Assembly: GCA_016876035.1 (NCBI GenBank)
Contig: VGOE01000007.1
Coordinates: 1 to 48,912, forward strand
DNA from: Chloroflexota bacterium
Lineage (GTDB): Bacteria; Chloroflexota; Dehalococcoidia; UBA2247; RBG-13-53-26
Length of the DNA stretch: 48,912 bases
Direction: 5' to 3'
Shown here: in pieces, positions 1 through 48,912 of the stretch
How the letters are laid out: each line of letters begins with the position of its first letter
Numbering within the stretch: the stretch's first letter is position 1
Program-made: the position numbers and the translations under genes
Notes under the pieces: generated by a model
What the model was told of the DNA's origin: nothing
Databases searched by the model: none
Seen by the model: the letters and a program-made list of their open reading frames with translations, nothing else

Positions 1-1
1 A

Positions 2-91
2 GGCGTTTTGCATGTCCGATTATGGTGGAACAACCAGATGGTCCACTCTCTTGACTATCCTCTGGCTGAGTTCCCTAGAGTTCACTTTTGA
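2..91 (+). pseudogene. C-terminal remnant of a DDE-integrase-type transposase (window-edge partial)
   Basis: Frame 2 from the left edge is open to a TGA at 89-91. It reads like the tail of an IS3/IS481-type integrase: an aromatic/Asn cluster (LWWNNQMVHSL) followed by a Pro and an Ala-Glu-Phe. This resembles the familiar 'YN..RPH..L.y..PaeF' ending of these transposases. Only about 29 residues are visible, so I cannot tell whether the element to the left is intact. Two copies of GAGTTCACTTTT lie immediately after it, as expected near an IS end. This is inference from a short match. Confidence 0.4.
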
Positions 92-112
92 ATCGTAAAG
101 GAGTTCACTTTT
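78..112. repeat. Direct repeat GAGTTCACTTTT x2 (possible IS terminus)
   Basis: Identical 12-mers lie at 78-89 and 101-112, with starts 23 nt apart. The first copy overlaps the end of the transposase-like remnant. Repeated short boxes near the end of a transposase gene fit a terminal transposase-binding region, but no matching opposite end is in the window. The remaining bases up to 309 hold no convincing gene. They form the upstream region of the hydantoinase-B-like gene. Confidence 0.35.
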
Positions 113-309
113 CAAAAATTCCTAACAGGGGCTTCTGAACCCCATGTCAGCTATTTCGAAATAGGCGTGAGATGATACGACACAGAAGAACCTCTTCGCT
201 TCAACACTCGCTCGTCCTCGTGGATGCGCATAAGCACATCGAGCATCTCCTGTGGTATCATATTGGCTAAGGTCAGAAATGACAGCGCAATTCCGCAAAA
301 GGGGGTCAC

Positions 310-2493
310 ATGGGCATATGTTATCAGGGTAAGACACTGAGAGAAGTGGTACAGGAGAAGGATCGGTCTTTCAAAGAGACTGGCCACGCCTACGGACTGG
401 AGAAACTCGACCTCGTGGAGAGTGACCCGGCCAAATTCATGAGGTTCCAGATGAGGCTGGTGGCCGCCTGCATAAACGCCAGGGAAATGGCAAAGCTGAT
501 ATCAGCTAATCCCATGTCCCTGATACAGGGGGAGCTGCTGTTCTTGCTCGCTAATCCGGAAGGGGATGCTTCTGCTGCCTCCTATGGGCTAGCGGGACAT
601 ATTCAGGCTTTTCCCTTCATAATCCGGCGTATAGCTGAGTTGGGTTTTGAAGAAGACCCTGGGATCAACCAGGGAGATATCTTTTTCACCAATGATCCCT
701 TCTACGGCGCTCCGCATAATGCTGACTGTTACAGTTGGGTGCCGATGTTCTATAAAGGCGAACTGATTGGCTGGACGGTGGGGCTGAACCACATCACCGA
801 TGTGGGAGGGCTACAGCCTGGTGGCCTCGGTACAATCTCCACCAGTGTTTTCACCGATGGATTTACCGTGCCGCCTACCAAAGTAGGGGCCAATTTCAAG
901 GCACACAAGTGGTGGGAGCTACACTGGAAGAGACGGACGCGGACAGAGGCTTTTAATGTTCTGGATGATAAGATGAGGGTGGCTGGAGCAGTAGCCCTCC
1001 AGAAGAGGATTTTGGAGATTGTGGAGGAGTTTGGGATTGACTACTTCCGGAGGGGATTGAGAGAGATCATAGAACGAGAAAGAAGACTGCTAGTACAGAG
1101 GATCAAGACTCAGGCGGTCCCGGGGATATATCATTACCTTTTCTTGGACATGGTGAAGTACAAGGGAGTGGTGGGCAAGCTGTTTGCCACCTCCAATAGG
1201 GATTGGATTATCCGTCTCCCAGTGGAGACCCATATTCGTCCTGATGGTAGCCTCCTCATGGACCTGGAGGGTATGACGAGTGAAGGCGATTTTCACTGCA
1301 ATTCCTATGAGCCTTCGGTAAGGATGAATACCTCGACAGGTGCCTGGCCCATGTTTGCTTATACCGTCACCCTCAACACGGCCCTTTACTATATGACTGG
1401 CTGGAACTTCCCACCTGGCAGCATGTTCAACCCACAGAATCCCTTTGCCGGCACAGTCATGGGACTGGCCATGAGCGGCAAACTCAACTTTCAGTACCAC
1501 ATCTGCCTCAGCCGCGCGTATTTTTCTAGAGGCTATCTTGAGGAATGCTTTCCCCAAGATGCCGCAGGGAGTGGCTACGGACTCTCTGGTGTGATGAAGG
1601 ACGGATTCCGCTGGGCCGGTGGCGACATGACCCTCATCACCTGCTGGAGCTCCGTTGGCTTCCCGTATAGAGACGGAGGATATGCATCCGTTTGCACACC
1701 AAACCCAGCGCCAGACCAAGGTGAGGCTGAGCTGGGCGAGTTCTTGCAACCGACCCAACTGAATATAGGACGGAAGCTAGTGCCCAACTACTGTGGGCAT
1801 GGCAAGTTCAGAGGAGGACTGGGAATAGGGCTGTGCCAGATGATTGCTGATCCAGGGCAGGCCTTGACTGTAGCTGTTTTTGCCTCCAGCGGCGGGATGG
1901 GTCGGGCTGGCATGGGAATGAGTGGTGGCTATCCAGGGATAAACGACGTTGTCCTCTTCGCCCATAACACCAACATGAGGGAGATCATAAAGGAGGGCAA
2001 GCCCTATCCCAGGGATTTCGTGGAGATAAGGCAGTGGCTCAAAGAGGGTAAGCTGAAGGCTGACAGTGTGGAGATTTATCAGAGTCCCACCCCCAACATT
2101 TCATGCCAGGACGGCGACCTATTTGCCAGTGCTACCGCGGCCATGGGGGGATGGGGTGATGTCCTGGAGAGAGACCTGAGCCTGGTGGAGAAGGATATGC
2201 GCTATGGCTGGATTACCCCGGACGTAGCCAAGATCATCTACGGGGTGGTAACTGACGAAAATGGCAAAGCCAAAGTGAAAGAGACGGAAGACCTGCGACA
2301 GCAGATGCGCCTCAGAAGGAAGCAAAGGTCTGTTGATGCTAAGGATTGGTGGAAGAAGGAGAGAGAGCAGGTCTTGATGAAGGATTTTTCTGAAGATGTC
2401 CGCAACATGTATGCTGATTGCCTGAAATATCCGAAGTTCCGCCGAGAATTCATGGCGATGTGGCAGTTGCCACAGGACTACGTGCTTACATAA
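310..2493 (+). CDS. Hydantoinase B/oxoprolinase-family protein, acetone-carboxylase alpha-subunit-like
   Basis: A 727-residue protein of the HyuB superfamily, which comprises the large subunits of ATP-dependent hydantoinases, 5-oxoprolinase and acetone/acetophenone carboxylases. Residues about 118-175 carry the family core: GDIFFTNDPFYG followed by a His-Asn-Ala-Asp segment, then LNHITDVGGLQPGG, matching the usual 'GDvf.tNDPy.Ggth..D ... aH..DiGG..PG'. At 727 aa it is longer than simple HyuB proteins (about 520-590 aa) and closer to the acetone carboxylase subunit. The ATG at 310 follows a GGGGG stretch as ribosome-binding site. These enzymes normally work with a HyuA-type ATPase partner. None is seen here, and the left flank is transposase debris, so the partner may have been lost or lie elsewhere. 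The substrate is unknown. Confidence 0.8.
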   Translation: MGICYQGKTLREVVQEKDRSFKETGHAYGLEKLDLVESDPAKFMRFQMRLVAACINAREMAKLISANPMSLIQGELLFLLANPEGDASAASYGLAGHIQAFPFIIRRIAELGFEEDPGINQGDIFFTNDPFYGAPHNADCYSWVPMFYKGELIGWTVGLNHITDVGGLQPGGLGTISTSVFTDGFTVPPTKVGANFKAHKWWELHWKRRTRTEAFNVLDDKMRVAGAVALQKRILEIVEEFGIDYFRRGLREIIERERRLLVQRIKTQAVPGIYHYLFLDMVKYKGVVGKLFATSNRDWIIRLPVETHIRPDGSLLMDLEGMTSEGDFHCNSYEPSVRMNTSTGAWPMFAYTVTLNTALYYMTGWNFPPGSMFNPQNPFAGTVMGLAMSGKLNFQYHICLSRAYFSRGYLEECFPQDAAGSGYGLSGVMKDGFRWAGGDMTLITCWSSVGFPYRDGGYASVCTPNPAPDQGEAELGEFLQPTQLNIGRKLVPNYCGHGKFRGGLGIGLCQMIADPGQALTVAVFASSGGMGRAGMGMSGGYPGINDVVLFAHNTNMREIIKEGKPYPRDFVEIRQWLKEGKLKADSVEIYQSPTPNISCQDGDLFASATAAMGGWGDVLERDLSLVEKDMRYGWITPDVAKIIYGVVTDENGKAKVKETEDLRQQMRLRRKQRSVDAKDWWKKEREQVLMKDFSEDVRNMYADCLKYPKFRREFMAMWQLPQDYVLT

Positions 2494-2705
2494 CTGGGAA
2501 GAAGATAGGTAAGAGTCATAGTGAGCACGCGGTGGGCTGCGAGCGCTTCAATGGATAGAACCCCCTCTGGAAACTTGAAGTCCGTGGTCGCCTTAAATTA
2601 GATCAGTCTTATTAGACGCTACCATTCCACAATTCTGCGTAGCCTTGCGCGCCGCGCCTTTGGGCGAGCATGCGCCGACCGTCTGCCACAATCCTACGTA
2701 CGCAG

Positions 2706-4316
2706 CTACCTGGTTTGGAGGCTAGCCGCATGCCTGCCGGCACGCCGCCCCGAGAAGATGCAGTCTGCAATGGACATACCACTGGCAGAGTACCCATTAC
2801 TGCAGATTCCTACGGCATTCCGTCCTACAGCGTAAAGACCCTCAATAGACGAGCCATCCTTACGCAGTACTTGACCAGTCTTCTCGTTCACGGCGAGACC
2901 ACCCAGCGTCATCGCTACGGTGGGAATCCCACTCTTTGACCTTAGTGAGCAATCGATGGCGTAGAAGGATGGCGTATCCTGAGGCAAGAAACGCTTCTGA
3001 TCCTTGCCCAGCGGATCGGGATCTCCCTTCTTGGCAGTCGCATTATACTGGGACATAGTCTCTTCCAGAGCCTCTGGGGGCACCTTGATCTTGGCAGCTA
3101 GTTCCTTTAACGATGGAGCCCTTTTGCGAGTGATGCGCAGCATGGGTATCATGGTCAACTTCTGGAACGCAGCACATTGTTCGCCTATCTTACTCACCGC
3201 CTCTTTGTAGGTCTTACTGTCAAAAATCAGATAGGCATAACCACCATTGGCCACGATGTAGTCCCCCTGCCTTGCCCCGTAGAGATCCTCGCTGCAAATG
3301 CGCTGGCCTTCCTTGTTGACCAACACCCCCCGCATCAGAGCCTCTGGAGGCACATAGAACCTCCAAGCGCTCATCTTGTCCATACAGGCTGTTGCCCCAC
3401 CAGCACTTTCTCCCAAACGGATTCCAGCACCGTCGTCGCCGTAAGTGCCATTCGGCGAACAGTTCAAGTAGACAGGAGCGTACTCTTTGACCATCTGCCT
3501 GTTAAAGATGAAGCCACCAGCCGCCAGGATGACCGCCTTGCGGGCTCGTGCACGATAGGGTTTTGATCTTCGCCTTGCGATGAACTTGTCCAGAGAATGG
3601 AGTGCCTTGCCTAGAGGGGGGATCCAGGTATTAGCCTTGGCATTGATAAAAGAGATGGCACCGTGTAGACGCGCTGTAATGCCCGGTGGGATGGAGCGCC
3701 CCTCCACACCTATCACCCGTCCATCGTCAGCGAAAATCAGTCTATCCGCCCGGGTCTGGCAACGCACCTGGACTCCCTGTCTGCGGACGGCCTTTTCCAT
3801 AGCATGGAAGAGAGTGAGGCCAGAGATCCCCTTGCCTCTGGCCCGGTGGCCACGGGGAGCCGGCTTCGCATTTGCCTTGTAACTACTGTGATTCTCATTG
3901 CCCGAGAAATACAGGTAGTACTTGTCGGTGGGGTAGGATGTCTTGAAGGGGCACAACGACCCCTCGAAAGGAACGCCTGCCTGTTCCAGCCAGGAGATCA
4001 TTCCCGGAGATTGTTCGCAGAAAAGCCGTAGCGTCTCGTCTGAAACAGCGTCGCCTACCTCCTGCTTCAGGTAGCGATACATCTCCTCCGGCGTGTCCTC
4101 GTATCCGGCATCCTTCTGGTAACGTGTACCACCCCCCGCATAGATAACGCCGCCGCTGGCTGCCGTAGCACCGCCGCCATGAAAGCGGTCCAATGCCAAA
4201 ACTGATGCTCCTCCCTTGGCCGCCTCCAGAGCCGCAGCCGCACCCGCTCCACCAAACCCCACTACGATGACATCAACTTCAGCATCCCACTCACGGGTCT
4301 TCTGTTCCTTAGCCAT
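2706..4316 (-). CDS. FAD-dependent oxidoreductase, fumarate reductase/3-ketosteroid dehydrogenase-like flavoprotein
   Basis: A 536-residue flavoprotein of the FAD_binding_2 family. The N-terminal dinucleotide-binding loop (VDVIVVGFGGAGAAAALEAA) is followed by an acidic residue after beta-2 and a Gly/Ala/Thr-rich 'GGGATAASGG' segment. The C-terminus has the second FAD-binding block (GLYAVGRNAVGICSNGY, then GMSIADCIFSGRRAG). I chose the ATG at 4314-4316 because AGGAGG lies 8 nt upstream. A GTG nine bases further upstream would sit against that Shine-Dalgarno. The gene converges on the hydantoinase-B-like gene and is divergent from the DUF169 gene. Family members oxidise or reduce alpha,beta-C-C bonds next to carbonyls (fumarate, urocanate, ketosteroids). 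The substrate cannot be read from the sequence. The active-site Tyr/Arg set was not resolved. Confidence 0.85.
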   Translation of the reverse strand: MAKEQKTREWDAEVDVIVVGFGGAGAAAALEAAKGGASVLALDRFHGGGATAASGGVIYAGGGTRYQKDAGYEDTPEEMYRYLKQEVGDAVSDETLRLFCEQSPGMISWLEQAGVPFEGSLCPFKTSYPTDKYYLYFSGNENHSSYKANAKPAPRGHRARGKGISGLTLFHAMEKAVRRQGVQVRCQTRADRLIFADDGRVIGVEGRSIPPGITARLHGAISFINAKANTWIPPLGKALHSLDKFIARRRSKPYRARARKAVILAAGGFIFNRQMVKEYAPVYLNCSPNGTYGDDGAGIRLGESAGGATACMDKMSAWRFYVPPEALMRGVLVNKEGQRICSEDLYGARQGDYIVANGGYAYLIFDSKTYKEAVSKIGEQCAAFQKLTMIPMLRITRKRAPSLKELAAKIKVPPEALEETMSQYNATAKKGDPDPLGKDQKRFLPQDTPSFYAIDCSLRSKSGIPTVAMTLGGLAVNEKTGQVLRKDGSSIEGLYAVGRNAVGICSNGYSASGMSIADCIFSGRRAGRHAASLQTR

Positions 4317-4679
4317 GCTCTTCACCTCCTCCTTTCTTCTGCCGGAGAGGTTGCTTCACAGTTTCTGCCCACCTTTGATTCGTCTGGAAAGACCCCGCGT
4401 GGCAGTTTAGTAAATCGCAGTTCCCGATAACGCGCAGAATACCAGCAAATGAAAAGGTAGTCAACCACGGTTAGCTATTACTGTGCGCCTATTTGCCTGC
4501 TCAGGATACTCAGCAACGGGGTGTCCCGTTGGGTCACACATCGTCAGTTTGCTCAGTCAAGTGGGAGCGCTACACGAGTAATCGAACTTCGGGTGTCTTC
4601 CTCCAACTCCAGAGACCCCCCAGCCAGCCCTGGTGCTATCAACCCTAGCCCAACAGCTGCTATTATCGCCGGGGGCTGG
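4317..4679. other. Divergent intergenic region with one perfect hairpin
   Basis: About 360 bases without a credible gene lie between the minus-strand flavoprotein and the promoter of the DUF169 gene. The only marked structure is a perfect 7-bp inverted repeat, CAACGGG-gtgt-CCCGTTG, at 4514-4531. It could be an operator or a small RNA hairpin. No T-tract follows it, so it is not an obvious intrinsic terminator. Confidence 0.4.
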
Positions 4680-4707
4680 TTGATTCCAGTCCCGATCGTG
4701 CCATAAT
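4680..4707 (+). promoter_or_regulatory. Putative sigma-70 promoter for the DUF169 gene
   Basis: TTGATT at 4680-4685 and CATAAT at 4702-4707 are separated by 16 nt and lie just upstream of AAGGAG and the ATG at 4730. The spacing would place transcription start about 15-20 nt before the start codon. Called by eye only. Confidence 0.45.
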
Positions 4708-4729
4708 AGGGAAGAAAGGAGTAAAAGCC

Positions 4730-5512
4730 ATGGCAGATATAGGAAAGACCAGCGAATTCTTGAGCCGGTACATCAGGCCGCAGTCGTTCCCCGTTGCGGT
4801 GAAGATGCTTCAGATGAACGATAAACTCCCCGACAGGGTGTGATTTCCCAAGCGCGATCTTGGGTTTCCGATTTCATTATGTCAGGCCATAGCTATGGCA
4901 CGGCGCAACGGTTGGACGGTAGCATTGCAGAGAGAAGACCAATGCTGTCCACATGCTGCCTTTGTCCTTGGCTTCGTGCCAGGGAAAGGGTATCTTGACG
5001 GCAGCTATGCCGAGGCGGTGGGATTGTCCCCCAAGGAGCGGTTCTCTAAGCTCGCTCGACACGTTAGCAGACTGGATTTCGGAAAATACAACTGCATGGT
5101 GGTTGCTCCCCTCCAAACCACGACCTTCCAGCCAGACGTTGTGGTCGTTTACGGCAACCCGGCTCAGGTATCCAGGCTAGTGCAGGCCGCCGTTGTCATG
5201 ACAGGTGATGTCCTGACCTCTACGTTTTCCGAAGGGATCGCCTGCTCTGCGTTGATTGCTCGTCCCATGAACACGGATATGTGCCAAGTTGTGCTCTCGG
5301 GCGCCGGAGACCGGTACTTCGCCCTCACGCAGGACCATGAGCTGGCTTTTGCCATACCGTTTAGCAAGATCGACACAATTCTCGATGGATTGGAGATAGG
5401 CCACAACGCTGTAGGCCACAGGTATCCCATCCCTTTTTCTATGAGACTGGAGGGGCAGTTGCCAGCAGCCTATTATCGTCTGCTCGAGTTGCTCAATAAT
5501 GAAGAGGTGTAG
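4730..5512 (+). pseudogene. DUF169-family gene interrupted by an in-frame TGA at codon 38
   Basis: The reading frame from the ATG at 4730 (Shine-Dalgarno AAGGAG, spacer about 9) runs 37 codons to TGA at 4841-4843. It then continues in the same frame without another stop to 5512. Residues before and after the stop are both DUF169-like: 'FPVAVKML' before; 'FPKRDLG', 'SLCQAIAMARRNGWTVAL' and 'EDQCC' after. The TGA replaces a position that is usually basic or acidic in the family, so CGA or GGA mutated to TGA is the simplest explanation. A 6-bp hairpin, CCCAAG-CGCGAT-CTTGGG, starts three bases after the TGA (4847-4864). Restart at the ATG at 4895 would give a truncated 205-aa product. Alternatives are sequencing error, true pseudogene, TGA readthrough, or (less likely) selenocysteine. 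DUF169 proteins are of unknown function and common in anaerobes. Confidence 0.75.
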
Positions 5513-5638
5513 ATACCCTGACGGATATTTCAGCCGGGGAAGCCCGCACCGCAGGATCATTCTCTACGATAGAAGGATAATCCGGCCCACGACACAACCC
5601 GTCGAGTTGTTCACTTACTCACCAGGCTACCCTGCTAT

Positions 5639-6163
5639 TTAATCTGTGATCTCTATCCGATACCGGCAGGCGTCGTCGCCCTTTGGCATGAGTTCCGTAA
5701 AACGAACTTCTGCTTTGGGGTTCAGAGCCTTGACATAACCTCTCAGGCCGCTTGCTATCACCCGCTCGCAAACAACCGGCGCTATGCTAAATGCCTCCGC
5801 TACGGGGCACGTAACCACACGTTTTTCAAACACCCTGGGCGATTTCTCAATGTAACCGTCCCAGAAATTAGCCAGGGAATCGTCTATGATGTCAAGTAAT
5901 CTTCCAATAGCCAGGCAGTCTGGTGCTGTCTCCGTTTCGGCTATTCCAGCAGCTTCCTTATGCCTCTCAACATCCAGCTTACTGCCTTCAAAGATCGCTT
6001 CCTCTACCCTGCGCAGAAACTGCTCACCTCCCACCTCTTCTCCGATCACTGCCATGAGTGCCACAAGGGATGCCAGGTTCTCTGCCCAGGTCTTGTAGCG
6101 TTGCCTCATGTTTCCTGTGTTCCTGAAGCGTTCCTCCTGTTTATCCTTGATCTCCTGTTTCAT
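5639..6163 (-). CDS. L-2-amino-thiazoline-4-carboxylic acid hydrolase-like protein
   Basis: A protein of about 174 aa. The C-terminal half (KRVVTCPVAEAF, a later conserved Cys, 'ALNPKAEVRF', then 'KGDDACRYRIEI') matches the layout of the ATC-hydrolase-like family: a CP.A motif, an internal Cys, an NP, and a GD..C.y block near the end. The N-terminal half is helical. I chose the ATG at 6161-6163 because AGGAGGGAAAT precedes it. A start 25 codons earlier adds an unconserved stretch. The gene converges on the DUF169 gene. The named family hydrolyses a thiazoline to cysteine derivatives, but most members are uncharacterised, so the activity is uncertain. Confidence 0.55.
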   Translation of the reverse strand: MKQEIKDKQEERFRNTGNMRQRYKTWAENLASLVALMAVIGEEVGGEQFLRRVEEAIFEGSKLDVERHKEAAGIAETETAPDCLAIGRLLDIIDDSLANFWDGYIEKSPRVFEKRVVTCPVAEAFSIAPVVCERVIASGLRGYVKALNPKAEVRFTELMPKGDDACRYRIEITD

Positions 6164-6338
6164 ATTTCCCTCCTCTACAGTTTCAGTCGGCTCAACCAGA
6201 GTGGATTGCCGATTGCCTACCCCCCAGCCTCGTCTCATCCCCAGTCTTACATGCCGCTCCAGATGCTGCCCATGTCAGGTCATTCTAACCTATGTCTGAG
6301 CCATTCTGCTCTGCCTCGCGTCATCAATCACTCTATGC

Positions 6339-6575
6339 CTAGCCGGAATAGACCAGCAGCAATTCATGCAAAATGCAGATCGGGAAGTCAGGTTTCTGTC
6401 TTTCAAGCCGCCAACAGGGATGATAGCTCTCACTTCGTACTATAGCCACAGTCACCATCATCGCCAGCTTCCCAGCACTGACGTCCTCTTCCACGCCGCC
6501 GACGTACATGGCTTCCTGTGGTCTTACGCCTAGTTTCTCTATGGCCTGGTTTTGCGGCCAAGACCGCCAACTGGT
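6339..6575 (-). pseudogene. Decayed C-terminal fragment of a HAD-superfamily phosphatase
   Basis: A minus-strand open stretch ending in TAG at 6339-6341 reads 'AIEKLGVRPQEAMYVGG' then 'EEDVSAGKLAMMVTVAIV'. It ends with 'KPDFPICILHELL'. This is the motif III/IV region of HAD-IA hydrolases (phosphoglycolate-phosphatase-like), normally 'a..klgv.PeealyVGDs..Dv.aGkaAGm.tvaV'. The catalytic Asp of the VGDs motif is changed to Gly here, and the N-terminal two thirds including the DxDx(T/V) motif are absent, so it is a relic. The open frame starts after a TGA at 6576-6578. The rest of the 6164-6822 spacer has no recognisable gene. Confidence 0.6.
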
Positions 6576-6822
6576 TCACTGACCCACTTCGCCCAGTCAC
6601 CTTACTTGCCACATTATAGCACGGAAGCTTTGGCAGAGGCGTGATCTATGTTGTATGGAAAGAGGGCGTTTCCAAACAGTAACCTATTTCGATCAGGTTT
6701 CGAGCCTATGAAAGACAAATTGGCCAGCCTTAAAGAAACATCAACGGTGATTGAAAAAAATAACCGAATATGATAATTTCAGGGGGAATCTGCAAGAATC
6801 GAATTACGATGAAGGAGGGAAA

Positions 6823-7101
6823 ATGGAGACGGCCTTTGTATTGATAGATGTGGAGAGCGGCAACGTTCCTGGCGTGGTTACCGAGTTGAGCAAGCTTTCC
6901 CAGGTGACCGAGGTCTACTCTATCGCCGGTGAACATGACATCCTGGCCAAGCTCAAGTTTGCCGACATCAAGTCTCTGGGAGAATTGATTCCCAAGAAGA
7001 TCCAGAAGATAAGTGGCATTAAACGTACAGTGACCCTACTCACCTTTGAAACTCATAAATACGTGAATTTCGACCTGGCTGCTGGCCACAAACTGGAATA
7101 G
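6823..7101 (+). CDS. Lrp/AsnC-type ligand-binding (RAM) domain protein, no DNA-binding domain
   Basis: A 92-residue stand-alone RAM (ACT-like) domain. 'ETAFVLIDVESGNVPGVVTELSKL' forms the first beta-alpha unit, followed by 'VYSIAGEHDILAKLKF', the classic 'G.yDi.a.v' ligand-binding signature of Lrp/AsnC effector domains. It ends near 'TLLTFETHKY'. There is no helix-turn-helix. The ATG at 6823 has a strong GGAGGG site. An upstream ATG at 6751 would add an unconserved tail. It lies 29 nt before trpD and is probably co-transcribed with it. By family knowledge such domains form oligomers that sense amino acids. A role in sensing an amino acid around the trp genes is inference. Confidence 0.8.
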   Translation: METAFVLIDVESGNVPGVVTELSKLSQVTEVYSIAGEHDILAKLKFADIKSLGELIPKKIQKISGIKRTVTLLTFETHKYVNFDLAAGHKLE

Positions 7102-7130
7102 AGTTAAATCTAGAAAGCAGGAATACAAAA

Positions 7131-8186
7131 ATGGCAGAACAAGAAAAAGCAATAAAAAAGGTGATGCGCAAACTCACCTCCATGGAAGAATTAAGTCCAA
7201 AGGAGATCAGGGAGGTGATCTTAGGGATCAGGGATGAGGAGGTCTCCTCAGTGCAGATAGGCGGTTTCCAAGTCGCTCTGCTGATGAAAGGGCAGACGGT
7301 GGGCGAAATAGCTGCCATTGCCGACGCCATGCGTGACGTCGCCATCCCTCTAAGACCCAAGGTTGACGGGGAGCTTGTAGACACCTGTGGCACCGGAGGA
7401 GGATTGCCTACCTTCAATATCTCTACCGCTACGTCCATCACCGCTGCCGCTGGAGGGCTCAAAGTAGCTAAACATGGCTCCCGCTCTATCTCTCACCTGT
7501 CGGGAAGTGCTGACGCTTTCGAAGCTTTAGGTGTCAATATTGAACTTACGCCTGAACAAGCCGAGAAACTGATTGAAAGAGTGGGTATCGCCTTCATCAA
7601 TGCCGGACTATTCCACCCCGTGATGGGCAGGGTTTGGGGGCCGGAAAGCGAGTTAGGTATCAAGACCATCTTCTTTACCATTATCGGCCCTCTCATCAAC
7701 CCAGCTCGAGCCCGATGCCATATCAATGGCGTCTACCGACTAGAGCTGGTTCGTAAGATAGCAGAAGTATGGGCAAGGTTAGACCACAAACATGTTCTGG
7801 TAGTGCACGGTCTGGCTGGCCTGGATGAGCTTTCGCTACTGGGAGAAAGCCGCGTAGCTGAAGTAATTGATGGCAAGATATCTGAGTATACTGTGACACC
7901 GGAAGAACTAGGGCTAAGAAGATGCAATCTCGAGGATATTGCGCCGGGTGACCCCAAATACAATGCCAAGACAATTCGGGAAATCTTTGAGGGCAAGGAA
8001 AGGGGGCCTAAGCGCGATGTAGTTGTGCTCAATGCTGCTGGTGCCTTTGTTGCTGGCGGCAAAGCGCAAAACCTGAAGGAAGGCGTCGAGTATGCTCAAA
8101 GAGTCATTGATGATGGCAGGGCTTTGAACAAAGTTGATGAACTCGTCAAAGCTTCCCAAGAAATGAAGGGAAAGGATCGAAGCTAA
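7131..8186 (+). CDS. trpD: Anthranilate phosphoribosyltransferase (divergent)
   Basis: A 351-residue protein that transfers phosphoribose from PRPP to anthranilate, the second step from chorismate to tryptophan. An N-terminal helical domain (about 1-75) is followed by the phosphoribosyl-binding region 'CGTGGGLPTFNISTAT' (residues 86-101), 'VAKHGSRSISHLSGSAD' (112-128), the 'GPLINPA' loop, and a GLDELS acid pair. Compared with the usual GTGGD and KHGNR motifs, this protein has GTGGG and KHGSR, so two normally conserved PRPP/anthranilate-contacting positions differ. It could be a related nucleoside phosphorylase-fold enzyme, but the company of trpC and trpF makes TrpD most likely. The Shine-Dalgarno is weak (CAGGA). 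Confidence 0.85.
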   Translation: MAEQEKAIKKVMRKLTSMEELSPKEIREVILGIRDEEVSSVQIGGFQVALLMKGQTVGEIAAIADAMRDVAIPLRPKVDGELVDTCGTGGGLPTFNISTATSITAAAGGLKVAKHGSRSISHLSGSADAFEALGVNIELTPEQAEKLIERVGIAFINAGLFHPVMGRVWGPESELGIKTIFFTIIGPLINPARARCHINGVYRLELVRKIAEVWARLDHKHVLVVHGLAGLDELSLLGESRVAEVIDGKISEYTVTPEELGLRRCNLEDIAPGDPKYNAKTIREIFEGKERGPKRDVVVLNAAGAFVAGGKAQNLKEGVEYAQRVIDDGRALNKVDELVKASQEMKGKDRS

Positions 8187-8231
8187 AGTAGTGCCTCGCA
8201 GATCAATTTGCAGTACCATCGCATCGTTGTC

Positions 8232-8251
8232 ATTCCCGCGAAAGCGGGAAT
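8232..8251. repeat. REP-like palindrome ATTCCCGC-gaaa-GCGGGAAT
   Basis: A perfect 8-bp stem with a GAAA loop in the 159-nt spacer between trpD and trpC. Related copies occur at 20522-20549 and 39637-39660, with decayed ones at 39522-39543 and around 39585-39600. This points to a dispersed repeat family. Lying inside an apparent operon, it could form a stem in the trp mRNA. Confidence 0.75.
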
Positions 8252-8345
8252 CCAGACGAAACCACCCAGATTTTGCTATTGGTCCGCAATAGCTGAGATT
8301 GCAAAATCGTTTCTGACGTACCACATCCAGGGATACCTTTGTGGA

Positions 8346-9101
8346 ATGAAACTCACACAAGCGATCAAGAGAGCAAGAGAAAAGGGCGAGATACCCTTGA
8401 TTGCTGAGATCAAAGTGCGTTCGCCGAAAGACGGTGATCTGCTGAAGGATAGGGATCCTGTGCAAATCGCCACAGAGTACATTCGTGGTGGAGCTTGCGC
8501 AGTTTCTGTAGTAACAGAGCCACTATACTTCGGTGGAAACATAGAGATACTAAGAAAGATCGCCGCGAAGGTTAAGGCACCTATTTTAAGAAAGGACTTC
8601 ATCAAGGAGAGAGATCAAGTCTGGGAGTCTAAACAGTTAGGAGCGCAGGCAGTGCTGCTAATCTCAGCCATGCTGGCTAAGGAGAGACTAACCGACCTGA
8701 ATGAATATGCTCACTCCTTAGGATTGGAGACAGTAGTTGAAATTCATACAATGGACGAACTGAAAAACCTCAACGGGCTCACGCTGGACATGGTTGGTAT
8801 TAACAACAAGGACATACTGGACCTGGAAAGGGGAGACGATCAGATCATTCCTACCGAAAGCCTCGCCCCGCTTTTGCCTGAGGACGTTATTGTGATCAGC
8901 GAAAGCGCCATTAGAAATGAGCAAAATGTGAAGGAGGTAATGAGAAGTGGAGCCGATGCCATTCTGATGGGGACTGCCCTCATGGCATCAGAAGAACCCC
9001 GGGTAACCGTGGCAAACTTCGTCCACGTCCAAGGAGCGGCAAATGACCAAGGTGATGATCTGCGGCAGCAGAAGAGCAGAAGATATTCAGCTTCTCGTTG
9101 A
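8346..9101 (+). CDS. trpC: Indole-3-glycerol phosphate synthase
   Basis: A TIM-barrel protein of about 251 aa that converts CdRP to indole-3-glycerol phosphate. Visible active-site elements are 'IAEIKVRSPKDG' (Glu and Lys), 'PILRKDFI' (catalytic Lys), 'ETVVEIHTMDEL', 'VGINNKD', 'VISESAI' and 'GADAILMGTALM' for phosphate binding. I chose the ATG at 8346 because homology begins there. The upstream open frame covers the REP element. Its last 59 nt overlap trpF, giving an unusual charged C-terminal tail. The Shine-Dalgarno is poor, suggesting coupling to trpD or an unrecognised site. Confidence 0.9.
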   Translation: MKLTQAIKRAREKGEIPLIAEIKVRSPKDGDLLKDRDPVQIATEYIRGGACAVSVVTEPLYFGGNIEILRKIAAKVKAPILRKDFIKERDQVWESKQLGAQAVLLISAMLAKERLTDLNEYAHSLGLETVVEIHTMDELKNLNGLTLDMVGINNKDILDLERGDDQIIPTESLAPLLPEDVIVISESAIRNEQNVKEVMRSGADAILMGTALMASEEPRVTVANFVHVQGAANDQGDDLRQQKSRRYSASR

Positions 9102-9705
9102 GGCTGGGGTTGACGGCATTGGACTGATTACCGAAGTATGGCAGAAGATCGCCTGTAATTTGAGCCGCGAGCAAGCTCGGAAGCTCAGACAGGCCATACC
9201 ACCCCTCATTTCCACTGTCCTCATACTAACTGAAGAGAGGATGGACGAAATATGCCGCTTGACAGAGCACATCTCGCCCGATGCTGTTCAGTTGCACGGT
9301 TTCAACGCACCTGAGGAGGTGGCTGGTATAAAGGAGAAGTTGAAGGTTAAGATAGTAAAGACTCTTCACTTTCAGGGTGAGAGTATGGCAGAGGGGAACG
9401 ACCCTGTTGCATGTGCCAGACAGTACATAGCTGCTGGAGCGGACGCTATCCTGGTTGACAGCTACGGGAAAGACAAGGTCGGGGCTACCGGAGAAACCAT
9501 GAGCCTGAGTTTGTCCCGCACATTGAGGGACGCGCTGTATCCTGTCCCGCTCATTATGGCTGGAGGCTTAGACTCCGAGAATGTGTCTCATGTGCTAAAC
9601 CAGGTGAAGCCTTATGCCGTGGATGTGTTCTCAGGGGTAACCACCGGCGGCTATTTGGACAGCGATAAGGTAAGAGAGTTCATGAAGAGGGTTCGCACTG
9701 GTTAA
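9043..9705 (+). CDS. trpF: Phosphoribosylanthranilate isomerase
   Basis: A 220-residue TIM barrel that isomerises PRA to CdRP, linking TrpD to TrpC. It has the N-terminal catalytic 'MICGSRRAED' Cys, 'DAVQLHGF', the 'ILVDSYGKDKVGATG' catalytic Asp segment, 'LIMAGGLDSENV', and 'AVDVFSGVTTGG'. The usual Arg after strand 2 (S.R.v) is replaced by a divergent 'EVWQKIACN' segment, so the enzyme is somewhat atypical. It overlaps trpC by 59 nt, implying translational coupling. With trpD and trpC it gives a complete anthranilate-to-indoleglycerol-phosphate module. No trpE, trpG, trpA or trpB is nearby. Confidence 0.88.
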   Translation: MTKVMICGSRRAEDIQLLVEAGVDGIGLITEVWQKIACNLSREQARKLRQAIPPLISTVLILTEERMDEICRLTEHISPDAVQLHGFNAPEEVAGIKEKLKVKIVKTLHFQGESMAEGNDPVACARQYIAAGADAILVDSYGKDKVGATGETMSLSLSRTLRDALYPVPLIMAGGLDSENVSHVLNQVKPYAVDVFSGVTTGGYLDSDKVREFMKRVRTG

Positions 9706-9806
9706 GGGGCGTATTTCGTCAAGTAGTTCGCCGCTTGCCCGGGTAGCCCTAAGCTCGGATTCCAAGCCAAGAAGAAGGCCGAAGACAATCAAAGGGGGAA
9801 ACAACT

Positions 9807-10139
9807 GTGGGCAATGTAGTCATCATAATTATACTGGTGATCCTATTCTTGCTGGTAGCGGTCGTGTTCCCAAGATGGGGTGTCCGACGGGCTACCCCTT
9901 TCGTAATAAAGGTCTTCCGACACCGCAATGCAGTCGGGAAGCATAATGCTAAGACGCTTGATGAGCTAGGACTCAGACCCGTCAGGAGGCGTATGATTGA
10001 GGCGATGCTCGGGCCCCGCGACTACAGACTTCCCGCTCTGAGATACCTGGTAAAGACCAGAATTGTCCGAATCACTGAAGACAGGAAGTTCTATCTTTCC
10101 GAAGAAGACCTCGCGGCCAGCAGGTGGAAGGGCTACTGA
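9807..10139 (+). CDS. Small single-pass membrane protein, unknown
   Basis: A 110-residue protein starting at GTG, with AGGGGG upstream. Residues 3-22 form one strong hydrophobic segment (VVIIIILVILFLLVAVVF) without a signal-peptidase motif, so it is probably an N-terminal anchor. The rest is a basic, soluble domain of about 80 aa ('DELGLRPVRRRMIEAMLGPRDYRLPALRYLVKTRI', given here in outline only) that could be a winged-helix-like fold. A DELG/PALR pattern and a C-terminal 'YLSEEDLA' are visible, but I recognise no family. It lies between trpF and the phosphofructokinase gene, on the same strand. Confidence 0.7.
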   Translation: MGNVVIIIILVILFLLVAVVFPRWGVRRATPFVIKVFRHRNAVGKHNAKTLDELGLRPVRRRMIEAMLGPRDYRLPALRYLVKTRIVRITEDRKFYLSEEDLAASRWKGY

Positions 10140-10230
10140 GTCTGTGTAACCTTTCGCTGAGGCAAGACTTGCACAGGATCCTCAAGCTACCTAACTATTC
10201 AGGAAAAGGCTCATAACACCGGCGAGGATT

Positions 10231-10252
10231 TGCAACAAGCAGGCTTGTTGCA
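10231..10252. promoter_or_regulatory. Perfect 22-bp palindrome upstream of phosphofructokinase gene
   Basis: TGCAACAAGC, two central bases AG, then its exact reverse complement GCTTGTTGCA. It lies about 90 nt before the GTG start at 10343, in a 203-nt spacer. The near-absence of a loop and the lack of a T-run favour a dimeric-repressor operator over a terminator. The regulator is unknown. Confidence 0.5.
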
Positions 10253-10342
10253 TCGGTTACCGTATCGGCATCTCGGACAGAGGAGCTAACAAACCGAAGG
10301 TCATATCCGGAATGGGGAGAATCCCCTGAAAGGTGGTGGACT

Positions 10343-11353
10343 GTGCAAAGTAAGAAAAGGATTGGGCTTCTGACTGGAGGCGGAGATTGCCCCGGGCTTA
10401 ACGCTGCTATTCGAGCAGTCACCAAGTATGCTATTGATCTGGGTTATGAGGTCATAGGATTCACCGACGGCCTGGACGGTTTAATGAATGGCCATTATCA
10501 GATATTGGATAAGCTTAAGACTTCTGGAATTATCGATAAAGGCGGAACGATCCTGGGTAGTTCAGGATTTCCTCCCGCTGAGGTAGAAAAACGATCGGCG
10601 GAAATCTTCAAGAGTTTCGCAGATTTGGGGCTGGAAGCAGTGGTCATCATCGGGGGAAACACCACTTTGAGCATTGCTAACACGTTGTCCAGGCAGGGTC
10701 TTCCCATAGTAGGTATACCAAAGACCATCGATAACGATGTCAGAGAAACCGACTACACCATTGGATTTCAGACTGCCGTACAGATCGCCACTGATGCCCT
10801 GGACCGGCTCCGTTCCACGGCCGAAAGCCATCACCGGGTAATGATATTGGAGGTGATGGGTCGCGATACGGGATGGATTGCCACCTATGCCGGGATGGCT
10901 AACGGGGCGGATGCCATACTCATCCCCGAGGTTAAAGTAGATATTGGGAAGCTTTGCCGGATGCTGATAGGAAGGTCTGAGAGGGGCAAAAGATTCAGTG
11001 TTGTGGTAGTAGCGGAGGGGGCGAGGCTACCGGGGGTAACAGTGCCTGAAGAAGGGAAACCGAGAGCTATAGGGGAAGCCCTGCAAGAGATCATAATGCA
11101 GCGGACAGGGCTGGACTCCAGAACAACCCTGCTGGGCCATGTCCAAAGGGGCGGTACACCGGTAGCCTATGATCGAAGTCTTGCCACTTCCTTCGGAGTA
11201 AAGGCCGTTGAACTCGTCAAGGGCAAGAAATACGGCCACATGACCGCTTTGAAAGGCAACAGGATTACCAGCGCCCCTCTGGAAAAGGTGGCCACCGGCA
11301 TAAAGACGGTCAACCTCAATATCTACAAAATAGCAGCGAAATTCTTCGGCTGA
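10343..11353 (+). CDS. pfkA: 6-phosphofructokinase, group III-like, with atypical donor-site motif
   Basis: A 336-residue PfkA-family enzyme phosphorylating fructose 6-phosphate in glycolysis. Visible motifs are 'LTGGGDCPGLNAAIR' (10-24), 'GSSG' (72-75), 'PKTIDNDV' with the catalytic Asp (126-133), 'MGRDTGWIA', 'PEVKVD', and 'LGHVQRGG'. The Lys in PKTIDND is typical of pyrophosphate-dependent or long group III enzymes, where ATP-PFKs have Gly. The metal/phosphate loop reads GGNTT (104-108) instead of GGDGS (ATP) or GGDD/GGED (PPi), so the donor cannot be assigned. Start is GTG with an AAGGTGG site. Confidence 0.9.
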   Translation: MQSKKRIGLLTGGGDCPGLNAAIRAVTKYAIDLGYEVIGFTDGLDGLMNGHYQILDKLKTSGIIDKGGTILGSSGFPPAEVEKRSAEIFKSFADLGLEAVVIIGGNTTLSIANTLSRQGLPIVGIPKTIDNDVRETDYTIGFQTAVQIATDALDRLRSTAESHHRVMILEVMGRDTGWIATYAGMANGADAILIPEVKVDIGKLCRMLIGRSERGKRFSVVVVAEGARLPGVTVPEEGKPRAIGEALQEIIMQRTGLDSRTTLLGHVQRGGTPVAYDRSLATSFGVKAVELVKGKKYGHMTALKGNRITSAPLEKVATGIKTVNLNIYKIAAKFFG

Positions 11354-11411
11354 GATAAGCAGCTAGGCCCTCCCCGAGTATCGCCACCCCCCAATAAAAG
11401 GGCAGGCCTGA

Positions 11412-11437
11412 CCTCATCAACACCCCATCAGATGAGG
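11412..11437. terminator. Hairpin between convergent pfk and hemL genes
   Basis: CCTCATC, a 12-nt loop, then GATGAGG lie 60 nt after the pfk stop, in the convergent spacer to hemL. It is placed as expected for a bidirectional transcription stop. No U-tract follows on either strand, so intrinsic termination is doubtful. Confidence 0.3.
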
Positions 11438-11557
11438 CACCAAACACCCTCTGGCTTAAGACAAAGAAGTAGGCTTGATGAGTTCTTCTGACGAGGACTT
11501 ACCCCCTTCCCATACCACCCACAAGCTCGATAGCTCGGCATGTTGCCACGGGTGCCC

Positions 11558-12847
11558 TCACCGGGCGGAGGCAAGAGCCTTGTCAATAACCCCGATCGTG
11601 GCCTGGATGTCCTCATTGCTGTGGGCGGCGGAGATGAAGGCGGCCTCGAACTGGGACGGCGGCCAGTATATGCCCCCCGCCAGCATCCCATGAAAGAACC
11701 GGCCAAAGAGAGCTGTGTCCGCCCTTCTGGCTGATTCATAGTCCATCACCCGCTCACGAGTGAAGAATACCGTGAGTAGCGAGCCGAGGCGTGAGACGCG
11801 CGCGGGCGCGCCCACCTTAGCCGCGCTCGCAGCTATCCCGGCCTCCAAAACTGATGCCCTGTCCTCTAATTGGCGATAGACGTCCCGCTGGGACAAAGCC
11901 TTGAGCACCTCAATTCCCGCGGTCATGGCCAGAGGGTTGCCAGACAGAGTGCCGGCCTGATACACCGGCCCCAGCGGGGCCACCATCTCCATCACATCCC
12001 CCCGCCCCCCATAGGCCCCCACAGGTAAGCCCCCGCCGATGATCTTCCCCAGGCACGTCAAGTCCGGCTTGACCTTGTAGATGGACTGCGCCCCACCATA
12101 AGCCAGCCGGAACCCTGTTATAACCTCGTCGAAGATGAGCAAAGCCTCAGACTCCCTGGTCAAGCGCCTCAGCCCCTCAAGAAACCCAGGCAGAGGCGGC
12201 ACCACCCCCATATTGGCTGCCACTGGCTCGACTATCACGGCGGCGATCTTCTTCGGGTACTGTTCAAACGCGCTCTCCACCGACCGTATGTCATTGTATG
12301 GGGCCACCAGGGTGTTTCTGGCGAACCCTCGCGGCACCCCGGGGCTGTCCGGCATCCCTAAGGTGGCCACGCCCGAACCAGCCCTGGCCAGCAGTCCATC
12401 CGAATGGCCGTGGTAACAGCCAGCGAACTTGACCACCTTGTCCCTGCCGGTAAAAGCCCGCGCCAACCGCAGGGCGCTCATAGTGGCTTCTGTACCCGAG
12501 TTGACAAAGCGCACCATCTCCATGGAAGGCATGGCAGTACAGATCATCTTCGCCAGGACTGTTTCCAGTTCGGTGGGAGTCCCGAAGCTCGTCCCCCGCT
12601 CCACTGCCCCCTTCAGTGCTGCCACTACCTGAGGATGGGAATGGCCCAGGACCAGCGCCCCCCAAGAGCAAACGTAGTCTATGAACTCGTTGCCGTCTTC
12701 ATCATTAATTCGAGAGCCTTTACCCCGATTCATGAAAAGGGGATCGCCGCCTACTGCCTTGAAGGCCCGCACCGGGCTGTTGACCCCTCCAGGCATGTAG
12801 CGCTGTGCCTCTGAAAACAACTGCCGCGATCGTTTCGGCTCTTTCAT
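11558..12847 (-). CDS. hemL: Glutamate-1-semialdehyde 2,1-aminomutase
   Basis: A PLP enzyme of 429 aa making 5-aminolevulinate from glutamate-1-semialdehyde, the second heme-pathway step. Markers are '[13 protein letters not shown]' near the N-terminus, '[18 protein letters not shown]' (113-130), '[11 protein letters not shown]', 'VEPVAANMG', '[11 protein letters not shown]', and '[19 protein letters not shown]' with the PLP Lys at 268. I chose the ATG at 12845-12847 from the family N-terminus. A longer frame to 12919 overlaps hemB and is unconserved. The Shine-Dalgarno is weak (GAGA). It is the last gene of the minus-strand heme operon, 31 nt after hemB. Confidence 0.96.
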
Positions 12848-12878
12848 TTCTCGCTCGTCTCTCCCATGGCCCAGCCCA

Positions 12879-13862
12879 CTATTTCGATTCCTGAAGCCAG
12901 GAGGCTGCCTCCCTGGCATGGTAAGTGACGGTGAGGTCTGCTCCTGCCCTCTTGATGGCCGTCAGAATTTCAATCACGATCTGCCTTTCCTCCACCCACC
13001 CCCGTTGTGCCGCCGCCTTCACCATAGCATACTCCCCGCTGACGTTATAGGCCACCACCGGGCAGTTCACCGCCAGGCGCACCCGCTGGATGACATCCAG
13101 GTAGGCCAGGGCAGGTTTAATCATGATCAGGTCTGCCCCCTCAGCTACGTCCTGCTCTACCTCACGCAAAGCTTCCCGCCAGTTCGGCGGATCCATTTGG
13201 TAAGAGCGGCGGTCGCCAAACCGTGGTGAGGACTCGGCTGCTTCCCGAAAGGGGCCGTAGAAGGCAGAGGCATATTTGGCAGCATAGGAGAGGATGGGAA
13301 TATGCTCAAAACCGTTCTCGTCCAGCGCTTCCCGGATCGTGCCTACCCTGCCATCCATCATATCAGAGGGGGCTACTATGTCGGCGCCTGCCTCGGCATG
13401 AGACACGGCCATCTCTGCTAGAAGCTCCAGTGTACGGTCGTTGTCAACATAGCCATCGCTGACCACGCCGCAGTGCCCATGATCGGTATACTCGCAAAGG
13501 CAGACATCGGTCACCACCACCAGTTCCGGAGTGGAGCCCTTGATCACCCGTATGGCCTCCTGGACTACGCCCTCCGAGTCATACGCTGAGGAGCCGACCT
13601 CGTCCTTCTCTCGGGGTATACCAAAAAGGAGCAGAGCCGGAATCCCCAGCCTGGCTATCTCCTCCAACTCGCGGGGTAACAGGTCTGGAGAGTAGCGGAA
13701 CACCCCTGGCATGGAGATGACCTCTTGTTTGAGGTTGTGACTCTCCACCACAAACAACGGATAGATCAGGTCTTTGACATCAACGTGGCTCTCTCGAACC
13801 ATGCTGCGCAAGGCCTCTGTGCGGCGCAGGCGGCGCAAGCGTAATTCAGGGAAATAGGCCAT
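12879..13862 (-). CDS. hemB: Porphobilinogen synthase (5-aminolevulinate dehydratase), zinc type
   Basis: A 327-residue enzyme condensing two 5-aminolevulinates to porphobilinogen. The Schiff-base lysines are visible in '[13 protein letters not shown]' (K196) and '[12 protein letters not shown]' (K249). The three-Cys zinc site '[14 protein letters not shown]' (C121, C123, C131) marks a Zn-dependent rather than Mg-only enzyme. Length is normal. The start codon directly abuts the stop of the upstream CobA-HemD gene with no spacer, so translation is probably coupled. Confidence 0.97.
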
Positions 13863-15410
13863 CTAAGTCTCCTCCCCGACGGCCTGATAGTATTGCTCAA
13901 TGGCCTCCACCAGGCCGGCAATGGTATGTTCCTTGGCCACTATGTCAACCTCGAACCCGATTCGAACGGCCTCGGCCGCCGTCGTGGGGCCGATGCAGGC
14001 AATCTCTGTCTTTTTCACGACCTGCCCCTCCTCGCCCAGGAGATTCACCAGATTGGCCACCGCAGAGGGGCTGGTGAAGGTGATCAGATCAATCTGTCCG
14101 CTCACCAGCATTTGCCTCGCTTCCGAAGGCACTTCAGCCGGCATGACAGTGCTGTAAACGGCCACCTCGTGGACTTTCGCCCCTAACCGAGCGATTCCCT
14201 CAGCCAGCTCTTTGCCAGCAATATCAGCCCTGGGAAGCAGGAAACGGCACCCCTTTACTGAGAGATTCTCGAACCCCGCTAGCAGCCCCTCGCTGGTATA
14301 ATTCTGAGGCATGTAGTCAGGGCATACGCCACGCTGCTCCAAAGCCTCAGCAGTGGCTGGCCCGATGGCACCGACCTTGGTCCCCTTAAGAGCGCGAGCA
14401 TCATGACCGAGACCACGCAGCCCCTGGAAGAACGCCTCCACCCCATTTACGCTGGTGAAAACAATCCAGTCGTAGCTTTCCAGATCGAGGAGAGCCTGTT
14501 TCAACTCTAGTGCGTCAGGCACGCTCTGAATCTCCAGGGTGGGCAATTCCACAGGCATGGCTCCCCGCTCCGCCAGAAGCTTGCTCAAGGTGCCGGCCTG
14601 CTGTCGTGCCCTAGTGACCAGGATGCGCTTGCCAAACAGGGGAAGAATGTCAAACCACCGCATCTTCTCTCTCAGCCTGACCACATCCCCGACAACTATC
14701 ACTGAAGGGGGCTTGACTCCGCTGCTTTCTGCTTTGCTAGCGATGTCGGTCAAGGTGCCGACCAGGGTCTGCTGAGTTGGTCGGCTGCCTTGCCTTATAA
14801 CAGCTACCGGTGTAGAAGGCGGCCTGCCGCCTCTCACCAGTCTTGCAACTATCTCTGACAGGTTAGCCACACCCATGAGGATGACCAGGGTGCCACTTCC
14901 CTTGGCCAAGTCTTCCCAGGGGACACTGGATTCAGCTTTCGTCACATCTTCATGGCCGGTAACCACAGTGAAATAGGATGCCAGCCCGCGATGAGTGACT
15001 GCTATGCCGGCATGGGCTGGGACGGCTGTGGCCGCTGACACCCCAGGCACCACTTCAAAGGGAATGCCGTCTTCCGCCAGAGCCATCGCTTCCTCACCAC
15101 CCCGCCCCAGCACAAAGGGGTCTCCACCCTTCAATCGCACTACCACCCTACCCTCTTTGGCCCTCTCCACCAGCAAGCGATTTATCTCCGCCTGCTCCAG
15201 GGCATGGCGGCTGGCGGTCTTGCCGGCATATATCTTCTCCGCAGCAGCAGGCGCATGATCGAGAAGGGACTCATCCACCAGATGGTCATAAATAACGACA
15301 TCAGCGCGTTTGAGACAGTCCAGCCCTTTAACTGTAATCAGGTCAGGTGACCCTGGCCCGGCCCCCACCAAGTAGACTTTGCCCTGTTTAATGCTCGCCT
15401 TGTGCTTCAT
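13863..15410 (-). CDS. cobA-hemD: Fused uroporphyrinogen-III C-methyltransferase / uroporphyrinogen-III synthase
   Basis: A 515-residue two-domain protein. Residues about 12-250 are the SAM-dependent SUMT domain ('VYLVGAGPGSPDLITVKG', 'VVRLKGGDPFVLGRGGEE', 'VVPGVSAATAVPAHAGI'), which makes precorrin-2. Residues about 258-515 are HemD ('ILVTRARQQAGTLSKLL', 'DWIVFTSVNGVEAFF', 'DLITFTSPSAVANL', 'IACIGPTTAEA'-like), which cyclises hydroxymethylbilane to uroporphyrinogen III. The fusion channels the product into the siroheme branch and is seen in clostridia, sulfate reducers and other anaerobes. The start overlaps hemC by 4 nt (ATGA). Confidence 0.96.
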   Translation of the reverse strand: MKHKASIKQGKVYLVGAGPGSPDLITVKGLDCLKRADVVIYDHLVDESLLDHAPAAAEKIYAGKTASRHALEQAEINRLLVERAKEGRVVVRLKGGDPFVLGRGGEEAMALAEDGIPFEVVPGVSAATAVPAHAGIAVTHRGLASYFTVVTGHEDVTKAESSVPWEDLAKGSGTLVILMGVANLSEIVARLVRGGRPPSTPVAVIRQGSRPTQQTLVGTLTDIASKAESSGVKPPSVIVVGDVVRLREKMRWFDILPLFGKRILVTRARQQAGTLSKLLAERGAMPVELPTLEIQSVPDALELKQALLDLESYDWIVFTSVNGVEAFFQGLRGLGHDARALKGTKVGAIGPATAEALEQRGVCPDYMPQNYTSEGLLAGFENLSVKGCRFLLPRADIAGKELAEGIARLGAKVHEVAVYSTVMPAEVPSEARQMLVSGQIDLITFTSPSAVANLVNLLGEEGQVVKKTEIACIGPTTAAEAVRIGFEVDIVAKEHTIAGLVEAIEQYYQAVGEET

Positions 15411-16327
15411 CTTCGTCTTGCTTCAGCAATGATCTGTAACGCCCCCCTCTGCTGCAACTTCTCAGCCAGCCGGATACCTACCTGCTCAGGGACAGTGGCG
15501 CTACCATCCTCCGAGTCACGAACTAAAGCATGACCTTCGGCATCAGCCACCATCCCCTCTAGCCTCAGAGTGTCGCCAGTCACCTGCCCAAGAGCTGCCA
15601 CCGGGGCACGGCACCCAGCACCGAGGGCATGCAGAAAGGCACGCTCCGCCACCGCTGCACACCAGGTGGGCTGGTCATTGACCATCGCCGCCAATTCAGT
15701 CAACTCAGCATCGTCAGAGCGCACCTCTATGCCCAGCGCTCCCTGCCCAGGCGCAGGCAGGAAGAGATCGAGAGGCAGATATTCAGCAATGCTTCCGTCG
15801 CAACCCAGGCGAACCATGGCTGCCGCCGCTACTATCACTCCATCAAGTTCCCCTGTTGACACCTTCCGCAGGCGGGTGTCCACATTGCCCCTCAGCATTT
15901 CTACCCTAAGGTCTGGACGGTGGTGAAGCAACTGGGCCTTGCGCCTCAGGCTGCCTGTGCCTATACGCGAGCCTGGGGCCAGTTGCCCCAGCTTGCCCCT
16001 CTTGGACACCAGGACGTCTCGGGGATCCAGCCTTATGGCCACTGCCGCCAGGCTAAGCCTAGGCGCGATCTCCGTCGGCATATCCTTCAGGCTATGCACC
16101 GCCATATCGATTCGGCCATTGAGAAGCGCTGACTCCAGTTCCTTTACAAAAACCCCGATGCCAGAGAGCCGATCTGACGGTGAGCGCTGTGCGCGATCGC
16201 CCTCAGTGGTGATTTTAGTCAGCGTAAACCGCAGGTCAGGCCGCATTTCTCTCATCTGGCCTAACACCGACTCCGTCTGAATCAAGGCCAGCCGGCTGCC
16301 ACGGGAACCAACGACGATTCGTCTCAC
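15407..16327 (-). CDS. hemC: Porphobilinogen deaminase (hydroxymethylbilane synthase)
   Basis: A 306-residue protein polymerising four porphobilinogens. It shows 'VVGSRGSRLALIQTE', 'TTEGDR', the catalytic Asp in 'VHSLKDMPTEI' (D82), 'RIGTGSLRRKAQL', 'LRGNVDTRLRK', and the dipyrromethane-cofactor Cys in 'LGAGCRAPVA' (C239). It overlaps its neighbours by 4 nt at both ends, so translation is tightly coupled in the operon. Confidence 0.97.
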   Translation of the reverse strand: MRRIVVGSRGSRLALIQTESVLGQMREMRPDLRFTLTKITTEGDRAQRSPSDRLSGIGVFVKELESALLNGRIDMAVHSLKDMPTEIAPRLSLAAVAIRLDPRDVLVSKRGKLGQLAPGSRIGTGSLRRKAQLLHHRPDLRVEMLRGNVDTRLRKVSTGELDGVIVAAAAMVRLGCDGSIAEYLPLDLFLPAPGQGALGIEVRSDDAELTELAAMVNDQPTWCAAVAERAFLHALGAGCRAPVAALGQVTGDTLRLEGMVADAEGHALVRDSEDGSATVPEQVGIRLAEKLQQRGALQIIAEARRR

Positions 16328-18237
16328 GGGAGTTTCTCTGGCTCCAGATTGAAAAGCTCGCTCACCGCACCAGCATAGCGGCGATCTTTCTTCAAACGCT
16401 CAATCGGCTCATGAAGCAGCTTTTGCATCATTGTCTTGCTCATGGCTTCCAGAGCATCTCGTTCCTCAGAGGAAAGCCCTTTGAGCTTTTTCAGTGTTGT
16501 CTTCAGTTGTGCCTGCCGTATGCTCTCTGCCTTGCTCACCAGGGCGCCGATGGTATCCCTCACACCCAGGGTTTGCCACCAGGATGCGAATCTTTCCACC
16601 TCAGCCTCTATGATCGCCGCCGCCCGCTTGGTTTCCCGCTCTCTCAGTCTACGGTTCGAATTCGACACTTCATTGAGATCATCTATGTTGTAAAGGAAGA
16701 CGTTCTCTACCTCCCCAGCCTCAGCCTCCACGTCACGGGGAACGGCAATGTCTATCACCACCATCGGCTTCTCAGGGCGGGCTCGCATTGCCTGTCGCAC
16801 CTGTGACGCGTCCAGTACGATGTGTGGCGCTCCAGTGCAACTTATGACTATATCTGCTGCCTTCATCTCCTCACCCAGGTTAGCCAAAGTGACCGCTTTG
16901 CCACCCAGAGCCAAGGCCAGAGCCGAGGCCTTTTCGTAGGAGCGGCTGGTCACGGCTATGTGACAGGCCCCCTTCTCCTTAGCTGCTTTGGCTACCAGCC
17001 TGCCTGCCTCGCCCGCTCCGATAACCAGAATCTGGCATTGGCTGAGGTCTCCCACAATCCTTCTGGTCATCTCCACAGCCACAGAGCTGACCGAGAGAGC
17101 GTTCCGGCTGATGTCTGTCTTCTCCCTGACCAGTCTGCCCACCTGCACCGCTTGGCGAAAGAGGTTCAAAAGCGGCAGGCCCACCGTCGCGCCCTTTTCT
17201 GCGTGCTCCAGGGCCTGCCTCACCTGGCCAAGGATCTCAAACTCGCCCACAATCATTGAGTCCAGCCCAGAGGCCACACGGAAGATGTGCCTCGTGGCAT
17301 CAGTGTCTTGATAAACATAAAGGCGCGGCAGCAATTCGGTCTCGGGCATGTTGGTATGGCGCTTCAGGAAATCAATCCCTGCTTGTTGAGCACGGTTGGC
17401 ATGGCTGTCCACCACGTAGACCTCAGTGCGGTTGCAGGTGGAGAGGACAATGCCCTGTAGCACATGATCGCGCACTGGTAGCGGGACATCCCCTGATGAG
17501 GCGCTGGCAGCCAGCTTCTCTCGGAATTCCACTGGCATCGTGCTGTGATTTACGCCCACAACACAGAGGTGCAACGGGCTTGGCTCGCCCTCACCACGCT
17601 TACCACTTCCCGGCATAAGCTCTCTCAAGAGCGCCGATTTCGCCTCTTCGGCGCCTCTGGCCCGCAGAATCCCCGTCAAATTGTCCAGATCCAGGGCCCT
17701 CTGCCACTCATCGGCGCTTACCATCACCCCTCTTTCTTTCAGTTCAGAGCGAACCTCACCAGCCAGCCGCGCCAGAGGGGCGTACTCATTAGCCAGGTCT
17801 CTCTCCAGTTCCGTTCGAATCTTCCGTGCCAGCGCTGGGCTTCTGCCCTCGGTGGAGATGGCGATGGTCACATCGCCGCGGCGCAGATATGAGGGAACGA
17901 TGAAATCAGAGTGCTTGGGATCGTCCACAGAGTTAATCAAGATTCTTCTGGCTTTGGCCTCTTGGTACACTGCGGCGTTTGTCTGCCCCTCATCGGTAGC
18001 TGCCACCGCAATGACTGCGCCCGCCAGGTCCCCCTCCATATAATTGCGGTGCCGTGCCTGCACCTGCCCTTGCTCCGCCATGCGGCTGAGCCCGGGACAC
18101 AAATCGGGGCTGATTACCTCCACCTGCCCCCCATGATCCAGAAGCATCCTCACCTTGCGCAGCGCCACCCGCCCTCCCCCCACCACCACGCACCTTCTGC
18201 CGTCGATATCAAGAAATATGGGGTAATAACGGGACAT
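16324..18237 (-). CDS. sirC-hemA: Fused precorrin-2 dehydrogenase / glutamyl-tRNA reductase
   Basis: A 637-residue fusion. Residues 1-215 are a Met8/SirC-type domain ('YYPIFLDIDGRRCVVVGGGRV' in outline, 'INSVDDPKHSDFIVPSYLRRGD', 'ISTEGRSPALARKIR') that oxidises precorrin-2 to sirohydrochlorin and may insert iron. Residues about 222-637 are HemA: 'VVGVNHSTMPVEFREKL', the catalytic Cys in 'LSTCNRTEVYVV' (C268), 'GLDSMIVGEFEILGQVRQAL', the NADPH loop 'LVIGAGEAGRLVAKAA', and the C-terminal dimerisation helices. I chose the ATG at 18235-18237 because a GAGGAAGGG site lies between it and the upstream stop. An alternative ATG at 18252 overlaps that stop as ATGA. The fusion joins the first committed step to the siroheme branch point. 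Confidence 0.95.
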   Translation of the reverse strand: MSRYYPIFLDIDGRRCVVVGGGRVALRKVRMLLDHGGQVEVISPDLCPGLSRMAEQGQVQARHRNYMEGDLAGAVIAVAATDEGQTNAAVYQEAKARRILINSVDDPKHSDFIVPSYLRRGDVTIAISTEGRSPALARKIRTELERDLANEYAPLARLAGEVRSELKERGVMVSADEWQRALDLDNLTGILRARGAEEAKSALLRELMPGSGKRGEGEPSPLHLCVVGVNHSTMPVEFREKLAASASSGDVPLPVRDHVLQGIVLSTCNRTEVYVVDSHANRAQQAGIDFLKRHTNMPETELLPRLYVYQDTDATRHIFRVASGLDSMIVGEFEILGQVRQALEHAEKGATVGLPLLNLFRQAVQVGRLVREKTDISRNALSVSSVAVEMTRRIVGDLSQCQILVIGAGEAGRLVAKAAKEKGACHIAVTSRSYEKASALALALGGKAVTLANLGEEMKAADIVISCTGAPHIVLDASQVRQAMRARPEKPMVVIDIAVPRDVEAEAGEVENVFLYNIDDLNEVSNSNRRLRERETKRAAAIIEAEVERFASWWQTLGVRDTIGALVSKAESIRQAQLKTTLKKLKGLSSEERDALEAMSKTMMQKLLHEPIERLKKDRRYAGAVSELFNLEPEKLP

Positions 18238-18248
18238 GCTGCCCTTCC

Positions 18249-19232
18249 TCATACCACGTACCTCACCCTGGCCTTCTTCAGTTCCTGGGTACTGAACAGC
18301 ACAACGTAGCCATCGAGGCCGCAATGGTGCGATACCTCAGCGGCTATATCTTGGCACGCCTCCCCGGTCCGCCCGTGCATCATGGCATACAGGTTGTACG
18401 GCCACAGGGGATCAGTCTGCCGTTCATAGCAATGGCTCACCTCACTGAGCGCTGCCAGTCTTCGGCCCGCCGCCTCAATCCTACCCGACGGCGCTGACCA
18501 GCAGACCAAGGCATTTGCGGCCAGGCCAAGGCTGGCATGTCTCACGGCGGCACTGTAGCGGCGCATAATGCCTCGGCGCAGCAAAGCCTGGCAGCAAGCC
18601 AGGAACCGGTCTGTGTCCAGCCCCAGGCGTGCCGCCATGGAGTCAAAGGGCCTAGCAACAAGTGGAAGGTCTTGCTGTAGCTCGTTGATCATGGCACGGT
18701 CAGTTGGCGATAGCTCAGCAGCCTTGCCATCTGAAAGAGAAACTGTAGTATCGCTTTGTGGCCCTGGCGCATTGCCTCCGGTGGCATCGAAGTACGCCCG
18801 CAGCTTGAATACCTTCAGCGCCGGCAGTTCGACGACTGCCTCGGCACCCAGAGCATCTGCCAACTTCCTCACCTCGCTGCGCATGTCCGCTCCCGACGCC
18901 ATAGCCAGGGTGAACCACAGGTTCCAGTGGTGCTCCCGCTGGTAGGCATGACTTATGCCCGCATGCCGACCGATGACCCGGCCTGCTTCCTCCATCCGGT
19001 GCTCAGCTACTCTTGCAGCTACCAGGGTGGTCTGGTAGCCCAGGCTCCTGGCATCAAACAAGGGGCCGATGTAGCGCAGAACTCCTCTGGCCTTCAAGCG
19101 ATCGATTCTGTGCATCGCCTGCGCTGCGTCTACGCCAAGTTCCATCCCTAGGGCAGCGAACGGCTCAGCCACCAGCGGAAATTCCATCTGGGCCAGGTTG
19201 ACTAATCTCTTATCGGTCTCGTCCAGCGTCAT
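18249..19232 (-). CDS. ahbAB: Siroheme decarboxylase, fused AhbA-AhbB
   Basis: A 327-residue protein made of two homologous Lrp/AsnC-like halves (about 1-155 and 178-327). Each has an HTH-like segment ('DKRLVNLAQMEFPLVAEPF'; 'DRAMINELQQDLPLVARPF') followed by the effector fold. The conserved His-Tyr pairs 'GISHAYQREHHWNLWF' and 'VSHCYERQTDPLWPYNLY' are present. In AhbA/AhbB/NirDLGH proteins this fold removes two carboxylates from siroheme. They are usually separate subunits, and here one polypeptide carries both. I chose the ATG at 19230-19232 with GAGGG 7 nt upstream. It lies 23 nt after ahbD. Confidence 0.93.
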   Translation of the reverse strand: MTLDETDKRLVNLAQMEFPLVAEPFAALGMELGVDAAQAMHRIDRLKARGVLRYIGPLFDARSLGYQTTLVAARVAEHRMEEAGRVIGRHAGISHAYQREHHWNLWFTLAMASGADMRSEVRKLADALGAEAVVELPALKVFKLRAYFDATGGNAPGPQSDTTVSLSDGKAAELSPTDRAMINELQQDLPLVARPFDSMAARLGLDTDRFLACCQALLRRGIMRRYSAAVRHASLGLAANALVCWSAPSGRIEAAGRRLAALSEVSHCYERQTDPLWPYNLYAMMHGRTGEACQDIAAEVSHHCGLDGYVVLFSTQELKKARVRYVV

Positions 19233-19255
19233 CCTCAAACCCTCTTTGCCTGCTG

Positions 19256-20416
19256 TCAGCTACTCCTGGCTGCCTGGCTTCGCAATGCCAGCGGCTGGTA
19301 AAGGCAGCACGGCTCGGAAGCCAGCCAGTCCCCTGTTGCCTCATAGGCCCTGGCGCGACAACCGCCGCATACCTCCTTGTATTCACAAAGACCACATTTC
19401 CCCTTGATATTAGAGAGATCTCTCAATTGACGGAACAAGGGGGAAGAATTCCAAATCTTGCCGAAGCCATCCTTTCTGATGGCGCCTGCTTCCACGTTCA
19501 GGTAACCACATCCCTGCACCTTGCCACAGTGCGAGACGAAGCAAAAGCTCACCCCAGCCAGGCAGCCCCTGGTGAAAGAGTCCAGTGATCTGCCAGATCT
19601 CGGCCGTCCCAGATTCTGCACGGGCACCGTCTCCCCTATAGGGTTCCCAGTCCCTCTTTGGCTCAAAATCCGAAAATAGTGGGGGGCATCCGTCGGTTTG
19701 ATAAACAACCTGTCTCCTAGCTCTACCTGCTTATCGCAAATCCAGTTCAGCACCCGCTCATATTCCTCAGGCGAAAGCTCGTAGTCTCTCAGCCCCTTGC
19801 CCCGGCCCGTAGGCACCAGCAGGAAAGGGTGAAAGGCCACTGCCCCCAGGCTGAGCGCTAGTGAGAGCAAAGCGTCCAAATAGGGGGCATTCCCTCTGGT
19901 GATGGTGCTGTTAATCTGGACTTCGATCCCGGCACGGCGGGCTGCCTCTATCCCCCTTATGGCTGCCACAAAGGCCCCTGTCTGGCCCCGAAACTTGTCC
20001 TGCAACTCAGGGGTAGGGAAATCAAGGCTGACGCCCACGCGGGAAATGGGCACCTCTCTAGCCCGCTGGGCGACCTCCTCAGTGATTAGTGTACCGTTAG
20101 TGCCCAGGGCCACCCTTAACCCTTTCTCCACAGCGTATCGAGCTATCTGAAACAGGTCCTGCCTCAGAAGCGGCTCCCCTCCACTGAGTATCAATATTGG
20201 CTTTCCCACCTGCAAAATATCATCGATGAGAGAAACACATTCCTCGGTCGATAGTTCACCTTCACCGGCTTCCTCAGTCGCCGATGCCCGGCAGTGGGCA
20301 CAGGAGAGGTTACAGCTCCGAGTCACTTCCCAGGCCAACACCCGCAGCGGGGGAACAGTCCTCCCCGCCGTGTCTAAGGCGGTATTGCTCGATAACGGTT
20401 GGTCTAAGGCGCTCAT
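19256..20416 (-). CDS. ahbD: Radical SAM heme synthase (Fe-coproporphyrin III decarboxylase)
   Basis: A 386-residue radical SAM/SPASM protein that oxidatively decarboxylates two propionates of Fe-coproporphyrin III to give heme b. The [4Fe-4S]/SAM motif is 'CNLSCAHC' (C35, C39, C42), followed by 'ILSGGEPLLRQDLF', 'LGTNGTLI' and 'RVGVSLDF'. The C-terminal auxiliary-cluster region includes 'GYLNVEAG', 'CGLCEYKEVCGGCRARAY' and 'EPCCLYQP', typical of AhbD. It is followed closely by ahbAB. The upstream spacer carries a REP palindrome and then the nuclease cassette rather than ahbC directly. Confidence 0.94.
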   Translation of the reverse strand: MSALDQPLSSNTALDTAGRTVPPLRVLAWEVTRSCNLSCAHCRASATEEAGEGELSTEECVSLIDDILQVGKPILILSGGEPLLRQDLFQIARYAVEKGLRVALGTNGTLITEEVAQRAREVPISRVGVSLDFPTPELQDKFRGQTGAFVAAIRGIEAARRAGIEVQINSTITRGNAPYLDALLSLALSLGAVAFHPFLLVPTGRGKGLRDYELSPEEYERVLNWICDKQVELGDRLFIKPTDAPHYFRILSQRGTGNPIGETVPVQNLGRPRSGRSLDSFTRGCLAGVSFCFVSHCGKVQGCGYLNVEAGAIRKDGFGKIWNSSPLFRQLRDLSNIKGKCGLCEYKEVCGGCRARAYEATGDWLASEPCCLYQPLALRSQAARSS

Positions 20417-20521
20417 CCGTCTACCTTCTTATCAACTAGTCTGGCTATGGAATATGAGCTGCTCTCTGCAGGTAAAGCTCGGCCCCTTTTTTCTGTCACT
20501 CCTGTCCTTCCTTCACTGGCA

Positions 20522-20549
20522 CTGGATTCCCGCTTGTGCGGGAATCCAG
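20522..20549. repeat. REP-like palindrome, perfect 12-bp stem
   Basis: CTGGATTCCCGC-ttgt-GCGGGAATCCAG lies in the 255-nt spacer between ahbD and the PD-(D/E)XK-like gene. It is the longest and best-preserved copy of the family also seen at 8232 and 39637. A second small inverted repeat (CCCAC/GTGGG) follows around 20560-20577. Nothing else is recognisable in this spacer. Confidence 0.8.
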
Positions 20550-20671
20550 AAATCCTCTGCCCACCACTTTCGTGGGAGGCATAGCCAAGAACAGCCTGTT
20601 CGTCCTGTCATGCTAGACGTGGCATGCATGATAATGGATCGTGAACTTCGCCCCCAGGAGAAAGGCGTACT

Positions 20672-21433
20672 TTAGTAAACCAACCTCTTTCGCCCGCGGT
20701 AATCCTCCCTTTTCTGCATGGGGCATGGGGTTGCCCAAACGCACAAAAGAGTCTCAGGAACTGAATCCCATATGGTCTTCATGGCATCTTCAAATACTTT
20801 TAGGAAGTGATTGCGAGCAAGATCCACATCGTCAGCATCGCCAACCAAGTCAGAATTGTCAAACAGAAGTACCACGCCTCTCTTGGCAAATGGCTTGTGG
20901 GGATAGTATGCAGGCTGAACTTCGAGAGTTGCAGCTATCTTCTTTACCGCTTGCACGGCATATTCGGTTTGGTGGTTTATGGACTCTGCCCGCTCTGGAT
21001 GGGTCAAATCTCGGAACAGCTTGATTTCGATAACGCAGTCAAGAAGAGGCAAGGAAGAGGCCTGTAATTTGCTACGGAAGAGTTGGTAATCTTGCAAGCG
21101 AATGACTTTGAATTCATACTCTGATGCTGCCTCTGGGTTTAGTACCACGATGTCGAAGTGCCCTCTCCTTTCCTTCGATTCCGGAGGCTGTAACTCAAAT
21201 GACCTATTGCCCATTGAACAGCGAAAGGGCGTGGGATATTCTCCGTGGACTAACGATGTAACACCATCCATCAACTTCACATGCTTGATATCCAGTGCAA
21301 CCAAAGCATCTTCAATCTCTTTCATCAAGCGCCATCTCACATCTTCCTCAACAAAGTAACACCCAGGGTATTTCTGAAAATCCCCTATGACTCGTTCAAC
21401 GGCCTTGTCAATAGCACTATTGGCATTCGTCAT
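20672..21433 (-). CDS. Uncharacterised protein with PD-(D/E)XK nuclease-like residue pattern
   Basis: A 253-residue protein I cannot assign to a named family. 'GHFDIVVLN' (D94) and 'LDCVIEIKLF' (E136, K138) have the spacing and strand context of the D...ExK core of PD-(D/E)XK nucleases. An N-terminal helix carries 'VEEDVRWRLMKEIEDAL', which could supply the first Glu. The remainder is mixed alpha/beta, with 'GVVLLFDNSD' and 'ETLLCVWATP'. Start ATG at 21433 has a strong AAGGAGG site. It begins 27 nt after the stop of the MBL/beta-CASP gene, so the two form a unit. The pair looks more AT-rich than the flanking heme genes, suggesting insertion. Nuclease activity is inference. Confidence 0.7.
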   Translation of the reverse strand: MTNANSAIDKAVERVIGDFQKYPGCYFVEEDVRWRLMKEIEDALVALDIKHVKLMDGVTSLVHGEYPTPFRCSMGNRSFELQPPESKERRGHFDIVVLNPEAASEYEFKVIRLQDYQLFRSKLQASSLPLLDCVIEIKLFRDLTHPERAESINHQTEYAVQAVKKIAATLEVQPAYYPHKPFAKRGVVLLFDNSDLVGDADDVDLARNHFLKVFEDAMKTIWDSVPETLLCVWATPCPMQKREDYRGRKRLVY

Positions 21434-21460
21434 TACTAACCTCCTTTTTTGAGTCCCTTC

Positions 21461-22753
21461 TCAGATAGAGAACTCTTCGCCATCCCTTAACAGATGAACA
21501 TTCTTGAAGAGTGTCGGATAATCTTGCGGATGAAAAGTATGAATAGGAATCACATGCTTGGCGTTTAATGCCTCTGCAAGTCTCTGAAGATCTTCTACCA
21601 CCGCATGGCCACTGGTATGAACATGTTCATATTTAATCCCATGTTCTGCCAAAATCCCTATGAACCTATCAGTTACATAGCCATCCCACATCGAATATAC
21701 CGCCACGGCCCCGTCAACACCGGTCAGTTTCCTTAGACATGCTCTGAAAATCGAGTTATCCCGCATCAACATGACAACGCTCTTCTTATTCTTGTCTATT
21801 TCTTCGATCTCAATCTTTGCCTTTTTGTATTTGTAGAGCAGCTCCTTCTGATTACTTCTCACGAGTACGTTTGCGTGAGAGCGGAAATACTTCACTCTGA
21901 TTTCATCCCAGTCAAATTGCGGGAGGTGCTCGGAAACTACACTCAATCTATCTAGAATATAGGCAGTATAGAGATCGATCACAAATAGCGAGCCAGAACG
22001 CTTCACCGCCCGGTAGATGGAGACAAGCCTGTCGATGTTCTGGGATGAGCAGAAAACAAATGCTACGTTCTCTTTCTCTTTGAATAGATTCACAAGCCTT
22101 TCTTCAACGGCACCCTCATCCTGATATTGGCCGTCTGCTCTACCCAGCATCGAACCCTCCAGCAGGAGGCAGTCTATGTCACTTACCGGCCGAGAAAGCA
22201 GCTTCTCAAATAGTATCTTTTTTCTGCCGTGGCCGCGAAAGTCCCCCGAGTAGAATATCCTTTTGCCTTCACCCTCGATGAGGAAGGCCGCTGCATCAAA
22301 AGCTGAGTGGTCGACCAAGTATGGAGTGACAATCAGGTTGCTAACTGCGAAAGGTCTCCACATATCGAAAACTACCACATTGCGTAGGTTCACTTTTGTC
22401 GGGATGAAGAGATCGGATATTTCAATAAGTATTCGGCCTCCCCTGCTCATATATACGGGTATCTCTGGATTGATGTACTGCAAGAATCCATAATGGTCCT
22501 GGTGGGCATGAGAAAGGAGTACAGCACTAATACCTCTTTCTTCGTTAGCATACAAGCCACTGACTGCTGGCAGGACGTGACTATTGACAAGTTCCAGCAT
22601 AGGCTTATCTTTCAGATCCTTGCTGTCGAACGGCTCGTTCCTCTCATTAACTAGGGGCATACCCAAATCGACAATGACGCTGGTTCTGCCAGAGACAAGT
22701 TCCACGCAACTCCCGCCAATCTCCCTGCTGCCCCGATGAATGATGAGCTTCAC
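21461..22753 (-). CDS. RNase J-like beta-CASP metallo-beta-lactamase
   Basis: A 430-residue MBL-fold protein. Visible motifs are 'REIGGSCVELV', 'SVIVDLGMPL', the metal site 'LLSHAHQDHYGF' (H82, H84, D86, H87), 'YLVDHSAFDAAAFLIEGEGK' (His in motif III), 'IFYSGDFRGHG' (motif IV Asp), and a C-terminal 'HTSGHAVVEDL' and 'AKHVIPIHTFHP'. These last two match the beta-CASP His motifs of RNase J/CPSF nucleases. It is shorter than housekeeping RNase J (about 550 aa) and lacks its C-terminal domain. GTG start with AAGGGAAG. It is the first gene of a two-gene cassette lodged between ahbC and ahbD. RNA or DNA nuclease activity is likely; its biological role is unknown. Confidence 0.85.
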   Translation of the reverse strand: MKLIIHRGSREIGGSCVELVSGRTSVIVDLGMPLVNERNEPFDSKDLKDKPMLELVNSHVLPAVSGLYANEERGISAVLLSHAHQDHYGFLQYINPEIPVYMSRGGRILIEISDLFIPTKVNLRNVVVFDMWRPFAVSNLIVTPYLVDHSAFDAAAFLIEGEGKRIFYSGDFRGHGRKKILFEKLLSRPVSDIDCLLLEGSMLGRADGQYQDEGAVEERLVNLFKEKENVAFVFCSSQNIDRLVSIYRAVKRSGSLFVIDLYTAYILDRLSVVSEHLPQFDWDEIRVKYFRSHANVLVRSNQKELLYKYKKAKIEIEEIDKNKKSVVMLMRDNSIFRACLRKLTGVDGAVAVYSMWDGYVTDRFIGILAEHGIKYEHVHTSGHAVVEDLQRLAEALNAKHVIPIHTFHPQDYPTLFKNVHLLRDGEEFSI

Positions 22754-22852
22754 AATCTTCCCTTACCCCGCATGAGGTTCTTTAACACAAACAAACTCAA
22801 TTCCCAGGTTTTCCCCAAGCTCCTTGGATCTTCTCCTTAACAGGCAATTCCT

Positions 22853-24022
22853 TCATCGCTCGATCCCGATCTCCCCGTCGGTGAGGTAGCAGGCTGGGTC
22901 CTCGGCCCAGACATCGCCGAAGACGGCCTCTGACCGCACCCGCAAATTCCCGTTACACAGATCAAGGTACTGGCACCTGGCGCACCGGCCTTTCAAGAGA
23001 CCGCGCCGGTTCTTAAGGCCCAGCAGCAGAGGCTCAGAATCATCCGTCCAGATATCCTTAAACTTGCGCTGCCGCACGTTGCCCAGCGAGTAATGCCGCC
23101 AGAACTGGTCGGGGTGGACATCTCCCGCTTCATCTACCGCTCCTATTCGGATACCGGAGTTGTTCCCCCCGTTGGCCCGCAGCAGGCCCAGCACTCTTTC
23201 AGCCCGCTGCCGATCCTCACTTCTCAGTTTGAGATACAAATGGATGCCATCGGCGTGGTTATCAACCGTAAGGACTTCCTTTTTCAGCCCGCGCCCATAG
23301 AGGTCTAAGGTTTGCTGGCAAATCTGATCTACCACTGATCGGGTCTCATCATGGCTGAGCTGCTGACCGAGGCCGCTGGCTCGACCCACATAAGCCAGGT
23401 GATAAAAGCAAATCCGGTCTATCGCTTCCCGCTCCGCCAGTTCAAAAATGGCGGGAATCTCCTTGTAGTTCGAGCGTGTGATGGTTAGCCTCAGGGAAAC
23501 TCTTTGCCCCACTGCCACGCAGTTCCGAATGCCCCGGAGGGCTGCCTCATAGGCTCCCTTTTGGCCTCGAAAGTGGTCATGGCGCTCGCCGATACCGTCC
23601 AGACTGATCCCCACCTCCCCAAACCCCACCCTCCGCACCCTTTCAGCTACCTTTTCAGTGATTAGAGTGCCATTAGTGGAAAGGGCAGGCCGCACCCCCT
23701 GCTCCCTGGCAAAGGTCGCCAGATCAAAGACGTCATCCCTCAGCAGAGGCTCCCCTCCAGAGAAAAGGAGCACCGGTACACCAAATTCGGCCAGGTCAGC
23801 CACAAATGTCTTGCCCTCTTCGGTGTTCATTTCCCCAGGAGAACGCTGGCTGTCGGCGCTGGCGTAGCAGTGGATGCAGTGCAGATTACACTGCCGGGTG
23901 CAGTTCCACACCACAATGGGAACGGGAGCACGCCGTGAGGCAGAGCTTCCTCCGTGGCTGACGTAGCGCAGCCAGTCCCCCGGCCCAGCACTGTCACAGA
24001 GCAGCCTTGAAATCGATATCAT
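22853..24022 (-). CDS. ahbC: Radical SAM didecarboxysiroheme deacetylase (AhbC/NirJ family)
   Basis: A 389-residue radical SAM protein that removes two acetate side chains from 12,18-didecarboxysiroheme to give Fe-coproporphyrin III. The cluster motif 'CNLHCIHC' (C45, C49, C52) is followed by 'LLFSGGEPLLRDDVF', 'ALSTNGTLI' and 'EVGISLDGIGERHD'. The C-terminus 'CNGNLRVRSEAVFGDVWAEDP' (in outline) and 'ACYLTDGEIG' is diagnostic of the AhbC/NirJ group. It overlaps the MerR-like gene by 4 nt (ATGA). Its natural successor ahbD is separated from it by the nuclease cassette. Confidence 0.93.
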   Translation of the reverse strand: MISISRLLCDSAGPGDWLRYVSHGGSSASRRAPVPIVVWNCTRQCNLHCIHCYASADSQRSPGEMNTEEGKTFVADLAEFGVPVLLFSGGEPLLRDDVFDLATFAREQGVRPALSTNGTLITEKVAERVRRVGFGEVGISLDGIGERHDHFRGQKGAYEAALRGIRNCVAVGQRVSLRLTITRSNYKEIPAIFELAEREAIDRICFYHLAYVGRASGLGQQLSHDETRSVVDQICQQTLDLYGRGLKKEVLTVDNHADGIHLYLKLRSEDRQRAERVLGLLRANGGNNSGIRIGAVDEAGDVHPDQFWRHYSLGNVRQRKFKDIWTDDSEPLLLGLKNRRGLLKGRCARCQYLDLCNGNLRVRSEAVFGDVWAEDPACYLTDGEIGIER

Positions 24023-24672
24023 TGGGCACTATCTCCCTTGTTCTGCAATGACAGGCCCCTTCGCTCCTGGTACACTGCCACCAGTGAAACCAGGGCCTCA
24101 TCCATAACACGGGTCACCATGGGAATGGCCTCAACAGCTCGCTCACTCAGCACCTCCCTCTTCTTCATCAAACCAGTGGCAGCCTCTATAAACGGAGTCC
24201 GATGCATAAGAAAGGCCTCCAGGGCATCAGTGAGCGGCACCCCCAGCCCAGCCAGCTCGTTGCCGAAGTCCTTGCCCACATCCTGCGACAGTCTAATGGT
24301 CTCGTCCCGCCTGGAAGGCTCAGTGATGTATTTGACGATCAGATCGAGCAACCGACGTCCGCATCGCGCCAGGTTCTGGCGAGATTCCGGACCGAGCTTT
24401 CCATACCACGCCGTAGCCGGGAAACTTGTCCGAGCAATATCGCGTGGCAGCGAGGCTGCTTCCTCCAATCCTGAAACCAGATCCTTGACACTACGGACCT
24501 TTCCTTGCAGGCCAGCAAACCGCCGCAGATCAGCCCTGGAATAACGCCGGTGTCCCCCTGGGGTAACAAAGGCCCTGATCTTACCCTCATCCGTCCACAA
24601 GCGGAGAGTGGCTTCGCTCACCCCCAGGATGCGACTGGCTTCACTGATACTAACCAGAGAGCGTTCCGGCAA
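24019..24672 (-). CDS. MerR-type HTH regulator, probable controller of the heme operon
   Basis: A 217-residue protein. Residues 5-55 form a MerR winged helix ('LVSISEASRILGVSEATLRLWTDEGKI', 'TPGGHRRYSRADL'). Residues about 85-210 are an all-helical domain with several conserved Arg/His ('RRLLDLIVKYITEPSRRDE', 'FLMHRTPFIEAATGL'), resembling the C-terminal sensor helices of heme- or cobalamin-related MerR relatives. The ligand is unknown. It is the first gene of the heme operon and is translationally coupled to ahbC, so autoregulation together with heme synthesis is a reasonable inference. Confidence 0.85.
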   Translation of the reverse strand: MPERSLVSISEASRILGVSEATLRLWTDEGKIRAFVTPGGHRRYSRADLRRFAGLQGKVRSVKDLVSGLEEAASLPRDIARTSFPATAWYGKLGPESRQNLARCGRRLLDLIVKYITEPSRRDETIRLSQDVGKDFGNELAGLGVPLTDALEAFLMHRTPFIEAATGLMKKREVLSERAVEAIPMVTRVMDEALVSLVAVYQERRGLSLQNKGDSAQ

Positions 24673-24802
24673 AGGTGACCTCCCCGACTATTGAAGCGCT
24701 TGCCTTTCTAATCCAGGCGAATTTGCAAAAAACTCCAATAATCTGTAAGTTTCTCCAAATTTTACCCCAAGTAAGACAACAATTACAAGCCCCTTGGCTT
24801 AA

Positions 24803-24831
24803 TTGACTTTCCGTACGCCCTTTGATATAGT
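24803..24831 (+). promoter_or_regulatory. Sigma-70 promoter for guaB3
   Basis: TTGACT at 24803-24808 and TATAGT at 24826-24831 have exactly 17 nt spacing, 35 nt upstream of the ATG at 24866. It sits in the divergent region shared with the MerR-like gene. The AT-rich stretch 24715-24800 must hold the opposing heme-operon promoter, but I cannot place it with confidence. Confidence 0.65.
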
Positions 24832-24865
24832 TTGGGACACGATAATGCATCCTGGGGGAGTAGAT

Positions 24866-26014
24866 ATGCCCATAGACAAAGGTAGGAGTTTACGGCGTTG
24901 CTACAGCTTTGATGAGGTGGCTATAGTGCCTGGCGATATCACCATTAACCCCGAACAGACCAACATCGATCTCAAACTGGGCGACCTGACCTTCTCCACC
25001 CCCATACTGGCTGCGGCCATGGACGCCGTGGTCGATCCCACCTTCGCTGTCCTGCTTAGTAAGCTTGGTGGCCTGGCAGTGCTCAACCTCGAAGGGGTGC
25101 AGGCCCGCTACGAGAAGCCAGAGGAGGTTATAGCCGAGATCATACAGGCGCCCCCCGCTGAAGTCACCTTGTCCTTACAGCGGATCTACTCCGAGCCTAT
25201 AAAGGAACACCTGGTCGCCGAGCGCATTCGTTTCATCAAAAAAAAGGGGGCCGTCTGCGCTGTTTCAGTTACTCCGGCCAACACCAAGAAGTTTGCACCT
25301 ATCATTGCTGAGGCAGGGGCAGATGTGCTAGTTGTACAGTCCACGGTGACCACCGCTCGCCACTTCTCCAAAAGCCTCCGCGGCCTTATCTTCTCGGAGT
25401 TATGCCAATCCATGTCTGTGCCTGTTGTGGTAGGGAACTGTGTCAGCTACAGCGCTACACTGGAGCTAATGAGGGAAGGCGTCTCTGGCATTTTGATTGG
25501 CGTGGGGCCGGGGGCCACCTGCACCACCAGGCAGGTCCTGGGTATAGGGGTTCCCCAAGTTACTGCCACTATGGACTGCGCTGCCGCCAGAGATGATTAC
25601 TTTCGGGAAACAGGCAGGTATGTCAGCCTCATTACAGATGGGGGGATTCACTCCGGGAGCGATCTGTGCAAAGCTTTTGCAGCCGGTGCTGACGCCGTAA
25701 TGCTGGGAGCTATCCTGGCCCAGGCCGAGGAGGCACCAGGCAAGGGCTACCAGTGGGGTATGGCAAGCCCGCATCCGGCCCTGCCCAGGGGTAAGCGAAT
25801 CAGAGTTGATACTACTGCCCATCTGGAGAAGATCCTCTTTGGCCCTTCAACAGTCAGTGATGGGACTCAAAACCTGGTGGGTGCGCTGCGCACTGCTATG
25901 GGTGTCTGTGGTGCTGCTACCATCGCCCAGATGCACCAGGTGGAAATGGTAATCGCGCCAGCAATAAAGACGGAAGGCAAGTCTTGGCAAGTTCAACAAG
26001 CCTACTGTCAATAG
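24866..26014 (+). CDS. guaB3: GuaB3-type IMP dehydrogenase-family protein
   Basis: A 382-residue TIM-barrel protein. 'RCYSFDEVAIVPG' at the N-terminus and 'PILAAAMDAVVDP' match the GuaB3 group of actinobacteria, cyanobacteria and chloroflexi. 'ILIGVGPGATCTTRQVLGIGVPQ' (in outline) contains the catalytic Cys loop, and 'LITDGGIHSGSDLCKAFAAGADAVMLG' (in outline) the phosphate-binding Gly. There is no CBS domain insert. The group has been linked to GMP reductase-like or purine salvage roles; I cannot tell which applies. I chose the ATG at 24866 because GGGGGAG lies 5 nt upstream. The longer frame to 24803 would begin inside the promoter. Confidence 0.88.
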   Translation: MPIDKGRSLRRCYSFDEVAIVPGDITINPEQTNIDLKLGDLTFSTPILAAAMDAVVDPTFAVLLSKLGGLAVLNLEGVQARYEKPEEVIAEIIQAPPAEVTLSLQRIYSEPIKEHLVAERIRFIKKKGAVCAVSVTPANTKKFAPIIAEAGADVLVVQSTVTTARHFSKSLRGLIFSELCQSMSVPVVVGNCVSYSATLELMREGVSGILIGVGPGATCTTRQVLGIGVPQVTATMDCAAARDDYFRETGRYVSLITDGGIHSGSDLCKAFAAGADAVMLGAILAQAEEAPGKGYQWGMASPHPALPRGKRIRVDTTAHLEKILFGPSTVSDGTQNLVGALRTAMGVCGAATIAQMHQVEMVIAPAIKTEGKSWQVQQAYCQ

Positions 26015-26901
26015 CCGACCTGAGTGCGGACGATATCTGGGGCCTTGTCGAGAAGGCTGTCAGCCTGAAACAAGAGACAAGCAGACCGTACCTCAAGGGT
26101 AAGACCCTGGCTCTGCTCTTCGAGAAACCTTCTCTTCGTACCCGGGTAAGCTTTGATGTGGCCATGTGGCAACTAGGGGGACATGCCATCTATCTTTCCC
26201 CGGAGGAAGTCGGCCTAGGAAAGCGTGAAAGGGTGGCCGATGCAACTCGAACCCTGAGCCGCTATGTGGACGGTATCGCAGCGCGGACTTACTCTCACCA
26301 AACTCTAGAATTGCTGGCTCAGTACGCCGATGTGCCAGTCATCAATGCTCTTTCTGACCAGGAACACCCTTGCCAGGCACTGGGTGATCTGCTCACCATT
26401 TTTGAGAAGAAGGGAACACTAAAGGGCTTGAATATGGCCTATATCGGTGACGGCAATAATGTAGCCAGGAGCTTGCTTCTGGCCACGGCGTTGGTAGGTA
26501 TGCACTTCTTTATCGCCTCCCCACTGGCCTATGAGTTGCCGGTGACAATACTACGACAGGCTAAGGACCTTGCTTCGCAGAGCGAGGCTAATATATGCCT
26601 GACCGAACATCCCCGCCTGGCTGTTATGGACGCGGATGTCGTCTATACCGATGTCTGGACCAGCATGGGCCAGGAAGCTGAAACAGAGGCTCGCCGGCTT
26701 GCCTTCGCCCCCTTCCAGGTGGACAAACAACTATTGTCCTTGGCCAAGAGCAATGCCTTGCTGATGCACCCTTTACCGGCCCATCATGGCGAAGAGATCG
26801 CCGATGGTCTCCTGGATCACCCCCAGTCTGTGGTGTTCGATCAGGCAGAGAACCGACTCCATATCCAAAAGGCAATCCTCTTGAAAGTGCTCGGTGGCTA
26901 G
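25984..26901 (+). CDS. argF: Ornithine carbamoyltransferase with HPLP variant motif
   Basis: A 305-residue carbamoyltransferase making citrulline. Carbamoyl-phosphate binding: 'FEKPSLRTRVSF' (46-57) and 'DQEHPCQALGD' (125-134). The ornithine-site loop 'DVWTSMGQE' (223-231) is OTC-specific. The C-terminal motif reads 'MHPLPAHHGEE' (261-271), where OTCs usually have HCLP; the Cys to Pro change is ATCase-like. TTG start with GGAAGG 6 nt upstream. The first 31 nt overlap guaB3, and the family N-terminus 'LLSIADLSADDI' begins right there, supporting this start. Confidence 0.9.
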   Translation: MASSTSLLSIADLSADDIWGLVEKAVSLKQETSRPYLKGKTLALLFEKPSLRTRVSFDVAMWQLGGHAIYLSPEEVGLGKRERVADATRTLSRYVDGIAARTYSHQTLELLAQYADVPVINALSDQEHPCQALGDLLTIFEKKGTLKGLNMAYIGDGNNVARSLLLATALVGMHFFIASPLAYELPVTILRQAKDLASQSEANICLTEHPRLAVMDADVVYTDVWTSMGQEAETEARRLAFAPFQVDKQLLSLAKSNALLMHPLPAHHGEEIADGLLDHPQSVVFDQAENRLHIQKAILLKVLGG

Positions 26902-26930
26902 ACCAGGCAACCTGAATGTTAGGGGACATC

Positions 26931-28268
26931 ATGAAGAGACCTGTCGTGACCATTGTCGGCAGGCCCAACGTAGGCAAATCCACCCTCTTCAATCGCATCC
27001 TCGGTGAGAGAAGGGCTATTGTCGAAGATCTGCCAGGAACAACGCGAGACAGAATATCCGCCGATATCTCGTGGGAAGGGCAAGAATTTACGCTGGTGGA
27101 TTCCGGGGGGCTAGAGGCAAGACCAGACTCCGGCATCAAACAGAAAGTAAAAGAGCAGGTAGAGGCAGCCATAGCTGAAGCTGACTTGATCCTTTTCCTG
27201 GTAGATGCCCGCGAGGGAGTAATGCCCGGCGACCAGGAGGTGGCTGACATATTGCGTCGCTCACAGAAGCCATTACAACTGGTGGCAAACAAAGTCGATA
27301 ACGATAGGCAAGAAAGCGAACTATTCCAGTTCCACAAGCTGGGCATGGGTGAACCTATCCCTGTCAGTGCCTATCATGGCAAAGGAATTGACGAATTGCT
27401 GGACAAAGCCACTGCGTGTTTGCCACCTGCCACTCTTGCCCCTGCTGAGCCAGAATCGATGAAAATCGCCATTGTGGGACGGCCTAACGTGGGAAAATCG
27501 CTACTAGTCAACACCCTCTTAGGGGAAGAGCGGCTGATTGTCGACAGCACTCCAGGAACAACTCGCGATTCAGTAGATACAGTTCTACGCCTTGATGACG
27601 GGAGCATAATTCTTATTGATACCGCAGGAATAAGACGACGGGGCCGGATTCAGCCTGGCATTGAGCGGTACAGCTTGGAACGCACCCAGCGTGCTATTGA
27701 GCGCTCTGATGTTGCCGTGCTGCTCATCGACGCTGTGGAGGGGATCACCACTCAGGACACGCACATTCTGGGTTACATTCAGAAGGCCTACAGAGGAGCC
27801 ATACTGGCAATCAACAAGTGGGACCTGGCGGAAGTGAAGGACGTAAATCAGTGGACAGACGTGATAAGGCAAAGGACCAGGTTCATGCCTTACATAGAGA
27901 TACTGTCCATCTCTGCCAAGACCGGATACGGAGTAGCAAAGGTTCTGCCTACCGCCAAGAGGGTCTATGAAGAGAGAAACAAGCATATCCCGGCTGACTC
28001 TCTGGATAAGGTAATTAGAGAAGCAGTGGCAGCACATTTCCCTCCGAAGAAAGGTACCAGGAAGCTGACAGTCATTGGAGCAACACAAACGGCGGTCAGT
28101 CCGCCCACCTTCGCCTTTTCCGTCAATGATGCCTCCCTGGTCCATTTCTCCTACCAACGCTATCTGGAAAACAAGTTGCGCCAGGCTTTTGGTTTTCAGG
28201 GTAACCCCCTCCGCCTTATATTTCACAGCAGAAGCAAAAAGCGAGTCAAAGAACCTGGTGCTTCGTAA
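26931..28268 (+). CDS. der: Ribosome-biogenesis GTPase Der (EngA)
   Basis: A 445-residue protein with two tandem GTPase domains and a C-terminal KH-like domain. It is needed for 50S subunit assembly. First domain: 'IVGRPNVGKSTLFNR', 'DLPGTTRDR', 'DSGG', 'NKVD'. Second: 'IVGRPNVGKSLLVNTL', 'STPGTTRDS', 'DTAGIRRRGR', 'NKWDL', 'ISAKTGYG'. I chose the ATG at 26931 (AGGGG 6 nt upstream). The ATG at 26916 adds five residues. It follows argF by 29 nt and is plus-strand like plsY and gpsA. Confidence 0.97.
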   Translation: MKRPVVTIVGRPNVGKSTLFNRILGERRAIVEDLPGTTRDRISADISWEGQEFTLVDSGGLEARPDSGIKQKVKEQVEAAIAEADLILFLVDAREGVMPGDQEVADILRRSQKPLQLVANKVDNDRQESELFQFHKLGMGEPIPVSAYHGKGIDELLDKATACLPPATLAPAEPESMKIAIVGRPNVGKSLLVNTLLGEERLIVDSTPGTTRDSVDTVLRLDDGSIILIDTAGIRRRGRIQPGIERYSLERTQRAIERSDVAVLLIDAVEGITTQDTHILGYIQKAYRGAILAINKWDLAEVKDVNQWTDVIRQRTRFMPYIEILSISAKTGYGVAKVLPTAKRVYEERNKHIPADSLDKVIREAVAAHFPPKKGTRKLTVIGATQTAVSPPTFAFSVNDASLVHFSYQRYLENKLRQAFGFQGNPLRLIFHSRSKKRVKEPGAS

Positions 28269-28336
28269 CGTGAGAACCTTCGTTACGCTCATGATGACAG
28301 CGTCCGCAGATGCCATTCCGATCCGCCGCAGGCGGA
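28264..28336. repeat. Two short inverted repeats after der
   Basis: CGTAACG, a 10-nt loop, then CGTTACG (28264-28287) straddle the der stop. TCCGCC-gca-GGCGGA (28322-28336) follows. The second resembles another dispersed palindrome type. Neither has a T-tract. The remaining bases up to plsY at 28432 hold nothing I recognise. Confidence 0.45.
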
Positions 28337-28431
28337 GAAGAATCTCGGTTGTTGCGCGGAACCTCGGCAATTCTGAAAACCAAGTTTCGGCCGTCATAAA
28401 TCATGGCTGCCAAGAAGCGGGGTAGCGCAAT

Positions 28432-29079
28432 ATGGTAGTATTGGAGTATACTGCTGTTATCCTGCTGGGTTATTGCTTGGGTGCCATCCCTTTTGGCTTG
28501 GTTGCGGGCCGGCTAACCCGAGGAGTAGACGTCAGGGAATATGGTAGTGGCAAGACAGGATTTGCCAACGTATTGCGCTCTGCTGGCTGGAGGGCAGGCC
28601 TTTTGACCCTGCTAGCCGATGTAAGCAAGGGCGCGGCACCAGTATCGATCAGTTGGGTCGTGCTACATAGCCACGGTGCACAGGTTGCGGCTGCTCTGGC
28701 AGCTATGGTGGGCCACATTTGGCCCGTATACACCAGGTTCCGAGGTGGCAGAGGGGTGAGCACCTTTGCGGGAGGCATGTTGGCAATGTATTGGCCTGTT
28801 GGATTGGCATGTGGTCCGGGCGTGGGACTGGGTACTGCTGCTCTGACACGCTACATGTCATTGGGTTCGATACTTGTTGCGGTTAGCTCCCTGCTGGTGA
28901 TGCTAGTCATGGTGCTCCTGGAAACACAACCAAAAGCCTACTTGATCTATGCTGCTATTGGAGGCGGCTTGATTTTGTTCCAACATCGTGATAATATACA
29001 ACGGCTTCGTACTGGCACGGAACGTAGGCTGGGTGAGAGGGCGGACAGAAGAGAATCTTCCTCTCACCAGGCAAGGTGA
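28432..29079 (+). CDS. plsY: Glycerol-3-phosphate acyltransferase PlsY
   Basis: A 215-residue integral membrane enzyme that acylates glycerol-3-phosphate from acyl-phosphate, the first step of phospholipid synthesis. It has about five hydrophobic segments. The three signature loops are 'YGSGKTGFANVLRSAG' (usually GSGN.GATN), 'GHIWPVYTRFRGGRGVSTF' (usually GH.FPV...F.GGKGVAT), and 'FQHRDNIQRLRTGTERRLG'. The C-terminal basic tail is a little longer than usual. It is followed by gpsA after 10 nt, so the two G3P steps are encoded together. Confidence 0.93.
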   Translation: MVVLEYTAVILLGYCLGAIPFGLVAGRLTRGVDVREYGSGKTGFANVLRSAGWRAGLLTLLADVSKGAAPVSISWVVLHSHGAQVAAALAAMVGHIWPVYTRFRGGRGVSTFAGGMLAMYWPVGLACGPGVGLGTAALTRYMSLGSILVAVSSLLVMLVMVLLETQPKAYLIYAAIGGGLILFQHRDNIQRLRTGTERRLGERADRRESSSHQAR

Positions 29080-29089
29080 AGGATTAAGG

Positions 29090-30187
29090 ATGCCAAAAGC
29101 AGCTATCGTCGGCAATGCCAGTTGGGGGACAGCCATCGGGATGATCTTGGCCCGCAAGGGGACCGATGTAAAGCTGTGGACTCGCGACCAAGAAACAGCC
29201 GATAAGCTCAACCAAGCAAAAGAGAACTCTATCTACCTGCCTGGACTTCCCTTCCCACCAGGCCTTTCTGCTACGCCCTCTTTAGAAGAGGCATTAGACA
29301 AGGCAGACATAGTTGTTTTCGCTGTACCATCCGAAAGTATGCGTCGCAATGTCAGGCAGCTAAGGGACTATCTACCAGACTCGGCTCTTATCGTAAGTGC
29401 CACCAAGGGATTGGAAATGGATAGTGGCAAACGCATGTCTCAGGTAATTGCCGAAGGGGTTGATGATCGCTTTCACCATAATATCTGTGCCCTCTCCGGC
29501 CCAAACATGGCCAGGGAGGCGGCTGAAGGCCTGCTCTCAGTAACTGTGGTTGCCGCCGCTGACGCGGCAGTGGCAGAGAGAGCACAGAAGTTTATGAATT
29601 CAAACAACTTCTACATCTTCACTACTACAGACATGATAGGTGTGGAGTTGGGTGGTGCGTTGAAGAATGTCATCAGCTTAGGCGTTGGTATGATAGACGG
29701 CTTGGGTAGTGGTAACAATGCCAAAGCAGCCTTCATCATTCGGGGATTGAGTGAAATAATCGTTCTCGGAACCACCTTTGGTGCTAACCCTCTCACTTTC
29801 ATTGGACTGAGTGGATTAGGAGATTTGGTAGTTACCTGCTTCAGTACCGAGAGCCGCAATGTTTATGTCGGCAAGCAACTTGCCAGCGGGCACACTTTAA
29901 CTGAGATAAGGCAATCGATGCCATTCGTAGCTGAAGGAGTTGGTAGCGCTTTCGCTGCTCGTCAGCTAGGCCAGAAAGCAGGCCTCAGCCTGCCTATTAT
30001 AGAGCAGATCTATAAGGTGATTTACGAGGGCGCTGACGTCAGGAAAGCAGCGACTCAGTTAGTAGAATACCCTGCAGATGGGAAATCGCTGGAAATCACC
30101 AAGCTGCTTCGTTTCATGCTGGATTACTTCCGCACTAGGTGGCACCCACCACCGAGTTGGCTTAAGGGAGTAGATGACTCGGCCTAA
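29090..30187 (+). CDS. gpsA: Glycerol-3-phosphate dehydrogenase [NAD(P)+]
   Basis: A protein of about 365 aa that reduces dihydroxyacetone phosphate to sn-glycerol-3-phosphate for PlsY. It shows 'FAVPSESMRR', 'SATKGLEM', 'ALSGPNMAREAAEG', 'GVELGGALKNVISLGVGMIDGL' (in outline; substrate Lys and Asn), and 'GLSGLGDLVVTCFS'. The nucleotide-binding loop is 'GNASWGTA' rather than GAGSWGTA, so the second Gly of GxGxxG is Ala. I chose the ATG at 29090 with an AAGG site, just after the plsY stop. The C-terminal tail ('RTRWHPPPSWLKG') is about 25-30 residues longer than typical. Confidence 0.93.
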   Translation: MPKAAIVGNASWGTAIGMILARKGTDVKLWTRDQETADKLNQAKENSIYLPGLPFPPGLSATPSLEEALDKADIVVFAVPSESMRRNVRQLRDYLPDSALIVSATKGLEMDSGKRMSQVIAEGVDDRFHHNICALSGPNMAREAAEGLLSVTVVAAADAAVAERAQKFMNSNNFYIFTTTDMIGVELGGALKNVISLGVGMIDGLGSGNNAKAAFIIRGLSEIIVLGTTFGANPLTFIGLSGLGDLVVTCFSTESRNVYVGKQLASGHTLTEIRQSMPFVAEGVGSAFAARQLGQKAGLSLPIIEQIYKVIYEGADVRKAATQLVEYPADGKSLEITKLLRFMLDYFRTRWHPPPSWLKGVDDSA

Positions 30188-30247
30188 CGCCAGATAAACT
30201 CCGCTTTCACTGTGACGGGCCTGTGCGGATCACCCTTTCCCGCCTTG

Positions 30248-31408
30248 CTATTCTTGGCTCTGGTCGGTCTTTTTTGGTTTTTTTATCCGGTCGAACAGGC
30301 TCTCGCCACGTCCTGTAGATGCTTTTGCTTTGCCTAGGCTCTTTGATAGCTCTACGAACAACCTGCGCTGCCCATCATCTAGTTTCTCAGGAGTAATTAC
30401 ACGAACCGTAATTAGCTGGTCTCCCCTTGCGGACCGATTAAGGTAAGGTACACCCTTTCCTTTCAAGCGTATGACCTTGCCACTCTGCGTGCCTGCATCG
30501 ATTTTGAGATTCGCCACGCCATCGAGAGTAGGAACTTCCACCTCATCCCCCAGAGCCGCCTGGGCGAAGTTTATCGGCAACTCGTAGAGTATGTCGTTAC
30601 CATGACGCTTGAAGAAGCTGTGTTCCCTGACTGACAGCAGAACATAGAGATCACCCGGAGGACCTCCCCACATCCCTGCCTCTCCCTCTCCTTTAAGACA
30701 TATCTGGGAACCGTCCTCTACACCAGGAGGAATCTTCACCACCATCTTGCGATGCTGCCGTTGCTTTCCAGCGCCTTGGCAATGAGTACAAGGTTGAGCA
30801 ACTATACTCCCCCTTCCGGAGCAGCGCTGACAGACTACCGTATTGACAAAGCGCCCAAAAAAGCTCTGGCGCACCCTTCGCGTCTCCCCGGCACCATTGC
30901 AGTCCGGGCACCTTAGTGGCTGACTCCCTGGTTCGCCTCCCAAACCGTGACAGCGAGGGCACCTCTCCGTCCGCACAATCTCAATCCCTTTCTCGCCGCC
31001 AAACACCGCCTCTTCAAAGGAAATGGTGATGTTATGACGCAGATCCGCACCTTGCTGTGGCACACGTACTCTTACTCTGGTGGCATTCGTTCCTGCAAAA
31101 AAGGCTTCAAAGATGTCCCCCAGACTATCTACAAGGTTATCAAAACCATCGAAGCCACGCCCCTCAAAGCCACCCCAGCGGTCATAGCGCGCCCTCTTCT
31201 CGGCATCACTCAACACCTGATAAGCTTCGTTGATTTCTTTGAACCTTTCGGCTGCCCCATCATGATGATTGCGGTCGGGATGACAGTCGAAAGCCAGCTT
31301 CCTGAAGGCTCTCGTGATCTCCTCCATACTGGCATCCCTCGTTACACCAAGAAGTTGGTAGTAATCTTTCCTGATAGCCATCTCTCGCTTTGCCCTAACT
31401 TTCATCAT
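30248..31408 (-). CDS. dnaJ: Chaperone protein DnaJ
   Basis: A co-chaperone of about 377-386 aa that stimulates the DnaK ATPase. The J domain has 'DYYQLLGVTRDASMEEI' and the HPD triad in 'FDCHPDRNHHD'. A G/F region follows ('GGFEGRGFDGF'), then four zinc-binding repeats (CPRCHGLGG, CPDCNGAGE, CQRCSGRGS, CTHCQGAGK), then two substrate-binding beta domains. A start at 31381 gives the typical 'MAIRKDYY' N-terminus, but the upstream GTG/ATG region near 31405-31408 has the better GGGAAG site, so the start is uncertain. No dnaK or grpE is nearby. I saw no CIRCE element in the 250-nt upstream spacer, which holds only an imperfect CCCCC/GGGGG hairpin. Confidence 0.95.
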   Translation of the reverse strand: MMKVRAKREMAIRKDYYQLLGVTRDASMEEITRAFRKLAFDCHPDRNHHDGAAERFKEINEAYQVLSDAEKRARYDRWGGFEGRGFDGFDNLVDSLGDIFEAFFAGTNATRVRVRVPQQGADLRHNITISFEEAVFGGEKGIEIVRTERCPRCHGLGGEPGSQPLRCPDCNGAGETRRVRQSFFGRFVNTVVCQRCSGRGSIVAQPCTHCQGAGKQRQHRKMVVKIPPGVEDGSQICLKGEGEAGMWGGPPGDLYVLLSVREHSFFKRHGNDILYELPINFAQAALGDEVEVPTLDGVANLKIDAGTQSGKVIRLKGKGVPYLNRSARGDQLITVRVITPEKLDDGQRRLFVELSKSLGKAKASTGRGESLFDRIKKPKKTDQSQE

Positions 31409-31657
31409 AATCTTCCCGCAAGTCAGAGGTCAAGGCTACACAGTAGGTGTCTAGTTGTGGTGAAGGGTCCTCTGGAGAAAAGGAGGAGCAACCTGAGGTG
31501 AATCACAGGAAATCGCTTCTTCTTGCCACAGTCAGAAAAACTCACAATGACTCCCCCTCTCTGCCAGCTTTCTTGGCGGGGGAAGCCGTGGACTTGTGCA
31601 CGTCAGCAAACCGGGAGATGAGCCTTGTCTATCCGATCAGCGAGAGACGGTACTCAT

Positions 31658-32980
31658 TCATTTGGTTGAGCCTTCAGGGCCAAAGGCCTGAAGGACTTTG
31701 TGGTGAAGATATGGTTTGAACGCAGTCTCCACTGCCACAACTTCCTCGTTTCTTAGCCTTCGGTTCAGTTCCAAGAATGCGCTCCTCGAAGAAAGAAACT
31801 CCTTTGAGCTCCGAAAGACTCTCCGCAACTCCAAAAAAATGACCCTTTCTGAGAAAGCCTCTTCGATCGCCAGACGGATTTCTTCGGGGTCAAGGATATC
31901 CTTTTTCGATAAGGTGTCAACGACTTGCTTAAGTCTATTAATGAGATTATCGAACAAGCGATCCATTCTCTCAAAATAGCCTTTTGCCTTGGGATAAATT
32001 TCGTCTACTGCCGCTTGTAATCCCATAAGCTCCATGGCTGAATCCATAGAATCCAATCCATCGCCCATCTCACTCAGGATGTGTGCGTACCCCTCAGGTT
32101 CTTCCTTGAGCAAGAACTTTTCCCTTGCTGTTTCATAGCTTTTGCGCCGAAAAAGCCCCAGTGCCGCCAATGCCCTGGACTTGTCTTCGTGGCCGTCTTG
32201 GTAGAACTTTTCAATGTCTCTTTCTTCTTGTTCCGAGATGAAATCAAACATCAGCCCCATGCTGGCGTTGTACAGCAGTTGCTTCCTGCAGTCAGCAACT
32301 TGCGTGGCAATCCTTCTGCTTTCCTCAGCCCGCAGATTGGACGATGTCTCTTTGATGTCCCGCAGTCTCTGTAGGAGCTCACCCAGCTCAACGCGTGAAT
32401 CTCCGTCCCAGCGTCCTTGGAAAGTGCTCAGACGGTCTCTAATCCATGCAAGGGACTCATTCACCCTGTCTCTGATCTCCTGAGTCATAAGAAGATAGAA
32501 TGATTGAGAGTTGAGGTCAAAAACCCTACCGAAACTGAGTTTCCCAGATTCTTGCACTACTCTGAATCGCACGTGCTGCCCTTGTTCCAGCTTCATACCT
32601 GGCAGGACCACAATCGCTCCCTCAATCACCCTGACCAGCGGATCCCCCTTTTTACCAAAGCCAAACACCTCACCTTCCATTACCTTAGTCTTTGTCAGCC
32701 CTGAGTTCACTCGGCGGTTCAGCTGATACCACACAGGCAGTATTCTTTCCGTCGCTTGCTCAAAGGCACGCTGAAACTTCTCTCTCTGTCCCTCCTTATT
32801 CTGAACAGGCAGGTTTTCGATGCTCTTCTCAATCGTCGCTCTCCCCTCCCGGAGCAGTTGTGAGATGCGCATGTAGGGATCGAACATGGCCTCATAGTCA
32901 ACCTTCTCAGCGGCCCCCGCCAGAACCTTGTAGTCCTCGCTTGAAGCAATCTCCTTCAATACCTTAGTCGTCTGAGTCAC
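31658..32980 (-). CDS. TRAM-domain, coiled-coil-rich protein of unknown function
   Basis: A 440-residue soluble protein. Residues 1-98 are helical. Residues about 100-157 ('MEGEVFGFGKKGD' through 'LEQGQHVRFRVVQESGKLSFGRVFD', in outline) have the pattern of a TRAM-type five-stranded RNA-binding barrel, as in MiaB and RumA. Residues about 165-440 are strongly helical and heptad-rich, with many Glu/Arg, likely coiled coil. No catalytic motif is seen. GTG start with AGGAGGT about 10 nt upstream. A TATACT box lies near 33040-33048 on the minus strand. I do not recognise a named family. An RNA-associated structural or regulatory role is a guess. Confidence 0.75.
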   Translation of the reverse strand: MTQTTKVLKEIASSEDYKVLAGAAEKVDYEAMFDPYMRISQLLREGRATIEKSIENLPVQNKEGQREKFQRAFEQATERILPVWYQLNRRVNSGLTKTKVMEGEVFGFGKKGDPLVRVIEGAIVVLPGMKLEQGQHVRFRVVQESGKLSFGRVFDLNSQSFYLLMTQEIRDRVNESLAWIRDRLSTFQGRWDGDSRVELGELLQRLRDIKETSSNLRAEESRRIATQVADCRKQLLYNASMGLMFDFISEQEERDIEKFYQDGHEDKSRALAALGLFRRKSYETAREKFLLKEEPEGYAHILSEMGDGLDSMDSAMELMGLQAAVDEIYPKAKGYFERMDRLFDNLINRLKQVVDTLSKKDILDPEEIRLAIEEAFSERVIFLELRRVFRSSKEFLSSRSAFLELNRRLRNEEVVAVETAFKPYLHHKVLQAFGPEGSTK

Positions 32981-33247
32981 CCGATAAGGACCTCCTGCTT
33001 CCTAGAATCATCCTCAAAACTACCCTTGCCTGCTAGACTATCAGTATACCACGATCGCAGGCAATTTCTCACCCGTCGCCGCTCCCCCATCCCTCTCGCG
33101 CCCACAACCTCAAACGCTTGAGAGGTCTATCGATGTGCCATCTGCTTTTCACCCCGACCCGGCTAGCACGCATATTGTGTGTAAGCAGAGGGGCGTACCT
33201 TTCTAGCCATCACAGAAAAAGATCTCAAAAAGGTCGAATCGGGGGTA

Positions 33248-33275
33248 TTGACAAATTTGCAATATGGTGTATCAT
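33248..33275 (+). promoter_or_regulatory. Sigma-70 promoter of the kamA operon
   Basis: A consensus TTGACA at 33248-33253 and TATCAT at 33270-33275 have a 16-nt spacer. It lies 325 nt before the kamA start, so the transcript has a long leader. The region 32981-33247 upstream otherwise holds only the divergent promoter of the TRAM-domain gene. Confidence 0.7.
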
Positions 33276-33281
33276 AACATC

Positions 33282-33510
33282 AAAAGTAGTCTTGTCATTA
33301 GGATATTCTGCTACACGGTTTTGCTTCCGCCATTCTTGGATGTAGGCGGAGAAAGGATATAAGATCGCGTTTCCCCTTTATAGGGGAAGAGATAGATAAG
33401 ACAGGATGGATGTCGAAAGCAGGCTAAGGCCCGCGAAGATAGATAAAATAGTGGCGACAGATGAGAAACCCTGTTCTTACAAGTTGAGAACAGGGAATTT
33501 GTCTTTTTTC
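33282..33510 (+). ncRNA. Structured leader RNA / candidate riboswitch or attenuator of kamA
   Basis: A 5' leader of about 230 nt. It holds hairpin TCCGCC/GGCGGA (33326-33331 with 33345-33350), hairpin TTCCCC/GGGGAA (33371-33376 with 33383-33388), and a longer-range TGTCG/CGACA helix (33411-33415 with 33455-33459). TAAGACAGG at 33397-33405 can pair, with one bulged U, with CCTGTTCTTA at 33470-33479. That is the 5' arm of the terminator, so antiterminator and terminator exclude each other. The box AGATAGATAA occurs twice (around 33390 and 33439). I find no T-box, lysine-, SAM-, cobalamin- or c-di-GMP riboswitch signature. It could also be a stand-alone small RNA ending at the terminator. Confidence 0.6.
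33469..33509 (+). terminator. Intrinsic terminator in the kamA leader
   Basis: CCCTGTTCT, a 9-nt loop, then AGAACAGGG (33469-33495) form a perfect 9-bp stem, followed by AATTTGTC and six T. It lies about 90 nt upstream of kamA, so readthrough must be allowed for the operon to be expressed, as in transcription attenuation. The 5' arm has an alternative partner upstream. Confidence 0.8.
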
Positions 33511-33532
33511 AGGAGGTATAGGTAAGAGATTA

Positions 33533-33598
33533 GTGAAAAGCGAATCGTCGCTGTTGTGGTTTGTCAAAATTTTAAGAAACGAAGGAGGTGTTCAGTAG
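33533..33598 (+). CDS. Possible short upstream ORF ahead of kamA
   Basis: GTG at 33533 opens a 21-codon frame that ends in TAG at 33596-33598, two bases before the kamA ATG. It covers the kamA Shine-Dalgarno. A strong AGGAGG lies at 33511-33516, but it is 16 nt from the GTG, too far for normal initiation. This is therefore either a chance frame or a translation-coupling leader. Confidence 0.2.
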   Translation: MKSESSLLWFVKILRNEGGVQ

Positions 33599-33600
33599 CA

Positions 33601-34905
33601 ATGGCAACGTCTATGGGGGTCCAAGTTTCGAGTGAGGCCCGAGAGGAGCCTCCCCACGCAGTAGGGAGCGCCACCGAAGAGCCCCCAGGTAAAAGAGCGA
33701 GGGAAAACAGACAAAGATTCTTCGGCCACGTCTCCGAGGAACAGTGGAACGACTGGAAATGGCAATTTCGTAACCGAATCAACACTGTCCGTGAACTGGC
33801 ACACTTCATCCGCCTGTCAGATAAAGAACAGGCAAGACTCAGGCTGGTAACGGGCAAGTACCCCTTTTCAATCACCCCATACTATTTCTGTCTCATCGAC
33901 CAGAACAACCCTGACGACCCTGTTAGAAAGCAAACGGTCCCTTCTTTTGATGAAATAGCTTTCGCCTTTATGGGCGAAGCAGACCCTCTGGCAGAAGAAG
34001 AGGACTCCGTAGTGCCCGGGTTAGTGCATCGCTACCCGGACAGGGTTCTGATGGTGCTGACCAACATTTGCCCTGTTCTTTGCCGCCACTGCACCCGGAA
34101 GCGGGAGTGGCAGAGTGGCAGATGGGCACATACTGACGGCGAGATCGAGCTTATGTTGGACTACATTCGCAGGAACAAGGTTGTCAGGGACGTCATCATC
34201 TCCGGTGGTGACCCGCTATCTCTGGCCACTTCTCGCCTGGAAGAGGTCATTTCCCGGGTGAGGGCCATACCCCACGTGGAGATCATCCGGATTGGCACGC
34301 GCTTCCCTGTGGTACTGCCGCAGCGCATAGATGCGGAACTTTGTGCCATGCTGTCGAAATACGGGCCGATATGGATCAACACTCACTTTAACCATCCTGA
34401 TGAGGTAACCCCTGAGTCAGCGCTCGCCTGTGACAGGCTGGTGAGAAGCGGAGTCCCTCTCAACAACCAATCTGTTCTGTTGCGCGGGGTGAACGACTCT
34501 GTTGAGACGCAGACGAAGTTGTGCCGTGAGCTACTGAAGATAAAAGTGCGGCCATACTACCTCTTCCATGCCGACGAGGTGCAGGGGACCGAGCACCTGC
34601 GCACCACGATAGAAACAGGCATACAGATAATAGAGGGGATGCGCGGTCACACATCAGGTCTGGCTATTCCCACCTTTGTGGTTGATCTGCCCGGGGGTGG
34701 TGGAAAGGTCCCTCTTCAGCCCAATTACCTGGTTTCGAAGACCGATGGTGAGTTCGTATTAAGGAATTACGAGGGTCGCACCTTCACATGCCGGGACCCC
34801 GAGCCGTGGGGCGCGGATCGCCGCCCCGACACCCAGCAGCATCAGGAGCAGGTTCAGCCGGCTTCTCGTGAGGCTGTGGCCGCCTCGAAGGGGAGGGCCA
34901 AATGA
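33601..34905 (+). CDS. kamA: L-lysine 2,3-aminomutase
   Basis: A 434-residue radical SAM/PLP enzyme that interconverts L-alpha-lysine and L-beta-lysine. The cluster motif 'CPVLCRHC' is at 157-164. 'IISGGDPLSL' is at 199-208. The PLP lysine is K369 in 'VVDLPGGGGK'. The two acidic residues that in the clostridial enzyme grip the lysine epsilon-amino group both seem kept: D325 in 'YYLFHADEVQG' and D362 in 'TFVVDLPGG'. That favours lysine over glutamate as substrate. The first 35 residues are unconserved, and the C-terminal Cys cluster of the clostridial protein is missing. ATG at 33601 with AAGGAGGTG. It overlaps the first ATP-grasp gene by 4 nt. No beta-lysine acetyltransferase (ablB) is nearby. 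Confidence 0.92.
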   Translation: MATSMGVQVSSEAREEPPHAVGSATEEPPGKRARENRQRFFGHVSEEQWNDWKWQFRNRINTVRELAHFIRLSDKEQARLRLVTGKYPFSITPYYFCLIDQNNPDDPVRKQTVPSFDEIAFAFMGEADPLAEEEDSVVPGLVHRYPDRVLMVLTNICPVLCRHCTRKREWQSGRWAHTDGEIELMLDYIRRNKVVRDVIISGGDPLSLATSRLEEVISRVRAIPHVEIIRIGTRFPVVLPQRIDAELCAMLSKYGPIWINTHFNHPDEVTPESALACDRLVRSGVPLNNQSVLLRGVNDSVETQTKLCRELLKIKVRPYYLFHADEVQGTEHLRTTIETGIQIIEGMRGHTSGLAIPTFVVDLPGGGGKVPLQPNYLVSKTDGEFVLRNYEGRTFTCRDPEPWGADRRPDTQQHQEQVQPASREAVAASKGRAK

Positions 34906-35915
34906 AGGTTGGGCTAGCCTATGATCTCAAAGACGAAATAACCCTCCATCCGGAACATGCCGAGGACGCTCTGGAGGAATACGATTCTCCGGAGACGGTG
35001 GCAGCCATTGCTAAAGCACTGGAGTCATTGGGGCATTCGGTAGTGCGGCTGGGTGGAGGGCGGGAATTTCTAACGCATATCTTACAGGACAATGTCGACT
35101 TTGTTTTCAACATTGCGGAGGGGAGAGGCGTTTACAGGAGCCGGGAAGCCCAGGTGCCCTCTGTTCTGGAGATGCTGGGCATACCCTATTCGGGGTCAGA
35201 TCCGGAGTGCTTAGCCCTTTGCCTTGACAAGCCGCTAACCAAGAGAGTACTACAGGCAGCCGGCGTGGCTACTCCTCGATGGCAGGTGATCACCGACGGC
35301 CGCCAGCTAGAGGAATTAGCTTGGAACAACTTTCCCTTGCCTGGTTTTGTGAAACCAGCTTATGAGGGCTCAAGCAAGGGCATCCGCTTTGCTTCCAGGG
35401 TCGAAACCATGGAGCACATATGCCGAATGACAAGCATGCTGCTGGAACAGTACCAGCAGCCGGTGATGATAGAGGAGTTTATCTCCGGAGAAGAGGTAAC
35501 GATAGGTGTGGTAGGCTCGCCACCGCAGGTTCTCGGTATCATGCGTGTAGTTCCGAAGCGAGGTGGCAACCCGAACTTTACCTACTCCCTAGAGGTAAAG
35601 CGGGAATGGGAGGATGTGGTCAGCTATGAATGCCCGGCAAAATTATCAGTGAAAACAACGGAAGAGATTATCTGGGCAAGCCTTACAGCCTTCGAAGTGC
35701 TGGGGTGTCGCGACGTTGCCAGGATTGACTTTCGGGTGGACTTAGAGAAGAAACCCTGGCTGCTTGAGGTGAATCCCCTGCCTGGTCTCCGACCAGGTTA
35801 TAGCGACCTTCCTATGATGGCCGAGAGAGTGGGGTATAGTTACGACGCCCTCATCGGCCTGATAATGGATAGTGCTCTAAAGAGGCAAAGGCCGTGTCTG
35901 GCAAGATTGGCATAG
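34902..35915 (+). CDS. D-Ala-D-Ala-ligase-like ATP-grasp enzyme 1
   Basis: A 337-residue ATP-grasp ligase. The N-terminal domain has 'DVDFVFNIAEGRG'-like and 'VPSVLEMLGIPYSGSDPECLALCLDK' features (in outline), as in Ddl. The central ATP loop 'GFVKPAYEGSSKGI' keeps the Ser-Ser-Gly of Ddl. The metal site is 'ARIDFRVD' and 'LLEVNPLPGL'. The usual Ddl acceptor region is altered, so this is probably not the cell-wall Ddl but a relative joining other amino acids. It starts in an ATGA overlap with kamA. The neighbourhood suggests that beta-lysine could be one substrate; this is inference. Confidence 0.85.
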   Translation: MKVGLAYDLKDEITLHPEHAEDALEEYDSPETVAAIAKALESLGHSVVRLGGGREFLTHILQDNVDFVFNIAEGRGVYRSREAQVPSVLEMLGIPYSGSDPECLALCLDKPLTKRVLQAAGVATPRWQVITDGRQLEELAWNNFPLPGFVKPAYEGSSKGIRFASRVETMEHICRMTSMLLEQYQQPVMIEEFISGEEVTIGVVGSPPQVLGIMRVVPKRGGNPNFTYSLEVKREWEDVVSYECPAKLSVKTTEEIIWASLTAFEVLGCRDVARIDFRVDLEKKPWLLEVNPLPGLRPGYSDLPMMAERVGYSYDALIGLIMDSALKRQRPCLARLA

Positions 35916-36913
35916 TCTACAATGACCCTGTCCCGGGGGTGTACCACAACCTTGGTGAGGACGATGCGGTCGCGGGAATTCTTGACTCGGTAGCAGCGGT
36001 AAGTCAGGCACTGGAACACCTGGGCTATGAAGTGGTAACTCTCGCTCTTGGGCCGCCTCTGCCCCTGGCAGAGTCTGAGCTGAGAAAGCTCGACGTTGAT
36101 GCCGTATTCAACCTCTTCGAAGGGTTCGGCGGCGTGCCTCAAAGTGAGGCCACCGTGACATGTCTTCTGGAGACGATGGGGATCTGTTTTACCGGCTGTC
36201 CGAGCCAAGCTCTGCATCTGTGCGAGGACAAATCTCTGGCAAAGCAGGTCTTGCAGTCCTGGGACATACCCACCGCAAACTGGCAGGTGCTTGCCCCCAG
36301 CACCTGTACAGATTTTAACCTGAATTTTCCCTGCATCGTTAAGCCCCTGGGAGAGCATGCCAGCCATGGTATCTCAGCAAAGAGTATTGTACGCAGCCTT
36401 CAGGCTCTGCGCAGGCAATTGGAGCTCATCGATCAGAAGTATGGCCGGCCTTCACTAGTGGAGGAGTTCTTGCCCGGTAGGGAATTCTCTGCTCTGGTGG
36501 TAGGAAACTACAGTCTCAAGGTGTTTCCCATTGAGGAGATCATCTTTGCCTTACCCTCCACCAAGCCGCCTATACTGACCTATGGGGCAAAATGGGTTCG
36601 AGAAGACACGTATTTTGAAGGGACAAAAACGAAGTGTCCGGCTGACGTGGATCCCGAACTGAAGCAAGCTATAGATGATCTGGCACTACGCTGCTTCGTG
36701 GCGCTGGGATGCCGTGGTTATGCCAGAGTGGACATGAGACAGGATGCAGGGGGGCAACTCATGGTGCTCGACGTGAACCCCAATCCAGACATCTCGCAGG
36801 AGGGTGGGGCCAGGCACCAGGTGGAGGCCGCCGGCATTGCCTATGCCAGCTTTATCGGTGATATTGTATCTCTGGCAAAGGAGCACTTCGATTCAGCCAG
36901 GGTGACGGTTTGA
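35894..36913 (+). CDS. D-Ala-D-Ala-ligase-like ATP-grasp enzyme 2 (divergent)
   Basis: A 339-residue ATP-grasp protein, paralogous to the preceding one but clearly different. The N-terminus is 'KIGIVYNDP', with 'DAVFNLFEGFGG' and 'LLETMGICFTGCPSQAL'. The ATP loop 'CIVKPLGEHASHGIS' lacks the Ser-Ser of Ddl. The metal site is 'ARVDMRQD' and 'VLDVNPNPDIS', with Asp for the usual Glu. This arrangement resembles ligases of peptide or mycosporine-type natural product pathways more than Ddl. GTG start with AAGAGG 8 nt upstream, overlapping ligase 1 by 22 nt. Two successive ligases suggest a tripeptide-like or doubly conjugated product. Confidence 0.82.
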   Translation: MSGKIGIVYNDPVPGVYHNLGEDDAVAGILDSVAAVSQALEHLGYEVVTLALGPPLPLAESELRKLDVDAVFNLFEGFGGVPQSEATVTCLLETMGICFTGCPSQALHLCEDKSLAKQVLQSWDIPTANWQVLAPSTCTDFNLNFPCIVKPLGEHASHGISAKSIVRSLQALRRQLELIDQKYGRPSLVEEFLPGREFSALVVGNYSLKVFPIEEIIFALPSTKPPILTYGAKWVREDTYFEGTKTKCPADVDPELKQAIDDLALRCFVALGCRGYARVDMRQDAGGQLMVLDVNPNPDISQEGGARHQVEAAGIAYASFIGDIVSLAKEHFDSARVTV

Positions 36914-37259
36914 GGGGCTTGGTAGCAGTGTGTTGAGCGGGGCTGGGAAGCATGGCCTCTCACAGGTGAGTTGCCATCTCTGGGAGTTTCCCTCGGCAAA
37001 GGAAGCAGAGGCGAGTTCGGATATCCGGCTAGCCTAATGTGCAGCCCCCTAAACGGATCCTAAGAGAGCGCCCTGATATTTAATCGCGTTGCCGATGGTT
37101 ATTGGCATGGGCAATTCTGTGCCAAGCACGGAATCCATCGTTCATTCCTTCTGGATTCCTGCTGTGACCGTCAGTCCCGCCTTAGCCTCTTGCCCAGACG
37201 CTAGCTGTGGGGAAGCGCTCTTGGGTGTCCAGGCAGAGTGGTTTCTTGAGCATCAGTGT
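36914..37259. other. Intergenic spacer, nothing recognised
   Basis: 346 bases between the convergent ligase 2 and four-repeat membrane protein genes. No credible ORF, tRNA or intrinsic terminator is seen. A half REP-like sequence ('CTGGATTCCTGC') lies around 37149-37160. Confidence 0.4.
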
Positions 37260-39332
37260 TTAGCTGGATTCTGCCTCCAGTCTGCCGTGGGACCAAAATA
37301 AGCCCCTGAGTTTCCAGATTCCAATTAAACCCAATATGCCACCGACCAGGGTCAGGTACAATCCGTATCCAATGCCCCTGATATCCAGTAGGCTGCCAGA
37401 TCTGATGTCAAACAATCCCCAAAGAGAACTGGCTATTGTCAGCACTCCCCCTGCGGCGAGTATGCCCCAGGGGAGTCTTGCCCTCGGGGCGACCAAAGCA
37501 TATACAGCGCCGGCCAGGAGGAGAATGGCAGCATGCAAAGCGAGAATCGCCCATACCTCATCCAGAGGCGCCCAACCCCCGGAATATTGCCCTGTTATTG
37601 CATTCCATGCTGAGACATTCAGGAAATCTTCCCACACACGCCGCACAGCCCACGGAGTAAAGATTCCCGCTAACGTGAGCATGGCTGCAAGGAGAGCGAT
37701 GCCCACGACTATTCTGTTCCCCGTTACTCCTCGCTGAATACCTGGCTCTTGGCTGTGCGCCCGGATAGCCGCGCCACGACGGAGGAATGCAATCAAACCC
37801 AGTATGCCACCGACCATGGTGAGGAACAGACCGTATCCGTAGCCCGAATAGAAGCCCATTACGCCGCCATCCATAATGTCGGACAATCCCCAGGCGAAAC
37901 CAGCTATTGCCAGTAGGCTTCCTGCACCGAGTATAAACCAGGATGCTCTGACTTTGGGAGCGGCTACAGCAAATAGAGCGCCCACCAGGGCAAAAACGGC
38001 GCCATGCAAAGCGAGACCGGCCCACACCATGGATAGAGGCTCATTATCCCCAATCGTTAGCCCTGTTATGGCGTCCCAGGCCGACAAACTAGGGTGGTAC
38101 GAGCTGGGGTTCATAGTCCACGGACTGAAGACCCCCACCACTGCCAGCGCGCCTCCCATCAGCCCGATACGCCCCAGCATTCTCCTATCCGTTAACCACC
38201 GTTGAATGCCTCGCTGCTGAACGGGTTCCTCGAGAGCCTCACCAGAACTCCGGCACAACCGAGAATCCTGTGGCGCTGATTTCGAGAAGAAAATCCTGGA
38301 TGAGCCCCTCAATCCCCAGATTCCAGTCAAACCCAGTATGCCGCCGACCAAGGTGAGGTACAGACCATATCCGTAGCCTGAAAAAACTGTTACGCCACCA
38401 TCTCTAATATCGGACAATCCCGAAGCGAAGGCGGCTATGACCAGTGCCCCTCCTACGTGGACTATGACCCAGGGCGCTTTGGCTTTGGGAGCGGCTATAG
38501 CAAACACAGCGCCCGCCAGCAGAATAATGGCTGCACCAAAGGCGAGACCGGCCCAAACCAAATACAGAGGCGAGTAATCGCTAAGCTCCAGCCCTGTCAT
38601 AGCGTCCCAGGCTGACAGATGGCGTACCCAATGGTGTGTAGCCCAAGGAGTGAAGACGCCCACCAGTGCCAGTGTGCCTGCCACCAGCGCGAGACCACCT
38701 AGCGTCTTCTTATCCATTATCCATCGTTGAATGCCTCGCTCCTGAACAGGCTCATGAAGAGCCTCGTCGGGACTTCGGCTGAAATCAGACTCCTGTTTGG
38801 CTGATTTCGGCAAGAAAGCCCTGGATGAGTCTCTCAAGCCCAGGATTCCGGTCAGACCCAATATGCCGCCCACCAAGGTGAGGAACAAGCCGTATCCATA
38901 TCCTAAGCCACCCTCTCTAATATCAGAAACCGCCGCGGCAAAGCCGATTATGGCCAGTGCCCCTCCTACGTGGACTATGACCCAGGGCGCTTTGGCTTTG
39001 GGAGCGGCTATAGCATATAGAGCGCCCACCAGGAGAATAAGGGCTGCGCCGAAAGCCAGACCGGCCCAGATCACATATAGGCGGTAATCCCAATAATATG
39101 TTAGCCCTGTCATGGCGTCCCATGCCGTAAGATTCCGCCTGTCCGCCCACGGGCTAAAGACCCCCACCAATACCAGTATGCTTGCAATCAGGCCGATATC
39201 AGCAAGTATTCTCCTATCCGTTAGCCACTGCTGAATGCCTCGCTGCTGAACGGGCTCCTGAAGAGCGGCACCAGAACTCCGGCTGAACTGATCCTGGTCG
39301 TCATTCTCCTGGCCGCAACTGGTGCAACTCAT
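37260..39332 (-). CDS. Membrane protein of four internal repeats with decayed zinc ribbon
   Basis: A 690-residue protein. It opens with a half zinc ribbon (CTSCGQEN, C3 and C6) whose second CxxC has become SRSS. Four homologous units of about 145 residues follow (about 31-168, 199-344, 374-517, 531-676). Each has roughly four hydrophobic helices and the markers 'GVF.PW', 'SAWDAMTGL', 'VWAGLA', 'APKAKAPW', 'SDI..GG' and 'GYGL.LTLVGGILGL'. The linkers between units 1/2 and 2/3 repeat the ribbon half as well ('FSRSPDEALHEP', 'LCRSSGEALEEP'), so the duplicated module included it. ATG at 39332 follows GGAGGGG. Function is unknown. About 16 membrane segments are expected. Very similar DNA between units suggests recent duplication. 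Confidence 0.85.
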   Translation of the reverse strand: MSCTSCGQENDDQDQFSRSSGAALQEPVQQRGIQQWLTDRRILADIGLIASILVLVGVFSPWADRRNLTAWDAMTGLTYYWDYRLYVIWAGLAFGAALILLVGALYAIAAPKAKAPWVIVHVGGALAIIGFAAAVSDIREGGLGYGYGLFLTLVGGILGLTGILGLRDSSRAFLPKSAKQESDFSRSPDEALHEPVQERGIQRWIMDKKTLGGLALVAGTLALVGVFTPWATHHWVRHLSAWDAMTGLELSDYSPLYLVWAGLAFGAAIILLAGAVFAIAAPKAKAPWVIVHVGGALVIAAFASGLSDIRDGGVTVFSGYGYGLYLTLVGGILGLTGIWGLRGSSRIFFSKSAPQDSRLCRSSGEALEEPVQQRGIQRWLTDRRMLGRIGLMGGALAVVGVFSPWTMNPSSYHPSLSAWDAITGLTIGDNEPLSMVWAGLALHGAVFALVGALFAVAAPKVRASWFILGAGSLLAIAGFAWGLSDIMDGGVMGFYSGYGYGLFLTMVGGILGLIAFLRRGAAIRAHSQEPGIQRGVTGNRIVVGIALLAAMLTLAGIFTPWAVRRVWEDFLNVSAWNAITGQYSGGWAPLDEVWAILALHAAILLLAGAVYALVAPRARLPWGILAAGGVLTIASSLWGLFDIRSGSLLDIRGIGYGLYLTLVGGILGLIGIWKLRGLFWSHGRLEAESS

Positions 39333-39521
39333 TATTCTCCCCTCCTTCCCGCCCCCAAGGGGTAGCTGCCCAGGCCTCCTACACAATCAGGACGAAGATC
39401 GGCTTTGATCCGTTAGCCCTGATCCTGTCGAAGGGCTGTTCACGGTTCAACAAGCCCACCATGAAGGACTCATCGTACTTCATTCTCATTCATCGTGATA
39501 TTGGTGTCAACCGACGCTGCT

Positions 39522-39660
39522 GGATTCCGGCTTTCGCCGAAATGGCACGGGTAGCTCTGCTTTTACTAATGGTCTCATAGTGTCGTTCCTGCGAAAGCAG
39601 TAACCCAGAAAAAACCTGCCTTCGTTAACGATCTCTGGATTCCCGCTTGCGCGGGAATCC
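39522..39660. repeat. Cluster of REP-like palindromes
   Basis: One good copy, GGATTCCCGC-ttgc-GCGGGAATCC (39637-39660), lies with two decayed ones: GGATTCCGGC-tttc-GCCG (39522-39543) and CCTGC-gaaa-GCAG (around 39588-39600). They sit in the 775-nt spacer between the divergent membrane-repeat and P-type ATPase genes. Their alternating orientation suggests a tandem REP array (BIME-like). Confidence 0.65.
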
Positions 39661-39820
39661 GTCATGCCCATTTACATGGGCACCACGAAGTAGGAAAATG
39701 GCTGTGCGCTGGCAATGGAAGGAGTTCGTCTTGCCATTGGTGCCGCGAGCCTGAGCGCCTATTTTCGGAAGAATGACAGGTACGCATTTATGCGGTTCTT
39801 GGCATTGCTGCACAGTGGCT

Positions 39821-39888
39821 GTCGGGTCCCTGACCCGACGCGGGGTGTACAGTGTGAGTGCAGGTCAGGTCAAGGACCTGACACTCAC
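39821..39888. repeat. Pair of related hairpins in the ATPase upstream spacer
   Basis: GTCGGGT-ccctg-ACCCGAC (39821-39839) and GTCAGGTC-aag-GACCTGAC (39864-39882) are two palindromes of similar shape. The second is extended by GTGAGT (39854-39859) pairing with ACTCAC (39883-39888). They could be a second repeat family or structured RNA. No T-run follows. The spacer up to 40107 shows no gene. Confidence 0.5.
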
Positions 39889-40107
39889 CAGGAGAGGAAT
39901 GTGTCTAAGTTGACTGGTTTTCATCCCTCGTGGTGTTGTTGTGAACCAGCATAGGTGATTCTGAGCGGAGCAAAGAATGTCGGTTGTTATGCAGAACTAT
40001 GCAACTGAGCACTAGTAGTTTGCCACCATCAGGTTACAGCGCACATGAAATTCCCAAAGTATGATAGACTACGTTTTCAGGACAGTATACTATACGGTGA
40101 GAGCCTA

Positions 40108-42927
40108 ATGACCAGGGCAAGAGAAGCATCCCCTGAAGCAGATATTGGACAGGATATCCAAAAACTGTCCACCCCAGAGGTTTATGGGGCACTAACGACC
40201 AGCCCCAAGGGCCTGACTGAGGCGGAAGCAGAGGAGCGGCTGTGGCGCTTCGGGCGCAACGTCATAAGGGAAGTCGGAGGAAAGCCTCTATTCATACAGT
40301 TCCTGGCCAACTTCACACATATGATGGCCATCCTGCTGTGGGTCGGAGGTGTAGTGGCTCTTATTGGCGGGATGCACGAACTGGCCATTGCCATCTGGAT
40401 GGTCAACCTGATTAACGGTGCCTTCAGCTTCTGGCAGGAATACCGGGCGGAGAAAGCTACCAGGGTTTTGCGCCAACTGCTTCCCCAGCATGTCAGCGTG
40501 CTGCGGGATGGGGAAAAGCAGTCCATTCTGGCGGAAGAGCTGGTTCCCGGCGATGTGATGTTGCTGGCAGAGGGCGACCGTATTTCGGCTGATGGACGCG
40601 TGGTGGATGAAGCGGAACTCCGGGTGGACCAGTCGACCCTCAGTGGCGAATCGCATCCGGTGCGTAAGACGAGGGAGGCTGTCTTACGGACGCGCGTATC
40701 TCGGTTTGAACTGCGCAACCTGGTCTTTGCTGGAACGAGCGTAGTCGCTGGGGAGGGCACGGCCGTTGTTTTTGCCACGGGCATGGATACCGAGTTTGGC
40801 AAGGTCGCCAACCTGACTCAGTCGGTAAGGGACGAGCCCAGCCCACTCCAGAAAGAATTGATCCATGTGACCAGGTGGGTATCGCTTCTGGCGGTGAGCG
40901 CTGGTCTAGCTTTCTTTGCTGTGCTTTTGGCGCTGCCGGTGGAATTCAGCCTGGCCGATAGCTTCATTTTTGCTTTAGGGATGATTGTCTGTTTTGTGCC
41001 AGAAGGGCTGCTGCCCACCGTAAGTTTGTCGCTGGCCATGGGGGTGCAGCGCATGGCGGCACGCCATGCGTTGATCAAGAGGCTGTCGGCCGTGGAGACT
41101 CTGGGCTGCACCACGGTGATCTGCACTGACAAGACGGGCACACTGACAGAGAACGAAATGACTGTATCCAATTTGTGGCTGGCTGGTCATCATCTCACGG
41201 TGACAGGAACGGGGTATGCCCCGGAGGGGCGTATTTTGGAGCGTGGTCACCTGATCAAGACTCCAGTGGATGGGGACCTGCGTCGGCTGCTCGTGGCCGG
41301 TTTGCTGTGTAACAATGCCCGCCTATTACCACCCAACAGTGAATCGCCCAGGTGGGCGACCCTGGGCGACCCGACAGAGGCAGCCTTGCTGGTAGCAGCA
41401 CTCAAAGGAGGGCTGCACATCGAGGCTGAAAAGGAGTGGAGTCCGCGTCTGCGCGAACTGCCCTTCGAGTCGGCGCGCAAGCGGATGAGCACTATACACC
41501 GGGTGCAAAACTCGCTCGTGGCGTATGCTAAGGGAGCGCCGACTGAGATACTGGCCTTATGCGCCGGGATCCGGATGAACGGGCAAGACCAACCGCTAGA
41601 CGATGGCCTGCGAGCACAGATCACAGCAATCAACGACGAGTATGCCCGCGGTGGCTTGCGTGTGCTGGCTGTTGCCATGCGTTCACTGCCCGAAAAGCCT
41701 GGCGAGGCAGGAAAGTTGATCGATTACTCCAGCGAGGCGATTGAGCATGACCTGACTTTTCTCGGACTGGTAGCCATGATGGATCCACCCCGCCCCGAGG
41801 TAAGGGCGGCAGTGGAGAAATGCCATCGAGCCGGCATCCGCATTGTGATGATCACTGGTGACTACGGTATCACAGCCGAGAATATAGCGCGGCGCATCGG
41901 CATCATACGAAGTTCCCAGCCGCGCATCATCAACGGTTCTGATCTTGATGGGATGGATGATGCGGCTTTGAAAGAGGCATTGCAGGATGAGGTTCTCTTT
42001 GCCCGCACTGCCCCGGGCCATAAACTGCGAATAGTCAGCGTCCTCCAAGATATGGGGCATGTGGTAGCAGTCACTGGCGACGGAGTGAACGATGCGCCGG
42101 CGCTAAAGAAGGCCAATATCGGTGTAGCTATGGGCATCGCCGGCACGGATGTAGCCAAAGAAGCGGCGGACATGATTCTGACGGACGATAACTTTGCTTC
42201 CATTGTCAACGCAGTGGAAGAGGGGCGCGCGGTATACGCCAACGCTAAGAAGTTCATCACCTTCATCTTCACGAGCAACGCGGCGGAGGCCACACCGTTT
42301 ATCTTCTTCGCCTTCAGCGGTGGTCGTATACCCCTCGGCCTGACCGTGATGCAGGTGCTCTCTATTGACCTGGGCGCTGACATCGTGCCAGGGCTAGCGC
42401 TTGGGGCTGATCCGCCCGAGGAGGGCATCATGGATAAGCCACCGCGCAGCCTGAAAGAACACGTCATTACGCGCTCACTTCTGCTTCGGGCCTTTGTATG
42501 CCTGGGGCTGGTTCAGGGCCTGGTAGCCATGGTAGCCTTCTTCTTCCAATACTGGAGACACGGGTACGGGGGCCAGTGGTTAGATCTGCCCTCAGAGGGA
42601 GGTCTCTATCAGTCAGCCACTGCCATGGTTCTGGCTGCCATAGTGGTTACCCAGATGGGCAACCTCTTTGCCCAGCGCTCGGAGCACACGTCTGTCTTCC
42701 GCAGCAAGTTGTTCGGCAATCGGCTGTTGTGGGTGGCTCTCGCAGTAGCTCTTGCAGTGGTATGCATAGTCATCTACGTTCCGTTCTTTCAGCGATTATT
42801 TGGCACACAGGGTTTCGCAGCAAGCAACTGGCTCTTCCTGCTGGCACTAAGCCCGCTGGTGTTGCTCGCTGACGAAGTGCGTAAGCTGGTGATTTACCTA
42901 CGGGAAAGGCACATTGTCAGGAGGTGA
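40108..42927 (+). CDS. P2-type cation-translocating ATPase
   Basis: A 939-residue P-type ATPase. The N-terminal cation-ATPase domain is followed by TM1-2 and the actuator 'TLSGES'. TM4 has 'FVPEGLLPTVSLSLAMG' (P298-E-G), and the phosphorylation site is 'CTDKTGTLTENE' (D341). The nucleotide domain comes next, then 'GDGVNDAPALKKANIGVAMG' (from 657), and C-terminal TM5-10. PEGLL in TM4 is as in Na+,K+-ATPase-like pumps, whereas SERCA-type pumps have PEGLP. There is no N-terminal heavy-metal domain. I chose the ATG at 40108 with GGTGAGAG; the frame is open to an ATG at 40045. Two TrkA/RCK proteins follow immediately (3-nt and 13-nt gaps), suggesting nucleotide-regulated monovalent cation transport. 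Ion specificity is inferred only. Confidence 0.92.
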   Translation: MTRAREASPEADIGQDIQKLSTPEVYGALTTSPKGLTEAEAEERLWRFGRNVIREVGGKPLFIQFLANFTHMMAILLWVGGVVALIGGMHELAIAIWMVNLINGAFSFWQEYRAEKATRVLRQLLPQHVSVLRDGEKQSILAEELVPGDVMLLAEGDRISADGRVVDEAELRVDQSTLSGESHPVRKTREAVLRTRVSRFELRNLVFAGTSVVAGEGTAVVFATGMDTEFGKVANLTQSVRDEPSPLQKELIHVTRWVSLLAVSAGLAFFAVLLALPVEFSLADSFIFALGMIVCFVPEGLLPTVSLSLAMGVQRMAARHALIKRLSAVETLGCTTVICTDKTGTLTENEMTVSNLWLAGHHLTVTGTGYAPEGRILERGHLIKTPVDGDLRRLLVAGLLCNNARLLPPNSESPRWATLGDPTEAALLVAALKGGLHIEAEKEWSPRLRELPFESARKRMSTIHRVQNSLVAYAKGAPTEILALCAGIRMNGQDQPLDDGLRAQITAINDEYARGGLRVLAVAMRSLPEKPGEAGKLIDYSSEAIEHDLTFLGLVAMMDPPRPEVRAAVEKCHRAGIRIVMITGDYGITAENIARRIGIIRSSQPRIINGSDLDGMDDAALKEALQDEVLFARTAPGHKLRIVSVLQDMGHVVAVTGDGVNDAPALKKANIGVAMGIAGTDVAKEAADMILTDDNFASIVNAVEEGRAVYANAKKFITFIFTSNAAEATPFIFFAFSGGRIPLGLTVMQVLSIDLGADIVPGLALGADPPEEGIMDKPPRSLKEHVITRSLLLRAFVCLGLVQGLVAMVAFFFQYWRHGYGGQWLDLPSEGGLYQSATAMVLAAIVVTQMGNLFAQRSEHTSVFRSKLFGNRLLWVALAVALAVVCIVIYVPFFQRLFGTQGFAASNWLFLLALSPLVLLADEVRKLVIYLRERHIVRR

Positions 42928-42930
42928 TTC

Positions 42931-43581
42931 ATGAGGACTATCATTATTGGTTGTGGCCGGATGGGAGCAGGTCTGGCACAGATCCTGAGTCGGAGCGGCC
43001 ACGCAGTGACTGTGGTGGACAAGGATCCGGCCAGTCTGGAACGCCTGGGACCTGCGTTCAAGGGCAATGTCATCAAGGGAGTGGGGTTTGACCGTGAAGT
43101 GCTTCTGGCTGCCGGTGTCGAGAAAGTTGATGGTCTAGCTGCCTTGACGGACAGCGATGAGGTCAATATCGTCGTGGCTCGCATTGCCAGCCAGGTCTTT
43201 CGGGTTCCGCGGGTGGTTGCCCGTCTGCATGACCCGCGCAAAGCTGATATTTACCGTCGGCTAGGCCTGCAGACTGTTGCCCCGATCACATGGGGGATCA
43301 AGCAAGTGGCCGATCTCCTCTCCTATTCCCCGCTGGACGCAATACTCAGCCTGGGAAGTGGCGAGGCTAATGTGGTGGCGGTAGAAATCCCACTTCTTCT
43401 GGTTGGGCGTACGGCGCGGGAATTGACGGTCTCCGGTGAAATCCATGTGGTGGCCATCAGCCGGGAAGGCAAGGCCTTCCTGCCCACACTGGGCACAGTA
43501 TTCCAAAAGGGTGATTTGGTTTATCTGGTGGTATTAGCTGCATCTACCAACCGTCTGAAAGCGCTGCTGGGATTATCTTAA
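42931..43581 (+). CDS. trkA: TrkA/RCK-type NAD(H)-binding K+ transport regulator 1
   Basis: A 216-residue RCK_N plus RCK_C protein. The Rossmann loop 'IIIGCGRMGAGLAQIL', an acidic end to beta-2 ('VVDKDP'), and 'GVGFDREVLLAAGVEKVDGLAALTDSDE' (in outline) match TrkA/KtrA. The C-terminal TrkA_C domain is about 145-216. Such subunits gate TrkH/KtrB channels by NAD(H), ATP or c-di-AMP. Here no channel subunit follows; the partner in the operon is a P-type ATPase 3 nt upstream. Shine-Dalgarno GGAGGTG. Confidence 0.92.
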   Translation: MRTIIIGCGRMGAGLAQILSRSGHAVTVVDKDPASLERLGPAFKGNVIKGVGFDREVLLAAGVEKVDGLAALTDSDEVNIVVARIASQVFRVPRVVARLHDPRKADIYRRLGLQTVAPITWGIKQVADLLSYSPLDAILSLGSGEANVVAVEIPLLLVGRTARELTVSGEIHVVAISREGKAFLPTLGTVFQKGDLVYLVVLAASTNRLKALLGLS

Positions 43582-43594
43582 AGGAGGTGACACC

Positions 43595-44275
43595 ATGGCG
43601 ACCAGCGTGATTATTGTAGGAGGAGGCAAAGTGGGCACCTCGCTGGCCTCGCTGCTGCTGGGCAAGGGACATAAGGTAAAGGTCATTGAGGCACAGCAGG
43701 AGGAAATCCCCCGGTTACAAAAAGACTTGCCACCGGAGGTGGTGGTGCTAGGCAGTGGGACAGACCCGAATGTGCTAGAAGCAGCCGGCGTTCGCGGGAC
43801 AAATGTGGTAGCGGCTGTCACGGGCCAAGACGAAACCAATCTGGTGGTCACCAGCCTGGCACGCTTTGAGTTCTATGTACCCCGTACTGTGGCACGTGTG
43901 AATAATCCCAAGAACGCCTGGATGTTCACCCCGATCATGGGAGTGGATGTGGCACTGGATCAACCCGACCTGATGGCTCACCTCATTGCTGAGGAAATGT
44001 CACTGAGTGAAGTGATGACATTGTTCAAGCTGCGGCAAAGACAGTACCTGCTGATGGAACAGAGGATACAAGCCCCAGCAATGGCCATAGGAAAGGCGGT
44101 ACGAGACCTGGACCTGCCCGCAGAGTGTGTGCTCATTTCCGTCATGCGGAAGGGTCAAGTCTTCACCCCTCGGGGTGAAACGGTGTTAGAGGCAGGCGAC
44201 GAAGTGCTCGCAGTAGTGCATGCTACGCAACAGGAGAAATTGAAAACCCTGCTGGGATCGGCAAAGCGGGCATGA
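43595..44275 (+). CDS. trkA: TrkA/RCK-type NAD(H)-binding K+ transport regulator 2
   Basis: A 226-residue paralogue of the preceding gene. The loop is 'VIIVGGGKVGTSLASLL', with 'VKVIEAQQEE' ending beta-2 in Glu and 'VLGSGTDPNVLEAAGV'. A TrkA_C domain follows ('LPAECVLISVMRKGQVFTPRG', in outline, 'LEAGDEVLAVVH'). It starts 13 nt after the first copy with AAGGAGGTG. The two could form a hetero-octameric ring, as in TrkA with two RCK halves. Confidence 0.92.
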   Translation: MATSVIIVGGGKVGTSLASLLLGKGHKVKVIEAQQEEIPRLQKDLPPEVVVLGSGTDPNVLEAAGVRGTNVVAAVTGQDETNLVVTSLARFEFYVPRTVARVNNPKNAWMFTPIMGVDVALDQPDLMAHLIAEEMSLSEVMTLFKLRQRQYLLMEQRIQAPAMAIGKAVRDLDLPAECVLISVMRKGQVFTPRGETVLEAGDEVLAVVHATQQEKLKTLLGSAKRA

Positions 44276-44368
44276 ACATAAGCCGAAGCAAAGATTAGTC
44301 GCCCGCCAGCGGCTCCAGAATCGGAGGGGCACCCTTACGCCGGGCTGGTAACGCTACCCAACTCTATT

Positions 44369-44384
44369 CGGGCAAGCATGCCCG
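44369..44384. terminator. Hairpin between convergent trkA and etfA
   Basis: CGGGCA-agca-TGCCCG, a perfect 6-bp stem, lies midway in the 121-nt convergent spacer. Position fits a bidirectional terminator, but no clear U-tract follows on either strand. Confidence 0.35.
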
Positions 44385-44396
44385 GTGATAACCACG

Positions 44397-45395
44397 TTAC
44401 CCGGCGAGTAACTCCTTCACCTTTTGCATGAAGGCCGGCAGGGCCTGCTTCCAGTCACCCACTACCCCAAAGGCAGCTTCCTTGAAGATATTGGCCTCTG
44501 GGTCCTTGTTTATAGCAACGATAGTTTTTGAACCAGAACAACCGGCCATGTGCTGGCTTGATCCGGAAAGGGCTACCGCGATATAGAGTTCAGGGGTGAC
44601 AATCTTTCCGGTAAGTCCGACCTGCACAGTAGACGGAACCCAGCCGTTATCAACAGCAGGTCTGGTCGCTCCCACCGCACCCTTTAGCATCCTGGCCAGT
44701 TCCTCCAGTTGCTTGAAACCTTCGGTGCTACCCACCCCCCTGCCACCACCCACCACCACCGGGGCATCCTCTAGCTTGACCCCAGCCACTTCCTCCTTCA
44801 CCTTTTGCACGAACTTGGCCTTTATCATAGAGGCATCTATCCCAGCGGGAACGTCAACCACCTCGCCTTTTCTTGAGCCGTCGCGCGGCAGCGGTGACAT
44901 GGCTTTCGATCGTACGGTGACCATCTGAGGCAGAGACTCTGTAGTGAAAATCGCTTTAGCATTGCCCCCGTAGACAGGTCGTGTCTGAAGCAGAAGTTTG
45001 CTCTGGGGATCGATGGCCAACTCCACGCAGTCCATGGAAACGGCTGTATTCAGCCTGAAAGCTAGCCTTGGGACCAGGTCGCGCCCCAGGGAGGTCTGCC
45101 CCATAAGCAGTACTCTGGGCATTACCTGCTTTACTATTTTCTCCATTACCACTACGTAGGCGTCCGGCTGGTAGTCCTTCAGCAATGGATCATCGACAAC
45201 GTATACTTTGTCTGCGCCGTACGCAATAACCTCTGAGGCAAATCCTTTAACGCCACTCCCCAACAGGACGGCGGACAGCCCCTCTCCCAAGCTGTCAGCC
45301 AGCTTCCGCCCACAGCCCAATAACTCGGTGGTAATACCGACTAATTTCCCTTCGACGACTTCGCCACAGACCAATACGCCTTTGTACTCTGCCAT
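44397..45395 (-). CDS. etfA: Electron transfer flavoprotein alpha subunit
   Basis: A 332-residue ETF alpha. The C-terminal FAD-binding domain is clear: 'VVVGGGRGVGS', 'GATRPAVDNGWVPSTVQVGLTG' (in outline), 'VTPELYIAVALSGSSQHMAG', 'TIVAINKDPEANIFKEA' and 'GVVGDWKQALP'. With EtfB it passes electrons from acyl-CoA or similar dehydrogenases to the quinone pool, or bifurcates. It has no extra N-terminal ferredoxin domain. It is separated from etfB by a small ORF, all on the minus strand in one operon. Confidence 0.96.
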   Translation of the reverse strand: MAEYKGVLVCGEVVEGKLVGITTELLGCGRKLADSLGEGLSAVLLGSGVKGFASEVIAYGADKVYVVDDPLLKDYQPDAYVVVMEKIVKQVMPRVLLMGQTSLGRDLVPRLAFRLNTAVSMDCVELAIDPQSKLLLQTRPVYGGNAKAIFTTESLPQMVTVRSKAMSPLPRDGSRKGEVVDVPAGIDASMIKAKFVQKVKEEVAGVKLEDAPVVVGGGRGVGSTEGFKQLEELARMLKGAVGATRPAVDNGWVPSTVQVGLTGKIVTPELYIAVALSGSSQHMAGCSGSKTIVAINKDPEANIFKEAAFGVVGDWKQALPAFMQKVKELLAG

Positions 45396-45406
45396 CTATT
45401 CCTCCT

Positions 45407-45613
45407 TCAGTCACTGATACCCCTCCGGCAGCAGGCTTCTGCTGCCGGTTGAGTTGATATCTTTCCTTCCTGATCTTCTTCGGCCTCTCTCGACTGACCT
45501 TCCAGCGAGAACCAGCACTCGTTAAGCAATCGCTTCGCTACCTCTGATCCTTCGGCTTCAGCAGCTTTCAGTCTCTCGTAGAAGAAATGCATCGGAAGGC
45601 CACAACACTGCAT
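45407..45613 (-). CDS. Small Cys-containing ORF between etfB and etfA
   Basis: A 68-residue frame lying neatly between etfB (28 nt) and etfA (11 nt) on the same strand. The N-terminus 'MQCCGLPMHFFYERLKAAEAEG' (in outline) and 'AKRLLNECWFSLEG' read like a real amphipathic helix pair. The tail is low complexity with another CC pair. The site AAGGCGAG is only fair. No family is recognised. The position suggests an ETF-linked accessory protein, but it could be a chance frame. Confidence 0.45.
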   Translation of the reverse strand: MQCCGLPMHFFYERLKAAEAEGSEVAKRLLNECWFSLEGQSREAEEDQEGKISTQPAAEACCRRGISD

Positions 45614-45641
45614 GTCTTAGACTCGCCTTTTCAACACCTTT

Positions 45642-46445
45642 CTATATGACCTTAGCTTCTCTGAGGCGGAGAGCCAGCTTAACTGCCGCGTCTGTCACGT
45701 TTTCACCCGCCACGATCTCACACTTCCCCTCTTTCACCGGCTGGAAGAGTTTAACTAACTTTGTGCGCCTCCCCTGAGCGCCGATCTGCGAGGGCTGAAG
45801 ACCAATGTCGGCCGGCTTCCAAACAATGGGCTGTATCTTGGCCGCCTTCATAATCCCTTTGAGGGGGGCATAGCGCGGTTCGCCCAGCTCGTTAGTCACC
45901 GTTATCAAGCAGGGCGTAGGTACTTCTACCACCTCAAACCCATCCGCCACCATACGCTCCACTCTGACCTTACCGTCAACAACTTCCACCTTCTTGACCA
46001 GGGTGACACTGGGAATCCCCAGAATCTGGGCAATGCCTAAGCCTACCTGACCAGCATCCCAGTCGGCTGCCTGTCGCCCGCAAAAAATGATGTCATAGGT
46101 GCCTATTTTCTTGATGGCCGCAGCCAAAGCGTAGGCAGTGGACCAGCTATCGCCATCCTCGTACGATGGGTCTTCCAGCAAAACCAGCTCATCCGCACCC
46201 ATGGCCAGGGGTTTTTTCACCACATCTCGCACCAGATTGTTGCCCAAACTGATTACGGTTATCTTCCCCTCCTTCCGGGCATCCTTCACCCGAAGAGCCG
46301 CCTCTACCGCTATCTCATCAAAGGTGCTGATCACCGGCGGGACACCTGGCGGGGGGACAACCCTGTTGGTACCTGCATCCACCTTGAAGCTGGCTGGAGG
46401 TGCTTCAGGATCGGGAACTTGCTTTGCACAAACGATAAATTGCAT
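45642..46445 (-). CDS. etfB: Electron transfer flavoprotein beta subunit
   Basis: A 267-residue ETF beta. It shows 'FIVCAKQVPDPEA', 'STFDEIAVEAALRVKDA', 'LAMGADELVLLEDPSYEDGDSW' (in outline), 'FCGRQAADWDAGQVGLGIAQIL' (in outline), and 'CLITVTNELGEPRYAPLKGIM' (in outline). It partners EtfA. A D-rich adenine-binding region is present. The start ATG at 46445 has AGGAGGAGA. It is preceded by the strong promoter at 46507-46536 and is the first gene of the operon. Confidence 0.96.
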   Translation of the reverse strand: MQFIVCAKQVPDPEAPPASFKVDAGTNRVVPPPGVPPVISTFDEIAVEAALRVKDARKEGKITVISLGNNLVRDVVKKPLAMGADELVLLEDPSYEDGDSWSTAYALAAAIKKIGTYDIIFCGRQAADWDAGQVGLGIAQILGIPSVTLVKKVEVVDGKVRVERMVADGFEVVEVPTPCLITVTNELGEPRYAPLKGIMKAAKIQPIVWKPADIGLQPSQIGAQGRRTKLVKLFQPVKEGKCEIVAGENVTDAAVKLALRLREAKVI

Positions 46446-46506
46446 AAATCATCTCCTCCTGTCGACGGCCGATGTGGCTTCAGCGCCACCAAACAACCAA
46501 GCTTAT

Positions 46507-46536
46507 AATGTATCACAGTCACGTGAAGCATGTCAA
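46507..46536 (-). promoter_or_regulatory. Sigma-70 promoter of the etf operon
   Basis: On the minus strand, TTGACA (46531-46536) and TACATT (46507-46512) are separated by 18 nt, about 60 nt before the etfB start. A TATAAG also lies just downstream. The long divergent spacer 46446-46870 contains no other gene I can support. Confidence 0.6.
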
Positions 46537-46766
46537 ACCAGCCCATGTCTGGCAGGCACAACTAGGGATGCCCGGTTGTCAGGGGAACTGGACTCCTGTA
46601 TGATATACTCGACCCGGTAGGTGAAAGGAAAGCGACTTTGGCGCACGCTTTTCAATCCCAATACGTAAACTGCTAACGGTCTTATAATAGTCTGTATGGT
46701 CCGTATGCCAGAAACTGCTTGTACTGTTATGCAGCGAGACTATCTTATTATGAGACGACTAGTAAT

Positions 46767-46794
46767 AGGTGGTATCATTGCCAGGGCTGGTCAA
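46767..46794 (+). repeat. Direct repeat copy 1 upstream of ketosteroid-isomerase-like gene
   Basis: AGGTGGTATCATTGC followed by GGCTGGTCAA; the same pair of blocks recurs at 47458-47486. It lies 76 nt before the start codon at 46871. Two nearby genes preceded by the same 28-29-nt leader block suggest shared regulation or local duplication of an upstream region. Confidence 0.7.
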
Positions 46795-46870
46795 TGTGGC
46801 CAAAACGGGATGGGACTGGAAGAACCTCCAGTACCATATTACCTGGATTCATTATCATCGAGGAGGTGTC

Positions 46871-47278
46871 ATGGAAACCGCCACGCTTCTAAATGCCGTT
46901 CAAAGGTATGTTGAAGCCTTTGAGAAAGCTGATCTCAACATCATCCGCCAGCTTTTCGCTGAGGATGCCACCGTGGAAGACCCGGTCGGCTCAACGCGGG
47001 TGTGCCGCGGCATGAAGGAGATCCTTGAACTGTACAAAGCCGGGTTTGAGCTGGGGGTGAAGTTGAAATTGCATGGCAAGCCGCGCTGCGCTGGCAATTC
47101 AGTGGCCTTCAGCTTTGACGTCGTGATGAAAGACGTGACTATTAGCCCGATTGATGTGTTCGAGCTTAATGCCGATGGCAAGGTGCAACACATGAGGGCC
47201 TACTATGGGCCGGAGAATGTCAGCGAGGTGCGGTGTGACCCGCTGACTCTTGGCAGATTACTCGGTTCAGTTGACTAG
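46871..47278 (+). CDS. Steroid delta-isomerase/SnoaL-like (NTF2-fold) protein
   Basis: A 135-residue cone-shaped alpha+beta barrel. 'VQRYVEAFEKADLNIIRQLFAEDATVEDPVGS' (in outline) has Tyr and Asp at the positions of the catalytic Tyr14 and Asp38-40 of ketosteroid isomerase. 'PIDVFELNADGKVQHMRAYYG' (in outline) has the third catalytic Asp and the 'G.v..mra..g' ending. ATG at 46871 with GAGGAGGTG. A true steroid substrate is not implied; related folds bind many small molecules. It is followed by the MBL hydrolase and shares a leader repeat with it. Confidence 0.8.
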   Translation: METATLLNAVQRYVEAFEKADLNIIRQLFAEDATVEDPVGSTRVCRGMKEILELYKAGFELGVKLKLHGKPRCAGNSVAFSFDVVMKDVTISPIDVFELNADGKVQHMRAYYGPENVSEVRCDPLTLGRLLGSVD

Positions 47279-47457
47279 TCTATGGGCAGGGATGACAGGG
47301 ATTCGATGAGTCCTCTGTTTCAGTGACAGGAGCGCTGCCTGCAGGTCACACTGGTGCTTTGAAGGGCAGCAGGATGTTATTGTGACAGTGCGCTGAAGAT
47401 AGTGTGGTCACAACAGCATCATCTATTACGTGCAGACGGTAGCAACCCTAAGTTAGC

Positions 47458-47486
47458 AGGTGGTATCATTGCTGGCGGCTGGTCAA
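47458..47486 (+). repeat. Direct repeat copy 2 upstream of MBL hydrolase
   Basis: Second copy of the block described for 46767-46794, with AGGTGGTATCATTGC and GGCTGGTCAA separated by one more base. It lies 35 nt before the MBL start. The 242-nt spacer otherwise contains no gene. Confidence 0.7.
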
Positions 47487-47520
47487 CTAGCTCTGGAAAG
47501 GACGCACACAAGTTTCAAGA

Positions 47521-48420
47521 ATGGCCGTTGAGATCAAAGAGGTAGCTCCGAGTACCTATCTGCTTGACTGCGGAGAAGTCCCTGTCTTCATGATGCGCCA
47601 GGTGGCGTACCTGCTCGTTGACCACACCTCGGTACTGATTGAGCCTGGTGCGACGGTTGCTGCCTCAAGGCTGCTGGAGGATTCAGAGAGACTCGGCCTT
47701 CATCTGGACAAAATCTCATACATAATTCCCACTCATATACACGTGGATCACGGAGGCGGGGCAGGTTACCTGGCTCAGAAACTCCCTCAGGCAAAGGTGG
47801 TAATCCATCCCAAGGGAGTACCACGCATGATAGACCCCTCAAGGCTTATCCAAGGCACTCGCCTGGTTTTCGGCGAAGACTTCGAAGAGGCCTTCGGCCC
47901 TATCCTTCCTATCCCAGAGGGCCAGATCCATGTTGCCCAGGATGATGAAGAAATCCGGCTGGGGGCAAGGGAGCTGAGGATATTATTCTCGCCGGGACAC
48001 GCCACACATCATATCTCTATACTCGACAGTCTAACCGGTGGCTTATTCTGTGGCGAGGCACTGGGGTCTCCCTTAGACAGTGCGCCAGATATTGTGTTGC
48101 CTGTAGGTATTCCTCCGTTTGATCCCGAGGCCTATCTGGAAACGATAGAAAAGCTCGAAAAGCTTTCCCCCAAGCTCCTCTTCTATTCCCACAATGGAGT
48201 GAGGAAGAATTTGGACAACCACCTTGTCCGACGGATAAAGGAAAGCAGCATGGCTTTCGCCAATATTGTTGAGGAGGCTGTCCGAGCCGGTGAGGATGAC
48301 CAGAAGATAATGGAACGTCTCTCCCAATACGTCGAAGGCTGCTCGCCGAAAGCCAGACCCTGGGAGTCAATCATCATAAATCCCTTAGGCTACATAGATT
48401 ACTTTAGGAACAAAAGATAG
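47521..48420 (+). CDS. MBL-fold metallohydrolase
   Basis: A 299-residue metallo-beta-lactamase-fold protein. The metal motif is 'IIPTHIHVDHGGGAGYL', followed by the motif III His in 'LFSPGHATHHIS' and 'GGLFCGEAL' (motif IV region). The C-terminal His is in 'LFYSHNGVRKN', then a helical tail. It belongs to the glyoxalase II/lactonase-like group, not to beta-CASP. The Shine-Dalgarno is far (AAGGA about 17 nt upstream), so initiation is weak or the start differs. The substrate is unknown. Confidence 0.9.
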   Translation: MAVEIKEVAPSTYLLDCGEVPVFMMRQVAYLLVDHTSVLIEPGATVAASRLLEDSERLGLHLDKISYIIPTHIHVDHGGGAGYLAQKLPQAKVVIHPKGVPRMIDPSRLIQGTRLVFGEDFEEAFGPILPIPEGQIHVAQDDEEIRLGARELRILFSPGHATHHISILDSLTGGLFCGEALGSPLDSAPDIVLPVGIPPFDPEAYLETIEKLEKLSPKLLFYSHNGVRKNLDNHLVRRIKESSMAFANIVEEAVRAGEDDQKIMERLSQYVEGCSPKARPWESIIINPLGYIDYFRNKR

Positions 48421-48671
48421 CTCCCAGACCTGATGGATGGAGAAGTCCCCGAACGTTGGGCGGCCACGGAATCAAAGACAACTGCCTCCCAACGTATCTC
48501 TGCCTTGAATATGATGCAATCGTGGAAATATGTGTCTGTCGGGATGCGTGGATGGTTTGCATAATACAATACTGACCGCCGTCTGCCAAACCCCCAGAAG
48601 AGTGGGTAGTGTATCATCTTGAAGGGCCAGGCAATGGGGAGATGGTGATTTCTGCTAGATTCGTAGCCAGC
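48421..48671. other. Intergenic, one widely spaced inverted repeat
   Basis: About 250 bases after the MBL gene without a supportable gene. ACGTTGGG (around 48454) and its complement CCCAACGT (around 48489) face each other across about 28 nt and may be a remnant IS end or operator. Confidence 0.3.
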
Positions 48672-48818
48672 TCAAGGGTAGTGGTAACTAAGGCCGAGAC
48701 TAGCAAGAATGGCCTTGTCGATTTCCGCCATTTTGTCTGGACTCAACTGGCCGCACTTGTGCTCTAAGCGGTCCTTACTTATGGTCATTATCGATGCTAA
48801 ATCTACCGTACTATCATT
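48672..48818 (-). pseudogene. C-terminal remnant of a MazF/PemK-type toxin
   Basis: On the minus strand an open stretch to a TGA at 48672-48674 reads 'TVDLASIMTISKDRLEHKCG', then 'QLSPDKMAEIDKAILASLGL'. This is the classical MazF/PemK ending, normally '...vd.irtvdksRLg.kiG.Ls.e.m.evd.al..sLgl'. A TAG at 48819-48821 blocks the same frame upstream. The N-terminal half with the toxin's beta-barrel and active-site Arg is not seen. Therefore it is a truncated or frameshifted relic. No MazE-like antitoxin is visible before the window ends. Confidence 0.6.
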
Positions 48819-48912
48819 CTATGTAGCGTTCAACATGGCACTAATCCATGGCCAGTTTGTTAGGCTTTTCAGAGCTCCCCTGTTGGATGCTAGGTTGGCT
48901 AACCCGTGTTCT

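Follow-up and report, generated by a model that had tools for sequence, protein, structure and literature searches.

A strong intrinsic terminator in an apparently lineage-specific kamA leader of Dehalococcoidia: possible attenuation of an aminomutase-ligase operon

Does the long leader in front of kamA in one genome of Dehalococcoidia carry a switch, or a terminator and little else? The DNA analysed here, referred to as the window, is a 48.9-kb stretch of contig G000:C7, and the nearest genomes available for comparison are nine from the same family, all of other genera. The original prediction saw in this leader a candidate new riboswitch or attenuator with two mutually exclusive folds. The gene downstream, kamA (33601-34905, plus strand), encodes a KamA-family radical SAM aminomutase according to its profile match. 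Its best model is lysine 2,3-aminomutase (473.5 bits against an equivalog cut-off of 525.4), and it also scores under the cut-offs of the glutamate and arginine aminomutase models. Because the score is under the lysine 2,3-aminomutase equivalog cut-off, the substrate is uncertain. A Shine-Dalgarno sequence, AGGAGG, is found at 33583-33588, 12 nt 5' of the ATG, and family members have a similarly long spacing. On the same strand follow two genes for D-Ala-D-Ala-ligase-like ATP-grasp proteins (34902-35915 and 35894-36913, both profile matches), and these two overlap end to start. The set (33601-36913) looks like a small pathway in which a beta-amino acid is joined to another compound, and literature searches found no report of an operon combining a KamA-type aminomutase with two D-Ala-D-Ala-ligase-like enzymes. 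At the N-terminus of KamA, before the conserved domain, (E/D)EPP(G/S) motifs are repeated (33601-33740 of the window; orthologues L017-L033 and L127-L182); this KamA group often has two copies, joined by a linker of variable length.

First, the layout of the leader is well defined. As predicted, a consensus promoter precedes kamA: a sigma-70-type TTGACA-N16-TATCAT at 33248-33275 on the plus strand, matching 11 of 12 consensus positions and of the same form as the kamA promoters of family members. In a promoter scan of 32900-33700 it was the sole promoter-like site on this strand, and none was recognised between the terminator and kamA. The region from the -10 box to the ATG, 33276-33600, forms a kamA 5' leader of 325 nt, with a putative transcription start at about 33282. 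Since the promoter of family members lies 100-117 nt before the start codon, it is consistent to regard the 33248 promoter as kamA's own, and we infer that it drives kamA.

The terminator had been placed at 33469-33509. The perfect inner hairpin and the U6 tract are there as described, but the extent has to be revised: folding and hairpin scanning both delineate a bipartite stem at 33456-33503 followed by U6 at 33504-33509, so that the whole terminator occupies 33456-33509 on the plus strand. The inner hairpin of 11 bp is CCCTGTTCTTA-CAAGT-TGAGAACAGGG (33469-33495), on which an outer 7-bp helix, GACAGAT/ATTTGTC (33456-33462/33497-33503), stacks, and six T follow in the DNA. Its folding energy is -19.1 to -20.3 kcal/mol. 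With a perfect hairpin of at least 11 bp followed by T6 as the criterion, it is unique in the window on both strands; a looser scan of the window was not discriminating. Shuffling the 421-nt region 2000 times gave a hairpin this good twice, and none of 10 shuffles of the whole window had one; in the ensemble of the full-length leader the terminator is dominant (mean pair probability 0.986). Thus, the terminator in the kamA leader is far beyond chance, and it is located where that of a leader attenuator would be, between the promoter and the first gene.

There is one promoter before this terminator, none is recognised after it, and the neighbouring gene is divergent, so read-through is the simplest way for kamA to be expressed, and attenuation by the leader is therefore the best explanation. 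On balance, we favour a lineage-specific 5' UTR whose strong intrinsic terminator attenuates the kamA-ddl-ddl operon. RNA polymerase would start at about 33282, most transcripts would stop at about 33505-33509, and the fraction reading through would give KamA and the two ATP-grasp ligases; termination in the leader would presumably be incomplete. The simplest form of such attenuation would be a fixed brake. Indeed, 3' ends inside 5' UTRs are described as common in bacteria (PMC7815308). The attenuator half of the original prediction is thus supported by the strong terminator, by the single promoter upstream of it and by the lack of any recognisable one from there to kamA. If, however, a non-consensus promoter lay in 33510-33600, kamA could be transcribed from it and the terminator would have no bearing on the gene.

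The main alternative to attenuation is a stand-alone small RNA gene of about 225 nt, with the promoter at 33248 and the terminator ending at 33509, while kamA is expressed from an unrecognised downstream promoter. A promoter and a terminator with no good open reading frame is indeed the layout of a small RNA gene, and the RNA has several predicted hairpins. However, no promoter-like site was seen from the terminator to kamA, the corresponding promoter of family members drives kamA directly, no conserved copy was found in the genomes searched, and 6S RNA has no match in the leader or elsewhere in the genome. A separate small RNA is thus unlikely.

Second, the proposed switch was compared with chance. 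It had been suggested that TAAGACAGG (33397-33405, plus strand) pairs with the terminator arm at 33470-33479 as an antiterminator. This pairing is possible (9 bp with one bulge, -8.8 kcal/mol), but when the upstream leader was dinucleotide-shuffled, 843 of 1000 sequences contained a segment pairing with the same arm at least as strongly, and the antiterminator fold (-53.8 kcal/mol) is less stable than the terminator fold (-68.5 kcal/mol) by 14.7 kcal/mol. Across modelled growing transcripts, its probability peaks at no more than 0.11. A competing antiterminator of similar strength, as expected of a riboswitch, was therefore not found. Given one good terminator, a "switchable terminator" that looks convincing by eye can be expected by chance.

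The same can be said of the fold upstream. The original prediction counted at least three helices in the leader, and helices are indeed predicted: stem-loop A (33316-33367), stem-loop B, UUUCCCC UUUAUA GGGGAAG (33370-33389), and a helix at 33411-33441, all on the plus strand and all by prediction only. Nevertheless, 33282-33455, the part before the terminator, has an unremarkable stability (z = -1.31) that 20 of 200 shuffles also reached, and it is largely the terminator that gives the full leader its z of -2.6. A structured receptor domain stabler than chance was not observed.

A metabolite riboswitch or other ligand-sensing leader would place an aptamer at 33289-33402, closed by a P1-like helix that overlaps the antiterminator arm, and act as an OFF switch for kamA. 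Its best argument is geometric. The P1-like helix (5' arm 33289-33296, plus strand, pairing with 33395-33402; 8 bp, -11.5 kcal/mol) encloses at least two local hairpins and shares 33397-33402 with the antiterminator arm, as is usual in terminator riboswitches. But this helix is not stable in the ensemble, where its probability ranged from 0.03 to 0.43 with transcript length, and a three-way overlap test left the real leader unscored while 11 of 200 shuffles passed. Together with the ordinary upstream stability and the chance-level antiterminator, this makes a riboswitch very unlikely. An orphan riboswitch or other conditional attenuator confined to this lineage, which would sense an amino acid (lysine, beta-lysine or glutamate) or a compound made by the kamA-ATP-grasp pathway and act on the terminator by way of the P1-like helix, is similarly unlikely.

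Third, relatives of the leader were sought. The covariance models of Rfam 15 (4227 families, including the lysine riboswitch, T-box, SAM and 6S RNAs) gave no match to the leader at their gathering scores and, with E relaxed to 10, nothing beyond a snoRNA hit of 13 bits (gathering score 88) that was put down to chance. This agrees with the original statement that no known riboswitch signature is present; an unconserved leader would give the same result. There is no second copy of the leader in its own genome. A repeat or mobile element was also considered and ruled out, with no copy in the same genome or in plasmid or phage records. By blastn against 100 close genomes and 393 Dehalococcoidia genomes, only matches of up to 34 nt were obtained, which were taken as chance. 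Model R1, a covariance model of this one leader sequence with its predicted fold, found no credible match except the leader itself among the 393 class genomes and among 19 kamA loci plus the window; the best other matches, 24.7 and 20.6 bits, have E of 0.006 and 0.06 for a single genome and are weak in a search across 393.

The gene itself is much more widespread, with a close kamA orthologue in 72 of the 393 class genomes. In the same family, the six readable kamA leaders are 100-117 nt long, carry no terminator and have T runs of at most 4; the leader in the window is about 215 nt longer. This speaks against the riboswitch reading. Among 74 other kamA upstream regions examined, this leader was absent from all, and a convincing leader terminator was found in one, L160 of genome G375. 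There, AGCGGAGGATAGTGAGATCCACCGCT-TTTTTT lies between a promoter and kamA, unrelated in sequence to that of the window, and by its sequence it appears to be a second, independent kamA leader terminator. From these comparisons, the leader of the window appears to be lineage-specific. Without homologues of the leader, covariation cannot be shown, and no conserved aptamer with covariation was found in the 393 class genomes, in the same genome or at the kamA loci. For this reason the riboswitch claim should be called unsupported, not disproved. In sum, nothing supports the new riboswitch with exclusive folds: the upstream part is ordinary in stability, the antiterminator is at chance level, and no homologue was found in the genome, family, order or class searched. 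No ligand can be inferred.

Such restricted distribution raises the question of whether the leader is simply a neutral or recent insertion or rearrangement, in which kamA came to a new place and gained about 215 nt of leader with no selected regulatory role. Its absence from the 74 related upstream regions may reflect such an event. Upstream of the leader lies a divergent gene of 440 aa (31658-32980, minus strand). This gene is present in two family members that have no kamA match, and family members having kamA are devoid of it. As the two are never together in these genomes, the kamA locus has been rearranged. Searches of plasmids, phages and class genomes gave no relative of the extra leader. 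In genomes lacking kamA, relatives of the divergent neighbour have no leader, so the leader belongs with kamA. However, full neutrality is unlikely since a terminator this good behind an intact promoter would lower expression of the operon, and we regard neutral insertion as quite unlikely. Near the divergent gene, AGTATACCACG (33030-33060; L203 and L204) is kept upstream of its counterparts in two other genera and is probably part of its promoter.

Attenuation may also be coupled to translation, if formation of the terminator depends on ribosomes occupying a 39-codon frame (33406-33525, plus strand) or a 5-codon frame (33410-33427). The longer frame stays open across the terminator, and a ribosome translating it would keep the hairpin from forming. 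However, no Shine-Dalgarno sequence at suitable spacing was found before it, and no homologue of the 39-aa frame was detected in 40 relatives or in Pfam. It has 4 Lys in 39 residues with no run of lysine codons, and such frames are common by chance. This mechanism is highly improbable. The leader also contains an imperfect 15-nt direct repeat, AGATAGATAARAYAG, in the copies AGATAGATAAGACAG and AGATAGATAAAATAG (33390-33404 and 33437-33451). As a protein-binding pair it was judged marginal, since 22 of 400 shuffles (about 5%) reach it.

A separate kamA-leader element was noticed in other families. About 60-90 nt are conserved at L192-L199 (genomes G367, G107, G245, G334, G355, G243, G022 and G364), four of the carriers belonging to family f47 and one each to f13, f64, f81 and f93, with an ungapped block of about 60 nt. 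It consists of an inverted repeat, CNTGTANATTRTAACANG, and, about 15 nt later, a possible second hairpin with an ACAAGT loop. In each of the seven genomes with an exact match, the repeat pattern has one mismatch-free occurrence, at kamA. Pairing is kept in 95% of cells for helix 1, with one A-U/C-G exchange, and in 72.5% for helix 2. The element is absent from Rfam, and its model, R2, retrieves only the eight members at E < 1e-5 among 393 genomes. In the window, the best R2 match has 11.8 bits (E = 3), and the pattern CMKGTADANTRTAACAKG is absent even with up to 3 mismatches allowed. The element may act as RNA or as a palindromic site for protein binding, the A-U/C-G exchange fitting both; judged by sequence, it is a candidate new cis-regulatory element, either RNA or operator.

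Thus, the terminator and the leader of the window are real, ordinary in kind and unconserved, with no evidence of switching, and there is no positive evidence that read-through is regulated by a ligand, a translated frame or a protein. If the terminator were conditional, it would be a regulatory handle on an operon for kamA and two D-Ala-D-Ala-ligase-like enzymes.

How does this leader compare with known systems? The rdhA motif is a riboswitch candidate found mostly in Dehalococcoides, before reductive dehalogenase genes (PMC11109978). It and the kamA leader are both candidate leader RNAs of the same bacterial class, compared here by gene context; the main text of that paper mentions neither kamA nor an aminomutase (PMC11109978). 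T-box and amino-acid leader-peptide attenuators likewise rely on terminators in the leaders of amino-acid genes, but the kamA leader has no T-box match and no Lys-run leader peptide having a Shine-Dalgarno sequence. The lysine riboswitch (L-box) could similarly use a leader terminator to regulate a lysine-related gene, whereas the kamA leader did not match it, either at the gathering score or with E relaxed to 10, and the enzyme is under the equivalog cut-off. Premature intrinsic terminators in 5' UTRs are mapped by 3'-end sequencing, whereas the kamA leader is known from its sequence alone, is unconserved and has no known regulator. Yet the two are alike in arrangement: a promoter, a non-coding leader, a strong intrinsic terminator and then a structural gene.
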